A DNA stretch of 41,331 nucleotides from a virus. The first letter of the stretch is position 1. Every line of letters begins with the position of its first letter. Of the stretch, positions 1 through 41,331 are shown piece after piece. Below the pieces are notes generated by a model that did no database searches, had not been told where the DNA came from, and saw only the letters and a list, made by a program, of their open reading frames with translations. The stretch spans positions 1 to 41,331 of the IMG/VR virus record IMGVR_UViG_3300035072_000016. One strand, given 5' to 3'. The translations under genes were made by a program, and so were the position numbers.

Positions 1-32
1 CAGCCCGCCGCCTCTCTATAAGGACCCGCAGT

Positions 33-110
33 CGGAGTGTAGCGCAGCCCGGTTAGCGCACTTGTCTGGGGGACAAGGGGTCGTGGGTTCGAATCCCGCC
101 ACTCCGACCA
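33..110 (+). tRNA. tRNA-Pro (anticodon GGG), attachment-site gene
   Basis: The acceptor stem CGGAGTG at 33-39 pairs with CACTCCG at 100-106, and A107 plus an encoded CCA (108-110) follow. The anticodon arm is CTTGT/ACAAG around the loop CTGGGGG, which gives anticodon GGG and reads CCC proline codons. The T arm carries the normal GGTTCGAATCC core. The gene is complete and should stay functional, because the phage attachment site begins inside the anticodon stem and the integrated element restores the 3' half. Integration into tRNA 3' halves is the usual habit of tyrosine integrases. Confidence 0.97.
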
Positions 111-127
111 TTTAAGTCATTGAAATT
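63..127 (+). repeat. attL: left copy of the 65-bp attachment core
   Basis: Bases 63-127 are identical to 40950-41014, at an offset of 40887. The repeat covers the tRNA from the anticodon stem to the CCA end and runs 17 bases past it. The flanks differ on both sides (T62 against C40949, G128 against C41015). The integrase gene is on this side, as expected for a tRNA-borne attL next to int. Confidence 0.95.
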
Positions 128-172
128 GCTTATAAAAACGCGGTTCACGAAACTAGAACATGATGAGAACAT

Positions 173-362
173 TTTCGACCTTTCGACCTCGTTTCGACTC
201 GTTGGTCTTTGCATCGTTCTGGAAGCGTTCCAGACGCCGTGATTGACGCCCCGATGCGTCTCCGATCCGCAAAAAGAAACGCTCCGGCGAGTGGGCCGGA
301 GCGTGCATATTTTCGACCTTGCGAGCGCGTTTCGACTCAGAGCGTTCTAGGGACGTTTCGAC
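173..362. repeat. Six TTTCGAC repeats beside attL, candidate integrase arm sites
   Basis: TTTCGAC occurs at 173, 181, 192, 311, 330 and 356, all in the same orientation. The spacing 0/+8/+19 at 173-198 is matched by 0/+19 at 311-336, with a degenerate middle copy. One more copy lies just inside attR at 40910-40916. Short direct repeats flanking the core on both phage arms are typical of arm-type binding sites for lambda-like tyrosine integrases. The role is inferred from position and spacing only. Confidence 0.5.
269..304 (-). terminator. Rho-independent terminator of the integrase transcript
   Basis: ACGCTCCGGC (279-288) and GCCGGAGCGT (295-304) form a perfect 10-bp stem with a 6-nt loop. 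Read on the minus strand, the stem is followed by TTTCTTTTT. It lies downstream of the minus-strand genes at 347-592 and 614-1798 and would end their transcript just before attL. Confidence 0.8.
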
Positions 363-592
363 AGCATTTTCGCGCGCTCGGCTTCAAGGATTTTGATGTC
401 ATTTGAAAGGTCGACAGCGAGAGCCGATATTGCGTCTCTGATAGCCTTTATTTCCCAAGGACGCATTTTCCCGAAACGAGTTTTAATCTGCGCTGAGTCG
501 CTCAATGCGCGTGCTTTTGCTATAGCGCGCGTGATTCCAACCTGCTGTCCATACGAAAATATTATTTCGGGATCAAAATTCGCGCGTTTCAA
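347..592 (-). CDS. Hypothetical protein, 81 aa, downstream of integrase
   Basis: I do not recognise this protein. It is small and basic-to-neutral, with a long helical, charged C-terminal half (residues about 45-78, rich in A, E, K and L) that could form a short coiled coil. The only start that uses the whole frame is a TTG at 592-590, with AGAGG about 7 nt upstream on the minus strand. The gene begins 21 bp after the integrase stop on the same strand and is followed by the minus-strand terminator, so it is probably the last gene of the integrase transcript. The TTTCGAC repeat at 356-362 lies inside its 3' end. A role in recombination is possible from position only. Confidence 0.5.
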   Translation of the reverse strand: MKRANFDPEIIFSYGQQVGITRAIAKARALSDSAQIKTRFGKMRPWEIKAIRDAISALAVDLSNDIKILEAERAKMLSKRP

Positions 593-613
593 TCTCGTGC
601 CTCTATCTATGCT

Positions 614-1798
614 TCACAGCTTCACGCTCAGCTTAGCCACGGCCTTGTCGGCCTGGTCTGGGGTTTTCGGTAGGTAGTGCTCGACGATCTGCATGCCGTC
701 TTCGATCGTGTGACCGCTCATCGAGCAGACGAATTCGACGGTCGCCTCATCGAGGATATATTGCACGAATCCGGAACGGCGGCCGTCGCGCAGTTGTGCG
801 TCCTTGAGATGGCCGTAGCGGCGCTTGTCGCTCGCCACCAAAGCGTCGCGGATGTCGGCGAAAACATGGGCGAGTGCGCGCAGCTCCCAGGCTTCGCCAT
901 CGGCCTCGCGGGCGGTGAGCAGGCCTTTCTTGCTGGCGGCGGGCGGAGCGGCCGCGAGGCGCGTTTCGACGATCTCCGGGAGGCGCATGTTCACCTCGAA
1001 GCCGGGGTCCAGCGCGCCGCGCTTGCCGACATGGGACGATTTAGACTGATTGAAGATGAGGCGCTTACCTTCTGGCGTCTCAACGATATGCTCTTGTTCA
1101 AGCCTCACGACGTCGCTGATGCGCTGAACGCAGGCGAAGCCGATCACGAGCGCCGTTCCGATCGACGGGCGCCCGGCGGCGTCGCAGGCGGCGACGAGGG
1201 CGCGGATGTCGTCTGGCTTCAGACGCATTTTGCGGCGGTTTCCCTGCCCGATCTTGATCTTGGCGAAGGGATTGACGGGCGGAATCATCTCCTCGATCGA
1301 CGCCCAGTTGAAGATCATGCGGCCGCGCGCGGCGACATGGCGCGCCGTCTCCGGCGCCTCGAAGGCGAGCGCCTTGTGCCAGTCGGAAACGCGCTTGCGC
1401 GAAAGCGTCGCGGCGACCTCGTGACCGAATTCCTTCTCGAGACGCTTTAGCTCATATTCATAGGCTTCCTGCGTCTTGGCGCGCAGCTTCTTCCAATCTA
1501 GAGAGGCTTTGTAGGCGGAGATCAGCTCGCCGACCGTGCGCGGTCCCTCCCGGCGCGGCCGCGGGCGGCTTCCCGGGTCGCCGCTCGCCAGCCATTCCTC
1601 GGCCTTCTTGTTGAGCGCCTTCGCCTGAGACATGGCTTCGGCGTAGTTCTCGCCAAGCGCGACGGCCTTGAAGGCGTCACGAATGCGCCGGTCGGGCTTC
1701 CAGTGCCAGCGGCCGTTGACGAGAAAGCAGCGCTTCTCCTTCGCATTGGGACGAGAGGCCTTTTTAACAGGCTTCTTGGCGGCAGGTTTCTTGGGCAT
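614..1798 (-). CDS. int: Tyrosine-family site-specific integrase
   Basis: This 394-aa protein catalyses integration and excision at the tRNA-Pro site. It has a Lys-rich N-terminus (residues 1-20), an Arm-DNA-binding-like region with FLVNGRWHWKP (about 25-35), a core-binding SAM-like domain (about 88-180) and a catalytic domain (about 195-380). Candidate catalytic residues are R226 (CVQRISDVV), K253, R337 or R340 (QLRDGRRSG), H363 (SGHT) and nucleophile Y375 (EHYLP). The HxxR box is replaced by LRDGR, a variant seen in other phage integrases. The start is the ATG at 1798. The gene is divergent from the host side and adjacent to attL. It ends upstream of 347-592 and of the terminator at 269-304. 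Confidence 0.93.
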   Translation of the reverse strand: MPKKPAAKKPVKKASRPNAKEKRCFLVNGRWHWKPDRRIRDAFKAVALGENYAEAMSQAKALNKKAEEWLASGDPGSRPRPRREGPRTVGELISAYKASLDWKKLRAKTQEAYEYELKRLEKEFGHEVAATLSRKRVSDWHKALAFEAPETARHVAARGRMIFNWASIEEMIPPVNPFAKIKIGQGNRRKMRLKPDDIRALVAACDAAGRPSIGTALVIGFACVQRISDVVRLEQEHIVETPEGKRLIFNQSKSSHVGKRGALDPGFEVNMRLPEIVETRLAAAPPAASKKGLLTAREADGEAWELRALAHVFADIRDALVASDKRRYGHLKDAQLRDGRRSGFVQYILDEATVEFVCSMSGHTIEDGMQIVEHYLPKTPDQADKAVAKLSVKL

Positions 1799-1841
1799 GG
1801 CGGTCTCCGGATCGCCAGTCGAATCGGAAAGGGTTAAGGCG

Positions 1842-2069
1842 TCAAGCGGCCGAGCGAGATGAGATCGGCGGACATTGCGTCTCGATCGCCAGCTCGGGCC
1901 AGTAGCGCCATAGTCCTGGATCGTATCGTTGCAGCCTTTTCGCTAGTTCATTCGCATCCTCGTAGCTGCGAAGGATAACGGTATGGCCTCTTTTGGACCG
2001 ATCGGGAGACGCCATGCCGATGCGCCAGCAGCGCTCGTCTTCGGCCGCATCGTAGCTTTTATCGCTCAC
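1842..2069 (-). CDS. Hypothetical small protein, 75 aa
   Basis: I do not recognise a family. The GTG start at 2069 overlaps the stop of the upstream excisionase-like gene as GTGA, and GGGAGGAAGG lies just upstream, so translation is probably coupled. The protein is hydrophilic, with a Tyr/Trp-rich stretch (QRYDPGLWRYWPEL, about 48-61). A longer frame runs upstream to 2291, but it only reads the neighbouring gene out of frame in Arg-rich sequence, so I rejected it. The gene sits between the excisionase-like gene and int and is likely expressed with them. Confidence 0.6.
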   Translation of the reverse strand: MSDKSYDAAEDERCWRIGMASPDRSKRGHTVILRSYEDANELAKRLQRYDPGLWRYWPELAIETQCPPISSRSAA

Positions 2070-2335
2070 GGCCTTCCTCCCTGGATGACTTGCAGCTCGG
2101 GCCCGCCGAGCGCGCCGGCGCGGCGTTCTTCCGCCTCGATCCAGCGGCGCACGGCGGCCGCGTTCCAGCGCTTCTCGCGCCGCGACCAGGGGCACGGCGC
2201 CGGGAAACCATTTTCGGCCCAGCCCGCCATGCGGCGCTTCAGGGCGTCGATCGACAGGCCGAGCTCGCGCGAGAGGTCTGCGTAGCTCCAATAGGTTCGG
2301 TCCAGCGGCAGAGATGAAATCGCGGAAGCTTTCAT
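2066..2335 (-). CDS. AlpA/excisionase-like winged-helix DNA-binding protein, 89 aa
   Basis: The protein contains WSYADLSRELGLSIDALKRRM (about residues 16-36), a helix-turn-helix, followed by an aromatic wing and a second helix (FPAPCPWSRREKRWNAAAVRRWIEAEE). This layout is typical of AlpA/MerR-like excisionases and prophage regulators that choose among DNA sites or direct integrase toward excision. The ATG at 2335 is preceded by GGAGGGGGCA and overlaps the stop of the 33-aa gene upstream (ATGA). An in-frame upstream extension to 2581 reads through other genes and is unlikely. Location two genes upstream of int fits an excisionase. The function is inferred from fold-like features and position. 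Confidence 0.65.
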   Translation of the reverse strand: MKASAISSLPLDRTYWSYADLSRELGLSIDALKRRMAGWAENGFPAPCPWSRREKRWNAAAVRRWIEAEERRAGALGGPELQVIQGGRP

Positions 2336-2433
2336 TGCCCCCTCCATTCGAGAAACAGGCGCGCGCCCACGAAAGCGGCGAGAAGCGCGAGGCATATGCG
2401 GACGAAGAGCCGCCAGAGATCGGCGGCGTCCAT
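2332..2433 (-). CDS. 33-aa single-span membrane microprotein
   Basis: The minus-strand ATG at 2433 opens a 34-codon frame coding for MDAADLWRLFVRICLALLAA and ending in EWRGQ. Residues about 7-28 form one hydrophobic span. The start overlaps the upstream stop by one base (TGATG) and the stop overlaps the next start (ATGA). AAGGA precedes it. Double overlap with two neighbours and clean membrane character argue for a real gene despite its length. Function unknown; it may be a small regulator of a membrane protein or a superinfection-type protein, but nothing in the sequence settles this. Confidence 0.6.
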   Translation of the reverse strand: MDAADLWRLFVRICLALLAAFVGARLFLEWRGQ

Positions 2434-2657
2434 CAGGCGGCGTCCTTTTCCCGGACGCCGCGCGCGGCGTTGGCGCGGGTCGCCTCGCCGATGAGGGCGG
2501 CGAGCGCATGTTCGGCATCGGCGCGATAGGCCGCCTGCCCTTCAGGATGCAGCTGGCCCCATGGCGTGCGGCTGCGCCCACTGTGCATGCCGGCAGCCAT
2601 GGCCTCGATCGCCTCGGCTATGTCGAGCGTCTCGCCGAGATCAATGCGGACGGACAT
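2433..2657 (-). CDS. Hypothetical protein, 74 aa
   Basis: The ATG at 2657 has a strong AAGGAGGGTGG ribosome site, and the frame starts MSVRIDLGETLDIAEAIEAM. The protein is helical and Ala/Glu-rich, with a central HPEGQAAYRADAEHALAAL segment. I do not recognise a family. It overlaps the 3' end of the upstream gene (2641-2949) by 17 bases and the next start by one base. This belongs to the tightly packed minus-strand run from 3205 to 347, probably a single lysogeny-side operon. Confidence 0.6.
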   Translation of the reverse strand: MSVRIDLGETLDIAEAIEAMAAGMHSGRSRTPWGQLHPEGQAAYRADAEHALAALIGEATRANAARGVREKDAA

Positions 2658-2949
2658 GGCCACCCTCCTTGGCTTCGAAGGTGACGCCGGCTTCCTTGGC
2701 GAGGTCATGCGCAGCGTCGAGCATAGCTTCGGCTATTCGGTGCGCGCGCTCACAGACCTGACAGTGGCATTTGCGCCGGAGATAGGCCGCATTGGCCTGC
2801 GCCGCGGCTTCTAAAGCGATGCGCGCGAATTCGACCGGTTGCGTCCTTTCGTCGGCGAGCATCTTGGCGACGCGACTGTTGCGGCCATCGTCATTGAGAA
2901 CGAAGGCGACGAAGCGCGGGCTAGCGCTTTCCTTTGCGTCACGCGGCAT
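2641..2949 (-). CDS. Hypothetical protein with CxCxxC motif, 102 aa
   Basis: The ATG at 2949 opens a 102-aa frame. A CHCQVC motif followed by ERAH (residues about 61-70) could form part of a zinc-binding site, and the flanks are helical. The N-terminal half (FVAFVLNDDGRNSRVAKMLADERTQPVEFARIALEAAAQ) looks like an ordinary globular domain. No family is recognised. Its start overlaps the 3' end of the next upstream gene (2939-3205), keeping the operon gapless. Confidence 0.6.
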   Translation of the reverse strand: MPRDAKESASPRFVAFVLNDDGRNSRVAKMLADERTQPVEFARIALEAAAQANAAYLRRKCHCQVCERAHRIAEAMLDAAHDLAKEAGVTFEAKEGGHVRPH

Positions 2950-3205
2950 GGATCGCCTCCGCTTGCTGCGCGAGGAAATCCCGGCCCGTCTTGGTGATGA
3001 TGAGCAGCCCGTATTCGACGGCCATCAGCCGACGCAACACCAGGCTTTGCGCCGTTTGCGCCGTATGCAGGCGGCCGCGCGCACCGTCTCTCCGCGTGCG
3101 CCAGCCGAGGCGCGCCGGCTCCAATGCGCCGCCGCGCGCGTCTTCCAACAAAGCGCGCTGCGGCGCGCTCAACTTCCTGATTGGCCTAAGATGCAAATGG
3201 CGCAT
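2939..3205 (-). CDS. Hypothetical protein, 88 aa, first gene of the left operon
   Basis: I chose the ATG at 3205 because CGGGGAG lies 8 nt upstream; the TTG at 3211 is too close to that site. The protein begins MRHLHLRPIRKLSAPQRALL and carries an Arg-rich centre and a C-terminal segment (LRRLMAVEYGLLIITKTGRDFLAQ) that reads like the recognition and wing part of a small winged-helix protein. That is a weak resemblance only. It is the promoter-proximal gene of the minus-strand operon, directly behind the palindromic operator at 3246-3261. Confidence 0.55.
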   Translation of the reverse strand: MRHLHLRPIRKLSAPQRALLEDARGGALEPARLGWRTRRDGARGRLHTAQTAQSLVLRRLMAVEYGLLIITKTGRDFLAQQAEAIHAA

Positions 3206-3242
3206 GCGCAATTCTCCCCGCGTGCGAATCCAACGCGAGAAA

Positions 3243-3271
3243 AATTCGCATATATGCGAAGCTTGGTCAAC
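3243..3271 (-). promoter_or_regulatory. Repressor-controlled promoter with 16-bp palindromic operator
   Basis: TTCGCATATATGCGAA at 3246-3261 is a perfect 16-bp palindrome. On the minus strand a -35-like TTGACC (3271-3266) and a -10-like GAATTT (3248-3243) are 17 bp apart, and the palindrome fills that spacer. It drives the left minus-strand operon. A second, imperfect copy lies at 4022-4037 on the other side of the repressor gene, which is the pattern expected of CI operators. Confidence 0.65.
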
Positions 3272-3281
3272 GCCTATGCGA

Positions 3282-3878
3282 TCAAATCATCACACGGGTG
3301 ATTTTCACGATGCGACCGACGATCGCCGCCCGCTCGCCGTCTACGGGAATGGGTCGCTCCTCGACGCTACGGTCCATCGTGCGGGTTTGCAGGTAGAGCC
3401 CGTCGAAGTAGCGAATTTTTGTCTCGGCGGCGCCACGCTCGAAATTGTAGATTTGCGCGATGACGATATCTCCCGCCCGCGCCTGGGCGTGCTGATCGAG
3501 CAGCGCCGCGTCGCCGGGAAGGACGCCGGAAAGCTCCAGGGCGCGATTGCCGATCCGCCACCATGATTGGTGAAACGGCAGCTCCTGCGGAGTTTCCGGC
3601 AGCTCCTCCGTCCATTGCGCGGCCTCGCTCTCGCGAAGGCCAAGCGCCGTCCCGCCGCCCGGCAACGCCATGCGATAATGCGAGGCGATGCGCATGGCGT
3701 TGTCGAGCGTCGCGTCATTTTCCTCGCGCAACCACCGGTAGAGCGTCGCCTGATTGACGCCGGTCGCATCCTGAATGTCTTTCGGCGTCACGCCGAAGCG
3801 CGACATGAGCGCCTGTAGCCATTCACGCACCTGGGCGCGCGTCGCCGCCGCCTCCTCGGAACGCGTTTTGCGCGCCAT
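3282..3878 (-). CDS. CI-like prophage repressor (HTH plus S24-like domain)
   Basis: This 198-aa protein has an N-terminal HTH (residues about 25-53: FGVTPKDIQDATGVNQATLYRWLREE) and a C-terminal LexA/CI S24-like domain (LPGDAALLDQ, RAGDIVIAQIYNFERGAAETKIRYFDG, IVGRIVKITR). It should keep the lysogen quiet by binding the TTCGCA-type operators on both flanks. The ATG at 3878 follows GGGGGACAAGCTC; an upstream in-frame extension to 4115 crosses the divergent promoter and is rejected. The usual DSM-type serine of self-cleaving repressors is not obvious in LELSGVLPGD, although a lysine is present in ETKIRYF. Auto-cleavage is therefore uncertain. Confidence 0.85.
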   Translation of the reverse strand: MARKTRSEEAAATRAQVREWLQALMSRFGVTPKDIQDATGVNQATLYRWLREENDATLDNAMRIASHYRMALPGGGTALGLRESEAAQWTEELPETPQELPFHQSWWRIGNRALELSGVLPGDAALLDQHAQARAGDIVIAQIYNFERGAAETKIRYFDGLYLQTRTMDRSVEERPIPVDGERAAIVGRIVKITRVMI

Positions 3879-3972
3879 GAGCTTGTCCCCCGTCCGCCGC
3901 ACGGGCGCGGCAATTGCTGTGGACGGTGAAATATGCACGCGCAAACGCTCCGTGAACTTCGCAAGGACGCTA

Positions 3973-4037
3973 TTGACACTGGCGAATATGGAACGTGAAT
4001 ATCGCGTCATGCAAGACGTGATTCGCATAACTGCAAA
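3973..4037 (+). promoter_or_regulatory. Early rightward promoter and second operator
   Basis: TTGACA at 3973-3978 and GAATAT at 3997-4002 are 18 bp apart and point into the early plus-strand genes. Just downstream, 4022-4037 reads TTCGCATAACTGCAAA, matching 13 of 16 positions of the perfect palindrome at 3246-3261. A half-site TTCGCA also lies at 3958-3963. This arrangement would let one repressor control both transcripts. Confidence 0.5.
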
Positions 4038-4293
4038 TCCATCCCCAGCCGGAACGACGGTCGTCTCCCGCCTGCATGAGGCGGTTACCCGTTGGGAGCG
4101 GCTAAATTTGAGCATTTTCGAGATGTTCGAGCGGCGGCCGATGCCCGTGCCCTATTCGACCTTCCGCCGCTGGATGAACGGCGAGCAGGAGCCTGGCTCT
4201 TTCCGTCTGGAAAAGACGCTCGCGGCGATGGCGGCGGCGACGGCGGAAGAAGAAGCGCGGCTGCGCAAGATTTTGATGGGAGGCGCAGCGTGA
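4009..4293 (+). CDS. Cro-like HTH protein, 94 aa, possibly leaderless
   Basis: This is the first gene right of the repressor. The segment VVSRLHEAVTRWERLNLSIFEMF followed by MPVPYSTFRRWMNGE has the spacing of a small helix-turn-helix, and a helical C-terminus follows. Two in-frame ATGs (3988 and 4009) lack a ribosome site. The ATG at 4009 sits at the predicted transcription start, 6 nt past the -10 hexamer, so the mRNA may be leaderless, as lambda cI mRNA is when made in the lysogen. ATG 3988 would lie upstream of the -10 element. A Cro or early-regulator role follows from position; the DNA-binding call is moderate. Confidence 0.6.
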   Translation: MQDVIRITANPSPAGTTVVSRLHEAVTRWERLNLSIFEMFERRPMPVPYSTFRRWMNGEQEPGSFRLEKTLAAMAAATAEEEARLRKILMGGAA

Positions 4294-4478
4294 CGGCGTG
4301 CGGCAAAACGACGGAGCCGAAGCCCGGATCCCGGGGCGCGCAAATATTGGCGCTGGCGCGCAAGAAGGTCGAGGTCTCGGCGATCGCCGAGCGTCTCGGA
4401 ATTAGCGGCCGCAACGTCAACTCCTATCTCCGCTCTTTCCGAGCAAAGGGCCTCCTCCCTGAAAGAGAGGCGAAGTGA
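4290..4478 (+). CDS. Small HTH protein, 62 aa
   Basis: The GTG start at 4290 overlaps the previous stop (GTGA) and has GGGAGG 6 nt upstream. The C-terminal half (ILALARKKVEVSAIAERLGISGRNVNSYLRSFRAKGLL) is a clear helix-turn-helix with a recognition helix NVNSYLRSFRAKG, similar in style to small phage or sigma-region-4-like regulators. It is co-translated with its neighbours on both sides. It could be an early activator or a delayed regulator; the target is unknown. Confidence 0.65.
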   Translation: MTACGKTTEPKPGSRGAQILALARKKVEVSAIAERLGISGRNVNSYLRSFRAKGLLPEREAK

Positions 4479-5272
4479 GCGCGCCCAAGGGTCATAGCGC
4501 CGTGATGGCGCAAAAGAAGCCGGCGAAGCTCTCCTCTGGCGAGGTTTGGGAGAAGCTCGAATTCTATCCGACGCCGCCATGGGCGACGCGGGCGCTGTTC
4601 GAGCATGTGTTGCCGAGGGTGTCTGCGGCCCAAGAAATCAAAGCGGCCTGGGATCCATGCGCCGGTTACGGGCACATGGTTGAGGTGCTGCGGGAATATT
4701 GCAGCGTCGTTGAAGGTTCCGACGTCTATAATTATCCGGGCGCGCCGCAATACATCCGACAGGCGGATTTCCTCGATCGCGAAACTGTCTGGCCGTTCGA
4801 TCAGCCGGGCTGGATCATCTCTAATCCGCCTTTCGTTCCGGCGGTCGACATGCTCGAAAAGGCGCTGGCGCTCGATGGCGTCGAAGGCGTCGCGCTGCTG
4901 TTGCGGTTGCAATGGCTGACGACGGAAGGTCGTTATACGCGCATCTTCGGCAAGACGCCGCCGCTGCTCGTCGCGCCCTTCGCCGAGCGTCCGGCCATGT
5001 GCCTTGGCGGCTATGACGTCAAAGGCTCGACGGCGACCGATTACGCCTGGTTGATCTGGGCGCGTGATGATGCCGGTTGGCGCGACTGCACGTCGATCTC
5101 TCCCGGCGGTTGGTATGGCTTCACGATTCCGCTCTGCCGCGACGCTCTGTTCCGCGAGAGCGATTTGTTGCTCGCCCAGCGGCATGTTCCCGGGTGGGTC
5201 CCGCCGTCGCAACTGAAAAAGCTTTCGCCGGATCAGGGAAGGCTGACGCTTCCCGCCGCTTCGAGCGGCTGA
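4475..5272 (+). CDS. DNA adenine-type methyltransferase, 265 aa
   Basis: The S-adenosylmethionine pocket motif DPCAGYGH is at residues 60-67 and the catalytic NPPF motif at 117-120, the order of amino-methyltransferases acting on adenine N6 (or cytosine N4). The N-terminus has YPTPPWATRALFEHV, common in stand-alone phage methyltransferases. The GTG start at 4475 overlaps the previous stop and is preceded by AGAGAGG. There is no restriction endonuclease next to it, so protection of phage DNA from host restriction or a regulatory role is more likely than a restriction-modification pair. The target sequence cannot be told from the gene. Confidence 0.85.
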   Translation: MSAPKGHSAVMAQKKPAKLSSGEVWEKLEFYPTPPWATRALFEHVLPRVSAAQEIKAAWDPCAGYGHMVEVLREYCSVVEGSDVYNYPGAPQYIRQADFLDRETVWPFDQPGWIISNPPFVPAVDMLEKALALDGVEGVALLLRLQWLTTEGRYTRIFGKTPPLLVAPFAERPAMCLGGYDVKGSTATDYAWLIWARDDAGWRDCTSISPGGWYGFTIPLCRDALFRESDLLLAQRHVPGWVPPSQLKKLSPDQGRLTLPAASSG

Positions 5273-5433
5273 GGCGCATTTGCGGGCGGCGGCGGATAAG
5301 CGAACCGCCCTCGCCCGCCTCGCGCCGATGATCCGGCGTTCCAGCGTCAGCGTTGCTTCCCGCTTCCCGGCATGTCTTGCCCGCGTTGCGTTGCGTGCGT
5401 GCGTCTTTTTCTCGAACCGCGCTGGAGGCGGCG

Positions 5434-5856
5434 ATGAGCAAATCCCTTATCTGCCCATGCTGTGGCGCGTCGCGCTCGGCCAGGCATTTGGAGCTGTCGC
5501 GGGAATTTCTCCTGGCGACATTCTGCGGCCGATCTGTCGTTCTCGGCCCGGCGCAATTCGAGGTGCTGGAGCTGATGCGCCAGGCGCTGCCAAGGCCTGT
5601 TTACGTCGATTGGCTGATCGATGTCCGAGGCGGCGATTTGATTTCCCTGCGGCCGCTGATCTTTCGACTGCGCCGGAAAATCGCGCCCATCGGCCTTGAA
5701 ATCCTGTCGAGCCAGGTCGGCAAAACGGCCTTCGGCAGCGTCCTCACCGAGGGATTTTATTTGCTGCAGGCGGCGCCGCGCATCCCGGAATCGGTTCGCC
5801 TTTCCCCCGATCCTGCGGTGGCGGACGAGCTTCCGCGTCTGGTCTGCGCGGGGTGA
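5434..5856 (+). CDS. Winged-helix protein with CPCC motif, 140 aa
   Basis: The protein starts MSKSLICPCCGASRSARH, a possible zinc site. Its C-terminal half resembles an OmpR/PhoB-type winged helix: a long helix LRPLIFRLRRKIAPIG, then strands ending in VLTEGFYLL in place of the usual GYRL wing. The ATG at 5434 has GGAGG 7 nt upstream. With no phage RNA polymerase in this genome, a transcription activator for the late promoters is needed, and this is one candidate; that link is inference only. The 160 bp before it (5273-5433) hold no gene I can support. Confidence 0.6.
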   Translation: MSKSLICPCCGASRSARHLELSREFLLATFCGRSVVLGPAQFEVLELMRQALPRPVYVDWLIDVRGGDLISLRPLIFRLRRKIAPIGLEILSSQVGKTAFGSVLTEGFYLLQAAPRIPESVRLSPDPAVADELPRLVCAG

Positions 5857-5859
5857 GCC

Positions 5860-6129
5860 ATGAGCAATCAGAGGTTCGGCAACGCGAGGCCTGATTACAA
5901 GTTGTGCGCCTTCGACGCTCTTCCCGCTCGGCTGCGGCGGATCATCGCCAACGCGCCTTACGATTACACGTCGGTCTCTGTCCTGAAGATGTGGCGGGAA
6001 ACGCGCGACGTCGATTATTGCGCGCGACGGATCATCGAGCGGATTTTCGAACAGCGCGACGAAGCCATCAGGCGAGATTGGGGCCCCGATCATCCGATGA
6101 TCGGCGCGCGGCCGAAGGGGTGGCAATGA
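5860..6129 (+). CDS. DUF6525-like small protein, 89 aa
   Basis: The protein contains FDALPARLRRIIANAPYDYTSVSVLKMWR (about residues 19-47) and ends in a charged helix. The pattern is close to what I recall of the DUF6525 family, small alphaproteobacterial and phage proteins of unknown role. It starts at ATG 5860, four bases after the previous stop. Its own stop overlaps the start of the primase-like gene (ATGA), so it is expressed with the replication module. The family assignment is from memory of the motif. Confidence 0.6.
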   Translation: MSNQRFGNARPDYKLCAFDALPARLRRIIANAPYDYTSVSVLKMWRETRDVDYCARRIIERIFEQRDEAIRRDWGPDHPMIGARPKGWQ

Positions 6130-7232
6130 GCCGCGGCCGTCACGATCTCGAGGAAATCAAGCGTCGTCTCGCCGTGCGCATCGACGCGTTGGTGGCGCGC
6201 TGGTTTCCGCATGCGCAAAACGACGGCGGGCGCTATTGGCGGCTCGGCTCGATCCATGGCGAGCCCGGCCAGTCGCTCTGGATTTGGCGCAAGGGCAAGA
6301 AGCAGGGCGAGTGGCATGACGGCGCGAGCGGCCGCGGCGGCGACGCGCTGGCGCTCGTCGTCGCGGCCATGGGCACCGACTTCAAGGCGGCGCTCGAATG
6401 GGCGGCCGGCTGGACGGGCGTCGACCCGGTCGACATGGAGACGCCGGAGCAGCGCCGCGCCCGCGAAGAGCGCTGGAAGAAAGAGCAGGAGCGTCGCGAG
6501 CGCCAAGAGCGCGAAGAGAGCGAGCGCAAGCGCCTCGCCGCCAAGGCGCTGTTTCTTTCCGGCGCGCCGATCGCCGGGACACCGGCCGAAGCCTATCTTC
6601 TCGGCCGCGCCATCGACCTGTCGAAGCTGCCCCGGTCTGTCGATTGCCTGCGTTTCCACGACAGCGTCCACACGGCCGAAGGCGATCACCGGCCGGCCCT
6701 GCTGGCGGCGGTATGCGACGGCGCGGGCTTTCTCACCGTGCATCGGCATTTTCTGTTCCGCCTGCCGACAGGCGAATGGGTGAAGGCCTCCGACGCGCGC
6801 GTGCCGGAAGAGCGCCGCATGCAGGGCAAATCCGCCAAGCAAGCCTATGGACCATTCGGCGGCGGCATGATTCCGGTCTGGCGCGGGGCTGGCCATCATT
6901 CGTGGCGCTCGAAGAACGTCGGCGATGCGACGATTGCGACCGAAGGTCTCGAAGACGCGCTGACATGGGCCTGCGCGCGCCCCGACATGCGCGTCTGCGC
7001 CGCCGTCTCGCTCGGCAATCTCGGCCGCATGTGGCTCCCCCCGCAAATCAGGAACGTGCTCTGGCACCGCCACCGTGGCGACGGACCGAAGGCGCTGGCG
7101 CTCTATGCGAGCCAGGCCGAGGCGATCGCCAAGCGCGGCATCGCGCTCGGCGAGCTATGGGCGCCCGGAGACGCGAAGGATGTGAATGAGTGGGCGCAGG
7201 AAGAGGCGAGAAAAGAGAGGGCGTTGGCATGA
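6126..7232 (+). CDS. Toprim-domain primase-like replication protein, 368 aa
   Basis: The N-terminal part (residues about 15-100: RWFPHAQNDGGRYWRLGSIHGEPGQSLWIW, EWHDGASGRGGDALALV) has the layout of a CHC2-type primase zinc domain without the cysteines, as in DUF7146 proteins. A charged coiled stretch follows (about 105-140, RREERWKKEQERRERQ type). The C-terminal Toprim core has IATEGLEDALTWA with candidate catalytic E273. The usual Toprim DxD after the third strand reads WHRHRGD, so metal binding may be altered. It is paired with the AAA+ protein at 8299-10386. The 3' 218 bp of this gene are duplicated at 7529-7746. Confidence 0.8.
   Translation: MSRGRHDLEEIKRRLAVRIDALVARWFPHAQNDGGRYWRLGSIHGEPGQSLWIWRKGKKQGEWHDGASGRGGDALALVVAAMGTDFKAALEWAAGWTGVDPVDMETPEQRRAREERWKKEQERRERQEREESERKRLAAKALFLSGAPIAGTPAEAYLLGRAIDLSKLPRSVDCLRFHDSVHTAEGDHRPALLAAVCDGAGFLTVHRHFLFRLPTGEWVKASDARVPEERRMQGKSAKQAYGPFGGGMIPVWRGAGHHSWRSKNVGDATIATEGLEDALTWACARPDMRVCAAVSLGNLGRMWLPPQIRNVLWHRHRGDGPKALALYASQAEAIAKRGIALGELWAPGDAKDVNEWAQEEARKERALA
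6997..7214 (+). repeat. 218-bp direct repeat, source copy in the primase gene
   Basis: This segment, the last part of the Toprim coding region, is identical by eye to 7529-7746 (offset 532). It begins at GCGCCGCCGT and ends at GAGAAAA. Identity over 218 bp with no substitutions indicates a recent duplication, or ongoing gene conversion between the copies. Confidence 0.9.
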
Positions 7233-7489
7233 TTCCGATCGACACGCCGCCGGGAACAAAAGTCATCTGCATCAACACGCGGCTGCGCTTGGCGACGCGC
7301 GCCGCGATTGTCTGTGGCCAAATTTATACGGTCCACGGTTGGACAACCGAAATTCTGACAAACAAGCCCCTCGTCGATCTCGTTGAAAACTACGACGAGG
7401 AATGGGCTTGGGAGCCTGAGAACTTCCGCCTGTTGGACATCGCCGGCCTCGACGCCCTCTTGGATGCGCGCGAGAAAGGGGCGGCGTGA
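7229..7489 (+). CDS. Small conserved-type phage protein, 86 aa
   Basis: The ATG at 7229 overlaps the primase stop, with AGAGAGGGCG upstream. The protein has a beta-rich, SH3-like rhythm: PPGTKVICIN, GQIYTVHGW, PLVDLVE and EEWAWEPENFRLLD. Short proteins of this form are frequent in alphaproteobacterial phages, with no assigned role. Its stop overlaps the GTG that opens the chimeric ORF at 7486. Before the insertion described below, that position was probably the start of the helicase-like gene. Confidence 0.7.
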   Translation: MIPIDTPPGTKVICINTRLRLATRAAIVCGQIYTVHGWTTEILTNKPLVDLVENYDEEWAWEPENFRLLDIAGLDALLDAREKGAA

Positions 7490-7537
7490 CCTCTCCAAGC
7501 CTCCAGCCCCTGCAAGACGAAGTCGCGCGCGCCGCCG
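7484..7537 (+). repeat. 54-bp repeat, left copy of the helicase gene 5' end
   Basis: Bases 7484-7537 match 8297-8350 (offset 813) with three substitutions. The right copy is the translation start of the AAA+ gene. The two copies bracket the inserted block 7538-8296, so they look like the duplicated target ends of a recombination event. Confidence 0.85.
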
Positions 7538-7773
7538 TCTCGCTCGGCAATCTCGGCCGCATGTGGCTCCCCCCGCAAATCAGGAACGTGCTCTGGCACC
7601 GCCACCGTGGCGACGGACCGAAGGCGCTGGCGCTCTATGCGAGCCAGGCCGAGGCGATCGCCAAGCGCGGCATCGCGCTCGGCGAGCTATGGGCGCCCGG
7701 AGACGCGAAGGATGTGAATGAGTGGGCGCAGGAAGAGGCGAGAAAATCCGCGGAAATCGACAATTTCGATTGA
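7486..7773 (+). pseudogene. Chimeric ORF: helicase N-terminus fused to primase C-terminus
   Basis: The GTG at 7486 opens with MTSPSLQPLQDEVARA, the same 16 residues that open the AAA+ protein at 8299. It then switches to AVSLGNLGRMWLPPQIRNVL and the rest of the Toprim C-terminus from the 218-bp duplication. It ends with a short unrelated tail (KSAEIDNFD). The 95-aa product lacks the catalytic glutamate and the zinc-like domain, so it cannot act as a primase. It keeps the GTGA coupling to the upstream gene and may be translated. I read it as a by-product of an insertion and duplication, not a selected gene. Confidence 0.75.
7529..7746 (+). repeat. 218-bp direct repeat, duplicated copy
   Basis: This is the second copy of 6997-7214, joined at its left to a copy of the helicase gene 5' end and at its right to new sequence leading to the NUMOD3-like gene. 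Confidence 0.9.
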
Positions 7774-7804
7774 TTTTCTAGATGGCGCGCAACGCCGGAG
7801 AGGT

Positions 7805-8302
7805 ATGATGGCTATGCATCCGAACACTCGAATCGCGCTGAACAGCCCGGAGACGCGGGCGAAGCGGGCGGCGGCGGCGAAGCGGACCTGGGAAAACCCG
7901 GAGACGCGGGCGAAGCGGGTGGCGGCGCTGAACAGCCCGGAGACGCGGGCGAAGCGGGCGGCGGCGCTGAACAGCCCGGAGACGCGGGCGAAGATGACGG
8001 CGGCGGCGAAGCGGACCTGGGAAAACCCGGAGACGCGGGCGAAGCTCGTGGCGGCGCGGAACAGCCCGGAGACGCGGGCGAAGCTGGCGGCGGCGGCGAA
8101 GCTGACCTGGGAAAACCCGGAGACGCGGGCGAAGCGGGCGGCGGCGCGCGCCCAGAGCCGCGCTATTGTCTGTCCGAAATGGGTTCCTGAGGACCTCATC
8201 TCCGAATTTTACGAGATTGCGTCATCGCATGGCGAAATCGAAGCTTGCGCGCACGTTCGGCGTTTGAAGCGTCAATCGGCCGTTGGCAAAGGCGTCGCGT
8301 GA
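7805..8302 (+). CDS. NUMOD3-like repeat protein, 165 aa
   Basis: Residues about 10-115 are seven copies of N(S)PETRAK followed by Ala-rich or AAAKRTWE linkers, alternating between short and long units. The motif resembles NUMOD3, a DNA-binding module repeated in phage homing endonucleases. No nuclease domain is present in the frame. The C-terminus (CPKWVPEDLISEFYEIASSHGEIEACAHVRRLKRQ) resembles a stand-alone small phage DNA-binding protein. The start ATG ATG at 7805-7810 has GGAGAGG directly upstream. The stop overlaps the helicase GTG. The gene is the unique cargo of the inserted block and may be what moved it. Confidence 0.7.
   Translation: MMAMHPNTRIALNSPETRAKRAAAAKRTWENPETRAKRVAALNSPETRAKRAAALNSPETRAKMTAAAKRTWENPETRAKLVAARNSPETRAKLAAAAKLTWENPETRAKRAAARAQSRAIVCPKWVPEDLISEFYEIASSHGEIEACAHVRRLKRQSAVGKGVA
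7837..8146 (+). repeat. In-gene tandem repeats coding for seven PETRAK motifs
   Basis: Units containing AGCCCGGAGACGCGGGCGAA or AACCCGGAGACGCGGGCGAA recur seven times with spacings of about 36-54 bp. They stay in one reading frame. Near-identity of the units at DNA level suggests recent expansion or slippage, which could change copy number between strains. Confidence 0.85.
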
Positions 8303-10386
8303 CCTCTCCAAGCTTCCAGCCCCTGCAGGATGAAGTCGCGCGCGCCGCCGCCGAAGCCGCGGCGTCACGCGCGGCCGCTGAACGCAAGGAGGCGTCCGAT
8401 CATGTTGAAATAAAGGTCGGCTCCGGCAAGGCGAAGAAGCGCAAGACGGATCGCGATCAGGACGCAGAGTCGATCAAGCGCGCGCATAAGCGCGGCGGCA
8501 TGGTCATGGCGCTGCAAATCGGCCGCGTCTATGGCTGGAGCGACGCGGAGATCGAAAACCTTATCAATCCGCCGCCGCCCCCTGCTCCTCGCTCAATCTC
8601 TTCCCGCGATCAGGGAGAGGAGACGGGAGACGCTTCGGGGAAGTCCTCGCGCTCCTCCTCGAGCACGGGCGACATCGTCATCGAAACCGGCGACGGCGAG
8701 CGCTGGTTGATCCCGAAAGCGCCGGTGAAACCTTTGCCGGACAATTGTCCGGTGACGCCGCTCGGAAAGGAAGGCGGCACCTTCTTCTACCTCGATCCGC
8801 TCAACCAGCTTCGCGCCTTCGACGCGGCGGACCATAGCGCGCAAGGGCTGCGCGACCTCTTCGGCGAAGAGAGCGAATATCTTTGGCACACCTGGCCGAA
8901 ATTCTCGGCGCAGACGCGCAAGGCGACGAGCTTTAAAGCCGACGCCGCGTCGGAAAGCCTGATGAAAGCCTGCGCGAAACGCGGGCTCTTCGACGCGGCC
9001 GAGCGACTGCGCGGGCTCGGCGCCTGGACGGATGATGGCGGCGGCCTGGTGCTGCATATGGGCGATCGCGTCCTTTATGAAGGGAAGGAACGCCCGCCGG
9101 GGCAATATGGCGGGCGCATCTATCCCGCCTATGCGGCCGGGCCCGGCGTCGCCGAGAGCGACCATGGCCATGTGGATATGTTCGAGGATCTGCTCTGCCG
9201 CTTCGACACATGGCGCTGGGCGTCGGCTGAAAATCCGGAGTGGACGCCGCGCATTATCGATCACTGCTGGCAGAGCTGGCTGTTGTTCGGCTGGATCGGA
9301 ACGGCGCTGATCGGCGGGGCGCTGCAATATCGCCCGCCGATCTGGTTGACCGCCGACGCGGGCGCCGGCAAATCGGCCTTCCTCGATCTCGTCCAGCAGG
9401 TGATGGGCGACGTCGTGAAATCGGCCAATGCGACGCAGGCCTATATCTGGTCGAAGCTTGGCCAATCGACGCGCGCCGTGCTGATCGACGAGGCGGAGTC
9501 TAACCCTTCCTCGCCGCGCACGAAAAACCTCATCGAGCTGGCCAGACAGGCCTTCTCCGGCGACGTGATCGGCCGCGGCTCGTCGGACCATAAGGCGCAT
9601 GATTTCGAGGCGCGCTCCTCCTTCATGTTCTCCTCGATCATCATCCCGCCTTTCGCCGGGCAGGATGTGAGCCGCTTCGCCATTCTGGAGATGGCGCCGA
9701 TTCTCAAGGGCGGCGATTTGCAGCTCGACGCCGCCAAGAATCGCGAGATTGGCCGCGTGATGCGCCGGCGCATCGTCGATCGCTGGCGCGACTGGCCGGG
9801 GATTTTGCAGGGCTGGCGCGCCTCGCTCTCCGCCCAGGGGCACAACAGCCGCGATTGCGACGTGTTCGGCCCGATGCTGGCCATGGCCGATCTGCTGTTC
9901 AACGGCGGACTCTCGCGCGAGGAGGTGCGCGCCGAGATCTGCGCCATCTTCCCGGTTGCGGCGCGCGAGCGCACCTCGAACGCAGAGGACATGCTGGCGT
10001 TGCTGCTCTCCAAGCCTCTGGAGGTGTTTCGCGGCGGCGATCGCATGACGGTGCATGATCTGATCGCCACGGCGACGATGATCGACGGCAAGCTTCCCGA
10101 AGGCGCCGCCAATCCGGAAAGCTGCGATCGCGCGCTGCGGCCCTGGGGGATTTTCCTCTCCCGGGAGGCCGGCGAGGGCTGGCGCGTCGAGATGCCCAAC
10201 AAGAACGAAGGCCTGCGCATGCTGTTTGCCGGATCGATCTGGGGGACGGACCCCGGCTCGGCCGGCGGCTGGGCGCAGGCGATGAAACGGCTTTCCGGCG
10301 CGAAGCCGGTGAATTCGCGACGGCTCAACGGGCGCGGATGGTCCGTGCCCGTGAAGGTGTTTTTGATGAGAGACGAGGAGGAATAA
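8299..10386 (+). CDS. AAA+ replicative helicase-like ATPase, 695 aa
   Basis: The Walker A-type loop ADAGAGKS is at residues 352-359 and Walker B AVLIDEAES near 393-401, followed by an NLIELARQAFSGDVIGRGSSDHKAHDF sensor region. This is the layout of phage and plasmid helicases that partner a primase. The first 130 residues are Ala/Arg/Lys-rich and probably disordered, with a poly-Pro/Ser linker near 95-125. The GTG at 8299 overlaps the stop of the NUMOD3-like gene and matches the duplicated start at 7486, which supports the choice. With the Toprim protein, GapR-like protein and SSB it forms the replication module. Helicase polarity and the exact superfamily cannot be told by eye. Confidence 0.8.
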   Translation: MTSPSFQPLQDEVARAAAEAAASRAAAERKEASDHVEIKVGSGKAKKRKTDRDQDAESIKRAHKRGGMVMALQIGRVYGWSDAEIENLINPPPPPAPRSISSRDQGEETGDASGKSSRSSSSTGDIVIETGDGERWLIPKAPVKPLPDNCPVTPLGKEGGTFFYLDPLNQLRAFDAADHSAQGLRDLFGEESEYLWHTWPKFSAQTRKATSFKADAASESLMKACAKRGLFDAAERLRGLGAWTDDGGGLVLHMGDRVLYEGKERPPGQYGGRIYPAYAAGPGVAESDHGHVDMFEDLLCRFDTWRWASAENPEWTPRIIDHCWQSWLLFGWIGTALIGGALQYRPPIWLTADAGAGKSAFLDLVQQVMGDVVKSANATQAYIWSKLGQSTRAVLIDEAESNPSSPRTKNLIELARQAFSGDVIGRGSSDHKAHDFEARSSFMFSSIIIPPFAGQDVSRFAILEMAPILKGGDLQLDAAKNREIGRVMRRRIVDRWRDWPGILQGWRASLSAQGHNSRDCDVFGPMLAMADLLFNGGLSREEVRAEICAIFPVAARERTSNAEDMLALLLSKPLEVFRGGDRMTVHDLIATATMIDGKLPEGAANPESCDRALRPWGIFLSREAGEGWRVEMPNKNEGLRMLFAGSIWGTDPGSAGGWAQAMKRLSGAKPVNSRRLNGRGWSVPVKVFLMRDEEE

Positions 10387-10641
10387 TTGTCAGAGGTGGA
10401 AACCCCGGACGCTGTCAACGGCGGCCATTTGCGCGCCTTTGTGGAGCGCATCGAAAAGCTCGAGGAAGAGAAGCGCGCGCTCGGCGACGACATCAAGGAT
10501 GTCTACGCCGAGGCGAAAGGAACGGGCTACGACCCCAAGATCATTCGCAAGATCGTCTCGCTGCGGCGGCAGGACAAGCATAAGCGGCAGGAGGAAGAGG
10601 AAATTCTCGACCTCTATCTGTCGGCGCTGGGGATGGAGTGA
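10387..10641 (+). CDS. GapR-family (DUF2312) DNA-binding protein, 84 aa
   Basis: The core [18 protein letters not shown] and [27 protein letters not shown] is the signature of DUF2312/GapR, an alphaproteobacterial chromosome protein that binds overtwisted DNA ahead of replication and transcription machinery. The start is TTG at 10387, immediately after the helicase stop, with GAGGAGG 5 nt upstream. Placement between helicase and SSB suggests it supports phage DNA replication or replaces the host protein on phage DNA. The family assignment is strong; the phage role is inferred. Confidence 0.9.
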
Positions 10642-10644
10642 GCC

Positions 10645-10914
10645 ATGCCGATTCTTACAAAGGAAATGCCCGCCGAGCGTGAGGTGAACAAGCGCGTCGG
10701 CGCACTGCACGAGCTTCTGATGAAAATCCTGAGTAATTCGGTGGCGGCTGTTCGACCAACTGTAATTACTGTCGCGAGCTGCAACGACCTGAAGGAAGGG
10801 TTGTGGCTCCTGCACCATCCCGACCACGACAAGGCGGCGCTGGTGAAACGCCTGCGGCTGGCGGCCGATGAAATCGATAAGACGCTGCCGGGCGCGCCCG
10901 GCGCCATCCAATAG
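10645..10914 (+). CDS. Hypothetical protein in the replication operon, 89 aa
   Basis: I do not recognise this protein. It has a helical N-terminus (EREVNKRVGALHELLMKIL), a short beta-like centre (AVRPTVITVASC) and a helical end (KAALVKRLRLAADEIDKTL). It starts at ATG 10645, three bases after the GapR-like stop, and ends 8 bases before ssb. Base composition around 10725-10770 is lower in GC than in its neighbours. Confidence 0.65.
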   Translation: MPILTKEMPAEREVNKRVGALHELLMKILSNSVAAVRPTVITVASCNDLKEGLWLLHHPDHDKAALVKRLRLAADEIDKTLPGAPGAIQ

Positions 10915-10922
10915 GAGGGGTC

Positions 10923-11408
10923 ATGTCCTACAGCCGCACGATCCTATTGGGCAATGTCGGGAGAGATCCCGAAATCAGGAACACGCAATCTGGCGATCGG
11001 ATCGCCTCATTCTCGATCGCGACGAGCGAGACCTGGAAGGACAAGACCACGGGGGAGCGGAAGGAGACGACGGAGTGGCATAATGTCGTCGTCTTCAATC
11101 AGGCGCTCATTCCCGTGATCGAGCAACATGTGCGCAAGGGCGCGAAAGTGCTGATCGAGGGCCAGAACAAGACCCGCCAATGGGAGAAAGACGGCCAGAA
11201 GCACTACACGACCGAAGTCGTCATTGGCCGCTTCAACGGCTTGCTCTCCCTCGAAGGCGGCGCCAAGGGCGCGGAGCGCGACGAGCATGGCTATGGCGAG
11301 ACGCGTAGCAAGGCGCCCAAGCAATATGACGATCCGCGCATGGCGATGGGGGAGACCTCGAAGCCGGCGTCGCTGGCGGGAGAGTTGAACGACGATATTC
11401 CATTTTGA
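10923..11408 (+). CDS. ssb: Single-stranded DNA-binding protein
   Basis: This 161-aa protein has a standard bacterial-type OB fold: SRTILLGNVGRDPEIR at the N-terminus, then FSIATSETW, EWHNVVVF and AKVLIEGQNKTRQWEKDGQKHYTTEVV. A flexible tail ends in the acidic DDIPF tip that recruits replication and repair partners. The ATG at 10923 has GGAGGGG just upstream. It protects single-stranded DNA at phage forks and closes the replication operon. Confidence 0.96.
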   Translation: MSYSRTILLGNVGRDPEIRNTQSGDRIASFSIATSETWKDKTTGERKETTEWHNVVVFNQALIPVIEQHVRKGAKVLIEGQNKTRQWEKDGQKHYTTEVVIGRFNGLLSLEGGAKGAERDEHGYGETRSKAPKQYDDPRMAMGETSKPASLAGELNDDIPF

Positions 11409-11419
11409 TGGAGGCATGT

Positions 11420-11647
11420 ATGGGCAATATTGTCTTAATATACTTCTTTTTGGCGGGAACATATTGTTGCGTTGTGTTTTTCGCAAGGATGTTGATTGCT
11501 ATATTCGAAGCGAATTTCGCATTTGCGTGTGGAGAAAAGACTGTATCTTTCGGATATTTTGCAAAGGCATTTGTTTACGCATGGGCTGGTCATTTTTCTG
11601 GCGGTTTCGCCGGATTAGTCGTTGTAAGTTTCTTCGACATAGCGTGA
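11420..11647 (+). CDS. Small AT-rich gene for a two-span membrane protein, 75 aa
   Basis: The ATG at 11420 has GGAGG 5 nt upstream, which I prefer to the earlier ATG at 11408 that overlaps the ssb stop. The product begins MGNIVLIYFFLAGTYCCVVF and has two hydrophobic stretches (about 3-30 and 45-72). The DNA here is visibly richer in A+T than the flanking genes, with codons such as TTT, ATA and TTG that neighbours avoid. That points to separate acquisition, a moron-type cargo gene. Function unknown; superinfection exclusion proteins often look like this. Confidence 0.6.
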   Translation: MGNIVLIYFFLAGTYCCVVFFARMLIAIFEANFAFACGEKTVSFGYFAKAFVYAWAGHFSGGFAGLVVVSFFDIA

Positions 11648-11656
11648 CAAAAGGGT

Positions 11657-11758
11657 TTGGATGAGGGCTATTTGGCCGGTTTGTATCGAGCCAATTCCCT
11701 CGTCGACCATGAGTTCGAAAGGGTGCGCGCCAAAATGCGCGCCGCTCGCCTCGGCTAG
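11657..11758 (+). CDS. Possible 33-aa microprotein
   Basis: A TTG at 11657 opens a 34-codon frame reading LDEGYLAGLYRANSLVDHEF and ending RVRAKMRAARLG. It is hydrophilic, with a plausible helix and a GC-rich third position. The AAAAGGG upstream is too close to the start for a good ribosome site, so this is only a candidate. No other gene covers this stretch. Confidence 0.3.
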   Translation: MDEGYLAGLYRANSLVDHEFERVRAKMRAARLG

Positions 11759-11779
11759 TTTACAAAAAATGCACAAAAT

Positions 11780-12055
11780 TCAGCGCCGGGCCGCCCGACA
11801 CAGGGCGCGCTCGGCGTTGTCTTTTTCGCGGGCCTCGGCCCGGCCCTGCCAGGCCATGTTCTCCGGCCGGTCGGCGCCGCCGTTGCAGAGCGGCTGGAGA
11901 TGATCCACGACATAGCCGGGGCAGGCTCCGAGCCTCCCTGTGGTCGGACAGGGGTTCGCCGCCACAAAGGCCGCCCGCGCCCAGCCGGAGCGCTTCTCGC
12001 CCGCCTGGGCGGCGGTGAGTAGGGCGAGAATGAGGATGATCGCGCGAAGGATCAT
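11780..12055 (-). CDS. Secreted-type HNH nuclease-like protein, 91 aa
   Basis: A signal peptide-like N-terminus (MILRAIILILALLTAAQAG) precedes an HNH-like core: CPGYVVDHLQPLCNGGADRPENMAWQ with D51, H52 and N66, then a helix EAREKDNAERALC. The two cysteine-bearing strands suggest disulfides in an exported protein. HNH proteins with signal peptides recur in alphaproteobacterial prophages. It is transcribed opposite to its neighbours from ATG 12055. An exported or virion-unrelated nuclease acting outside the cytoplasm is the direct reading; a DNA-uptake barrier or periplasmic exclusion role is speculation. Confidence 0.7.
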   Translation of the reverse strand: MILRAIILILALLTAAQAGEKRSGWARAAFVAANPCPTTGRLGACPGYVVDHLQPLCNGGADRPENMAWQGRAEAREKDNAERALCRAARR

Positions 12056-12142
12056 GGCTGCGCAACCATAGCGGGATTTTGGCGGGGATTCGACTCTGAG
12101 GTTGCGTCCGGTTAAGGTTCACCATCTTTTGGGAACAGATAG

Positions 12143-12343
12143 ATGAGCGATCGGACGCTCGCATTGATATTCATCTGCGCGCTATGGGTGGCTTGGGCGC
12201 TGGGCGCCAACGCCATCGTGCAGCGTTTCTACCGCACTTACGAAAGCGACAGTCCTGATCGTCGGATGTTATATAGATTCATCGTCAGGGCTATTTTTCT
12301 GGCGCCGTTCTTGGCTATTGGCCTTTACATGTCGTGGCGTTGA
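12143..12343 (+). CDS. Small two-span membrane protein, 66 aa
   Basis: Two hydrophobic segments (ALIFICALWVAWALGANAIV at about 7-26 and FIVRAIFLAPFLAIGLYMSW at about 46-65) are joined by a charged loop (YRTYESDSPDRR). ATG 12143 has only a weak ribosome site. It has no recognised family. It lies alone between oppositely oriented genes in the accessory region, which fits lysogenic cargo. Confidence 0.5.
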   Translation: MSDRTLALIFICALWVAWALGANAIVQRFYRTYESDSPDRRMLYRFIVRAIFLAPFLAIGLYMSWR

Positions 12344-12349
12344 GCGCCT

Positions 12350-12544
12350 TTACCTTCTCCTAAGCGCCTGCATAAGGGCGAAGCCGATCGCGTCGCGATC
12401 CGTGGCCAGGCTATGGGCCTCGCGCAGGCGCTCGAGCGCCGCTACTTCCTCTGGCTCCAGCCGCACCTGCAAAATCTTGCCGCCACGCTCGACAAGCGCC
12501 TGTCGGCTCGCGGACTGACGGTCTTTGGCTGTGGCGCTCGACAT
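12350..12544 (-). CDS. Ribbon-helix-helix-like regulator, 64 aa
   Basis: The segment KILQVRLEPEEVAALERLREAHSLATDRDAIGFALMQAL has a strand (ILQVRL) followed by two helices, the CopG/Arc/MetJ pattern of small dimeric DNA-binding proteins, often antitoxins. No toxin gene adjoins it in the expected position. It starts at ATG 12544 with GGAG upstream. It is the nearest regulator to the GTGACATGTCAC operators at 12964 and 13585 and could bind them; that is untested inference. Confidence 0.6.
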   Translation of the reverse strand: MSSATAKDRQSASRQALVERGGKILQVRLEPEEVAALERLREAHSLATDRDAIGFALMQALRRR

Positions 12545-12603
12545 GTGATAGGCTCCAGATGTTGCGCCCGGACAGTTTTATCTGTCTCCGGCGGGCGTGG
12601 CGC

Positions 12604-12631
12604 GGCCGGCGGGACTGCAATCCCGCCGGCC
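12604..12631. other. Perfect 11-bp inverted repeat between accessory genes
   Basis: GGCCGGCGGGA (12604-12614) and TCCCGCCGGCC (12621-12631) pair perfectly around a 6-nt loop. Neither strand has a T tract after it. It lies 14 bases downstream of the minus-strand gene ending at 12645 and may act as an mRNA 3'-end stabiliser or a weak terminator. Confidence 0.6.
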
Positions 12632-12644
12632 ATGAGGAAGTGTC

Positions 12645-12917
12645 TCACGCGCGGGCGAGGACAGGCATTTTGCGGGCGCAACTGACAAGCTGGGGTAGAC
12701 CGCTAACATGTTCGACGATGTCGCAGGCGTAGCCTTCAGCATCGTAAATCGCGGGCTGATCCATAACGGTCATCGCGACGCGATAGCCCTCTGGCAAAAC
12801 ATATTTCTCGACTGATAGATGGCAGTCTGAGCCATCATCGTAATCGCCGATTGCGAACGACGCAGGCTTATTGGAAAATTCGCTGTTCTTGCGGGTGAGT
12901 GTGACGATATTGGTCAT
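12645..12917 (-). CDS. Hypothetical accessory protein, 90 aa
   Basis: ATG 12917 has GGAGACATAA directly upstream. The product is acidic and beta-rich (SFAIGDYDDGSDCHLSVEKYVLPEGYRVAMTVMDQPAIYDAEGYACDIVEHV). It has no family I recognise. It is one of two genes preceded by TTGACA-type -35 elements with the GTGACATGTCAC palindrome immediately after, so its expression is probably tied to that of 12982-13518. Confidence 0.6.
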   Translation of the reverse strand: MTNIVTLTRKNSEFSNKPASFAIGDYDDGSDCHLSVEKYVLPEGYRVAMTVMDQPAIYDAEGYACDIVEHVSGLPQLVSCARKMPVLARA

Positions 12918-12962
12918 TTATGTCTCCATGGCGTTGTCGCTCTGACGCGATATTTCTAGTTT

Positions 12963-12985
12963 AGTGACATGTCACAAATTGTCAA
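12963..12985 (-). promoter_or_regulatory. Promoter with GTGACATGTCAC operator, site 1
   Basis: On the minus strand a consensus -35 TTGACA (12985-12980) is followed after 4 nt by the 12-bp palindrome GTGACATGTCAC (12964-12975), inside the promoter spacer. The start codon of the controlled gene is at 12917. The same palindrome in the same place occurs at 13585-13596. Confidence 0.65.
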
Positions 12986-13518
12986 GCGGCGGCGCGAAGA
13001 AAGAGGCGAGCAGCGGCCGGCCAGTTGTCATTGGCGGCCGCGAGGCGCAGGCCGCGCGGGTCGACGCCAAAGCGCTTGGCGAAGTCCGCGAGGCGCTCGC
13101 GGCCGACGCGCCGCAGGATGGCCGCCGCGGCGGCGATTTTATCCGCCTCCACGCGCGATTCGATGATATCGACCAGCGGGAAAGTTCCGAGATCGGCCTC
13201 ATCGAGCTGGTTATAGCCGCCGATGAGCGCCTTGCCGTTGCGCATGCCTTCGCAGCGCTCGCGATACCACTCAGGCGCCTCCAAGGGCGCGCGCGGGTTG
13301 CTCGGCGCGGCGAACCTCCCCCAATAGGCCCAATCCTTCGGCCGCGAGCGGCGCAACCACGCCTGATGCTTTTGTTCGAGATTTAGATCGCGCTTCGCGC
13401 CACGCGAATGAGTCAGGCGCTTGCCGTCGATATGCCAAACGGCCAGGTGCGCGTCCTGGGCAACGCCAGGCATTTCCCAATAACACTCAAGATTTTCTTT
13501 GATCTGATTCGGGGTCAT
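12982..13518 (-). CDS. Hypothetical accessory protein, 178 aa
   Basis: The start is ATG 13518, with GGAGACAGCAA upstream; the in-frame extension to 13917 is Arg-rich and crosses the promoter, so I rejected it. The N-terminus reads MTPNQIKENLECYWEMPGVA. A central segment (RSRPKDWAYWGRFAAPSNPRAPLEAPEWYRERCEG) is rich in Trp and Tyr. A helical region (ESRVEADKIAAAAAILRRVGRERLADFAKRFGVDPRGL) follows. No family recognised. It shares its operator type with 12645-12917. Minus-strand placement opposite the lytic genes suggests expression in the lysogen. Confidence 0.6.
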   Translation of the reverse strand: MTPNQIKENLECYWEMPGVAQDAHLAVWHIDGKRLTHSRGAKRDLNLEQKHQAWLRRSRPKDWAYWGRFAAPSNPRAPLEAPEWYRERCEGMRNGKALIGGYNQLDEADLGTFPLVDIIESRVEADKIAAAAAILRRVGRERLADFAKRFGVDPRGLRLAAANDNWPAAARLFLRAAA

Positions 13519-13583
13519 TTGCTGTCTCCGGTTGTTCCCGCCCTGCAAGGCGGCGCGGCGCTGCAACGCCGACACACATAGAA

Positions 13584-13608
13584 TGTGACATGTCACACTG
13601 TCCGTCAA
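13584..13608 (-). promoter_or_regulatory. Promoter with TGTGACATGTCACA operator, site 2
   Basis: TTGACG on the minus strand (13608-13603) is followed after 6 nt by the same GTGACATGTCAC palindrome (13585-13596), here extended to 14 bp as TGTGACATGTCACA (13584-13597). It controls the gene starting at 13518. Confidence 0.65.
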
Positions 13609-13748
13609 GAGGGTGCGCGAATAATTTTGCGCGAACCATGCAACCCGCACCCGCGTGCGGCCCGCGCCCGCTTCGCTGCGTGATATGGCCCCGCGCCCGC
13701 TGGCCGTCCGGCAGGAGATCGCCCGCGCGCCAGTTCGGCGGATTTGTC

Positions 13749-13780
13749 CGTAATCTCCCGGAATCGCGCCGTCCTGTAGG
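13749..13780 (+). promoter_or_regulatory. Late promoter motif, copy 1 (terminase block)
   Basis: CGTAATCTCCCGGAATCGCG at 13749-13768 is identical to three other copies in the late region. Six bases later lies TGTAGG (13775-13780), the weakest -10-like match of the four but with TA at the same offset. It precedes the terminase genes, leaving a leader of about 410 nt. Confidence 0.7.
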
Positions 13781-13834
13781 CTACCGGTCGCTCTCGCGCG
13801 CGAAGCGGCATGCGCCCAGCGGGCGGGGGTTGGG

Positions 13835-14113
13835 GTTGCAACAAGGCCTTTGAGCTTGTTGCGGCGATGTTGCAAAGATAAGGCGCTGTATTCGTGGCGT
13901 CTTATCGAGAAACGCAACTGCGCAACGGCTGCAACCTCACATGCGCGCGTATGCGAAAACAGGCGTCGCAGGACGCAAGACGATCGCTATACGCGCGCGC
14001 ATCTATGTTGCAGGTGTTGCATGTTGCATTATTAGTAAAGATATATACTTATCAATAGGTTAGAGTTGTTAATTTTCGCAACAAGGCTGCAACGTCCGGT
14101 TTTCGATGTTGCA
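13835..14113. repeat. TGTTGCA iteron-like cluster with AT-rich centre
   Basis: TGTTGCA occurs at 13868, 14006, 14015, 14022 and 14107. There is also GTTGCAAC at 13835-13842 and reversed TGCAAC at 13930 and 14088. Three copies at 14006-14028 are nearly tandem and are followed by an A+T-rich stretch (14027-14075). GCAACAAG (13838-13845) pairs with CTTGTTGC (13855-13862). The 13519-14196 stretch holds no protein gene I can support. Position suggests either a replication origin with iterons and an unwinding element, or the terminase packaging site just upstream of the small terminase gene. Confidence 0.5.
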
Positions 14114-14196
14114 TCCTCGGACTGGCGGAGAGGCGCGGCGGCGATGGCGCTGGCGCGTGGCGATTAAAAATCCCCGGATATTCCGCGGGACCGGGG

Positions 14197-14781
14197 GTGA
14201 GGGTGGCGACTGAGCCGAAAATTGCGGGCGCAGCGGCGCGTGCGGCGGGCGCCGAGATTCTGGCGGAGCGCGCGGCGGCCGAGGGCGCTCAGGTCGAGCT
14301 TTTCTCGCTCCCGGTCGCGGACCCGAGCGGCGAAGTTGGGAAGGCGCGCGATCGGGTTTCCAGGGGGCCAGGCCGGCCGGAAGGAGCGTCGAACAAGGCG
14401 ACCGTCGCCATGCGGGATTATCTCCTGCGCCGTGGCGTCCTGCCGCAGGCGGCCGTGATGCAATGGGTGCAGCTTGGCCCGGTCGGCATGGCGCGGGCGC
14501 TGTGGCAGGAGGCGGGTGCGAGCGGCAACCCTCCGCCGGATTTCATCATCGAGGCCGCCAAGCTCTGGCAAAAGCTGACCGCCGACCTCGGGCGCTACTT
14601 CATGGCGCCCATGGCTCCAGCCGATAGCGCGGGGCAGACGGTCCCCTTCATGGCGTTCCAGTTCCTGGGCAATGGCCCGGTCGATGCAACGGGCCAGGCG
14701 CTCCCACCGTGGGACGTGGAAAAACAAGAGCTTATGAAAATGACGCTCATCGAGTCGCAACAGCAGGAGTCGAAAGAGTGA
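14197..14781 (+). CDS. Putative terminase small subunit, 194 aa
   Basis: This is the first gene of the late region, two genes upstream of the large terminase. It carries GPGRPEGASNKATVAMRDYLL (about residues 57-77), a basic DNA-contact stretch followed by a helix that is common in small terminases and phage DNA-binding proteins. A helical body and an acidic tail follow. The small subunit recognises the packaging site and hands DNA to the motor. The start is a GTG at 14197; a GTG at 14203 is an alternative. The call rests on position and the basic motif, not on a clear family signature. Confidence 0.6.
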   Translation: MRVATEPKIAGAAARAAGAEILAERAAAEGAQVELFSLPVADPSGEVGKARDRVSRGPGRPEGASNKATVAMRDYLLRRGVLPQAAVMQWVQLGPVGMARALWQEAGASGNPPPDFIIEAAKLWQKLTADLGRYFMAPMAPADSAGQTVPFMAFQFLGNGPVDATGQALPPWDVEKQELMKMTLIESQQQESKE

Positions 14782-15371
14782 CACAAGATACTGATTACTC
14801 ACAAGAATGTATGTCTATCTCACCAGTCGTAAAGACAGGTGAATTCGTCCCGCTCGCAGGCCTCCGCGCCATTGCCTCGGGCCGCGACCTACCCCCCCCG
14901 GCTCCCCCCTCCCCCCTACCCCCCGAAACGATTTCCCGCTCCCCCGCCGCGGGCCTTCCTGCGCAGGAATGGCCCGCCAATTTCGGCACCGGCCCGACTT
15001 TCGCCGCCGGCCCCCTGCCGGCCGATCTCGTTGGACATCGCGAAACTGGATTGGTCGCCGCGGAACGGGGCGGGGGCGCAAGAGCGGGCGACGGGGGAAC
15101 GGGGCGGGGGCTCGGCGCGCTCCTCGACAACCGCGGCAAGACGCATGGTCCCTGGCTCGAACAGGCCGTATGCGCTCAGGCGTTCAAGGATCTGGCGCGG
15201 GCGCAGCCCGGCTGGACGCGGCTCCTGCCGATGGAGCGAGAGTCCATCGAGATGGTTTTCGTGAAGCTCTCGCGCATCCTCAACGGTCAGCCGCATTTCG
15301 TCGACCATTGGGACGATATGGCCGGCTATCCGAAGATCACTGCCGACAAGCTCCGCGTCGATCGCCCATGA
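14778..15371 (+). CDS. DUF6378-like protein between terminase genes, 197 aa
   Basis: The C-terminal part (DNRGKTHGPWLEQAVCAQAFKDL, MERESIEMVFVKLSRILNGQPHFVDHWDDMAGYPKITADKL) matches the pattern I know as DUF6378, a small phage domain of unknown role. The N-terminal 110 residues are Pro/Gly/Ala-rich and look disordered, which is unusual for this family. The GTG at 14778 overlaps the previous stop with GGAG upstream; an ATG at 14811 is the alternative. The stop overlaps the large terminase start. Confidence 0.75.
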   Translation: MTQDTDYSQECMSISPVVKTGEFVPLAGLRAIASGRDLPPPAPPSPLPPETISRSPAAGLPAQEWPANFGTGPTFAAGPLPADLVGHRETGLVAAERGGGARAGDGGTGRGLGALLDNRGKTHGPWLEQAVCAQAFKDLARAQPGWTRLLPMERESIEMVFVKLSRILNGQPHFVDHWDDMAGYPKITADKLRVDRP

Positions 15372-16873
15372 TCTCCTTCGGCTCCCTCGATCGCGTCCTC
15401 GACTCCGTCTCGCCCGGCATTCGCACGCCGGCCGGGCCGGTGTCGGAAGCCTTCATCTGGGGCCGAGAGCCGATGATGTTGCTCAACGGCCCGATCGGAT
15501 CGGCGAAGACATCGACCGAGGGCAAGAAGGTTTTCGTCGAAACGACGCGCATGATCCCCTGGTTCGAGGAGAGCGACGGCACGAAGACGCGCGAATACAA
15601 TCTCTCGATCTGGCGCGAGAAATACGACTCGCTGTGGAACGCCACCATCAAGTCGTGGTTCAAGATCGTTCCGCGCGATTTCGGCAAGTTCCAGGGCTCC
15701 CCCGGCCGACCCGCCAATCACACGATCGAGTGGGAAGACGAATGGTCGCAGAAGGGCTACGGCCGCTGCCGGCTCAACGCCATGTTCCGCGCCTTTGGCG
15801 AGTCGGCCGATCCGGAAGAGGTGCGCGGCACGGAATACGTCGACGCGCTGTTGCAGGAATGGGACCTGCTCGCCGAAGAGCTGACGATCGCGATCTCCGG
15901 CCGTCTGGCGCGCTCGCCGGTGCGCAGCATTCTGGGCCGTCCAGGCCGCATGTATGGCTCCTGCAACGCGCCAGACGTGCTGGGCTACATCTACCGGGAT
16001 TTCTTCGAGACGCCACCGTCCGGCTACAGGCTCTATCGCCAGCCGGGCGGCCTCGACGACGGCGCGGAAAACATCGCGGCGATCGGGCGCGAATATTACC
16101 TCGACATCATCGCCAAGAACCAGCATCGCCCCTGGTATATCAAGCGCATGGTCAACAACCGGCCGGGCTTCACGCGCGACAATGACGTGGTCTACCCCGG
16201 CTATGACGACGATCGCCACCTCGCGCCGACGCGGCTCGATCCGGTGAAGAGCGTGCGCGTCATCGTCGGAATCGACGGCGGCAACACGCCCGCCGCCGTC
16301 TACATGCAGGAAATGCCCAACCGCCAGCTGCGCATTCTCGACGAGATCACGACCGAGGCCTCCGGCATGATCGCCCTGTCGCGCGCCATGCTGCGGCTCG
16401 AGGCGGAGCGCTACGACGGCTGCGAATTCTACACCGTCTGCGATCCGGCGATGAACGCGGGCCATGAAACCGAGGAAGGCTCCGACCAGCAACGCCTGTC
16501 GAAGCTCCTCAAGCGCAAAGTGCATTTCGCGCGCACCAATGACCCTGAGCGCCGCATCGAGCCGATCGCCGAGGCGCTGCGGGCCAATCTCGACGATGGC
16601 CGCCCGTGCTTTCTGCTCAACCGGCACTGCAAGGCGCTGCGGCGCGGGTGCAACCAAACCTATCACTGGCATCGCGTGCGCGGCACCAATGAGCGCGGCC
16701 GCATCGCCAAGACGCCGGACAGCCATCCGCATGACGCCGCCGGCTATGGCGCGCTGGAGACGAGCTACGGCCTCGCCGCGCGGCTGGAGGAGGAGCAGCG
16801 CAAACGCAAGGCCGCGCGCGACGCCAAGGAGCGCGGGGTGGAGCGGTATAACCCGTTGAGGAGGAGAGGGTGA
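15368..16873 (+). CDS. terL: Terminase large subunit, 501 aa
   Basis: This is the DNA-packaging motor and headful/cos nuclease. The ATPase loop GPIGSAKT is at residues 41-48, a variant Walker A as found in podovirus terminases. The C-terminal RNase H-like nuclease has VIVGIDGGNTPAAVYM with a first catalytic Asp and SHPHDAAGYGALE with a late one. ATG 15368 overlaps the upstream stop (ATGA). It works with the portal at 18702-20315. Length is normal for the family. Confidence 0.93.
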   Translation: MISFGSLDRVLDSVSPGIRTPAGPVSEAFIWGREPMMLLNGPIGSAKTSTEGKKVFVETTRMIPWFEESDGTKTREYNLSIWREKYDSLWNATIKSWFKIVPRDFGKFQGSPGRPANHTIEWEDEWSQKGYGRCRLNAMFRAFGESADPEEVRGTEYVDALLQEWDLLAEELTIAISGRLARSPVRSILGRPGRMYGSCNAPDVLGYIYRDFFETPPSGYRLYRQPGGLDDGAENIAAIGREYYLDIIAKNQHRPWYIKRMVNNRPGFTRDNDVVYPGYDDDRHLAPTRLDPVKSVRVIVGIDGGNTPAAVYMQEMPNRQLRILDEITTEASGMIALSRAMLRLEAERYDGCEFYTVCDPAMNAGHETEEGSDQQRLSKLLKRKVHFARTNDPERRIEPIAEALRANLDDGRPCFLLNRHCKALRRGCNQTYHWHRVRGTNERGRIAKTPDSHPHDAAGYGALETSYGLAARLEEEQRKRKAARDAKERGVERYNPLRRRG

Positions 16874-17064
16874 GCGAGGAAACGCTGTTGAGCGCGGCGC
16901 GCCGCGTTGTTCGGTTTTTCAACATCGATATGAATCACGGCGGGCTCGTGAGCGTCGACACACAGCAGGCGATCGACACACTCGACAAGATGGTGCGCGC
17001 GACTGAGGCGTCCGCGCCGCAGGACAGGCAAATTGCGCATCAAGAATCTCGGCAATTGGCATGA
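16870..17064 (+). CDS. Hypothetical protein, 64 aa
   Basis: The GTG at 16870 overlaps the terminase stop, with GAGGAGGAGAGG upstream. The protein contains SAARRVVRFFNIDMNHGGLVSVDTQQAIDTLDKMV and is helical. Small proteins of this kind often sit directly after the terminase in T7-like phages. No family recognised. Its stop overlaps the next start (ATGA). Confidence 0.65.
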   Translation: MSEETLLSAARRVVRFFNIDMNHGGLVSVDTQQAIDTLDKMVRATEASAPQDRQIAHQESRQLA

Positions 17065-17615
17065 TCGTCCGTCCCGCCACGGCCGTCGACATCGAGCGCG
17101 TCGTTTGCAACATGCGACGAGACGATGTCTTCGAGGTCTATTCCGACCGCTTCGACAAGACGCCGGAAGCGCTGATCGCCGATTTCGTCGCCGCGCGGCC
17201 GCGCATGCTCGGCCTGTTGGCGCTGTGCGGCGATGGCGGGTACGCCATCGCCCTCCTCGGCGCCCAGCTCGTCACGCCGGCCCGCGCCGACGTGATCATG
17301 ATCGCGACGAAGGAATGGCCGGAGATCGCCGCGGCCGCAACGCGCTACGCGCTCCGCAAGGCGATCCCGATCTATCTCGGCGGCGTGCGCTCGGCCGAGT
17401 GCCGCGCCTGGGATGGCAACCACGTCTCGCGCCGCTGGCTGGCGCGGCTCGGGTTTCGCGTCGCCGCCGAGCTTCCCCTGCATGACGAGAGCGGAGCGAC
17501 CTTCCTGCTCTACCGCTGGCTCAACCCGAAGTTCACGGGCGTAATCTCCCGGAATCGCGGGGCGGCCTATGGTGGCCATGGAGCGACGCCAAGCCCGCCG
17601 GGGCCAGCGCCATAA
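17061..17615 (+). CDS. GNAT-like / T7 gp13-like protein, 184 aa
   Basis: The N-terminus MIVRPATAVDIERVVCNMRRDD is the typical opening of GNAT-fold proteins and of T7 gp13-like internal virion proteins that share the fold. A late strand-helix (YALRKAIPIYLGGVRSAECRAWDGNHVSRRWLARLGFRVAAELP) fits the acetyl-CoA side of the fold, but the R/QxxGxG/A loop is not clear. The last 25 codons run through late promoter copy 2, and the extra tail (GVISRNRGAAYGG) is probably read-through of regulatory DNA. Placement between terminase and portal favours a virion role; enzymatic activity is uncertain. Confidence 0.6.
   Translation: MIVRPATAVDIERVVCNMRRDDVFEVYSDRFDKTPEALIADFVAARPRMLGLLALCGDGGYAIALLGAQLVTPARADVIMIATKEWPEIAAAATRYALRKAIPIYLGGVRSAECRAWDGNHVSRRWLARLGFRVAAELPLHDESGATFLLYRWLNPKFTGVISRNRGAAYGGHGATPSPPGPAP
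17540..17571 (+). promoter_or_regulatory. Late promoter motif, copy 2 (drives gene-free unit)
   Basis: The 20-bp motif is at 17540-17559, followed after 6 bp by CCTATG (17566-17571). It overlaps the 3' end of the GNAT-like gene. The transcript it would make starts near 17578 and meets the terminator at 17937-17971 without any credible protein gene. Confidence 0.75.
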
Positions 17616-17971
17616 GAGGGAAGCGGCGGACAGGCTGTGGATTTGCCTTGCTGACTAACCCCCGCATCAAAAATCTAACGCTAGCTCAGCGCAGAGCCGA
17701 GGAAGTGGAAGGCTTCCGCCCTATTCGCCCGAAAGGGCAACATAGGTGAGCCGAACGGGCTGCTTCCCCGGAAGTCAAGCCTGGCAACCTGCGGGGAGCG
17801 CTTCTAGGCCGGCGCGTCGATCCGTAGGCCTTTCCCAAGCGAAAGAACCAGAGGCAAAACCGGGAGCACGGGAAAACTGGATGAGCCCGCCCGGTCGGGT
17901 TCGAGTAGGCGATGCGATGGCGCGGACCGTCGCAGAAGGCCGGCAGGATCACTCCTGTCGGCCTTTCGTTT
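17578..17971 (+). ncRNA. Candidate structured phage non-coding RNA, about 394 nt
   Basis: The unit runs from late promoter copy 2 to a strong terminator and contains no supportable protein gene after 17615. Local helices are visible. CCTAT (17720-17724) pairs with ATAGG (17742-17746), enclosing GCCC-GAAA-GGGC (17727-17738), a GNRA-capped stem. TTTCCC (17831-17836) can pair with GGGAAA (17870-17875). As an alternative, CCAG (17848-17851) pairs with CTGG (17877-17880). GAGCCCG (17883-17889) pairs with CGGGTTC (17896-17902). Several GAAA and CAAAA loop-like strings recur. I could not match it to RNase P, tmRNA, 6S, SRP RNA or a group I or II intron. A packaging, regulatory or host-interaction RNA is possible. 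The ends are inferred. Confidence 0.6.
17937..17971 (+). terminator. Strong rho-independent terminator
   Basis: AGGCCGGCAGGA (17937-17948) and TCCTGTCGGCCT (17953-17964) form a 12-bp stem with one G-U pair and a TCAC loop, followed by TTCGTTT. Late promoter copy 3 starts only 4 bp later, so it insulates the non-coding unit from the portal operon. Confidence 0.85.
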
Positions 17972-17974
17972 AGG

Positions 17975-18006
17975 CGTAATCTCCCGGAATCGCGCACCCG
18001 CCTAGA
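17975..18006 (+). promoter_or_regulatory. Late promoter motif, copy 3 (portal/scaffold block)
   Basis: The 20-bp motif is at 17975-17994, with CCTAGA at 18001-18006 after 6 bp. The first gene of the block starts at 18102. It lies directly after a terminator, so a fresh start of transcription is needed here. Confidence 0.8.
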
Positions 18007-18101
18007 CTGCTCGTCGTTCGAACCTCCAGTTCGAATGGACGAAGTCAACAACTTGGGCGCGGACGCTGATCCGGCCGCGCCCCATTTTCCGGAGAGCGCC
18101 G

Positions 18102-18395
18102 ATGTGCGGCGGTTTGTTCGGCCGCGGAGGCGGCGGCGCCACTCAGCAGATGCTCGCCCTTCAGGCGATCCAGCAACAGCAGATGGCGGATCAGCAGGCG
18201 GCGGCGGCGCAACAGGCGCGCACCAGCGCGGCGGCCTCGATCGCACAGGCCAATCTCGACACGGAAAGCTCACGCGTCGCCGCCGAGAACCGCTTGCGCC
18301 GCGCCAATATGGCGCAGGGCTTCACCGCCTCCATCCTCGGCGGCGGCCAGATGGGCGCGCCGGGCGTCGGCGTCAAGTCGCTGTTCGGACAGTAA
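18102..18395 (+). CDS. Small Gln/Ala-rich virion-type protein, 97 aa
   Basis: The product opens MCGGLFGRGGGGATQQMLAL, then has a Gln/Ala-rich helix (about residues 17-70) and a Gly-rich end (GFTASILGGGQMGAPGVGVKSLFGQ). CGGAGAGCGCC precedes ATG 18102. The MCG-type start and helical, small-residue build resemble internal virion protein gp14-like sequences such as that at 27459 (MCVSPVQG). The role is unknown. It is the first gene after late promoter copy 3. Confidence 0.65.
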   Translation: MCGGLFGRGGGGATQQMLALQAIQQQQMADQQAAAAQQARTSAAASIAQANLDTESSRVAAENRLRRANMAQGFTASILGGGQMGAPGVGVKSLFGQ

Positions 18396-18414
18396 CCCAA
18401 CAGGAGAGAAGCCA

Positions 18415-18702
18415 ATGGATTTCGGTGATGCAATTCGCGCATTGAAGGCAGGCAAGCGCGTCGCTCGTGAGGGCTGGAATGGAAAGGGCATGTGGCTGTC
18501 GCTGAGCGGAGACGCCCCCCGCAAGATCAGCTCTGACAAATTTTGGTCGAAGAACAACGCGGCCTATGCAGACGAACAATTCGACCAATGCGCGGTCGTG
18601 CTGCCCTGCATCACCATGAAAACCGCGACTGGCGAAATCCTCATGGGCTGGAACGCTTCGCAACCCGACATGCTCGCCGAAGACTGGGCTGTGGTCGAGT
18701 AA
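18415..18702 (+). CDS. DUF2829 / Tad2-like protein (Thoeris anti-defence family), 95 aa
   Basis: The protein begins MDFGDAIRALKAGKRVAREG and continues WNGKGMWLSL, then carries PCITMKTATGEILMGWNASQPDMLAEDWAVVE. This is the full signature of DUF2829, whose members include Tad2, shown to neutralise the Thoeris defence by sequestering its cyclic ADP-ribose signal. The WNGKGM and WxASQxDMLAEDW motifs are intact, so signal binding is plausible. It is encoded between a small virion-type gene and the portal, overlapping the portal start (TAATG), so it is made late and at virion-gene levels. Other DUF2829 members have no tested function. I am sure of the family and moderately sure of an anti-defence role. 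Confidence 0.88.
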   Translation: MDFGDAIRALKAGKRVAREGWNGKGMWLSLSGDAPRKISSDKFWSKNNAAYADEQFDQCAVVLPCITMKTATGEILMGWNASQPDMLAEDWAVVE

Positions 18703-20315
18703 TGCCCTCCAATTCCGACATCCGCAAACGCCACGGCGCGATGAAGGATCGCCGCCGCAAGGAGGAGCCGCAGTGGCGCGAGATCGCCGAGCTGCTCCGC
18801 CCGGAGTGTGCGGATATCGGAACGCAGGGCGCCAAGCGCACGCGCATCGCCGACGACATCTTCGACTCGACACCCTTGCAGGCGCTCGAACAATATGTCG
18901 GCGGCCTCTTCTCGCAATCGACCAATCCGGCCGATCGCTGGTTCGAGCTCGGCATTTCCGACGATGATCTCAAGGCCTGGGGGCCGGTGAAGGATTATCT
19001 CTGGAACTACACCCAGCTCGTCTACTCGTCCTTTTCCCCGGCCGTATCGGCTTTTTACGCCATGGTGCCGTCGAGCTACGCCGATCTCGGCGCTTTCGGC
19101 CTCGGCAGCGGCTACAGCGATCTGCCGCAGGGCGCGAACCGCTTCACGGATGTCTGCGTCCCCCTCGATGAAACCTACGTCGAGACGGATCAGATGGGTT
19201 TTCTCACCCGCTTCCATCGCGAGTTCTGCTGGAAGGGCGAGATGCTCAAGCGCGAGTTCGGCGAGGCCGCCGAGGCGCTCGACGAGGCCCGCGATTACTC
19301 GATCATCCACGCCGTCTTCGAGAACGAAGATTACACGCCCGGCCGCATCGGTCCGAAGGGCATGCGCTGGGCGAGCGTCTATTGCTGCGCGGACAATACG
19401 TCCGACAATTTCCGGGTCGAGAAGGGCTATTACGAAATGCCCTATTGGTCGATCCCCTGGACGTTGCGGCCGGGCCGCTATCCCTCCGGGCCCGGCCATC
19501 TCTCCCGCGCCGACGTCAACATGCTCAACGAGATGGAGCGCTCGCATATCGTCGCGGGTCAGTTCGCGGCGGAAGGCCTCTACATCGGCTGGGATGAATC
19601 GACAATCACCGCCGCTGACATCGTGCCCGGCCGCGTGCTGCATGGCGGCTTGAACGAAAACGGCAAGCAGCTGCTCCAGCGCGTCGAGCTGGGGAACGAT
19701 CTGCGCCTCTCCATGGCGCAAAGCGAGCAGCGCCGCTCCGCTATTCGCGAGGCCTTCCTGTTCTCCATCATGCAGCTCGTGAACCGGCCGCAGATGACGG
19801 CGACGGAGTTCCTGGGCTTCAAGGAGGAGCAGCTGCGCCTGATGGGTCCGAATCTCGGGCGCATCCACTCTTACGGCCTGTCGCCGCTCATCGCGCGCCG
19901 CGCCCGGCTCCTCGCCCGCGCCGGCATGGTGCCGCCGCCGCCGCGCGAGCTGGCGGGCCATTCAATCGAGGTCTCCTTCACTTCGCCGCTCGCCAAGGCG
20001 CAGAAGGCGGCGCAGGCGCGCGCCATTTTGCAGGTCGGCAATCAGGTCATCATGTGGGGCCAGGCAAACCCCGCCGCGCTCGACAAGTTCAACTTCGACA
20101 AGGCGACCGATTATCTCGCTGATGGCTATGGCGTCATGCCCGGCGTCATCAACACGGATGACCAGGTCGCCGCGCTGCGCCAGGCGCGCGCCCAGCAGCA
20201 ACAGCAACAGGTCGCGGTCGAACAGGGCGCGCAGCTTTCGAAAATCTACGCGGACGTCGCCCACGCCAATCAGGCGCAGACGCGCTCGCAGCAACGCACG
20301 GAGAATGTGGCGTGA
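18702..20315 (+). CDS. Portal (head-tail connector) protein, 537 aa
   Basis: The protein has an opening SDIRKRHGAMKDRRRKEEPQWREIAELL, then DIFDSTPLQALEQYVGGLFSQSTNPADRWFELG and LDETYVETDQMGFLTRFHREF, typical of the Bbp21/T7 gp8-like head-tail connector family. It forms the dodecameric ring through which DNA enters and leaves. The C-terminal QRARAQQQQQQVAVEQG-type region is low complexity and helical. ATG 18702 overlaps the Tad2-like stop. An in-frame extension to 18543 reads the upstream gene in the wrong frame. Confidence 0.93.
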   Translation: MPSNSDIRKRHGAMKDRRRKEEPQWREIAELLRPECADIGTQGAKRTRIADDIFDSTPLQALEQYVGGLFSQSTNPADRWFELGISDDDLKAWGPVKDYLWNYTQLVYSSFSPAVSAFYAMVPSSYADLGAFGLGSGYSDLPQGANRFTDVCVPLDETYVETDQMGFLTRFHREFCWKGEMLKREFGEAAEALDEARDYSIIHAVFENEDYTPGRIGPKGMRWASVYCCADNTSDNFRVEKGYYEMPYWSIPWTLRPGRYPSGPGHLSRADVNMLNEMERSHIVAGQFAAEGLYIGWDESTITAADIVPGRVLHGGLNENGKQLLQRVELGNDLRLSMAQSEQRRSAIREAFLFSIMQLVNRPQMTATEFLGFKEEQLRLMGPNLGRIHSYGLSPLIARRARLLARAGMVPPPPRELAGHSIEVSFTSPLAKAQKAAQARAILQVGNQVIMWGQANPAALDKFNFDKATDYLADGYGVMPGVINTDDQVAALRQARAQQQQQQVAVEQGAQLSKIYADVAHANQAQTRSQQRTENVA

Positions 20316-20545
20316 GCGAAAAGGCGACGGGCGTGCGTTATGCCGTGGAAGTCTACATCTGCTCGGATGAAACCGGGATAGAGGCGTGCGTTCGCATCGC
20401 ATTCTCGCATCCGGTTCTCGAAATCAAACCCGATCTCGATCCTCGATCTCTGCTGGCGTCTTTCGGGAATGGTCTGCCCGATGTCGCCGCCGACTGGAGA
20501 TTCATGACGGAAGAAGAGATCGACGACTATCGGAGGGCCGCATGA
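20312..20545 (+). CDS. Hypothetical protein, 77 aa
   Basis: The GTG at 20312 overlaps the portal stop. The product (GVRYAVEVYICSDETGIEACVRIAF, MTEEEIDDYRRAA) is acidic with an alpha/beta pattern. No family recognised. Its stop overlaps the next ATG. It belongs to a run of three short genes between portal and scaffold. Confidence 0.6.
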   Translation: MSEKATGVRYAVEVYICSDETGIEACVRIAFSHPVLEIKPDLDPRSLLASFGNGLPDVAADWRFMTEEEIDDYRRAA

Positions 20546-20712
20546 TCGACATGAAGCGTGGCGGCTACACGGATAAGTCCTTTCGAACGCGGGAGCCGAA
20601 ATGGTCTCCCGTCGCGCTCGACGCTGCCATCCTCACCGAAGACCGGCGTCCCAATGGCTGGTGGCATGGTCTCTCGCGTCGCGGCAAGAGCGCCAAGCGG
20701 AAGCGGAAATGA
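20542..20712 (+). CDS. Hypothetical basic protein, 56 aa
   Basis: ATG 20542 overlaps the previous stop (ATGA), and GGAGGG lies upstream. The protein is short and ends in a basic tail (RRGKSAKRKRK). It could bind nucleic acid or the packaged genome. No family recognised. Confidence 0.55.
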   Translation: MIDMKRGGYTDKSFRTREPKWSPVALDAAILTEDRRPNGWWHGLSRRGKSAKRKRK

Positions 20713-21011
20713 CCCTCGCCTTCCCGCCGCTCGACGCGCATCTCCTGTCGGCCTGGCCGACAGACGCCAATCGCCAGCTCGTGCTCTCCGGCTATGAGGC
20801 GATGAAGCAGCAACCGCTGCTCCTCGCCGACATCGCGCTCCAGGGCGGCGTCTTCCTCGAAAACTCGCCTGCCTTCGACGCGCAGTCTCTCGCGATCTTC
20901 GAAGGCCGCCGGCAGATGGCGCTGCGCCTGATCAAGGCGGCCGGAACCGATCCCCTGCTCCTGTTCGATCTCATCGAACGCCGCAAGCCAAGGCAGAAAT
21001 CTCATGAGTGA
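20709..21011 (+). CDS. Hypothetical helical protein, 100 aa
   Basis: ATG 20709 overlaps the previous stop. The product is mostly helical (RQLVLSGYEAMKQQPLLLADIALQGGVF, QSLAIFEGRRQMALRLIKAAGTDPLLLFDLIERR). The segment GGVFLENSPAFDAQSLAIFEGRRQMALRLIKAAG is of a kind seen in small phage proteins next to the scaffold gene. No firm family. Confidence 0.65.
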   Translation: MTLAFPPLDAHLLSAWPTDANRQLVLSGYEAMKQQPLLLADIALQGGVFLENSPAFDAQSLAIFEGRRQMALRLIKAAGTDPLLLFDLIERRKPRQKSHE

Positions 21012-21903
21012 GCCCAATTCGAACGCCGCCACGACCGGGACAACGGAAGGTGCAGCCTCCGCCGGCGCGGCGTCCGGCGGCGCCGGCGGGTCTGCATCCC
21101 CGCCCGGCGCCGCCGCGCCTTCTTCCGAACCATGGTACGCGCCGCTCGGCCTCGATGATCAGGCCCGCCAGTTCATCGCCGGCAAGGGCTTTCAGAACAT
21201 CTCCGATCTGGTGAAGTCGGGCATGGAGGCGGATCGCATGGTCCGCGACCGCAACATCATGACGGCGCCCGACGCCGATCCGGCGAAGCGCAAGGATTGG
21301 GACGGATACGAGCGTCTCGGCTGGAACAAGGATCGCGGCCAATACGCCGTCGAGGCGCCCAAGGTTCCAGAAGGCAAGAATTACGATACGGCGGCAGAAA
21401 AAGCCTTTCTCGACGCGGCGCATGGCGCGCGCATCGCGCCCTGGCAGGCCAAGGAAATGCTCGACGCCATGGCCGCCTTCGGCTTCAAGGCGCAAGACGA
21501 CGCCGAGGCCAAGGGCGCGCTCGACATGCGCCAGCTCGACGAGGCGCTCAAGAAGGAATGGGGCGCGGATTACGCGACGCATAAGGCGCGCGCCGAGTCC
21601 GCCGCCCGCTACATGGGCATTGGCGTTGACGACGCCTCCCAGCTCGAAAAAGTTCTCGGCGCTCCCGGCCTCGTGAAGCACTTCGCGAAGCTAGGCGCCA
21701 TGCTCGGAGAAGACACGCTCAAGGGCGGAGCCGCTGGCGGCGCGGCGCGCGGCGGCCTGACCGCCGATGGCGCTGCCGCCGAGATGAGCCGTCTCTCCGG
21801 CGACAAGGAGTTCCAGCGCGCGCTGAAAGATCCAAGCCACCCACAGCACGCGCAGAACGTTGCGCGTTGGAACGCCCTCATCGACCGTAAGCATGGGAGA
21901 TAA
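21004..21903 (+). CDS. Capsid assembly scaffolding protein, 299 aa
   Basis: It lies between portal and capsid genes in the position of a T7 gp9-like scaffold. The first 45 residues are Ala/Gly/Ser/Thr-rich and disordered. The middle is helical and charged (YDTAAEKAFLDAAHGARIAPWQAKEMLDAM, LDEALKKEWGADYATHKARAE). A Gly-rich linker precedes the C-terminal helix-turn-helix (AEMSRLSGDKEFQRALKDPSHPQHAQNVARWNALIDRKHG) that usually binds coat protein. ATG 21004 overlaps the previous stop. Confidence 0.8.
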   Translation: MSEPNSNAATTGTTEGAASAGAASGGAGGSASPPGAAAPSSEPWYAPLGLDDQARQFIAGKGFQNISDLVKSGMEADRMVRDRNIMTAPDADPAKRKDWDGYERLGWNKDRGQYAVEAPKVPEGKNYDTAAEKAFLDAAHGARIAPWQAKEMLDAMAAFGFKAQDDAEAKGALDMRQLDEALKKEWGADYATHKARAESAARYMGIGVDDASQLEKVLGAPGLVKHFAKLGAMLGEDTLKGGAAGGAARGGLTADGAAAEMSRLSGDKEFQRALKDPSHPQHAQNVARWNALIDRKHGR

Positions 21904-21905
21904 TT

Positions 21906-22604
21906 ATGGCCCACAAATCCAAGGCTGAATTGAAGCAGGAGCTCGAAGAGAAGCGAGCGGAGATCAACGGGACGATCGACGAAGCCGAAAAGATCGTCGA
22001 CGACATCGAGGAAAAGCCGGCGGCAGAGGCCGCCACGGCCGAAGCGTCCGCCGCCGAGTCGCCCGCGGCCGCCGCTCCAGAGGCGGCGGCGACCGAAACC
22101 CCTGCCGCCGAGGCTCCCGTTGCGGAAGCTCCCGCTCCCGAAACAGCCGAAGCGCCCGCCGCCGAACCACAGCCTTCGGAACCCGCTCCTGTTGGTCCTG
22201 ACCCGGCGGCAGCCAACGAAGCGGCGGAGCCAGCGCCCGCGCCTATCGAAACGCCGCAGACGGTCGCCGAGGCCATGGAAAACGCCCGCCTCTCCGACGA
22301 GACGCAGAGCGCGATTGACAAGCTCTATGAAGGCGCGACTCCGCTCTCCTTCGGAGAATTCCTCGACGGGCTCGGCAAGGAGGCCGATCAGGACCCGCAG
22401 GGCATGCAGGGGGTCAGGTCCTTCTCCCCGCCGCGTCCGCTCCCGGACGGCGTCACCATCGAGCCTGGCGCCTATCGTCTCCAGGGCGCCAATTGGGAAT
22501 GGATCGTCGTTGAAGCTGGCGTCGAGCGCGGCGTGCGCTCGGATATGACCCATCTCGTGACGCAACCCGATCTCGTTTCCGAGGTTGCGCCCGCAGCCGC
22601 TTAA
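21906..22604 (+). CDS. Ala/Pro/Glu-rich protein, 232 aa
   Basis: The N-terminal 30 residues form a charged helix (KAELKQELEEKRAEINGTIDEAEKIVDDIEEK). Residues about 35-125 are a low-complexity AEAPA-type stretch. The C-terminal domain (LPDGVTIEPGAYRLQGANWEWIVVEAG) is compact and beta-rich. It starts two bases after the scaffold stop. A second scaffold-like or head-associated protein is likely from position. It is the last gene before the terminator at 22640-22679. Confidence 0.65.
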   Translation: MAHKSKAELKQELEEKRAEINGTIDEAEKIVDDIEEKPAAEAATAEASAAESPAAAAPEAAATETPAAEAPVAEAPAPETAEAPAAEPQPSEPAPVGPDPAAANEAAEPAPAPIETPQTVAEAMENARLSDETQSAIDKLYEGATPLSFGEFLDGLGKEADQDPQGMQGVRSFSPPRPLPDGVTIEPGAYRLQGANWEWIVVEAGVERGVRSDMTHLVTQPDLVSEVAPAAA

Positions 22605-22639
22605 CGATCGGCGCCGAGTGGAAACGGCGCTGTTTGCGG

Positions 22640-22679
22640 ACCCCGGCAGGACTCCAGCCCTGCCGGGGTTTCTTTTTTT
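22640..22679 (+). terminator. Strong rho-independent terminator after the scaffold block
   Basis: ACCCCGGCAGG (22640-22650) and CCTGCCGGGGT (22659-22669) form a perfect 11-bp stem with an 8-nt loop, followed by TTCTTTTTTT. It separates the portal/scaffold operon from the capsid operon. Confidence 0.92.
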
Positions 22680-22684
22680 GCCTT

Positions 22685-22929
22685 GCTCTGGGCCGGCCCA
22701 ACCGCGAGAGCACACCCGTAATCTCCCGGAATCGCGCGGGCGCCTATGATGCGCGGCGCATGGACGTTGTGAAGTTTCTTCCCCCGGTTGGGCTGGCCCA
22801 GAGGTGGAAGAAAAATCGCAATCGCTGGCCGCACCCGGATCGTCCTTCCGGCCCGCCTGATGGCTGAAAGCAAGCGCGCGATCCCGGCGCTTTGGTTTTC
22901 GTCTCGCTCCGGACCAGCCCGACCGCGAG
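22685..22929. repeat. Palindromic TGGGCCAGCCCA repeats before the capsid gene
   Basis: CTCTGGGCC-R-GCCCAACCG occurs at 22686-22704, inverted at 22785-22803 and diverged at 22907-22925. Another copy lies after the capsid operon at 24521-24539. The core is itself palindromic, and some copies are flanked by TCTCGC...GCGAGA, so each can form a hairpin. The copies at 22686 and 24521 follow directly after terminators. No protein gene is supportable in 22605-23020. Confidence 0.7.
22717..22748 (+). promoter_or_regulatory. Late promoter motif, copy 4 (capsid/tail block)
   Basis: The 20-bp motif is at 22717-22736, with CCTATG at 22743-22748 after 6 bp. The capsid gene starts at 23021. The promoter follows the terminator at 22640-22679. 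Confidence 0.8.
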
Positions 22930-23020
22930 ACGAACTCCCAGAAAACCGGCAGGCCCCGCCCTCGGTTTATCCGATGCACCTCGGCCGAACCTCGCGAAAT
23001 ATGAGCTTCGGAGAGCAGCA

Positions 23021-23947
23021 ATGCCTGATGTCTACGGCAGCGAACTTGCCATCTACAAGGATCGCTATCTCGAAAATACGCGCCTGCAAATTCAGGTCGA
23101 ACGCTGCGTCTATGACGGCCACTATATGCCGCTCGTCGGCGTGTCGGGCGAACGCATGCAGGCTGTCGATCTCGTCGGCAGCATGGAGCCGATTCCGGAC
23201 GTTCCGGATAAGGCCGACACCCCGACTCAAGATCCCAAGCACATGGGCATTTGGGTGGCGCCGCGCAAATGGAGCAACCCCGGCATCTGGGTAACGGACG
23301 AAACGAAGCTGAAGACGGGCGTCGATCCCTCCGGCGCTTACGTCATGAGCCATGCGCGCGCGATGGTCCGCGCCCGCCGCAACATGATCCGCGACGCCAT
23401 CTTCGGCCCCCGCCTGATCAAGACGACAAATTCGGTTCTGCCGACATCGACCGCTTTCGACATCGCCAATCGCTCGGTCGCGGTCAATTACGTCTATTCC
23501 GGCAGCCCGGCGAACAGCGGCATGACCGTGCCGAAATTCGTCAAGGCGCTCGAGATGCTCGGCCTGACCGATCTCGACATCGACATGGAGGACATCTCCT
23601 GCGCCTTCACGATGAAGCAGAACACGGACATGTATCAGGCGCTTCAGGTCACGTCGAAGGACTATCTCGATCGCGCTGTGTTCGAGGATAAATTCGTCCG
23701 CCGCTTCATGGGCGTGACGATCGTCATCGACAACAGCCTGCCGGTGAATCCTTCGGCGACCACGGATCGCATGATTCCGTTCTGGGCGAAGAGCGGCATC
23801 CATTTCGGCGAGGCGATCCCCTACACCGGCGAGATCGATCGCGTTCCGACGCGGCAGAACCAAATCCTCATCCAGGGCCGCATGTGGAGCGCCGCGACGC
23901 GCTCCGAAGACGAGCGCGTGGCCGTCGTCTACTGCCGCGAAGCTTAA
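23021..23947 (+). CDS. Major capsid protein, 308 aa
   Basis: It has its own late promoter and follows the scaffold. The sequence (YGSELAIYKDRYLENTRLQIQVERCVYDGHYMPLVG, HARAMVRARRNMIRDAIFGPRL, DLDIDMEDISCAFTMKQNTDMYQALQVTSKDYLDRAVFEDKFVRRFMGVTIVIDNSLP) is that of podovirus coat proteins of the Bbp17-like group, presumably HK97-fold. ATG 23021 has GGAGAG upstream; the frame is open back to 22892, but that part is promoter DNA. The length is normal for the group. Confidence 0.88.
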   Translation: MPDVYGSELAIYKDRYLENTRLQIQVERCVYDGHYMPLVGVSGERMQAVDLVGSMEPIPDVPDKADTPTQDPKHMGIWVAPRKWSNPGIWVTDETKLKTGVDPSGAYVMSHARAMVRARRNMIRDAIFGPRLIKTTNSVLPTSTAFDIANRSVAVNYVYSGSPANSGMTVPKFVKALEMLGLTDLDIDMEDISCAFTMKQNTDMYQALQVTSKDYLDRAVFEDKFVRRFMGVTIVIDNSLPVNPSATTDRMIPFWAKSGIHFGEAIPYTGEIDRVPTRQNQILIQGRMWSAATRSEDERVAVVYCREA

Positions 23948-23953
23948 TCATTT

Positions 23954-23975
23954 TTCGCCGCGTTCGCGCGGCGAA
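23954..23975 (+). other. UUCG-capped hairpin between capsid and next head gene
   Basis: TTCGCCGCG (23954-23962) and CGCGGCGAA (23967-23975) pair perfectly around TTCG. Only a short TTT follows (23981-23983), so it may be a partial terminator or a stabiliser that raises capsid mRNA relative to downstream genes. Confidence 0.6.
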
Positions 23976-24004
23976 GCCTGTTTCTCCCGCAAGGAAATCG
24001 AGCC

Positions 24005-24481
24005 ATGGCCGTCACCCGCTACACCGAGGGCTATCCCGACCCGACGAATTATTACAAGGCGACCGGAGAGCTGTCGCAGCTCAAGGTCAATTGCTCCTGC
24101 TTCGACATTCCCGTCACGACGGACGATGTCGCAACCTCGGTCCATTACCTCGCGCGCATTCCCTCGCACGCGCTCATCCTGCCGATCTCGACGCTGCTCT
24201 GCACGGCGATTACCGGTCTCACCTCCTATTCGGTCGGCCTCACCAATCTCAAGGGAACGACCGTCGCCAATGCGCTGGTGAACGCGCAAACGCTCGCCTC
24301 CGCCACTTCCGTCTCGCTCGTCGCGGCGGTGACGGCGGCGAACCGCCGCAAGCGGGCCTGGCAGCTCCTCGGCCTGTCGTCCGACCCGGGCGGCGTGCTC
24401 TCGGTCATCGGCACGGTGAACGCCGACGCCGGAACGACGGGCATCATCACCGGCGAGCTTTATTGGGGCGTGGGTTTTTGA
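24005..24481 (+). CDS. Head decoration or minor head protein, 158 aa
   Basis: It immediately follows the capsid gene and is followed by a terminator. The product is Thr/Ser/Ala-rich and beta-like (RYTEGYPDPTNYYKATGELSQLKVNCSCFDIPV, TSYSVGLTNLKGTTVANALVN, GTTGIITGELYWGVGF), which fits a Bbp16-like head protein. AAGGAAATCGAGCC precedes ATG 24005. A role in capsid stabilisation is inferred from position. Confidence 0.65.
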   Translation: MAVTRYTEGYPDPTNYYKATGELSQLKVNCSCFDIPVTTDDVATSVHYLARIPSHALILPISTLLCTAITGLTSYSVGLTNLKGTTVANALVNAQTLASATSVSLVAAVTAANRRKRAWQLLGLSSDPGGVLSVIGTVNADAGTTGIITGELYWGVGF

Positions 24482-24488
24482 TTTTGCA

Positions 24489-24513
24489 GCCCCGCTTCGG
24501 CGGGGCCGCTTTT
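24489..24513 (+). terminator. Rho-independent terminator after the head genes
   Basis: GCCCCGC (24489-24495) and GCGGGGC (24500-24506) pair around a TTCG tetraloop, with TTTT at 24510-24513. A CTCTGGGCCAGCCCAACCGC repeat follows at 24521-24540. No late promoter motif follows it, so the tail genes probably depend on read-through. Confidence 0.75.
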
Positions 24514-24518
24514 CCTCT

Positions 24519-24545
24519 CGCTCTGGGCCAGCCCAACCGCTCGAG
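24519..24545. repeat. Palindromic TGGGCCAGCCCA repeat, fourth copy
   Basis: CTCTGGGCCAGCCCAACCGC at 24521-24540 repeats the element found three times before the capsid gene. It ends 6 bases before the ATG of the tail tube gene and overlaps its leader. Confidence 0.7.
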
Positions 24546-24550
24546 GGTTC

Positions 24551-25186
24551 ATGACCGTCCCGCTCGGACAAACCGAAACAGACCGCGCCAACGCCGCTCT
24601 CGCCCATATCGGCGAGCCGTCGATCGTCAGCCTCAATGACGCCGGCCGCCGCGCCGCGCGAGAGTGCAAGAAGCATTTCTCCGAGGCGCGCGACCAGCTG
24701 TTGCGCAAGGCGAATTGGCAATTCGCCAAGGCCTCCGCCCAGCCCGCCTCCCTCGGCGCGCCGCCGGATGGCGTCTATCTCTACCGCTACCCCATGCCGG
24801 AAGATTGCGTCGCCGTGCGGACGATCCGCGACGCCGCCAACGAGACCTGGGAAGTGCGCCACGCGGGAAACGACGGCGACCCGCGCGTGATGGTCGACAC
24901 CGACATTGCGGCGCCGCTCATCTTCTACACCCGCCGCGTCGTCAATCCCGCGCAATGGGATGAGCTGTTCTGCGAGGTGTTCGACCTCATGCTGGCGGCG
25001 AAGATCAATCCGCTCGTCGGACGCGACAAGGGCCGCACGGCGGAGCTGCAATCCGAAGCCGACAAGAAGTTGCTGCGCGCCCAGCAGAAGGACGCGCGCG
25101 AGCGCTCGCCCGAGCGCATCACGCGCGACACCTCGTGGATTTCCGCGCGGCGCGGCTACGCCAGAAGGGACCCGCTCAAGGGATGA
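24551..25186 (+). CDS. Tail tubular protein A-like adaptor, 211 aa
   Basis: The N-terminus TETDRANAALAHIGEPSIVSLND and the run ARECKKHFSEARDQLLRKANWQFAKASA are characteristic of the T7 gp11-like adaptor that seals the portal and forms the upper tail tube. A middle segment YRYPMPEDCVAVRTIRD and a helical end (LMLAAKINPLVGRDKGRTAELQSEADKKL) agree. ATG 24551 is followed by the nozzle gene, which overlaps its stop. Confidence 0.88.
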   Translation: MTVPLGQTETDRANAALAHIGEPSIVSLNDAGRRAARECKKHFSEARDQLLRKANWQFAKASAQPASLGAPPDGVYLYRYPMPEDCVAVRTIRDAANETWEVRHAGNDGDPRVMVDTDIAAPLIFYTRRVVNPAQWDELFCEVFDLMLAAKINPLVGRDKGRTAELQSEADKKLLRAQQKDARERSPERITRDTSWISARRGYARRDPLKG

Positions 25187-27456
25187 GCCAGCGCGCTTCC
25201 ACGCTCAAGGGAAATTTCACCTCCGGCGAGATCAAGCCGGAGCTGCGCGCGCGCGAGGATCTGGGCTTCTACAACAATGGCGCGGCCAGAATCGAAAATA
25301 TGATCGTCCTTCCCGAGGGCGGTCTCACGCGACGCCCCGGCACGCGTTTCGTGGCGCCCGTGCGTAATGAGGCCGAAACCGGCCTGCTGATGCCCTTCAA
25401 ATTTTCGCGCACGGATTCGCGCGTGGTCTGCTTCAATGGCGGTAAGGGCATGGTCTTCAAATCCGGAGGCTTCGTAGAAGCGTCTCCGGGATCCGGCATT
25501 CCCTATACATTCGACGCGCCATGGACCGAAGCGGCTCTGCCCGGCCTGCGTTGGGGAGAGGCGGCGGATATCATCTTCGTCGCCGATGGCGCCGCGCCGA
25601 AAACCATCAAGCGCTTCGCCGATACAAATTGGGTCGTTGGCGACTATCCGGCGACGAACGGCCCGGTTCGGGTCCAGAACACGGACGTCACAAAAACCAT
25701 CGCCGTAAGCGCCTTGACGGGGACGATCGCGCTCACGGCGAATTTCGACATCTTCGATCCGGCCCATGTCGGCACGGTCTGGCGGCTCGACGAGTCGGAT
25801 TTCTCCATCGTCTCCTATTGGACGGCAAGCGAATCGGTGACGACAGGCTCCAGCGCCAACACCTCCTATCGCCGATATAAAGGGAATGTCTACGCGGCGA
25901 TTTCTCCCACGGGATCGAACGGAGCCTTCGACTGCGGCGTTAATCCGCCGACTCAAATCTTCGGTGATTTCCAGTCGCAGCCCGGAAAGATTATCTGGCG
26001 CTATCTCTACAGCGATCACGCCTATGTGAAAATCACGGCCGTTACGGACGCCAGACATGCGACGGCAGATGTTTTGGGCGTTCCGGGAACGGCGCAAACG
26101 CAGCTTCCCGACTCCATCCTCTCCAAGCCGACCTATCGCTGGTATGAGTCCGCCTGGTCGAGCCTCAGAAGCTTTCCATCCGCCGTCACCTTCGTGCAGC
26201 AACGCGTGGCGTGGTTCGACAAGAACGGCCAATATTGGCTGACGCAGACGGGCGATTATTACTCTTTCGAGGCAACGCCGAACGACGATTCCTCCTTCGT
26301 CGGTCAAATGCTCTCGATCGACGGCTCCGTGATTCAGCCGGTCTGGGCGATCTCCAACGGCTGGATCGTCGTCGGCGCCAAGGATGGCGAGCCGATCATC
26401 CGCGGGCCCGGCGCCTATGACGCCATCACCAAGAGCAATGTCACCGTCATCACGGACAAGGGCCAGGGCTCCTGCGACCATGTTCCGGCGATCGTCGATG
26501 CGGGCGTGGCGTTTATCGGAGCATCGCGCAAGCGGCTGCATTTCGCCAAGACGAACCGCCTCATCGAATCGATCAGCGTCGACGAAATGTCGGTCGCCTC
26601 CAGCCATGTGCTCAAAGGCCGGGCCAAGGCGATCGTCTATCAGCACGATCCGCATCGCCTCGTTTGGGGTTGCTCGATGGATGGCGCCTTGTGGTCCTAT
26701 ACCTTCTATCCGGATCAGCAGGTTGTCGCGGCGGCGCGCCATCCTATGCCGGGGGCTTTCGTCGAAAGCCTCGCGACCGCGTATTCGACGGATGGCGAGA
26801 CGGTAGAGCTGTGGCTTCTCGTGCGGCGTCTGGTGAATGGCGTAACGCGGCGTTTCGTCGAGGTTCTCCAGCCATTCTTCGCGCCGTTGGACGATGACAA
26901 CCCGACCGCCGAAGGCGCGTGGTTTCTGGATTGCGCCCTCGAATATGTCGGCGCGCCGGTCTCGACGCTGTCCGGCCTCGATCATCTCGCGGGCGCGACG
27001 GTCGGCGTCATGCTCAACGGTCAGGACATCGGCGACCGCATTGTGTCGGAGAGCGGTCAAATCTCGATCCCGCTCCTGCAAAACGGCCCGATTACGGCCG
27101 TCGCAGGCCTGCGCAGCGCGTTCAAGCTCGAAACGCTCGACATGAGCCCCACAGCGCAGGGCCGCACCACGCGCGGCGCCGTGAAGCGCGCGACGCATGC
27201 CGCCGTCGACATATTCGCGGGCTTCGAGCTCGATCTTTCCGTCGACGCTGGCGAAGGCGCTGGCGAGATCGAGAAGCTCTTCGAGTCCGGCGGAGCGCCG
27301 ACGCTCGGCGCGCCCATGCCGCTTCTCACGGGACGTAGCCATGCGCCGCTCGAAGGCGCGCATGGGCAGAGCGTCCGCCTCATCGCCTCGGGCGCGCATG
27401 CCTATCCCATGACGATTCTCGCGCTCGCGCCCGACATCGAGCTTTCGGAGGTCTGA
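25183..27456 (+). CDS. Tail tubular protein B-like nozzle, 757 aa
   Basis: The opening TLKGNFTSGEIKPELRAREDLGFYNNGAARIENMIVLPEGGLTRRPGTRFVA is the hallmark of the T7 gp12-like nozzle family. This protein forms the tail tip and binds the fibres. The protein is beta-rich throughout, with repeated WG/YDAI-type strands. ATG 25183 overlaps the adaptor stop. Length is close to T7 gp12 (about 800 aa). Confidence 0.93.
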   Translation: MSQRASTLKGNFTSGEIKPELRAREDLGFYNNGAARIENMIVLPEGGLTRRPGTRFVAPVRNEAETGLLMPFKFSRTDSRVVCFNGGKGMVFKSGGFVEASPGSGIPYTFDAPWTEAALPGLRWGEAADIIFVADGAAPKTIKRFADTNWVVGDYPATNGPVRVQNTDVTKTIAVSALTGTIALTANFDIFDPAHVGTVWRLDESDFSIVSYWTASESVTTGSSANTSYRRYKGNVYAAISPTGSNGAFDCGVNPPTQIFGDFQSQPGKIIWRYLYSDHAYVKITAVTDARHATADVLGVPGTAQTQLPDSILSKPTYRWYESAWSSLRSFPSAVTFVQQRVAWFDKNGQYWLTQTGDYYSFEATPNDDSSFVGQMLSIDGSVIQPVWAISNGWIVVGAKDGEPIIRGPGAYDAITKSNVTVITDKGQGSCDHVPAIVDAGVAFIGASRKRLHFAKTNRLIESISVDEMSVASSHVLKGRAKAIVYQHDPHRLVWGCSMDGALWSYTFYPDQQVVAAARHPMPGAFVESLATAYSTDGETVELWLLVRRLVNGVTRRFVEVLQPFFAPLDDDNPTAEGAWFLDCALEYVGAPVSTLSGLDHLAGATVGVMLNGQDIGDRIVSESGQISIPLLQNGPITAVAGLRSAFKLETLDMSPTAQGRTTRGAVKRATHAAVDIFAGFELDLSVDAGEGAGEIEKLFESGGAPTLGAPMPLLTGRSHAPLEGAHGQSVRLIASGAHAYPMTILALAPDIELSEV

Positions 27457-27458
27457 TC

Positions 27459-28058
27459 ATGTGCGTCTCGCCCGTCCAGGGGCTTCTCGCCGGCGCCAAT
27501 GTCGGGATCGGCCTGTTCGGCGCCAGCCAGCAGGCGCGCGCCGCCAATATGCAGGGGCAGGCCGCCTTCCAGTCCGCGATGAGCCAAAGCGGGCAATCGC
27601 TGCTCGAAGCGCAGATCGCCGAGGCCAATGCCCGCATGGCCATGGTGGAGGCCGGCGGCCGCATGGGTCAGGTCGACACGAAGGTCGAGAGCGTCATCGG
27701 CCACAACCGCGCCGACGCCGCCGCGCGCGGGATCGCCGTCGATCAGGGTTCTCCCCTGCTGGATCAGGCCTATGTCGCGGCGCAAGGCAATATCGACAAG
27801 CAGCTGATCGCCGGCAACGCCTATATCGAACAAGCCAATCAGCTGTCGCGCGCGGCGAGCGCCTATGGGCAGGCCAGCCAAGCCTTGCAGCAAGGCGGCC
27901 AGGCGCTCGCGAGCGCCAAATATGGCGCGGGAACCGCCTGGCTCGGCGGGCTGGCGAACGGCGTGAAAAGCCTCGGCGGCCTGCAATGGGGTTCGTTCAA
28001 GGATTTCTCGCAAGGTCTGTCGCGTTTCGCGGCCGATCCCTCTTCGGCGTGGAGTTGA
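27459..28058 (+). CDS. Internal virion protein, gp14-like, 199 aa
   Basis: The protein is almost entirely helical and rich in Ala, Gln and Gly. It has a small-residue hydrophobic N-terminus (PVQGLLAGANVGIGLFGASQQARAA) and a coiled middle (SLLEAQIAEANARMAMVEAGGRMG). In T7-like phages this slot encodes gp14, the first ejected protein, which makes the outer-membrane pore. GGAGG precedes ATG 27459. It is followed by two giant ejection-type proteins. Confidence 0.75.
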   Translation: MCVSPVQGLLAGANVGIGLFGASQQARAANMQGQAAFQSAMSQSGQSLLEAQIAEANARMAMVEAGGRMGQVDTKVESVIGHNRADAAARGIAVDQGSPLLDQAYVAAQGNIDKQLIAGNAYIEQANQLSRAASAYGQASQALQQGGQALASAKYGAGTAWLGGLANGVKSLGGLQWGSFKDFSQGLSRFAADPSSAWS

Positions 28059-28061
28059 TCC

Positions 28062-30752
28062 ATGGCCGCGGAGAACTACCAGAACCAGCCATTCCAAATC
28101 GGTCAGTTCGCGGCCCCGCCCCGCGTGGCGCCGCTCGCCGCCGAAGGTCTCGCCCAAACCGCGCAGGCCGCCGCCAAACAGGGTCAGGCGGTCGGAGAGA
28201 TCGGCGGCGCGCTCGTCGACTTCGCCGCGAAAGTCGAGGACGCCCAGCAGAAGGCGCAGGCGATCGAGATCAACACCAAGGCGCTCGTCGCCTTCAACGG
28301 CCTCGAGGAGAAATTCAAGACCGATCCGGACTACGCGACCCAACCCAAGCGCTATGAGGAGGAAAGCCGCAAGATCGTCGGCTCGCTCCTGGATGGGGCT
28401 GGCCTCGATCCGGCGCATCGCGCCTTCGCCGAAAACCATCTGACCCAGCTCTCGCTCTCGACGGGAAAAACCATCCAGCAGCGCGCCTTCGCGGGTCAGC
28501 AATCCCAAACCGTCGCCAATCTTAACCAAAGCGACATCGGCTACCAGACCCGCTATCTCTCCGCCTCCTCCGACGTCGAGCGCGCATCCGTTCTCAAGCA
28601 GCAACAGGACGGCTGGGCGTCGGCCGTGGCGGCGGGATGGATCAACGCCGAGCAGGGCCAGCGCGCCGTCGAGAGCTTCCGGCGCCAGGCTCAGGACGGC
28701 GAGCTGCTACGCGCAATCGAGGCCAATCCGCGCGCCGCCCAGGAGGCGCTCGCTGACCCTGCCCGCTTCTCCTATCTCGATCCGAACATGCGCGCCGCGC
28801 GGCAGATGCAGGCGCAAAACGCGCTCGATACGCGCGGCCAGCTCGAAATCGGCAATCTCGCCTTGCGCGCTCCGGAGCAGGCCGCGCTTGCCGTGGGCAA
28901 GGCGTCCGATCGCGCGACCGTCGCGGCGATTTACGACAAGGGCGTCATCCCGCAGGAATCGGGCGGCCGCGCCGACGCCGTCTCTTCGGCCGGCGCGCTC
29001 GGCGTGGGCCAGCTCATGCCTGACACGGCGCGGGCCGCCGCCAAGCGCCTCGGTCTGAACGACGTCGCCGCGCTCGACGACGGCGCGCTGAAGACCCGTC
29101 TCCTGTCGGATGCTTCGCTCAACCGCCGCCTCGGCCTCAACGAGTTCCAAACGCTCGTCGAGCGCTACGGCGGCGACATTCCCGCGGCGCTCGCCGGATA
29201 CAACGCCGGGCCCGGCAATAAGGATAAGCCACGCGCCGACGCCTGGCGCTCCGAGGCCATCGCGAAATTCGGGCCGAATTACACGCCAGAGCAATTCGCC
29301 TCGCTCATCCCGATCAAGGAGACGCGAGATTATGTCCTCAAAATCTATGATCGCCTCGGCGCGCGCGCCGACGCCTATGGCCTCTCGGAAAACGCGCGGC
29401 TGCGCGCCCAAACGCAAGTCGCTTCCGCCGTGGCGGCTGAGAACGGGCAAACCCGTGCGCTATATGCGCGGATGGCGGCCGATGCCGTTACAAACGATCC
29501 GGTGGCTGATGCCCTCAAGGGCGGCTCTTATGTAGACCCTGGCCGTATTTCGGCGCAGCGGCAAATCCTCACACAGGCGGCGACGGCAGGCGACGCGACG
29601 GCCGCCAAGGAGCTGCGCCAGCTCGATTACGCCGAGGAGGCCGCGCCGGTCATGGCGCAGGCCTATAGAATGGCGCCCGCGCAGCTCTCGGCGATCGTCA
29701 ATCAGGAACAGGCGCGTCTCGCCAACAGCGACGCTGCGCCCGCCGATCTGCGCCGCCTCGAAACGCTGAAGACCGTCCTGTCGGACGTCCAGAGCCGCGC
29801 TGCTTCCGATCCTGTCGGCCTCGCCGCGCGCGCTGGCGCCTTCCGCGCCGATCCGCTCCCCGTGGACGCGCCGACCTCTCCGCAGTTCTCGCAGGCGCTC
29901 GCTGCGCGCGACGCCCAGGCCGCCGCCGCCGCCAAGATGTATGGCGGCAATCTCGCGCCTCTGCGCCCACAGGAGGCGGCGGCGCTGAAGAATTTCTGGG
30001 AGCAGTCCGGCCCTTCCGATCGCATCGGCCTCGCCGCGCAATTCGCCGCGCATCTCTCTCCGGACGCCGCGCGCGCGGCCATGCGGCAGGTGGCGGGCGA
30101 CGATTCGCTCTCGCGCACGGCCGGGCAGATCGCGCTGCGCGCGCCAGAGACGGCGCAGAAGATCATGCAGGGCGCAACGCTGCTCGAAAGCGGGACGGTC
30201 AAGCCGAAAGTCTCCGACGTGCGCGCCGCGCTCGGCGACGTGATGAAGGGCCAGATTTACGGCTCGGCCCGCATGCAGAACGAGGCGACAGAAGCGGCGC
30301 TCGCCGTCTACGCCGCGAACCGCGCCGCTTCCGACGCGCTCTTCGACGCGACGGACAGGCCGGGCCTTGAGGCGGCCATTCAGGAGGTGACGGGCAAGGT
30401 TGTCTCGATCAACGGAGGCCGCGCGCCCATCCCGCCGGGAATCGCCCCGGCGGCGGTGACGCGCGCCATGGCCGATCTGACGGTAGCCGATCTCGCGCCC
30501 TTCGGCGGCCTGCAAAAGGGGCTCGATCCCGCCCATGTCGCCGCTCACGCCCAGCTGCATGCGCTGGAGATCGGCGGCAGCGCCTATGCGCTCACGATCG
30601 GCGGACGCCCGGTGATGGACGCGAGCGGCACGCGCCCCCTCGTCGTCGACATGGCCGCGCTCGCCAAGAGCAAGGCCGCGCCGCGCGCTTATGACAGCGT
30701 CAATGCGGCGGCGGCGGACGTCATTCTGAAGAACCCGGTAGCCTTCAAATGA
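28062..30752 (+). CDS. Internal virion protein with lytic transglycosylase domain, 896 aa
   Basis: A soluble-lytic-transglycosylase domain occupies about residues 285-430. The catalytic glutamate is E299 in IPQESGGRADAVSS, followed by AGALGVGQLMPDTA and AALAGYNAGPGN, all standard motifs. The N-terminal 280 residues are helical and Gln/Ala-rich, and the C-terminal 450 are also helical. It is therefore a tail-delivered muralytic ejection protein, the counterpart of T7 gp16, that opens peptidoglycan during DNA entry. In T7 the transglycosylase lies at the N-terminus of a much longer gp16; here the layout resembles a gp15/gp16 rearrangement. Confidence 0.9.
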   Translation: MAAENYQNQPFQIGQFAAPPRVAPLAAEGLAQTAQAAAKQGQAVGEIGGALVDFAAKVEDAQQKAQAIEINTKALVAFNGLEEKFKTDPDYATQPKRYEEESRKIVGSLLDGAGLDPAHRAFAENHLTQLSLSTGKTIQQRAFAGQQSQTVANLNQSDIGYQTRYLSASSDVERASVLKQQQDGWASAVAAGWINAEQGQRAVESFRRQAQDGELLRAIEANPRAAQEALADPARFSYLDPNMRAARQMQAQNALDTRGQLEIGNLALRAPEQAALAVGKASDRATVAAIYDKGVIPQESGGRADAVSSAGALGVGQLMPDTARAAAKRLGLNDVAALDDGALKTRLLSDASLNRRLGLNEFQTLVERYGGDIPAALAGYNAGPGNKDKPRADAWRSEAIAKFGPNYTPEQFASLIPIKETRDYVLKIYDRLGARADAYGLSENARLRAQTQVASAVAAENGQTRALYARMAADAVTNDPVADALKGGSYVDPGRISAQRQILTQAATAGDATAAKELRQLDYAEEAAPVMAQAYRMAPAQLSAIVNQEQARLANSDAAPADLRRLETLKTVLSDVQSRAASDPVGLAARAGAFRADPLPVDAPTSPQFSQALAARDAQAAAAAKMYGGNLAPLRPQEAAALKNFWEQSGPSDRIGLAAQFAAHLSPDAARAAMRQVAGDDSLSRTAGQIALRAPETAQKIMQGATLLESGTVKPKVSDVRAALGDVMKGQIYGSARMQNEATEAALAVYAANRAASDALFDATDRPGLEAAIQEVTGKVVSINGGRAPIPPGIAPAAVTRAMADLTVADLAPFGGLQKGLDPAHVAAHAQLHALEIGGSAYALTIGGRPVMDASGTRPLVVDMAALAKSKAAPRAYDSVNAAAADVILKNPVAFK

Positions 30753-33700
30753 GGTTCGACGCAGACACTCGGGATTTCCTCGATCAGATCGCCGCGCGCG
30801 GCCCCGCCCAGCCGGAGGCGACGCTCGGCGAGGCCTGGTCGGCATCGTGGAGCTCCGCCGGGCTCTCGACGATCGGCGGCGTCGCCGCGCCTCGAACACA
30901 GGCGCTCGACGAGCTGGCGAGCGCCTATCGCACGGCCTCCGGCGTCGATCCTTACGAGGAAGCCCGCCGCCAGGGCGTTCCGCTCGACGTCGCGAACGAC
31001 GATCAAAAGGCCGCAACCATCGCCATGCTGGCGCGCGGCCTGCCGGACGCCGCGCAACAGCAGCTCGCGCCGCATCTCGATGTGAACGCCAAGGCCGCGT
31101 CGATCGCCGCCAAGATCGACCGCACGGCCTCGGAGACGGCCGATCGCACATGGGGGCTCTCGGCCAATGGCGCCATGGTGCTCGCTGGCCTCGCCCGCAC
31201 CATGGTCGATCCGGCGACGCTCGCCGTCACTGCCGGCGTCGCCGCCGCGACGCCCGAAACCGGCGGGCTCGCCGCCTTCCTCGCCCGCGAGGCCTTCGTC
31301 AACGCCGGAACGACGGCCGCCACTCAGCCTTTCGTCAACGCCGATCGCGAGCGCCTTGGCCTGCAAAACGCGCCTTTGCTGGAAAGCATCGGCGAATCGG
31401 CTGTCGCCGGCGCGGCGCTCGGCGGCCTCTTCCGCGGCGCGGGCGCGGTGGCGCGGCGGATATTCTGGCGTAATGCGGTCCGCGCGGATGCGCCTATTGA
31501 AAACAATGGGTTGGGCTCTCAAACAGGCGATATTTCGGGCTCTGCAGTACAGACCCCCGACATGCCCCCCGCCGCGCGCGACGCCGCCGGCGCGGTCGAG
31601 CCGGAAGATTTCACCCTCGCCGCCCGCCACCTCGACAATCGCGACGTCGAGGACATGCAGGCCCCGCGCGCCGATGCGGGCGGCGTCATGGCGCATGCGC
31701 AGGCGATCGACGCGGCGACGGCGGCGATCGACGCTGCGCGCCCGGTTGATGAATTCATACAGAGCGAGCCTGGCAGACCCGATCTGCTGGACGTTACGGG
31801 CATCAAGAATGTGCGCCGCCCTGGCGGCGAGCGAGGCGGCCCGGCGACAAAAAGCTTTAAATCCGCTGCGTCAATCCCAGAGTGGTTCGGAAATGTCGAA
31901 GCGACGCTTAATGAGCTTTCCGCCTCACTTGGGCTCGAAACACGCCCAAAGCTGTGGGTTGGGACCCCAATGCGCGAAGATTGGAGAACCGGCGGCACTT
32001 CATTCTCGCACGGCCACATCGTCATCAACGACAACCTTACCGAGCATGCCGCGCTGCATACGGCTATCCATGAACTCGGGCATCAGGTCGAGGTTCAAAA
32101 ATTTAGGAAGCTCTCGGCGGATGAGCAGCGCGCTATCAGAGATGCTTGGACGCGTGACGCATATCGTGGTGGGAAAGGAAAAACTGTTGTTCAACACCGC
32201 CCCTTAACGGCGCAGCGTTATGGCCCTTTAAACCAGGGGGCTAAGGCAGATGCATACGTAAGGAGCTTTGAGGAGTGGTTTGCCGAGCAAGTATCTCGCT
32301 TCATCACTACTAAAAAAGAACCAATTGGCATCGTCGAACGGTTCTTTGCCGGCATAGCCGAAATGTGGCGCGCTCTATATGAGCGCGTTGTCGGGCATGT
32401 GCCTCTGTCGAAAGAAGTCGACGCCTTCATGCGGAAGACGTGGCGAGGCAATCTTGATGAGGCAATAGCGCGCCAGATCATCGCCGCCGGTCGCCCGGAA
32501 GAAGAGGCGCGCGCGGCCGGCGCGCTGATCGCCGCCAGATACGAAACGCGCGCCGCCCGCTTCAAGGGCGCGCTCGGCTCCGCCAAGGATCTCTACGCGC
32601 GCGAAGCTCCGAATATCGTCGGCGTCGCTACCGGTCCGGAGATCGCGATCGGCGATCGGGTGTTTCGTCAGGGCGGCATAGAGGATTTCGCCGCTTTTCT
32701 GAAAGACGCCGTGGCGAAAGGAGAGGCGCTGAGGCCAGAAAACACGTCTATCCGAGCTGACTCGCAATATGTTGACCAAACCGCGAAGGAATGGACGCTC
32801 TATCACGGGTCTGGAGCACCGATCGATTTCAAGAAATTTACCATCGATCACGGCTTCAATCCCCACACATCTGGCGACGAAACCGGCGTTCTATGGTTTA
32901 CGCCGAAAGCCTCGGAAGCCGCCAATTACGCGGGAGAAATGGTCGATGGCGTCGCCGTCGGCCCGCGCATCTTCAAGGTCAGAATCAAGCCGGGAAAGAC
33001 GGAAGTCTTCGATCTGGCGAAGCTCGTCATGTCGGATGATTTCCGGAAGGCTGTGCGGGAAACGGCGGAGCGTCGGGCTGCAGATCTCGGCGCCGACATC
33101 AATGCGCGCCGCCGAGAAAATTACATCGAATCAGTCATGCGGAGTTTCGATCGGGAACGCGAGATGGTCGCGCTCTTCGACGCGACAGATCGCGAGGGTC
33201 TCGAGGTCGCTGGCTTTTCGTTCCATGCTGGAGAAACCGTCATCCGCGTTGCCAAGGAGCGCGGGCTCGACACGGCCATTCTGCGCGGCATGAAGGAAAG
33301 CCGCGGCGGCGATCAGGTGATTGTCCTCACCAAGAACCGCGTGCGCAACGCCATCTCACCGCGCCAGATCCTCTTTCAGGATGGTCGGGGGCAAATCGCC
33401 TTCCGCGACGGCGGCAAGCCGATCCTCTCGCTCCTGCGCGACGCCGACGCCTCGACCTTTATCCACGAAAGCGGCCACGATTTTCTCGAGCAGCTGATGC
33501 GCGACGCGGCGCATGCTCAGGCCCCAGATGATCTCAAGGCCGACGCGCAAACTGTGCTGAAATGGTTCGGCGTCGACTCCGCCGATAAAATCACGACGGA
33601 GAATCACGAGGCATTCGCACGAGCGTTCGAACAATATATGCGCGACGGACAAGCGCCGAACGCGGGCCTGCGGAAAATATTCGATCAATTCCGTAAATGG

Positions 33701-34147
33701 CTCACGGCGGTCTATCGCGTGGCGACGGATCTTGGCGCGCCGATAAGCGAGGATATTCGCGGCGTCTTCGATCGCATGCTCGCGCTTGACAGTAAAGCCG
33801 AGCCTCCCCGTCCCCTGTCGGACTATCCGCTGCGGGAAGTCGCGACACCGGTCAAACAGGAAGGCGCGCCATCCTCTTCCGAGGGCAAGTCAAGCACTCC
33901 GGTCAGTTTGCAAAAAAGCGCAAATTTGAAAACTGCGGCTCCCGAGCTCGCGGCGCTGCGCGCCTCGGCCGAGCGCGCGATCGCCGAGGCTGGAGACGAA
34001 CCCTTCCATTTCACAGACGAGGCCACGGGCGAGACGCGGCTGATCGCGCCCTCCGCCTTGTTGCGCGAGATCGACGAAGACGCCGTCGCCGCGCGCGAAT
34101 TGGAGGCCTGTGTTGCAGGCATTGAACTTAGGGGAGTCGCGGAGTGA
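30749..34147 (+). CDS. Polyvalent ejected protein: ART-like and metallopeptidase-like domains, 1132 aa
   Basis: The GxxG-rich N-terminal 240 residues resemble T7-like internal virion proteins. A first zinc-peptidase motif, HELGH, is at residues 441-445. An ADP-ribosyltransferase-like segment begins LYHGSG (Y685, H686, G687) and continues WFTPKASEAANYAG (near 716-729), the ART-PolyVal pattern. A second HExxH, HESGH, is at 906-910 with a glutamate-rich helix behind it (ENHEAFARAFEQYM). Such multi-domain polyvalent proteins are thought to be injected with the DNA to disarm the host. A Cys-poor, charged C-terminus ends the chain. ATG 30749 overlaps the previous stop. The domain calls are by motif; activity is untested. 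Confidence 0.8.
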   Translation: MRFDADTRDFLDQIAARGPAQPEATLGEAWSASWSSAGLSTIGGVAAPRTQALDELASAYRTASGVDPYEEARRQGVPLDVANDDQKAATIAMLARGLPDAAQQQLAPHLDVNAKAASIAAKIDRTASETADRTWGLSANGAMVLAGLARTMVDPATLAVTAGVAAATPETGGLAAFLAREAFVNAGTTAATQPFVNADRERLGLQNAPLLESIGESAVAGAALGGLFRGAGAVARRIFWRNAVRADAPIENNGLGSQTGDISGSAVQTPDMPPAARDAAGAVEPEDFTLAARHLDNRDVEDMQAPRADAGGVMAHAQAIDAATAAIDAARPVDEFIQSEPGRPDLLDVTGIKNVRRPGGERGGPATKSFKSAASIPEWFGNVEATLNELSASLGLETRPKLWVGTPMREDWRTGGTSFSHGHIVINDNLTEHAALHTAIHELGHQVEVQKFRKLSADEQRAIRDAWTRDAYRGGKGKTVVQHRPLTAQRYGPLNQGAKADAYVRSFEEWFAEQVSRFITTKKEPIGIVERFFAGIAEMWRALYERVVGHVPLSKEVDAFMRKTWRGNLDEAIARQIIAAGRPEEEARAAGALIAARYETRAARFKGALGSAKDLYAREAPNIVGVATGPEIAIGDRVFRQGGIEDFAAFLKDAVAKGEALRPENTSIRADSQYVDQTAKEWTLYHGSGAPIDFKKFTIDHGFNPHTSGDETGVLWFTPKASEAANYAGEMVDGVAVGPRIFKVRIKPGKTEVFDLAKLVMSDDFRKAVRETAERRAADLGADINARRRENYIESVMRSFDREREMVALFDATDREGLEVAGFSFHAGETVIRVAKERGLDTAILRGMKESRGGDQVIVLTKNRVRNAISPRQILFQDGRGQIAFRDGGKPILSLLRDADASTFIHESGHDFLEQLMRDAAHAQAPDDLKADAQTVLKWFGVDSADKITTENHEAFARAFEQYMRDGQAPNAGLRKIFDQFRKWLTAVYRVATDLGAPISEDIRGVFDRMLALDSKAEPPRPLSDYPLREVATPVKQEGAPSSSEGKSSTPVSLQKSANLKTAAPELAALRASAERAIAEAGDEPFHFTDEATGETRLIAPSALLREIDEDAVAARELEACVAGIELRGVAE

Positions 34148-34413
34148 ACATTGAATTCAAATTTACGGATGCAGGCCAAATCCAGGCAAACGAGGTCGAG
34201 TTCGATGTTGGCGACCATCGATACCACCGCCGTGAAATCGGACGCTTTAACGTCTCGCAAGCGCGTGCGCTCCTGAATGATTTAACCGTAGCCATCAAAC
34301 AGGCCGATATCATCTCGAAATCGCTCAAGGCGAAGTCGAGAGAAGAAAAACGCGGCCGCCTCCTCCGCCTGAAAAATGAAGTCGCGTCCCTCGAAAAAGA
34401 GCTTGGCGCATGA
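34144..34413 (+). CDS. Small protein with coiled-coil end, 89 aa
   Basis: The GTG at 34144 overlaps the previous stop, with GGGGAG upstream. The N-terminal part is beta-like (MNIEFKFTDAGQIQANEVEF, HRYHRREIGRFNV). The C-terminus is a long charged helix (KSREEKRGRLLRLKNEVASLEKELGA). It lies between the two largest ejection proteins. Its role may be chaperone, immunity or assembly factor for the polyvalent protein, which is inference from placement. Confidence 0.6.
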   Translation: MNIEFKFTDAGQIQANEVEFDVGDHRYHRREIGRFNVSQARALLNDLTVAIKQADIISKSLKAKSREEKRGRLLRLKNEVASLEKELGA

Positions 34414-37007
34414 CCGCCAAAGACTGCCTCAAAGCCAAAATATCGACCGGCCGCGTCTCTCGGCGCGCCGGGGCGAAGATCCTCGCCATCATGCGCGACG
34501 CCGAGGCGCGCGCGAAGGCGGGGGACGAAACCGCGCTGCGCGCCGCTCATGAGGAGGCGGCGAAGATCGCCGCCGCCGAGGCCGTCCGCAAGGAGGCGGT
34601 CGCATTGGGATCAATCATCGCGCAGACCAATGTTCTGCGCGCGGCCGGCGTCTATCGCGGCGCCGTGAACCATCTGCGCCAGCAAAAGAGCGAATTGGGA
34701 ATCGGCAGCAAGGCCCCGCTCGGCTTACAGCGCGGACAGTCTACCCTGCTCCCCGCCATGCGCTCGCTGCTCGTGCGAGACGCTGGCGAGATCGCGACAT
34801 GGGACAATGTCTATTATCTCGGAACGGAGCTGCGCAAGGAGAGCATGGCGCGCTTCGCCGCTGGCATTGAATATCTGCGGCCCAAGAAGCTCGGCCTCGC
34901 CCCGGAGACGCTGCGCGAAACGGAAGTGCTCGACGCCCTCTTCGGCCGTGCGGCCTCGCCCGAGAGCAAGGCCGTCGCCGACGCCTTCACACAGGAGGCG
35001 GAGCGCGTCCGCGCTGAATTCAACAAGGCCGCCGGCTATGAGGCCATCCCCGAGCGCAAGGATTGGCGCATCGGCAATCCATCCATGGATCAGGCCAAGG
35101 TTCTGGCCTGGACGCGCGAGGCCTTCTCCGATCGTGTGACGCCTCTCCTCGATCGCGAAAAGATGATCGATTTCAAGACGGGCGCGCCCCTGTCGGACGA
35201 TCGCCTGCGCGAGGTGCTCTTCGACGTCCACGAGACCGCCCGCACGGATGGCGCGGAGGGCCAGCCCAACGCCGGCTATGTGGGCGCCGGCCCGCTTTCG
35301 GCGCGTCGCTCGGCGCAGCGCGTCCTGATGTTCAAGGGGCCCGACGAATGGCGCGCCTTCAACGACGCCTTCGGGTCCGGCGTCGGCGTCTTCGACACGA
35401 TGATGCGCCATTTCGCGTCGATGGCCCATGACACGTCCATCATGCGCGTGCTGGGCCCCGATCCGAACGCGACCAAGCGTTTCATTCTCTCCCTGTTCGA
35501 CCGCGAGACGGCGGCGCTCGCCAAGCAGGGCGATCCAGCCGACCCCAAGAGCATGGCGGCGGCAGTCGTGGCGAACAAGAAGATCGCCTCGAATGTCGAA
35601 AGCGGACGCGACGCCTTCGAGACCTATTGGGCTCATATGACGGGCGAGGCCTCGATCCCCGTCAACGCCGCCGCCGCGACGATGCTCGGCGACGCGCGGG
35701 CGGCGATCGCCTCGGCCCAGCTCGGCGGCGCCCTGCTCTCCTCCTTCGCCGATCTCGGAACGCTCGCCGCCACGGCGCGCTTCAACGATCTACCCGTGAC
35801 GGCGACGCTCAAGCGCGCGGTCGAGATGCTCGCCGATGGCGAGGCGGAAATCACCGCCATGCAGGCGGGCGTCGTCGCCGATTCGATCGCTCATGGCGTC
35901 GGCGGCGTCGATCGCTACATGGGCGAGACGCTGCGCGCCGGACTGCCCGCCAAAATGTCGGCGGCCGTCATGCGCGCATCCGGGTTGCGGCGCTGGTCGA
36001 GCATTTTGCGGGCCTCCTTCGGCCTCGAATTCATGGCGCAGATGGCGAACCATATTCGGAAGGGGACGGCCTTCGAGGCTCTGCCCTTTCGGGCGTCGCT
36101 CGAACGCTACGGGATCGGACCCGACGATTGGGCCCGCGTCGCCGACGCCGCTCGAACGAACGGCATGTGGGCGCCGCGCGCCAACGCCGAGTTCCTGCGG
36201 CCCATGGATGCCCGCGCCTGGGGGGAGTCACGCGCCGGAAATGCGCTCGGCCGTATGTTGCAGTCCGAAATCGATTTCACCGCGATCGAAGGCGATCCCA
36301 TGGCTCGCGCCGCTCTTTATGGCCGCACGGCTCCTGGCACAGCGACGGGAGAAATCCGCCGGGCCTTCGGCATGTATAAGAGCTTCCCCATCACCGTGCT
36401 GCTCACCCACGGCAATCGCGCCTTCGCGCGCGGATGGGACGCCAAGCGCCTTTCGCATGCGGGCTACGCTTTCGTCGCCATGACGCTCTTCGGCATGCTC
36501 TCCTTTCAGGCCAAGGAGATCGCTTCCGGCCGCGACCCCGTTACCATGGACGCGACGACGACGGAAGGCCGCCGCGCCTGGCTGCATGCGGTCATGCAGG
36601 GCGGCGGCCTTGGCCCGCTCGGCGACATCGTCACCCAGGACAAGACGCGCTACGGCAACAGCTGGGCGGCCTTCCTCGGCGGCCCGCTGCTGTCTACGAC
36701 GGAAGACATCGCCGGCCAATGGGCGCTGAAGAACATCCAGCTCGCCGTCCAGGGCCGCGAGACGCATTTCCTCGGAGACGCGCTGTGGATCGGCGCGCGC
36801 TACGTTCCCGGCTCCTCGCTCTGGTATGCGAAGCTCGCCTATCAGCGCGCGATTCAGGATCAGCTGCTCCTCCAGTTCGACGAGCGCGCCTATGAGCGCT
36901 TCGGCCGAATCGAGCAGCGCGCGAGAGAGGATTTCCATCAGGATTATTGGTGGCGGCGCGGCGAGGCGACGCCTGCGCGCGCACCTGCGATCGGAGGCGC
37001 CCCGTGA
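34410..37007 (+). CDS. Large internal virion protein, 865 aa
   Basis: This is a mainly helical protein with repeated segments typical of podovirus ejection proteins: LRKESMARFAAGIEYLRPKKLGL, VGVFDTMMRHFASMAHDTSIMRVLGPDPNA, FGMYKSFPITVLLTHGNRAFARG, YAFVAMTLFGMLSFQAKEIASG. The last two contain hydrophobic stretches that could cross a membrane during DNA entry. It probably forms the periplasm-spanning conduit, as T7 gp15/gp16 do. ATG 34410 overlaps the previous stop. Confidence 0.75.
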   Translation: MTAKDCLKAKISTGRVSRRAGAKILAIMRDAEARAKAGDETALRAAHEEAAKIAAAEAVRKEAVALGSIIAQTNVLRAAGVYRGAVNHLRQQKSELGIGSKAPLGLQRGQSTLLPAMRSLLVRDAGEIATWDNVYYLGTELRKESMARFAAGIEYLRPKKLGLAPETLRETEVLDALFGRAASPESKAVADAFTQEAERVRAEFNKAAGYEAIPERKDWRIGNPSMDQAKVLAWTREAFSDRVTPLLDREKMIDFKTGAPLSDDRLREVLFDVHETARTDGAEGQPNAGYVGAGPLSARRSAQRVLMFKGPDEWRAFNDAFGSGVGVFDTMMRHFASMAHDTSIMRVLGPDPNATKRFILSLFDRETAALAKQGDPADPKSMAAAVVANKKIASNVESGRDAFETYWAHMTGEASIPVNAAAATMLGDARAAIASAQLGGALLSSFADLGTLAATARFNDLPVTATLKRAVEMLADGEAEITAMQAGVVADSIAHGVGGVDRYMGETLRAGLPAKMSAAVMRASGLRRWSSILRASFGLEFMAQMANHIRKGTAFEALPFRASLERYGIGPDDWARVADAARTNGMWAPRANAEFLRPMDARAWGESRAGNALGRMLQSEIDFTAIEGDPMARAALYGRTAPGTATGEIRRAFGMYKSFPITVLLTHGNRAFARGWDAKRLSHAGYAFVAMTLFGMLSFQAKEIASGRDPVTMDATTTEGRRAWLHAVMQGGGLGPLGDIVTQDKTRYGNSWAAFLGGPLLSTTEDIAGQWALKNIQLAVQGRETHFLGDALWIGARYVPGSSLWYAKLAYQRAIQDQLLLQFDERAYERFGRIEQRAREDFHQDYWWRRGEATPARAPAIGGAP

Positions 37008-37858
37008 CTATCGAGACGACGATCGCCGAGAGCGCGTTCAAATGGACCGGCGTCGAGACCAGCTTTCCGGCTGGATTTCCCGCAATGCGCGTCGAGGACG
37101 TGATTGTCCAGCTCGATGGTCTCACATTGACGCGCGGTCTGCATTACACAGTGGCGCTCGCCGCTGGCTCGCGCCTTGTGACTGTGACGCCGGCGACCAT
37201 GCCGTCCTCCTCCGGCTTCCTGCGCATTTATCGTTCGAGCGAATTCACCCAGTCTGATGTTTTTGCCGAGGGCGAGGCGATTCCGGCGCCGACGCATGAG
37301 GATCAGCACGATCGCCACGTCATGCGGCTACAGGAACTGCGCCGCGACACGGACAAGGCTATCGCCATGGCGGCTAGCTCGGCCGTCCCCCGCGGCGCCT
37401 GGTCGCCAGACGCGACCTACGCCGCCGGCGACATGGTGAATTTTCTCGGCTCGTCCTATCGCGCGCTCGTCGCCAATTCGGGCGTGGAGCCGGGAGCGGA
37501 TGCGCAGACATGGTTCCAGGTCGCCGCCAAGGGCGAACCCGGCGCGCCAGGCCTGCAGGGCCCTCCCGGCGTGCCGGGCGCCGGCGGGTTCGTGACCGTC
37601 GATTTCGGCCCCTATCCCGGCGGCGACAGCGCCACGGCCGTCGTCGCGGACGCCGGGGTCGCGGCCAATTCCGCGATCGAGGCGAACATCATCGGCGTCG
37701 CCACGGCGGATCATTCCGCCGACGAGCACATCGCCGAACGGCTCGAGGTCGCCGTCGCGGCGATCGTTCCGGGCGTCGGCTTCACCATCGTTGTCCAGCC
37801 GCGCGGCCTATGGCCGTTCGCGGCGGGCGCCTACACCGTCTCCTGGCTCAGAAGGTAA
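37004..37858 (+). CDS. Tail fibre protein with collagen-like segment, 284 aa
   Basis: The N-terminal 115 residues (WTGVETSFPAGFPAMRVEDVIVQLDG, GLHYTVALAAGSRLVTVTPA, THEDQHDRHVMRLQELRRD) resemble the T7 gp17 N-terminal domain that docks the fibre on the tail. It is followed by a carbohydrate-binding-like WSPDATYAAGDMVNFLGSSYRAL (about 125-150). A short collagen-like run, GEPGAPGLQGPPGVPGAGG, comes next, then a beta-rich tip. The GTG at 37004 overlaps the previous stop. It is short for a fibre, so the two genes downstream may supply the receptor-binding part. Confidence 0.82.
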   Translation: MTIETTIAESAFKWTGVETSFPAGFPAMRVEDVIVQLDGLTLTRGLHYTVALAAGSRLVTVTPATMPSSSGFLRIYRSSEFTQSDVFAEGEAIPAPTHEDQHDRHVMRLQELRRDTDKAIAMAASSAVPRGAWSPDATYAAGDMVNFLGSSYRALVANSGVEPGADAQTWFQVAAKGEPGAPGLQGPPGVPGAGGFVTVDFGPYPGGDSATAVVADAGVAANSAIEANIIGVATADHSADEHIAERLEVAVAAIVPGVGFTIVVQPRGLWPFAAGAYTVSWLRR

Positions 37859-37861
37859 AGC

Positions 37862-38521
37862 ATGTCCCTCATTCTCACTGGCGCTTCCGGGCAGCCCGCC
37901 GAGGTCGAAACCAACCACCGGGCAGTGCGTGTTACGCTACGCCCCACCGACGTAGGCTCACAGGGAGCGTTCAAAGTTTCGATGCTTTCTGGCTCGATGA
38001 ACGCTGGTCTCGCCGCCACTTCACCGATCGCCGCTTTCCGTAACCCTGGGCAGAACATAGCCCTCATCCGCCGCGTGTTCCTCCAGGCCAACTCCCTGGG
38101 CACGGGCTTCACGGCGGGCGGCGCGGCGTTCAGCCTCTACATCGCGCGCAACTGGACGGCCGACGACAGTGGAGGCACAGCGCTGTCGCCGGGTGCAGGC
38201 CGCATGAGGTCGAGCCATGCCAACCAGACGGCTAGCGGGCTGCGCGTTGCGGCCTCTGGCGCGCTCACTGCTGGCGCGCGCACGTTGGACGCCAACCCCG
38301 TAGCGAACATCCTAACGGGCGTTGGCACCTCCACATACACTTCCTTCGTCCAGCGCACGACCCCCATCTTCCAGGCATACCCCGGTGAATGGCCTCTCGT
38401 GCTTGGCAACAACGAGGGCTTCGTGCTCCTCGCAACCGTCCCAGCCACTGGTGTGTGGCAATTCGACCTTGGCGTCGAGTGGGACGAGGTCAACACCTTC
38501 GGCACTGCACTGGCCGTCTAA
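37862..38521 (+). CDS. Tail-associated structural protein, paralogue 1, 219 aa
   Basis: The protein is beta-rich with VETNHRAVRVTLRPTDVGSQGAFKVSMLSG, AAFRNPGQNIALIRRVFLQAN and FDLGVEWDEVNTFG. It is clearly related to the next gene (VETTHRAARASVRPLD, VAFRNPGSNYAVVKRLSLQAI, VDLEWDEVSTFG). Location between fibre and lysin suggests a receptor-binding or virion surface protein. Codon choice (for example AAC, CTC, GGG, CCC, ACG in place of the usual GCG/CGC-heavy style) differs from the upstream genes, suggesting a separate origin. Confidence 0.65.
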   Translation: MSLILTGASGQPAEVETNHRAVRVTLRPTDVGSQGAFKVSMLSGSMNAGLAATSPIAAFRNPGQNIALIRRVFLQANSLGTGFTAGGAAFSLYIARNWTADDSGGTALSPGAGRMRSSHANQTASGLRVAASGALTAGARTLDANPVANILTGVGTSTYTSFVQRTTPIFQAYPGEWPLVLGNNEGFVLLATVPATGVWQFDLGVEWDEVNTFGTALAV

Positions 38522-38529
38522 GAGGTCAC

Positions 38530-39195
38530 ATGCAAATTGTTCCTGGCGGGCCATCACTGGGGGCCCCAGTGGAGGTTGAGACCACCCACCGCGCCGCGCG
38601 GGCATCTGTCCGCCCTCTTGATACCCAGAACATCAAAGGGGCGTATCGTGTATCCTTATACTCATCCACCCGATTTGGTGATTCTCCCCTGGTGGCTTTC
38701 CGCAACCCCGGATCGAATTACGCTGTCGTAAAGCGGCTATCCCTCCAGGCCATTGGAGCGAACGTTCCCTTCCCAGGTTACTCCATCATCTCAGGATACG
38801 TCATCCGCAACATCATCACCCCCGTGTCAGGGGGGCTCGTTATGGCCTCTGGCTCTGGGTGCCTATTCCGAGGAGGGGGGAACCCCACCGCCTTCGATTT
38901 TAGGATCGCCTCGGGAGCTGCGCTGACGGCTGGGGTTTACACGACGGACCCCAACTCCTTCGTGGATGTCACCCAGAGTTGGGTTAGCCTGGGCACTCCG
39001 ATTGTTGGAGCCATCCAGCGGACAACACCCCTCCTTAATGCCATGCAGGGCGATCACCCCCTCATCATCGGGCCCAACGAGGGGTTCATCATCAACGTGC
39101 TTACCCCGACAGGCTACGGGGTCGGGTCGGTGCAAAGCTGCGTTGACCTTGAATGGGACGAGGTCTCAACCTTCGGCCCGTCGCTCGCGGCGTAG
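38530..39195 (+). CDS. Tail-associated structural protein, paralogue 2, 221 aa
   Basis: This is a tandem homologue of the 37862-38521 product, sharing the opening VETTHRAAR motif, FRNPGSNYAV, a QRTTPLLNA segment (QRTTPIFQA in the other) and the closing EWDEVSTFGPSLA. The two have diverged strongly in the middle, as expected for proteins that contact different receptors. ATG 38530 has AGAGG upstream. Its composition is less GC-skewed at third positions than the core virion genes. Confidence 0.65.
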   Translation: MQIVPGGPSLGAPVEVETTHRAARASVRPLDTQNIKGAYRVSLYSSTRFGDSPLVAFRNPGSNYAVVKRLSLQAIGANVPFPGYSIISGYVIRNIITPVSGGLVMASGSGCLFRGGGNPTAFDFRIASGAALTAGVYTTDPNSFVDVTQSWVSLGTPIVGAIQRTTPLLNAMQGDHPLIIGPNEGFIINVLTPTGYGVGSVQSCVDLEWDEVSTFGPSLAA

Positions 39196-39235
39196 CCGCT
39201 ATGGAATTGATAAATTCTATTGAGGAGGCATTGCA

Positions 39236-40066
39236 TTGAAGCCGCAACGAATGAGCGCAGAGGGCCGCGCGCTGCTGATCCAGCGCGAGGGCTTCAGGAC
39301 GAAGGCCTATCGAGACACGGTCGGCGTCTGGACGATCGGCGTCGGACATACCTCGGCAGCTGGCGCGCCGGACGTAACGCCGGGCCTCGTCGTCACCAAG
39401 GCCGAGGTCGACGAAATCCTGTCGCGCGATCTGAGGCAATATGAATTCGCCGTCTCGCATGCGGTGACCACGCCGTTGACGCAGGGCCAGTTCGACGCTC
39501 TCGTCTCGCTCTGCTTCAATATCGGCTGTGACGCCTTCCGCAAATCAACGATCGTCAAGCGTCTGAACTTCCTGAATTATCGCGGCGCGGCGGATGCTTT
39601 CCTCATGTGGAGCAAGCCGACTGAGATCATGGACCGCCGCCGGGCCGAGCGCTCGCAGTTCCTCACCGCGACGCCTCCCGACGCGCTGGGCGCGCCCGTG
39701 CGCTTCATCGCCGCCGAAGATCTGCACGAAGAGGAAGCCGTCACGGCCGATTACCTGCGCGCCGCGGGCTCGCGCACGCTCTCCGCGACCGATTTCGTCA
39801 AGAAAGCCGCAACGGCGGTCCTGGGCGCCGACGCCGTCGACGGCGCGACGCGCGCCAAAGACGCGCTCGATCAGGCAAGGGACGCCTATGCGGGCTTCGC
39901 GCATGGCGCGGAAGCGCTCGAGCTCGCCAAGAGCTATTGGCCGCTCGCCGCCGGCCTCGCTTTGTCTCTCGTCATCGCCGCCCTCGCCTGGCTCGCCTTG
40001 CGCGAAGCCCATCGCATCCAGCGCGCCCGCGTCGAGGATGCGGTGCTCACGCCGGCGGCGGCTTAA
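39236..40066 (+). CDS. GH24 endolysin (muramidase) with C-terminal membrane span, 276 aa
   Basis: The catalytic triad E18, D27 and T33 has the exact E-x8-D-x5-T spacing of T4-type lysozymes (REGFRTKAYRD, GVWTIGVGHT). QGQFDALVSLCFNIGCDAFRKSTIVKRLN completes the domain (to about 150). Residues about 150-235 form a linker and helices. A hydrophobic span (LAAGLALSLVIAALAWLAL, about 242-260) near the end would tether it to the inner membrane, which is unusual for GH24 lysins. The TTG start at 39236 is chosen because GAGGAGG lies 7 nt upstream; ATG 39251 is too far from it. Confidence 0.92.
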   Translation: MKPQRMSAEGRALLIQREGFRTKAYRDTVGVWTIGVGHTSAAGAPDVTPGLVVTKAEVDEILSRDLRQYEFAVSHAVTTPLTQGQFDALVSLCFNIGCDAFRKSTIVKRLNFLNYRGAADAFLMWSKPTEIMDRRRAERSQFLTATPPDALGAPVRFIAAEDLHEEEAVTADYLRAAGSRTLSATDFVKKAATAVLGADAVDGATRAKDALDQARDAYAGFAHGAEALELAKSYWPLAAGLALSLVIAALAWLALREAHRIQRARVEDAVLTPAAA

Positions 40067-40078
40067 GGGAGACGCCGC

Positions 40079-40321
40079 ATGCCGACGCCGGAATATCATC
40101 TGCGGAACATGGTCGGCGAGATGATCCAATCGACCAGCGACCGCGTGGCTTTCGTCGCCGCTGGCGTCGCCGGAACGGCTCCGCTCTGGAAAGATAGCGT
40201 GCGGGACATTTCCGACATTGCGGCCGCCATCGGCCCGATTCTGGCCGCGCTCGTCGTGGTGCTGAAAATCATCCTGACCGCCGTCCAAATCTGGAAAACG
40301 ATCCAGCCGAGCGGAAAATAA
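40079..40321 (+). CDS. Holin candidate, 80 aa
   Basis: The protein is short, with one or two hydrophobic segments (about residues 23-35 and IGPILAALVVVLKIILTAVQIW at about 51-72) and a basic C-terminus (KTIQPSGK). It directly follows the endolysin gene. GGGAGACGCCGC precedes ATG 40079. Holin function is inferred from size, membrane character and position. No Rz-type spanin gene is visible next to it. Confidence 0.55.
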   Translation: MPTPEYHLRNMVGEMIQSTSDRVAFVAAGVAGTAPLWKDSVRDISDIAAAIGPILAALVVVLKIILTAVQIWKTIQPSGK

Positions 40322-40336
40322 CTGAAAGAAAATCAA

Positions 40337-40879
40337 ATGGCCGATATTCTCTCTCCGGTTCGCGGGCTGCTACAGGCTGGCGTCCAGGAGCGCTACAAGG
40401 ATATGGGCGACGGCTCCTATGCGCTCGTCCATGCGGCGCCCAAGCGCACGCTATCCGTCGCGACGCAGAGCAACGCCGCCATCTTCCCGGCCGGCGCCGA
40501 AAATACCGGCAATACGGCGACCGCCGTCGTTCCCGCGGGGAAAAGCTGGCGCATCCAGTCGATCAGAGCGGATTTCACGGCCGGAGCCACGGTCGGAAAC
40601 CGCTTCCCCGTCATCAGGCTAGCCGATGGCTCAGGAAACGTCTTTTTCCAGAGCGTCTGGCAGACGGCCATCGTCGCCGCCGGTGGGGCGAAATTCTGCG
40701 CCTTTTCGGGAGTCGGCTCCACCGGCTACAACACTTCGGCGGCCGTCGTCGTGCCGCTCGCCTTGCCGAAGGATTGCATCCTCAGCGCCGGCCTGCGTCT
40801 TATTCTCACGGACAGCCAGAACGTCTCCGCCGCCGGAGACGTCTGGTCGAATGTCGTGTTGGCTTATGAGGATCTTTAG
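40337..40879 (+). CDS. Putative tail/virion surface protein, 180 aa
   Basis: The protein is beta-rich: DGSYALVHAAPKRTLSVATQSNAAIFPAG, VVPAGKSWRIQSIRADFTAGATVGNRFPVIRLADGSGNVFF, DVWSNVVLAYEDL. This pattern of alternating strands around an AGKSWRI motif resembles jelly-roll surface proteins found in phage tail and fibre regions. It is the last phage gene before attR. It could be a morphogenesis or receptor protein, or lysogenic cargo. Confidence 0.6.
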   Translation: MADILSPVRGLLQAGVQERYKDMGDGSYALVHAAPKRTLSVATQSNAAIFPAGAENTGNTATAVVPAGKSWRIQSIRADFTAGATVGNRFPVIRLADGSGNVFFQSVWQTAIVAAGGAKFCAFSGVGSTGYNTSAAVVVPLALPKDCILSAGLRLILTDSQNVSAAGDVWSNVVLAYEDL

Positions 40880-40949
40880 GCCTATCGAATTGCGCATGAA
40901 TCGGCCACGTTTCGACCACCTAAGTAGTTGAAATATATAGACTTATAAC

Positions 40950-41014
40950 TGTCTGGGGGACAAGGGGTCGTGGGTTCGAATCCCGCCACTCCGACCATTT
41001 AAGTCATTGAAATT
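40950..41014 (+). repeat. attR: right copy of the 65-bp attachment core
   Basis: It is identical to attL at 63-127. It includes the tRNA-Pro 3' end (to 40997) without the 5' half, so no functional tRNA is formed here. A single TTTCGAC lies at 40910-40916 on the phage side. Confidence 0.95.
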
Positions 41015-41019
41015 CCCGG

Positions 41020-41087
41020 AAAAAGAAATGCTGAGGCGGTTGGACCGGACCGTGAACAATTTCGACCTTTCGATCGCGTTTCGACTC
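41020..41087. other. Remnant resembling this phage's left arm, outside attR
   Basis: Bases 41020-41087 align without gaps to 271-338, at about 80% identity by eye. The alignment covers the AAAAAGAAA tract, a decayed version of the minus-strand terminator hairpin, and the block of TTTCGAC repeats (41060, 41079, with TTTCGAT at 41068). This is host-side flank, so it is probably the leftover left end of an older, related element in the same tRNA gene. Confidence 0.7.
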
Positions 41088-41180
41088 AGGTCCTTCCGCC
41101 GCCGTTCCGTATCATCAGAACAAGGTGGTGGATGCCGACGCTCCACGAAACACTCTGGCGATTCGTGATCGCGCGAAATC

Positions 41181-41227
41181 AAAAATCTAGCCGCGAGGAG
41201 GTCTCGGGAGGCGATAAGGCGCGGCTA
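41181..41227 (-). terminator. Possible terminator of the host ABC-F gene
   Basis: TAGCCGCG (41188-41195) pairs with CGCGGCTA (41220-41227). On the minus strand the stem is followed by ATTTTT. The loop is long (24 nt) and the gene's stop codon lies in the stem, so the assignment is tentative. Confidence 0.45.
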
Positions 41228-41331
41228 TCGGCTCCCCTCTGCTTCCGCCGCCAGCTCCAGCCACTGCTCCTCCGCCACAGCCAGAGCCTTGGCCAGCTCC
41301 TCCCGTTGCGCCGCAAGCCTCAACGCCTCCT
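41225..41331 (-). CDS. ABC-F family ATPase, C-terminal end (partial)
   Basis: Only the last 34 codons are in the window (EALRLAAQREELAKALAVAE through EQWLELAAEAEGSR, then stop). The helical, Glu/Ala-rich end with EEQWLEL is typical of the coiled-coil C-terminus of duplicated-ATPase ABC-F proteins of the Uup/EttA type, which act on ribosomes. The gene runs off the window. It is a host chromosomal gene, outside the prophage. The identification rests on a short stretch. Confidence 0.6.
   Translation of the reverse strand, partial: EALRLAAQREELAKALAVAEEQWLELAAEAEGSR

What the first reader, a model, noticed from the sequence alone, without database searches (positions are those of the whole stretch)
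17578..17971. Gene-free, structured late transcription unit: candidate novel phage ncRNA
A late promoter copy and a 12-bp-stem terminator bracket about 394 nt with no credible ORF. The segment has a GNRA-capped stem (17720-17746) and several further complementary segments. It lies between the terminase and portal blocks, and promoter copy 3 starts immediately after it, so it looks like a stand-alone RNA gene. Its position near packaging genes invites comparison with packaging RNAs, but that is speculation.
Basis: partly seen in the sequence, partly recalled or inferred. Interest (0 to 1): 0.78.

Follow-up and report, generated by a model that had tools for sequence, protein, structure and literature searches.

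The report
Late phage transcript without a gene
A prophage from an unidentified host carries, next to an anti-defence-like gene, a 390-base stretch that has its own late promoter and terminator but no protein gene; it probably makes a short non-coding RNA of unknown role, but no relative carries it and it is not unusually folded.

Summary
Four exact copies of CGTAATCTCCCGGAATCGCG occur, each exactly 8 nt before a -10-like TAnnnT (P1 13749, P2 17540, P3 17975, P4 22717). A 13-bp hairpin plus T-rich tail (17936-17966) is one of only two such terminators on the + strand, and P3 starts 9 nt after it. Between P2 and that terminator there is no coding signal (no third-position GC bias, no protein family in six frames).

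The 'structured' claim is not supported. Without the terminator the segment folds no better than shuffled sequence (z between about -0.7 and +0.7). No Rfam family matches, and no homologue was found in the phage, plasmid and viral collections, so covariation could not be tested.

About 16 distinct related phages lack the unit. In the closest, one late promoter follows the same upstream gene and the next gene starts within about 180 nt. The window therefore carries an extra RNA-terminator-promoter cassette in a variable region that holds a Tad2-like gene here and an Acb2/Tad1-like gene in relative L021. A packaging RNA is unlikely. Most likely it is an accessory, late-transcribed ~387-nt non-coding RNA; an inert spacer between a terminator and an added promoter is nearly as likely.

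The parts
17540..17573 (+). P2: late promoter copy (20-nt element CGTAATCTCCCGGAATCGCG 17540-17559, 8-nt gap, -10-like TATGGT 17568-17573); predicted start about 17580
   Evidence: a promoter repeat of different sequence sits at the same place (end of the upstream gene) in relative L010
17580..17966 (+). predicted non-coding transcript, about 387 nt
   Evidence: no GC3 signal, no protein family, no Rfam match; extent inferred from promoter and terminator, no transcript shown
17720..17746 (+). GNRA-capped hairpin CCTAT-TC-GCCC-GAAA-GGGC-AAC-ATAGG; can extend to GGCTT/GAGCC (about 17711-17752)
   Evidence: modest, and no evidence of conservation
17883..17902 (+). 7-bp hairpin GAGCCCG-CCCGGT-CGGGTTC
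   Evidence: sequence only
17936..17966 (+). intrinsic terminator, 13-bp stem, tail TTTCGTTT
17975..18008 (+). P3: late promoter copy (element 17975-17994, -10-like TAGACT 18003-18008) that restarts transcription toward the head genes
13749..13782 (+). P1: late promoter copy upstream of the TerS-like gene
22717..22750 (+). P4: late promoter copy upstream of the major capsid gene, preceded by terminator 22639-22670
17061..17615 (+). upstream gene (PHROG 308, annotated internal virion protein); its last 36-38 nt overlap the predicted transcript
18102..18395 (+). small head-region gene (MCGG...) that follows the upstream gene directly or closely in relatives
18415..18702 (+). Tad2-like gene (PF11195) in the same accessory region

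Best explanation
The window is an integrated podovirus-type prophage. During lytic growth a late activator switches on four copies of one promoter. P2 drives a roughly 387-nt RNA that codes for no protein and ends at its own terminator; P3, 9 nt further on, restarts transcription for the portal block. The unit is an accessory cassette (RNA, terminator, extra promoter) placed at an operon boundary where relatives have a single late promoter. The most likely use is a late phage sRNA acting in trans on host or phage RNAs or RNA-binding proteins, comparable in layout to StxS/6S RNAs of lambdoid phages. Shown by sequence: promoter repeats, terminator, lack of coding signal, absence in relatives. 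Inferred: that the promoters are active and late, that the RNA is made, that it has any function.
For: Four exact promoter elements with fixed spacing to a -10; three promoter repeats of other sequence at homologous places in relative L010 (2287, 5526, 9062) and three repeats, with the middle one just after TerL, in L026; terminator far above chance and directly before P3; no coding signal or decayed-gene match; unit absent from relatives, where the flanking genes abut or lie within about 210 nt; the surrounding stretch is variable and carries a Tad2-like gene here and an Acb2/Tad1 hairpin-domain gene in L021; StxS is a documented sRNA made from a phage late promoter-to-terminator stretch (PMC7873438).
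Against: No excess folding stability outside the terminator; no homologue anywhere searched, so no sign of selection; no complementarity to the rest of the prophage beyond chance; no expression data; host unknown, so host targets cannot be examined.
Confidence: 0.4

Rival explanations
1. Inert spacer: the selected elements are the terminator and P3, which separate the terminase operon from the head operon. The transcript between P2 (the old promoter) and the terminator is a by-product, or the untranslated 3' end of the upstream operon, without a job of its own.
For: No excess structure, no homologues, no protein; P2 is at the place of the single middle promoter of L010, so only terminator plus P3 need be new; the same terminator-then-promoter order occurs at P4.
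Against: An insulator would not need about 350 nt of non-coding DNA in a densely packed genome; it leaves P2 doing nothing useful.
Confidence: 0.34
2. Antiterminated leader, as with lambda pR'-tR': P2 starts a leader that stops at the terminator unless a phage antiterminator lets polymerase run on into the portal block.
For: Long promoter-proximal leaders follow all late promoters (about 100-430 nt here and in L010); the shared element lies where the -35 would be, as a regulator-binding site could.
Against: P3 already drives the same genes just after the terminator; no terminator with a T-rich tail follows P1, P3 or P4, nor the L010 promoters; no Q-like protein identified.
Confidence: 0.1
3. 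Remnant of a protein-coding accessory gene, or a very short leaderless ORF (17578-17658, 26 codons).
For: The region is an accessory hot spot for small genes; the 26-codon ORF begins where transcription should start.
Against: No match in six frames with stops masked; no coding composition over the segment.
Confidence: 0.12
4. Packaging RNA like phi29 pRNA.
For: Location among packaging and head genes only.
Against: Relatives with homologous terminase and portal lack it; pRNA is described as unique to phi29-like phages (PMC11476376) and there is no Rfam match; TerL keeps conserved acidic residues expected of a nuclease domain.
Confidence: 0.01

Closest known systems
StxS / lambda 6S RNA (late promoter pR' to terminator tR' transcripts)
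   Same: Short RNA bounded by a phage late promoter and an intrinsic terminator, without a gene (PMC7873438, PMC12197685)
   Different: A second promoter follows the terminator here, so no antitermination is needed; no shown Hfq binding or target; unrelated phage group; no sequence match
phi29 packaging RNA (pRNA)
   Same: Phage RNA gene close to packaging functions by position
   Different: No Rfam match, longer, different terminase type, absent from relatives with homologous packaging proteins
Prophage morons / anti-defence islands (Tad2, Acb2/Tad1 genes)
   Same: Accessory unit with own promoter and terminator placed between conserved structural genes, beside a Tad2-like gene
   Different: Encodes no protein; uses the phage's late promoter, not a separate host-type promoter

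Membership tests
Phage late-promoter sRNA (StxS/6S type) | Late promoter and intrinsic terminator bracket a short non-coding segment | tested here: met
   (sequence level only)
Phage late-promoter sRNA (StxS/6S type) | Terminator is read through by antitermination to express downstream late genes | not testable with these tools
   P3 after the terminator argues against need; no T-tailed terminators after other late promoters
Phage late-promoter sRNA (StxS/6S type) | Stable RNA observed, RNA chaperone bound, base-pairs with targets | not testable with these tools
   no expression data; no target within the prophage above chance
phi29-type pRNA | Sequence/structure match to a described packaging-RNA family | tested here: not met
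   no Rfam match at gathering, and none to a packaging RNA among the weak matches up to E 10
phi29-type pRNA | Conserved alongside the packaging ATPase and connector | tested here: not met
   absent in relatives with homologous TerL and portal
Conserved structured RNA class | Compensatory base changes across homologues | tested here: inconclusive
   no homologue found to align
Conserved structured RNA class | Folding stability above composition-matched shuffles, terminator excluded | tested here: not met
   z +0.66, 0.05, -0.71, +0.55, -0.43

The most novel reading that the evidence does not exclude
A late-expressed, RNA-only accessory element in an anti-defence island: the RNA itself counters a host defence or sequesters a host RNA-binding factor, beside the protein anti-defence gene (Tad2-like).
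Probability: 0.07. Interest if true: 0.75.

Novelty: new member of a known kind. Interest (0 to 1): 0.33.

Why it matters
If transcribed and functional it would be a phage-encoded late RNA in a podovirus lineage where I know of none described, and would show that phage accessory islands can carry RNA-only units using the phage's own late promoter. If not, it is a useful example of punctuation (promoter-terminator-promoter) that mimics an RNA gene.

Tried and rejected
DNA similarity to phages and plasmids: a Paracoccus hit (E 0.1) proved to lie in an unannotated, apparently frameshifted thrS-like gene (identified by eye from the reading, not by a search), chance. Exact-pattern scans of viral contigs with the promoter (two versions) and three RNA segments: nothing, except two 19-20-nt matches (L035, L036) that lie at or in protein-coding sequence of unrelated phages, chance. 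Six-frame translations with stops masked against PHROGs and Pfam and against relatives (one weak E 0.003 hit to the opposite strand of L034, judged composition). Complementarity to the prophage: not above shuffles. Similarity between the RNA and the leaders of other late promoters here or in L010: none beyond chance. Relatives in bacterial genomes: none by two scans; the genome search could not draw relatives for a virus record. tmRNA, tRNA-like and group I/II intron resemblances noticed by eye were not borne out by ARAGORN or Rfam.

Full report
What the window is. The 41,331-base window is a virus record. A 65-bp repeat at 63-127 and 40950-41014, the first copy overlapping a tRNA-Pro gene, and an integrase gene at 614-1798 mark it as an integrated prophage. 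Its late genes (TerS-like by position, TerL, a PHROG 308 protein, a small head-region gene, portal/connector, scaffold-like, capsid, tail proteins) resemble those of podoviruses of the BPP-1/HTVC010P kind.

The punctuation is real. A 20-nt element occurs four times without change (13749, 17540, 17975, 22717), and each copy is followed at exactly 8 nt by TAnnnT. Relative L010 (portal 59% identical) has three copies of a different element: before TerS, at the end of the PHROG 308 gene, and before the capsid gene. L026 has three copies of yet another (5498, 8418, 12270), the middle one directly after TerL. This layout is what one expects of activated late promoters. The window differs in having two copies, P2 and P3, in the middle position. 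On the + strand only two strong hairpins carry a T-rich tail, 17936-17966 and 22639-22670; shuffles give 0.1 on average. Both sit just upstream of a promoter copy (P3 and P4).

The segment between P2 and the terminator is non-coding. GC content at the third codon position, 0.87-0.89 in TerL, the PHROG 308 gene and the small head-region gene, does not stand out in any frame of the segment (0.67/0.66/0.58 overall). Six-frame translations with stops masked match no PHROG or Pfam family at E<=1. A 26-codon ORF at 17578 cannot be excluded. The upstream ORF runs about 36-38 nt into the transcript.

It is not unusually structured. Without the terminator the energy is within the range of dinucleotide shuffles at every base-pair span tried. 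The GNRA-capped stem is genuine but modest. By contrast the leader of P1 (13786-14196) is far more stable than shuffles (z -3.4 to -6.8) and similar in sequence to the same region of L010; its iterated GTTGCAAC words beside TerS suggest the packaging site (inference).

No relative has it. Of the related contigs gathered by TerL and portal, about 16 distinct phages hold the TerL-to-portal stretch, and in none does blastn find the segment. The PHROG 308 gene and the small head-region gene overlap or lie close together; the longest gap, about 200 nt, is in L009-L011 and holds a late promoter and hairpins but, in L010, no T-tailed terminator. Searches of phage and plasmid records and exact-pattern scans of viral contigs found nothing real. 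Covariation therefore could not be tested.

Setting. The stretch from TerL to portal is variable among relatives. In the window it also holds a Tad2-like gene (18415-18702, PF11195, E 1.5e-25); in L021 the same place holds a gene with the Acb2/Tad1 hairpin domain (E 3.1e-9). The RNA unit thus sits in an accessory region that includes anti-defence-like genes. This is neighbourhood evidence only.

Interpretation. The best reading is an accessory cassette added between P2 and the small head-region gene: a late transcript of about 387 nt, its terminator, and a second promoter restoring expression of the head genes. Its layout resembles the promoter-to-terminator stretch that yields StxS in Shiga-toxin phages (PMC7873438) and the lambda 6S RNA (PMC12197685), but here a promoter follows the terminator. 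Whether the RNA does anything is open; an inert spacer between the old promoter and a new terminator-promoter pair explains most facts nearly as well. A packaging RNA is disfavoured because the packaging proteins' relatives do without it and pRNA is described as unique to phi29-like phages (PMC11476376).

Noticed in passing
13786-14196 (P1 leader), and L010:2319-2743: Between late promoter 1 and the TerS-like gene lies a strongly inverted-repeat-rich element with iterated GTTGCAAC words and an AT-rich patch (..TATCAA..GGTTAG), similar in relative L010; likely TerS binding/packaging site. Folding z about -5 to -6.
   Followed up: partly
18415-18702; L021:2400-2624: Tad2-like anti-defence domain gene between head genes; relative L021 has an Acb2/Tad1 hairpin-domain gene at the same place, suggesting an anti-defence hot spot beside the portal gene.
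   Followed up: partly
13761, 17552, 17987, 22729: All four late promoters carry GAATC (a GANTC, CcrM-type methylation site) between the -35 and -10 positions; it is part of the exact repeat, so whether methylation or a GcrA-like factor matters is untested.
   Followed up: no
22683-22702, 22785-22804, 24520-24539: An 18-20 nt word CTCTGGGCCaGCCCAACCG recurs three times around the capsid gene (one copy inverted); unexplained.
   Followed up: no
6997-7214 and 7529-7746; 7835-8182: A 218-nt perfect direct repeat and a repeat array of 39/51-nt spacing near the replication genes; may indicate recent duplication.
   Followed up: no
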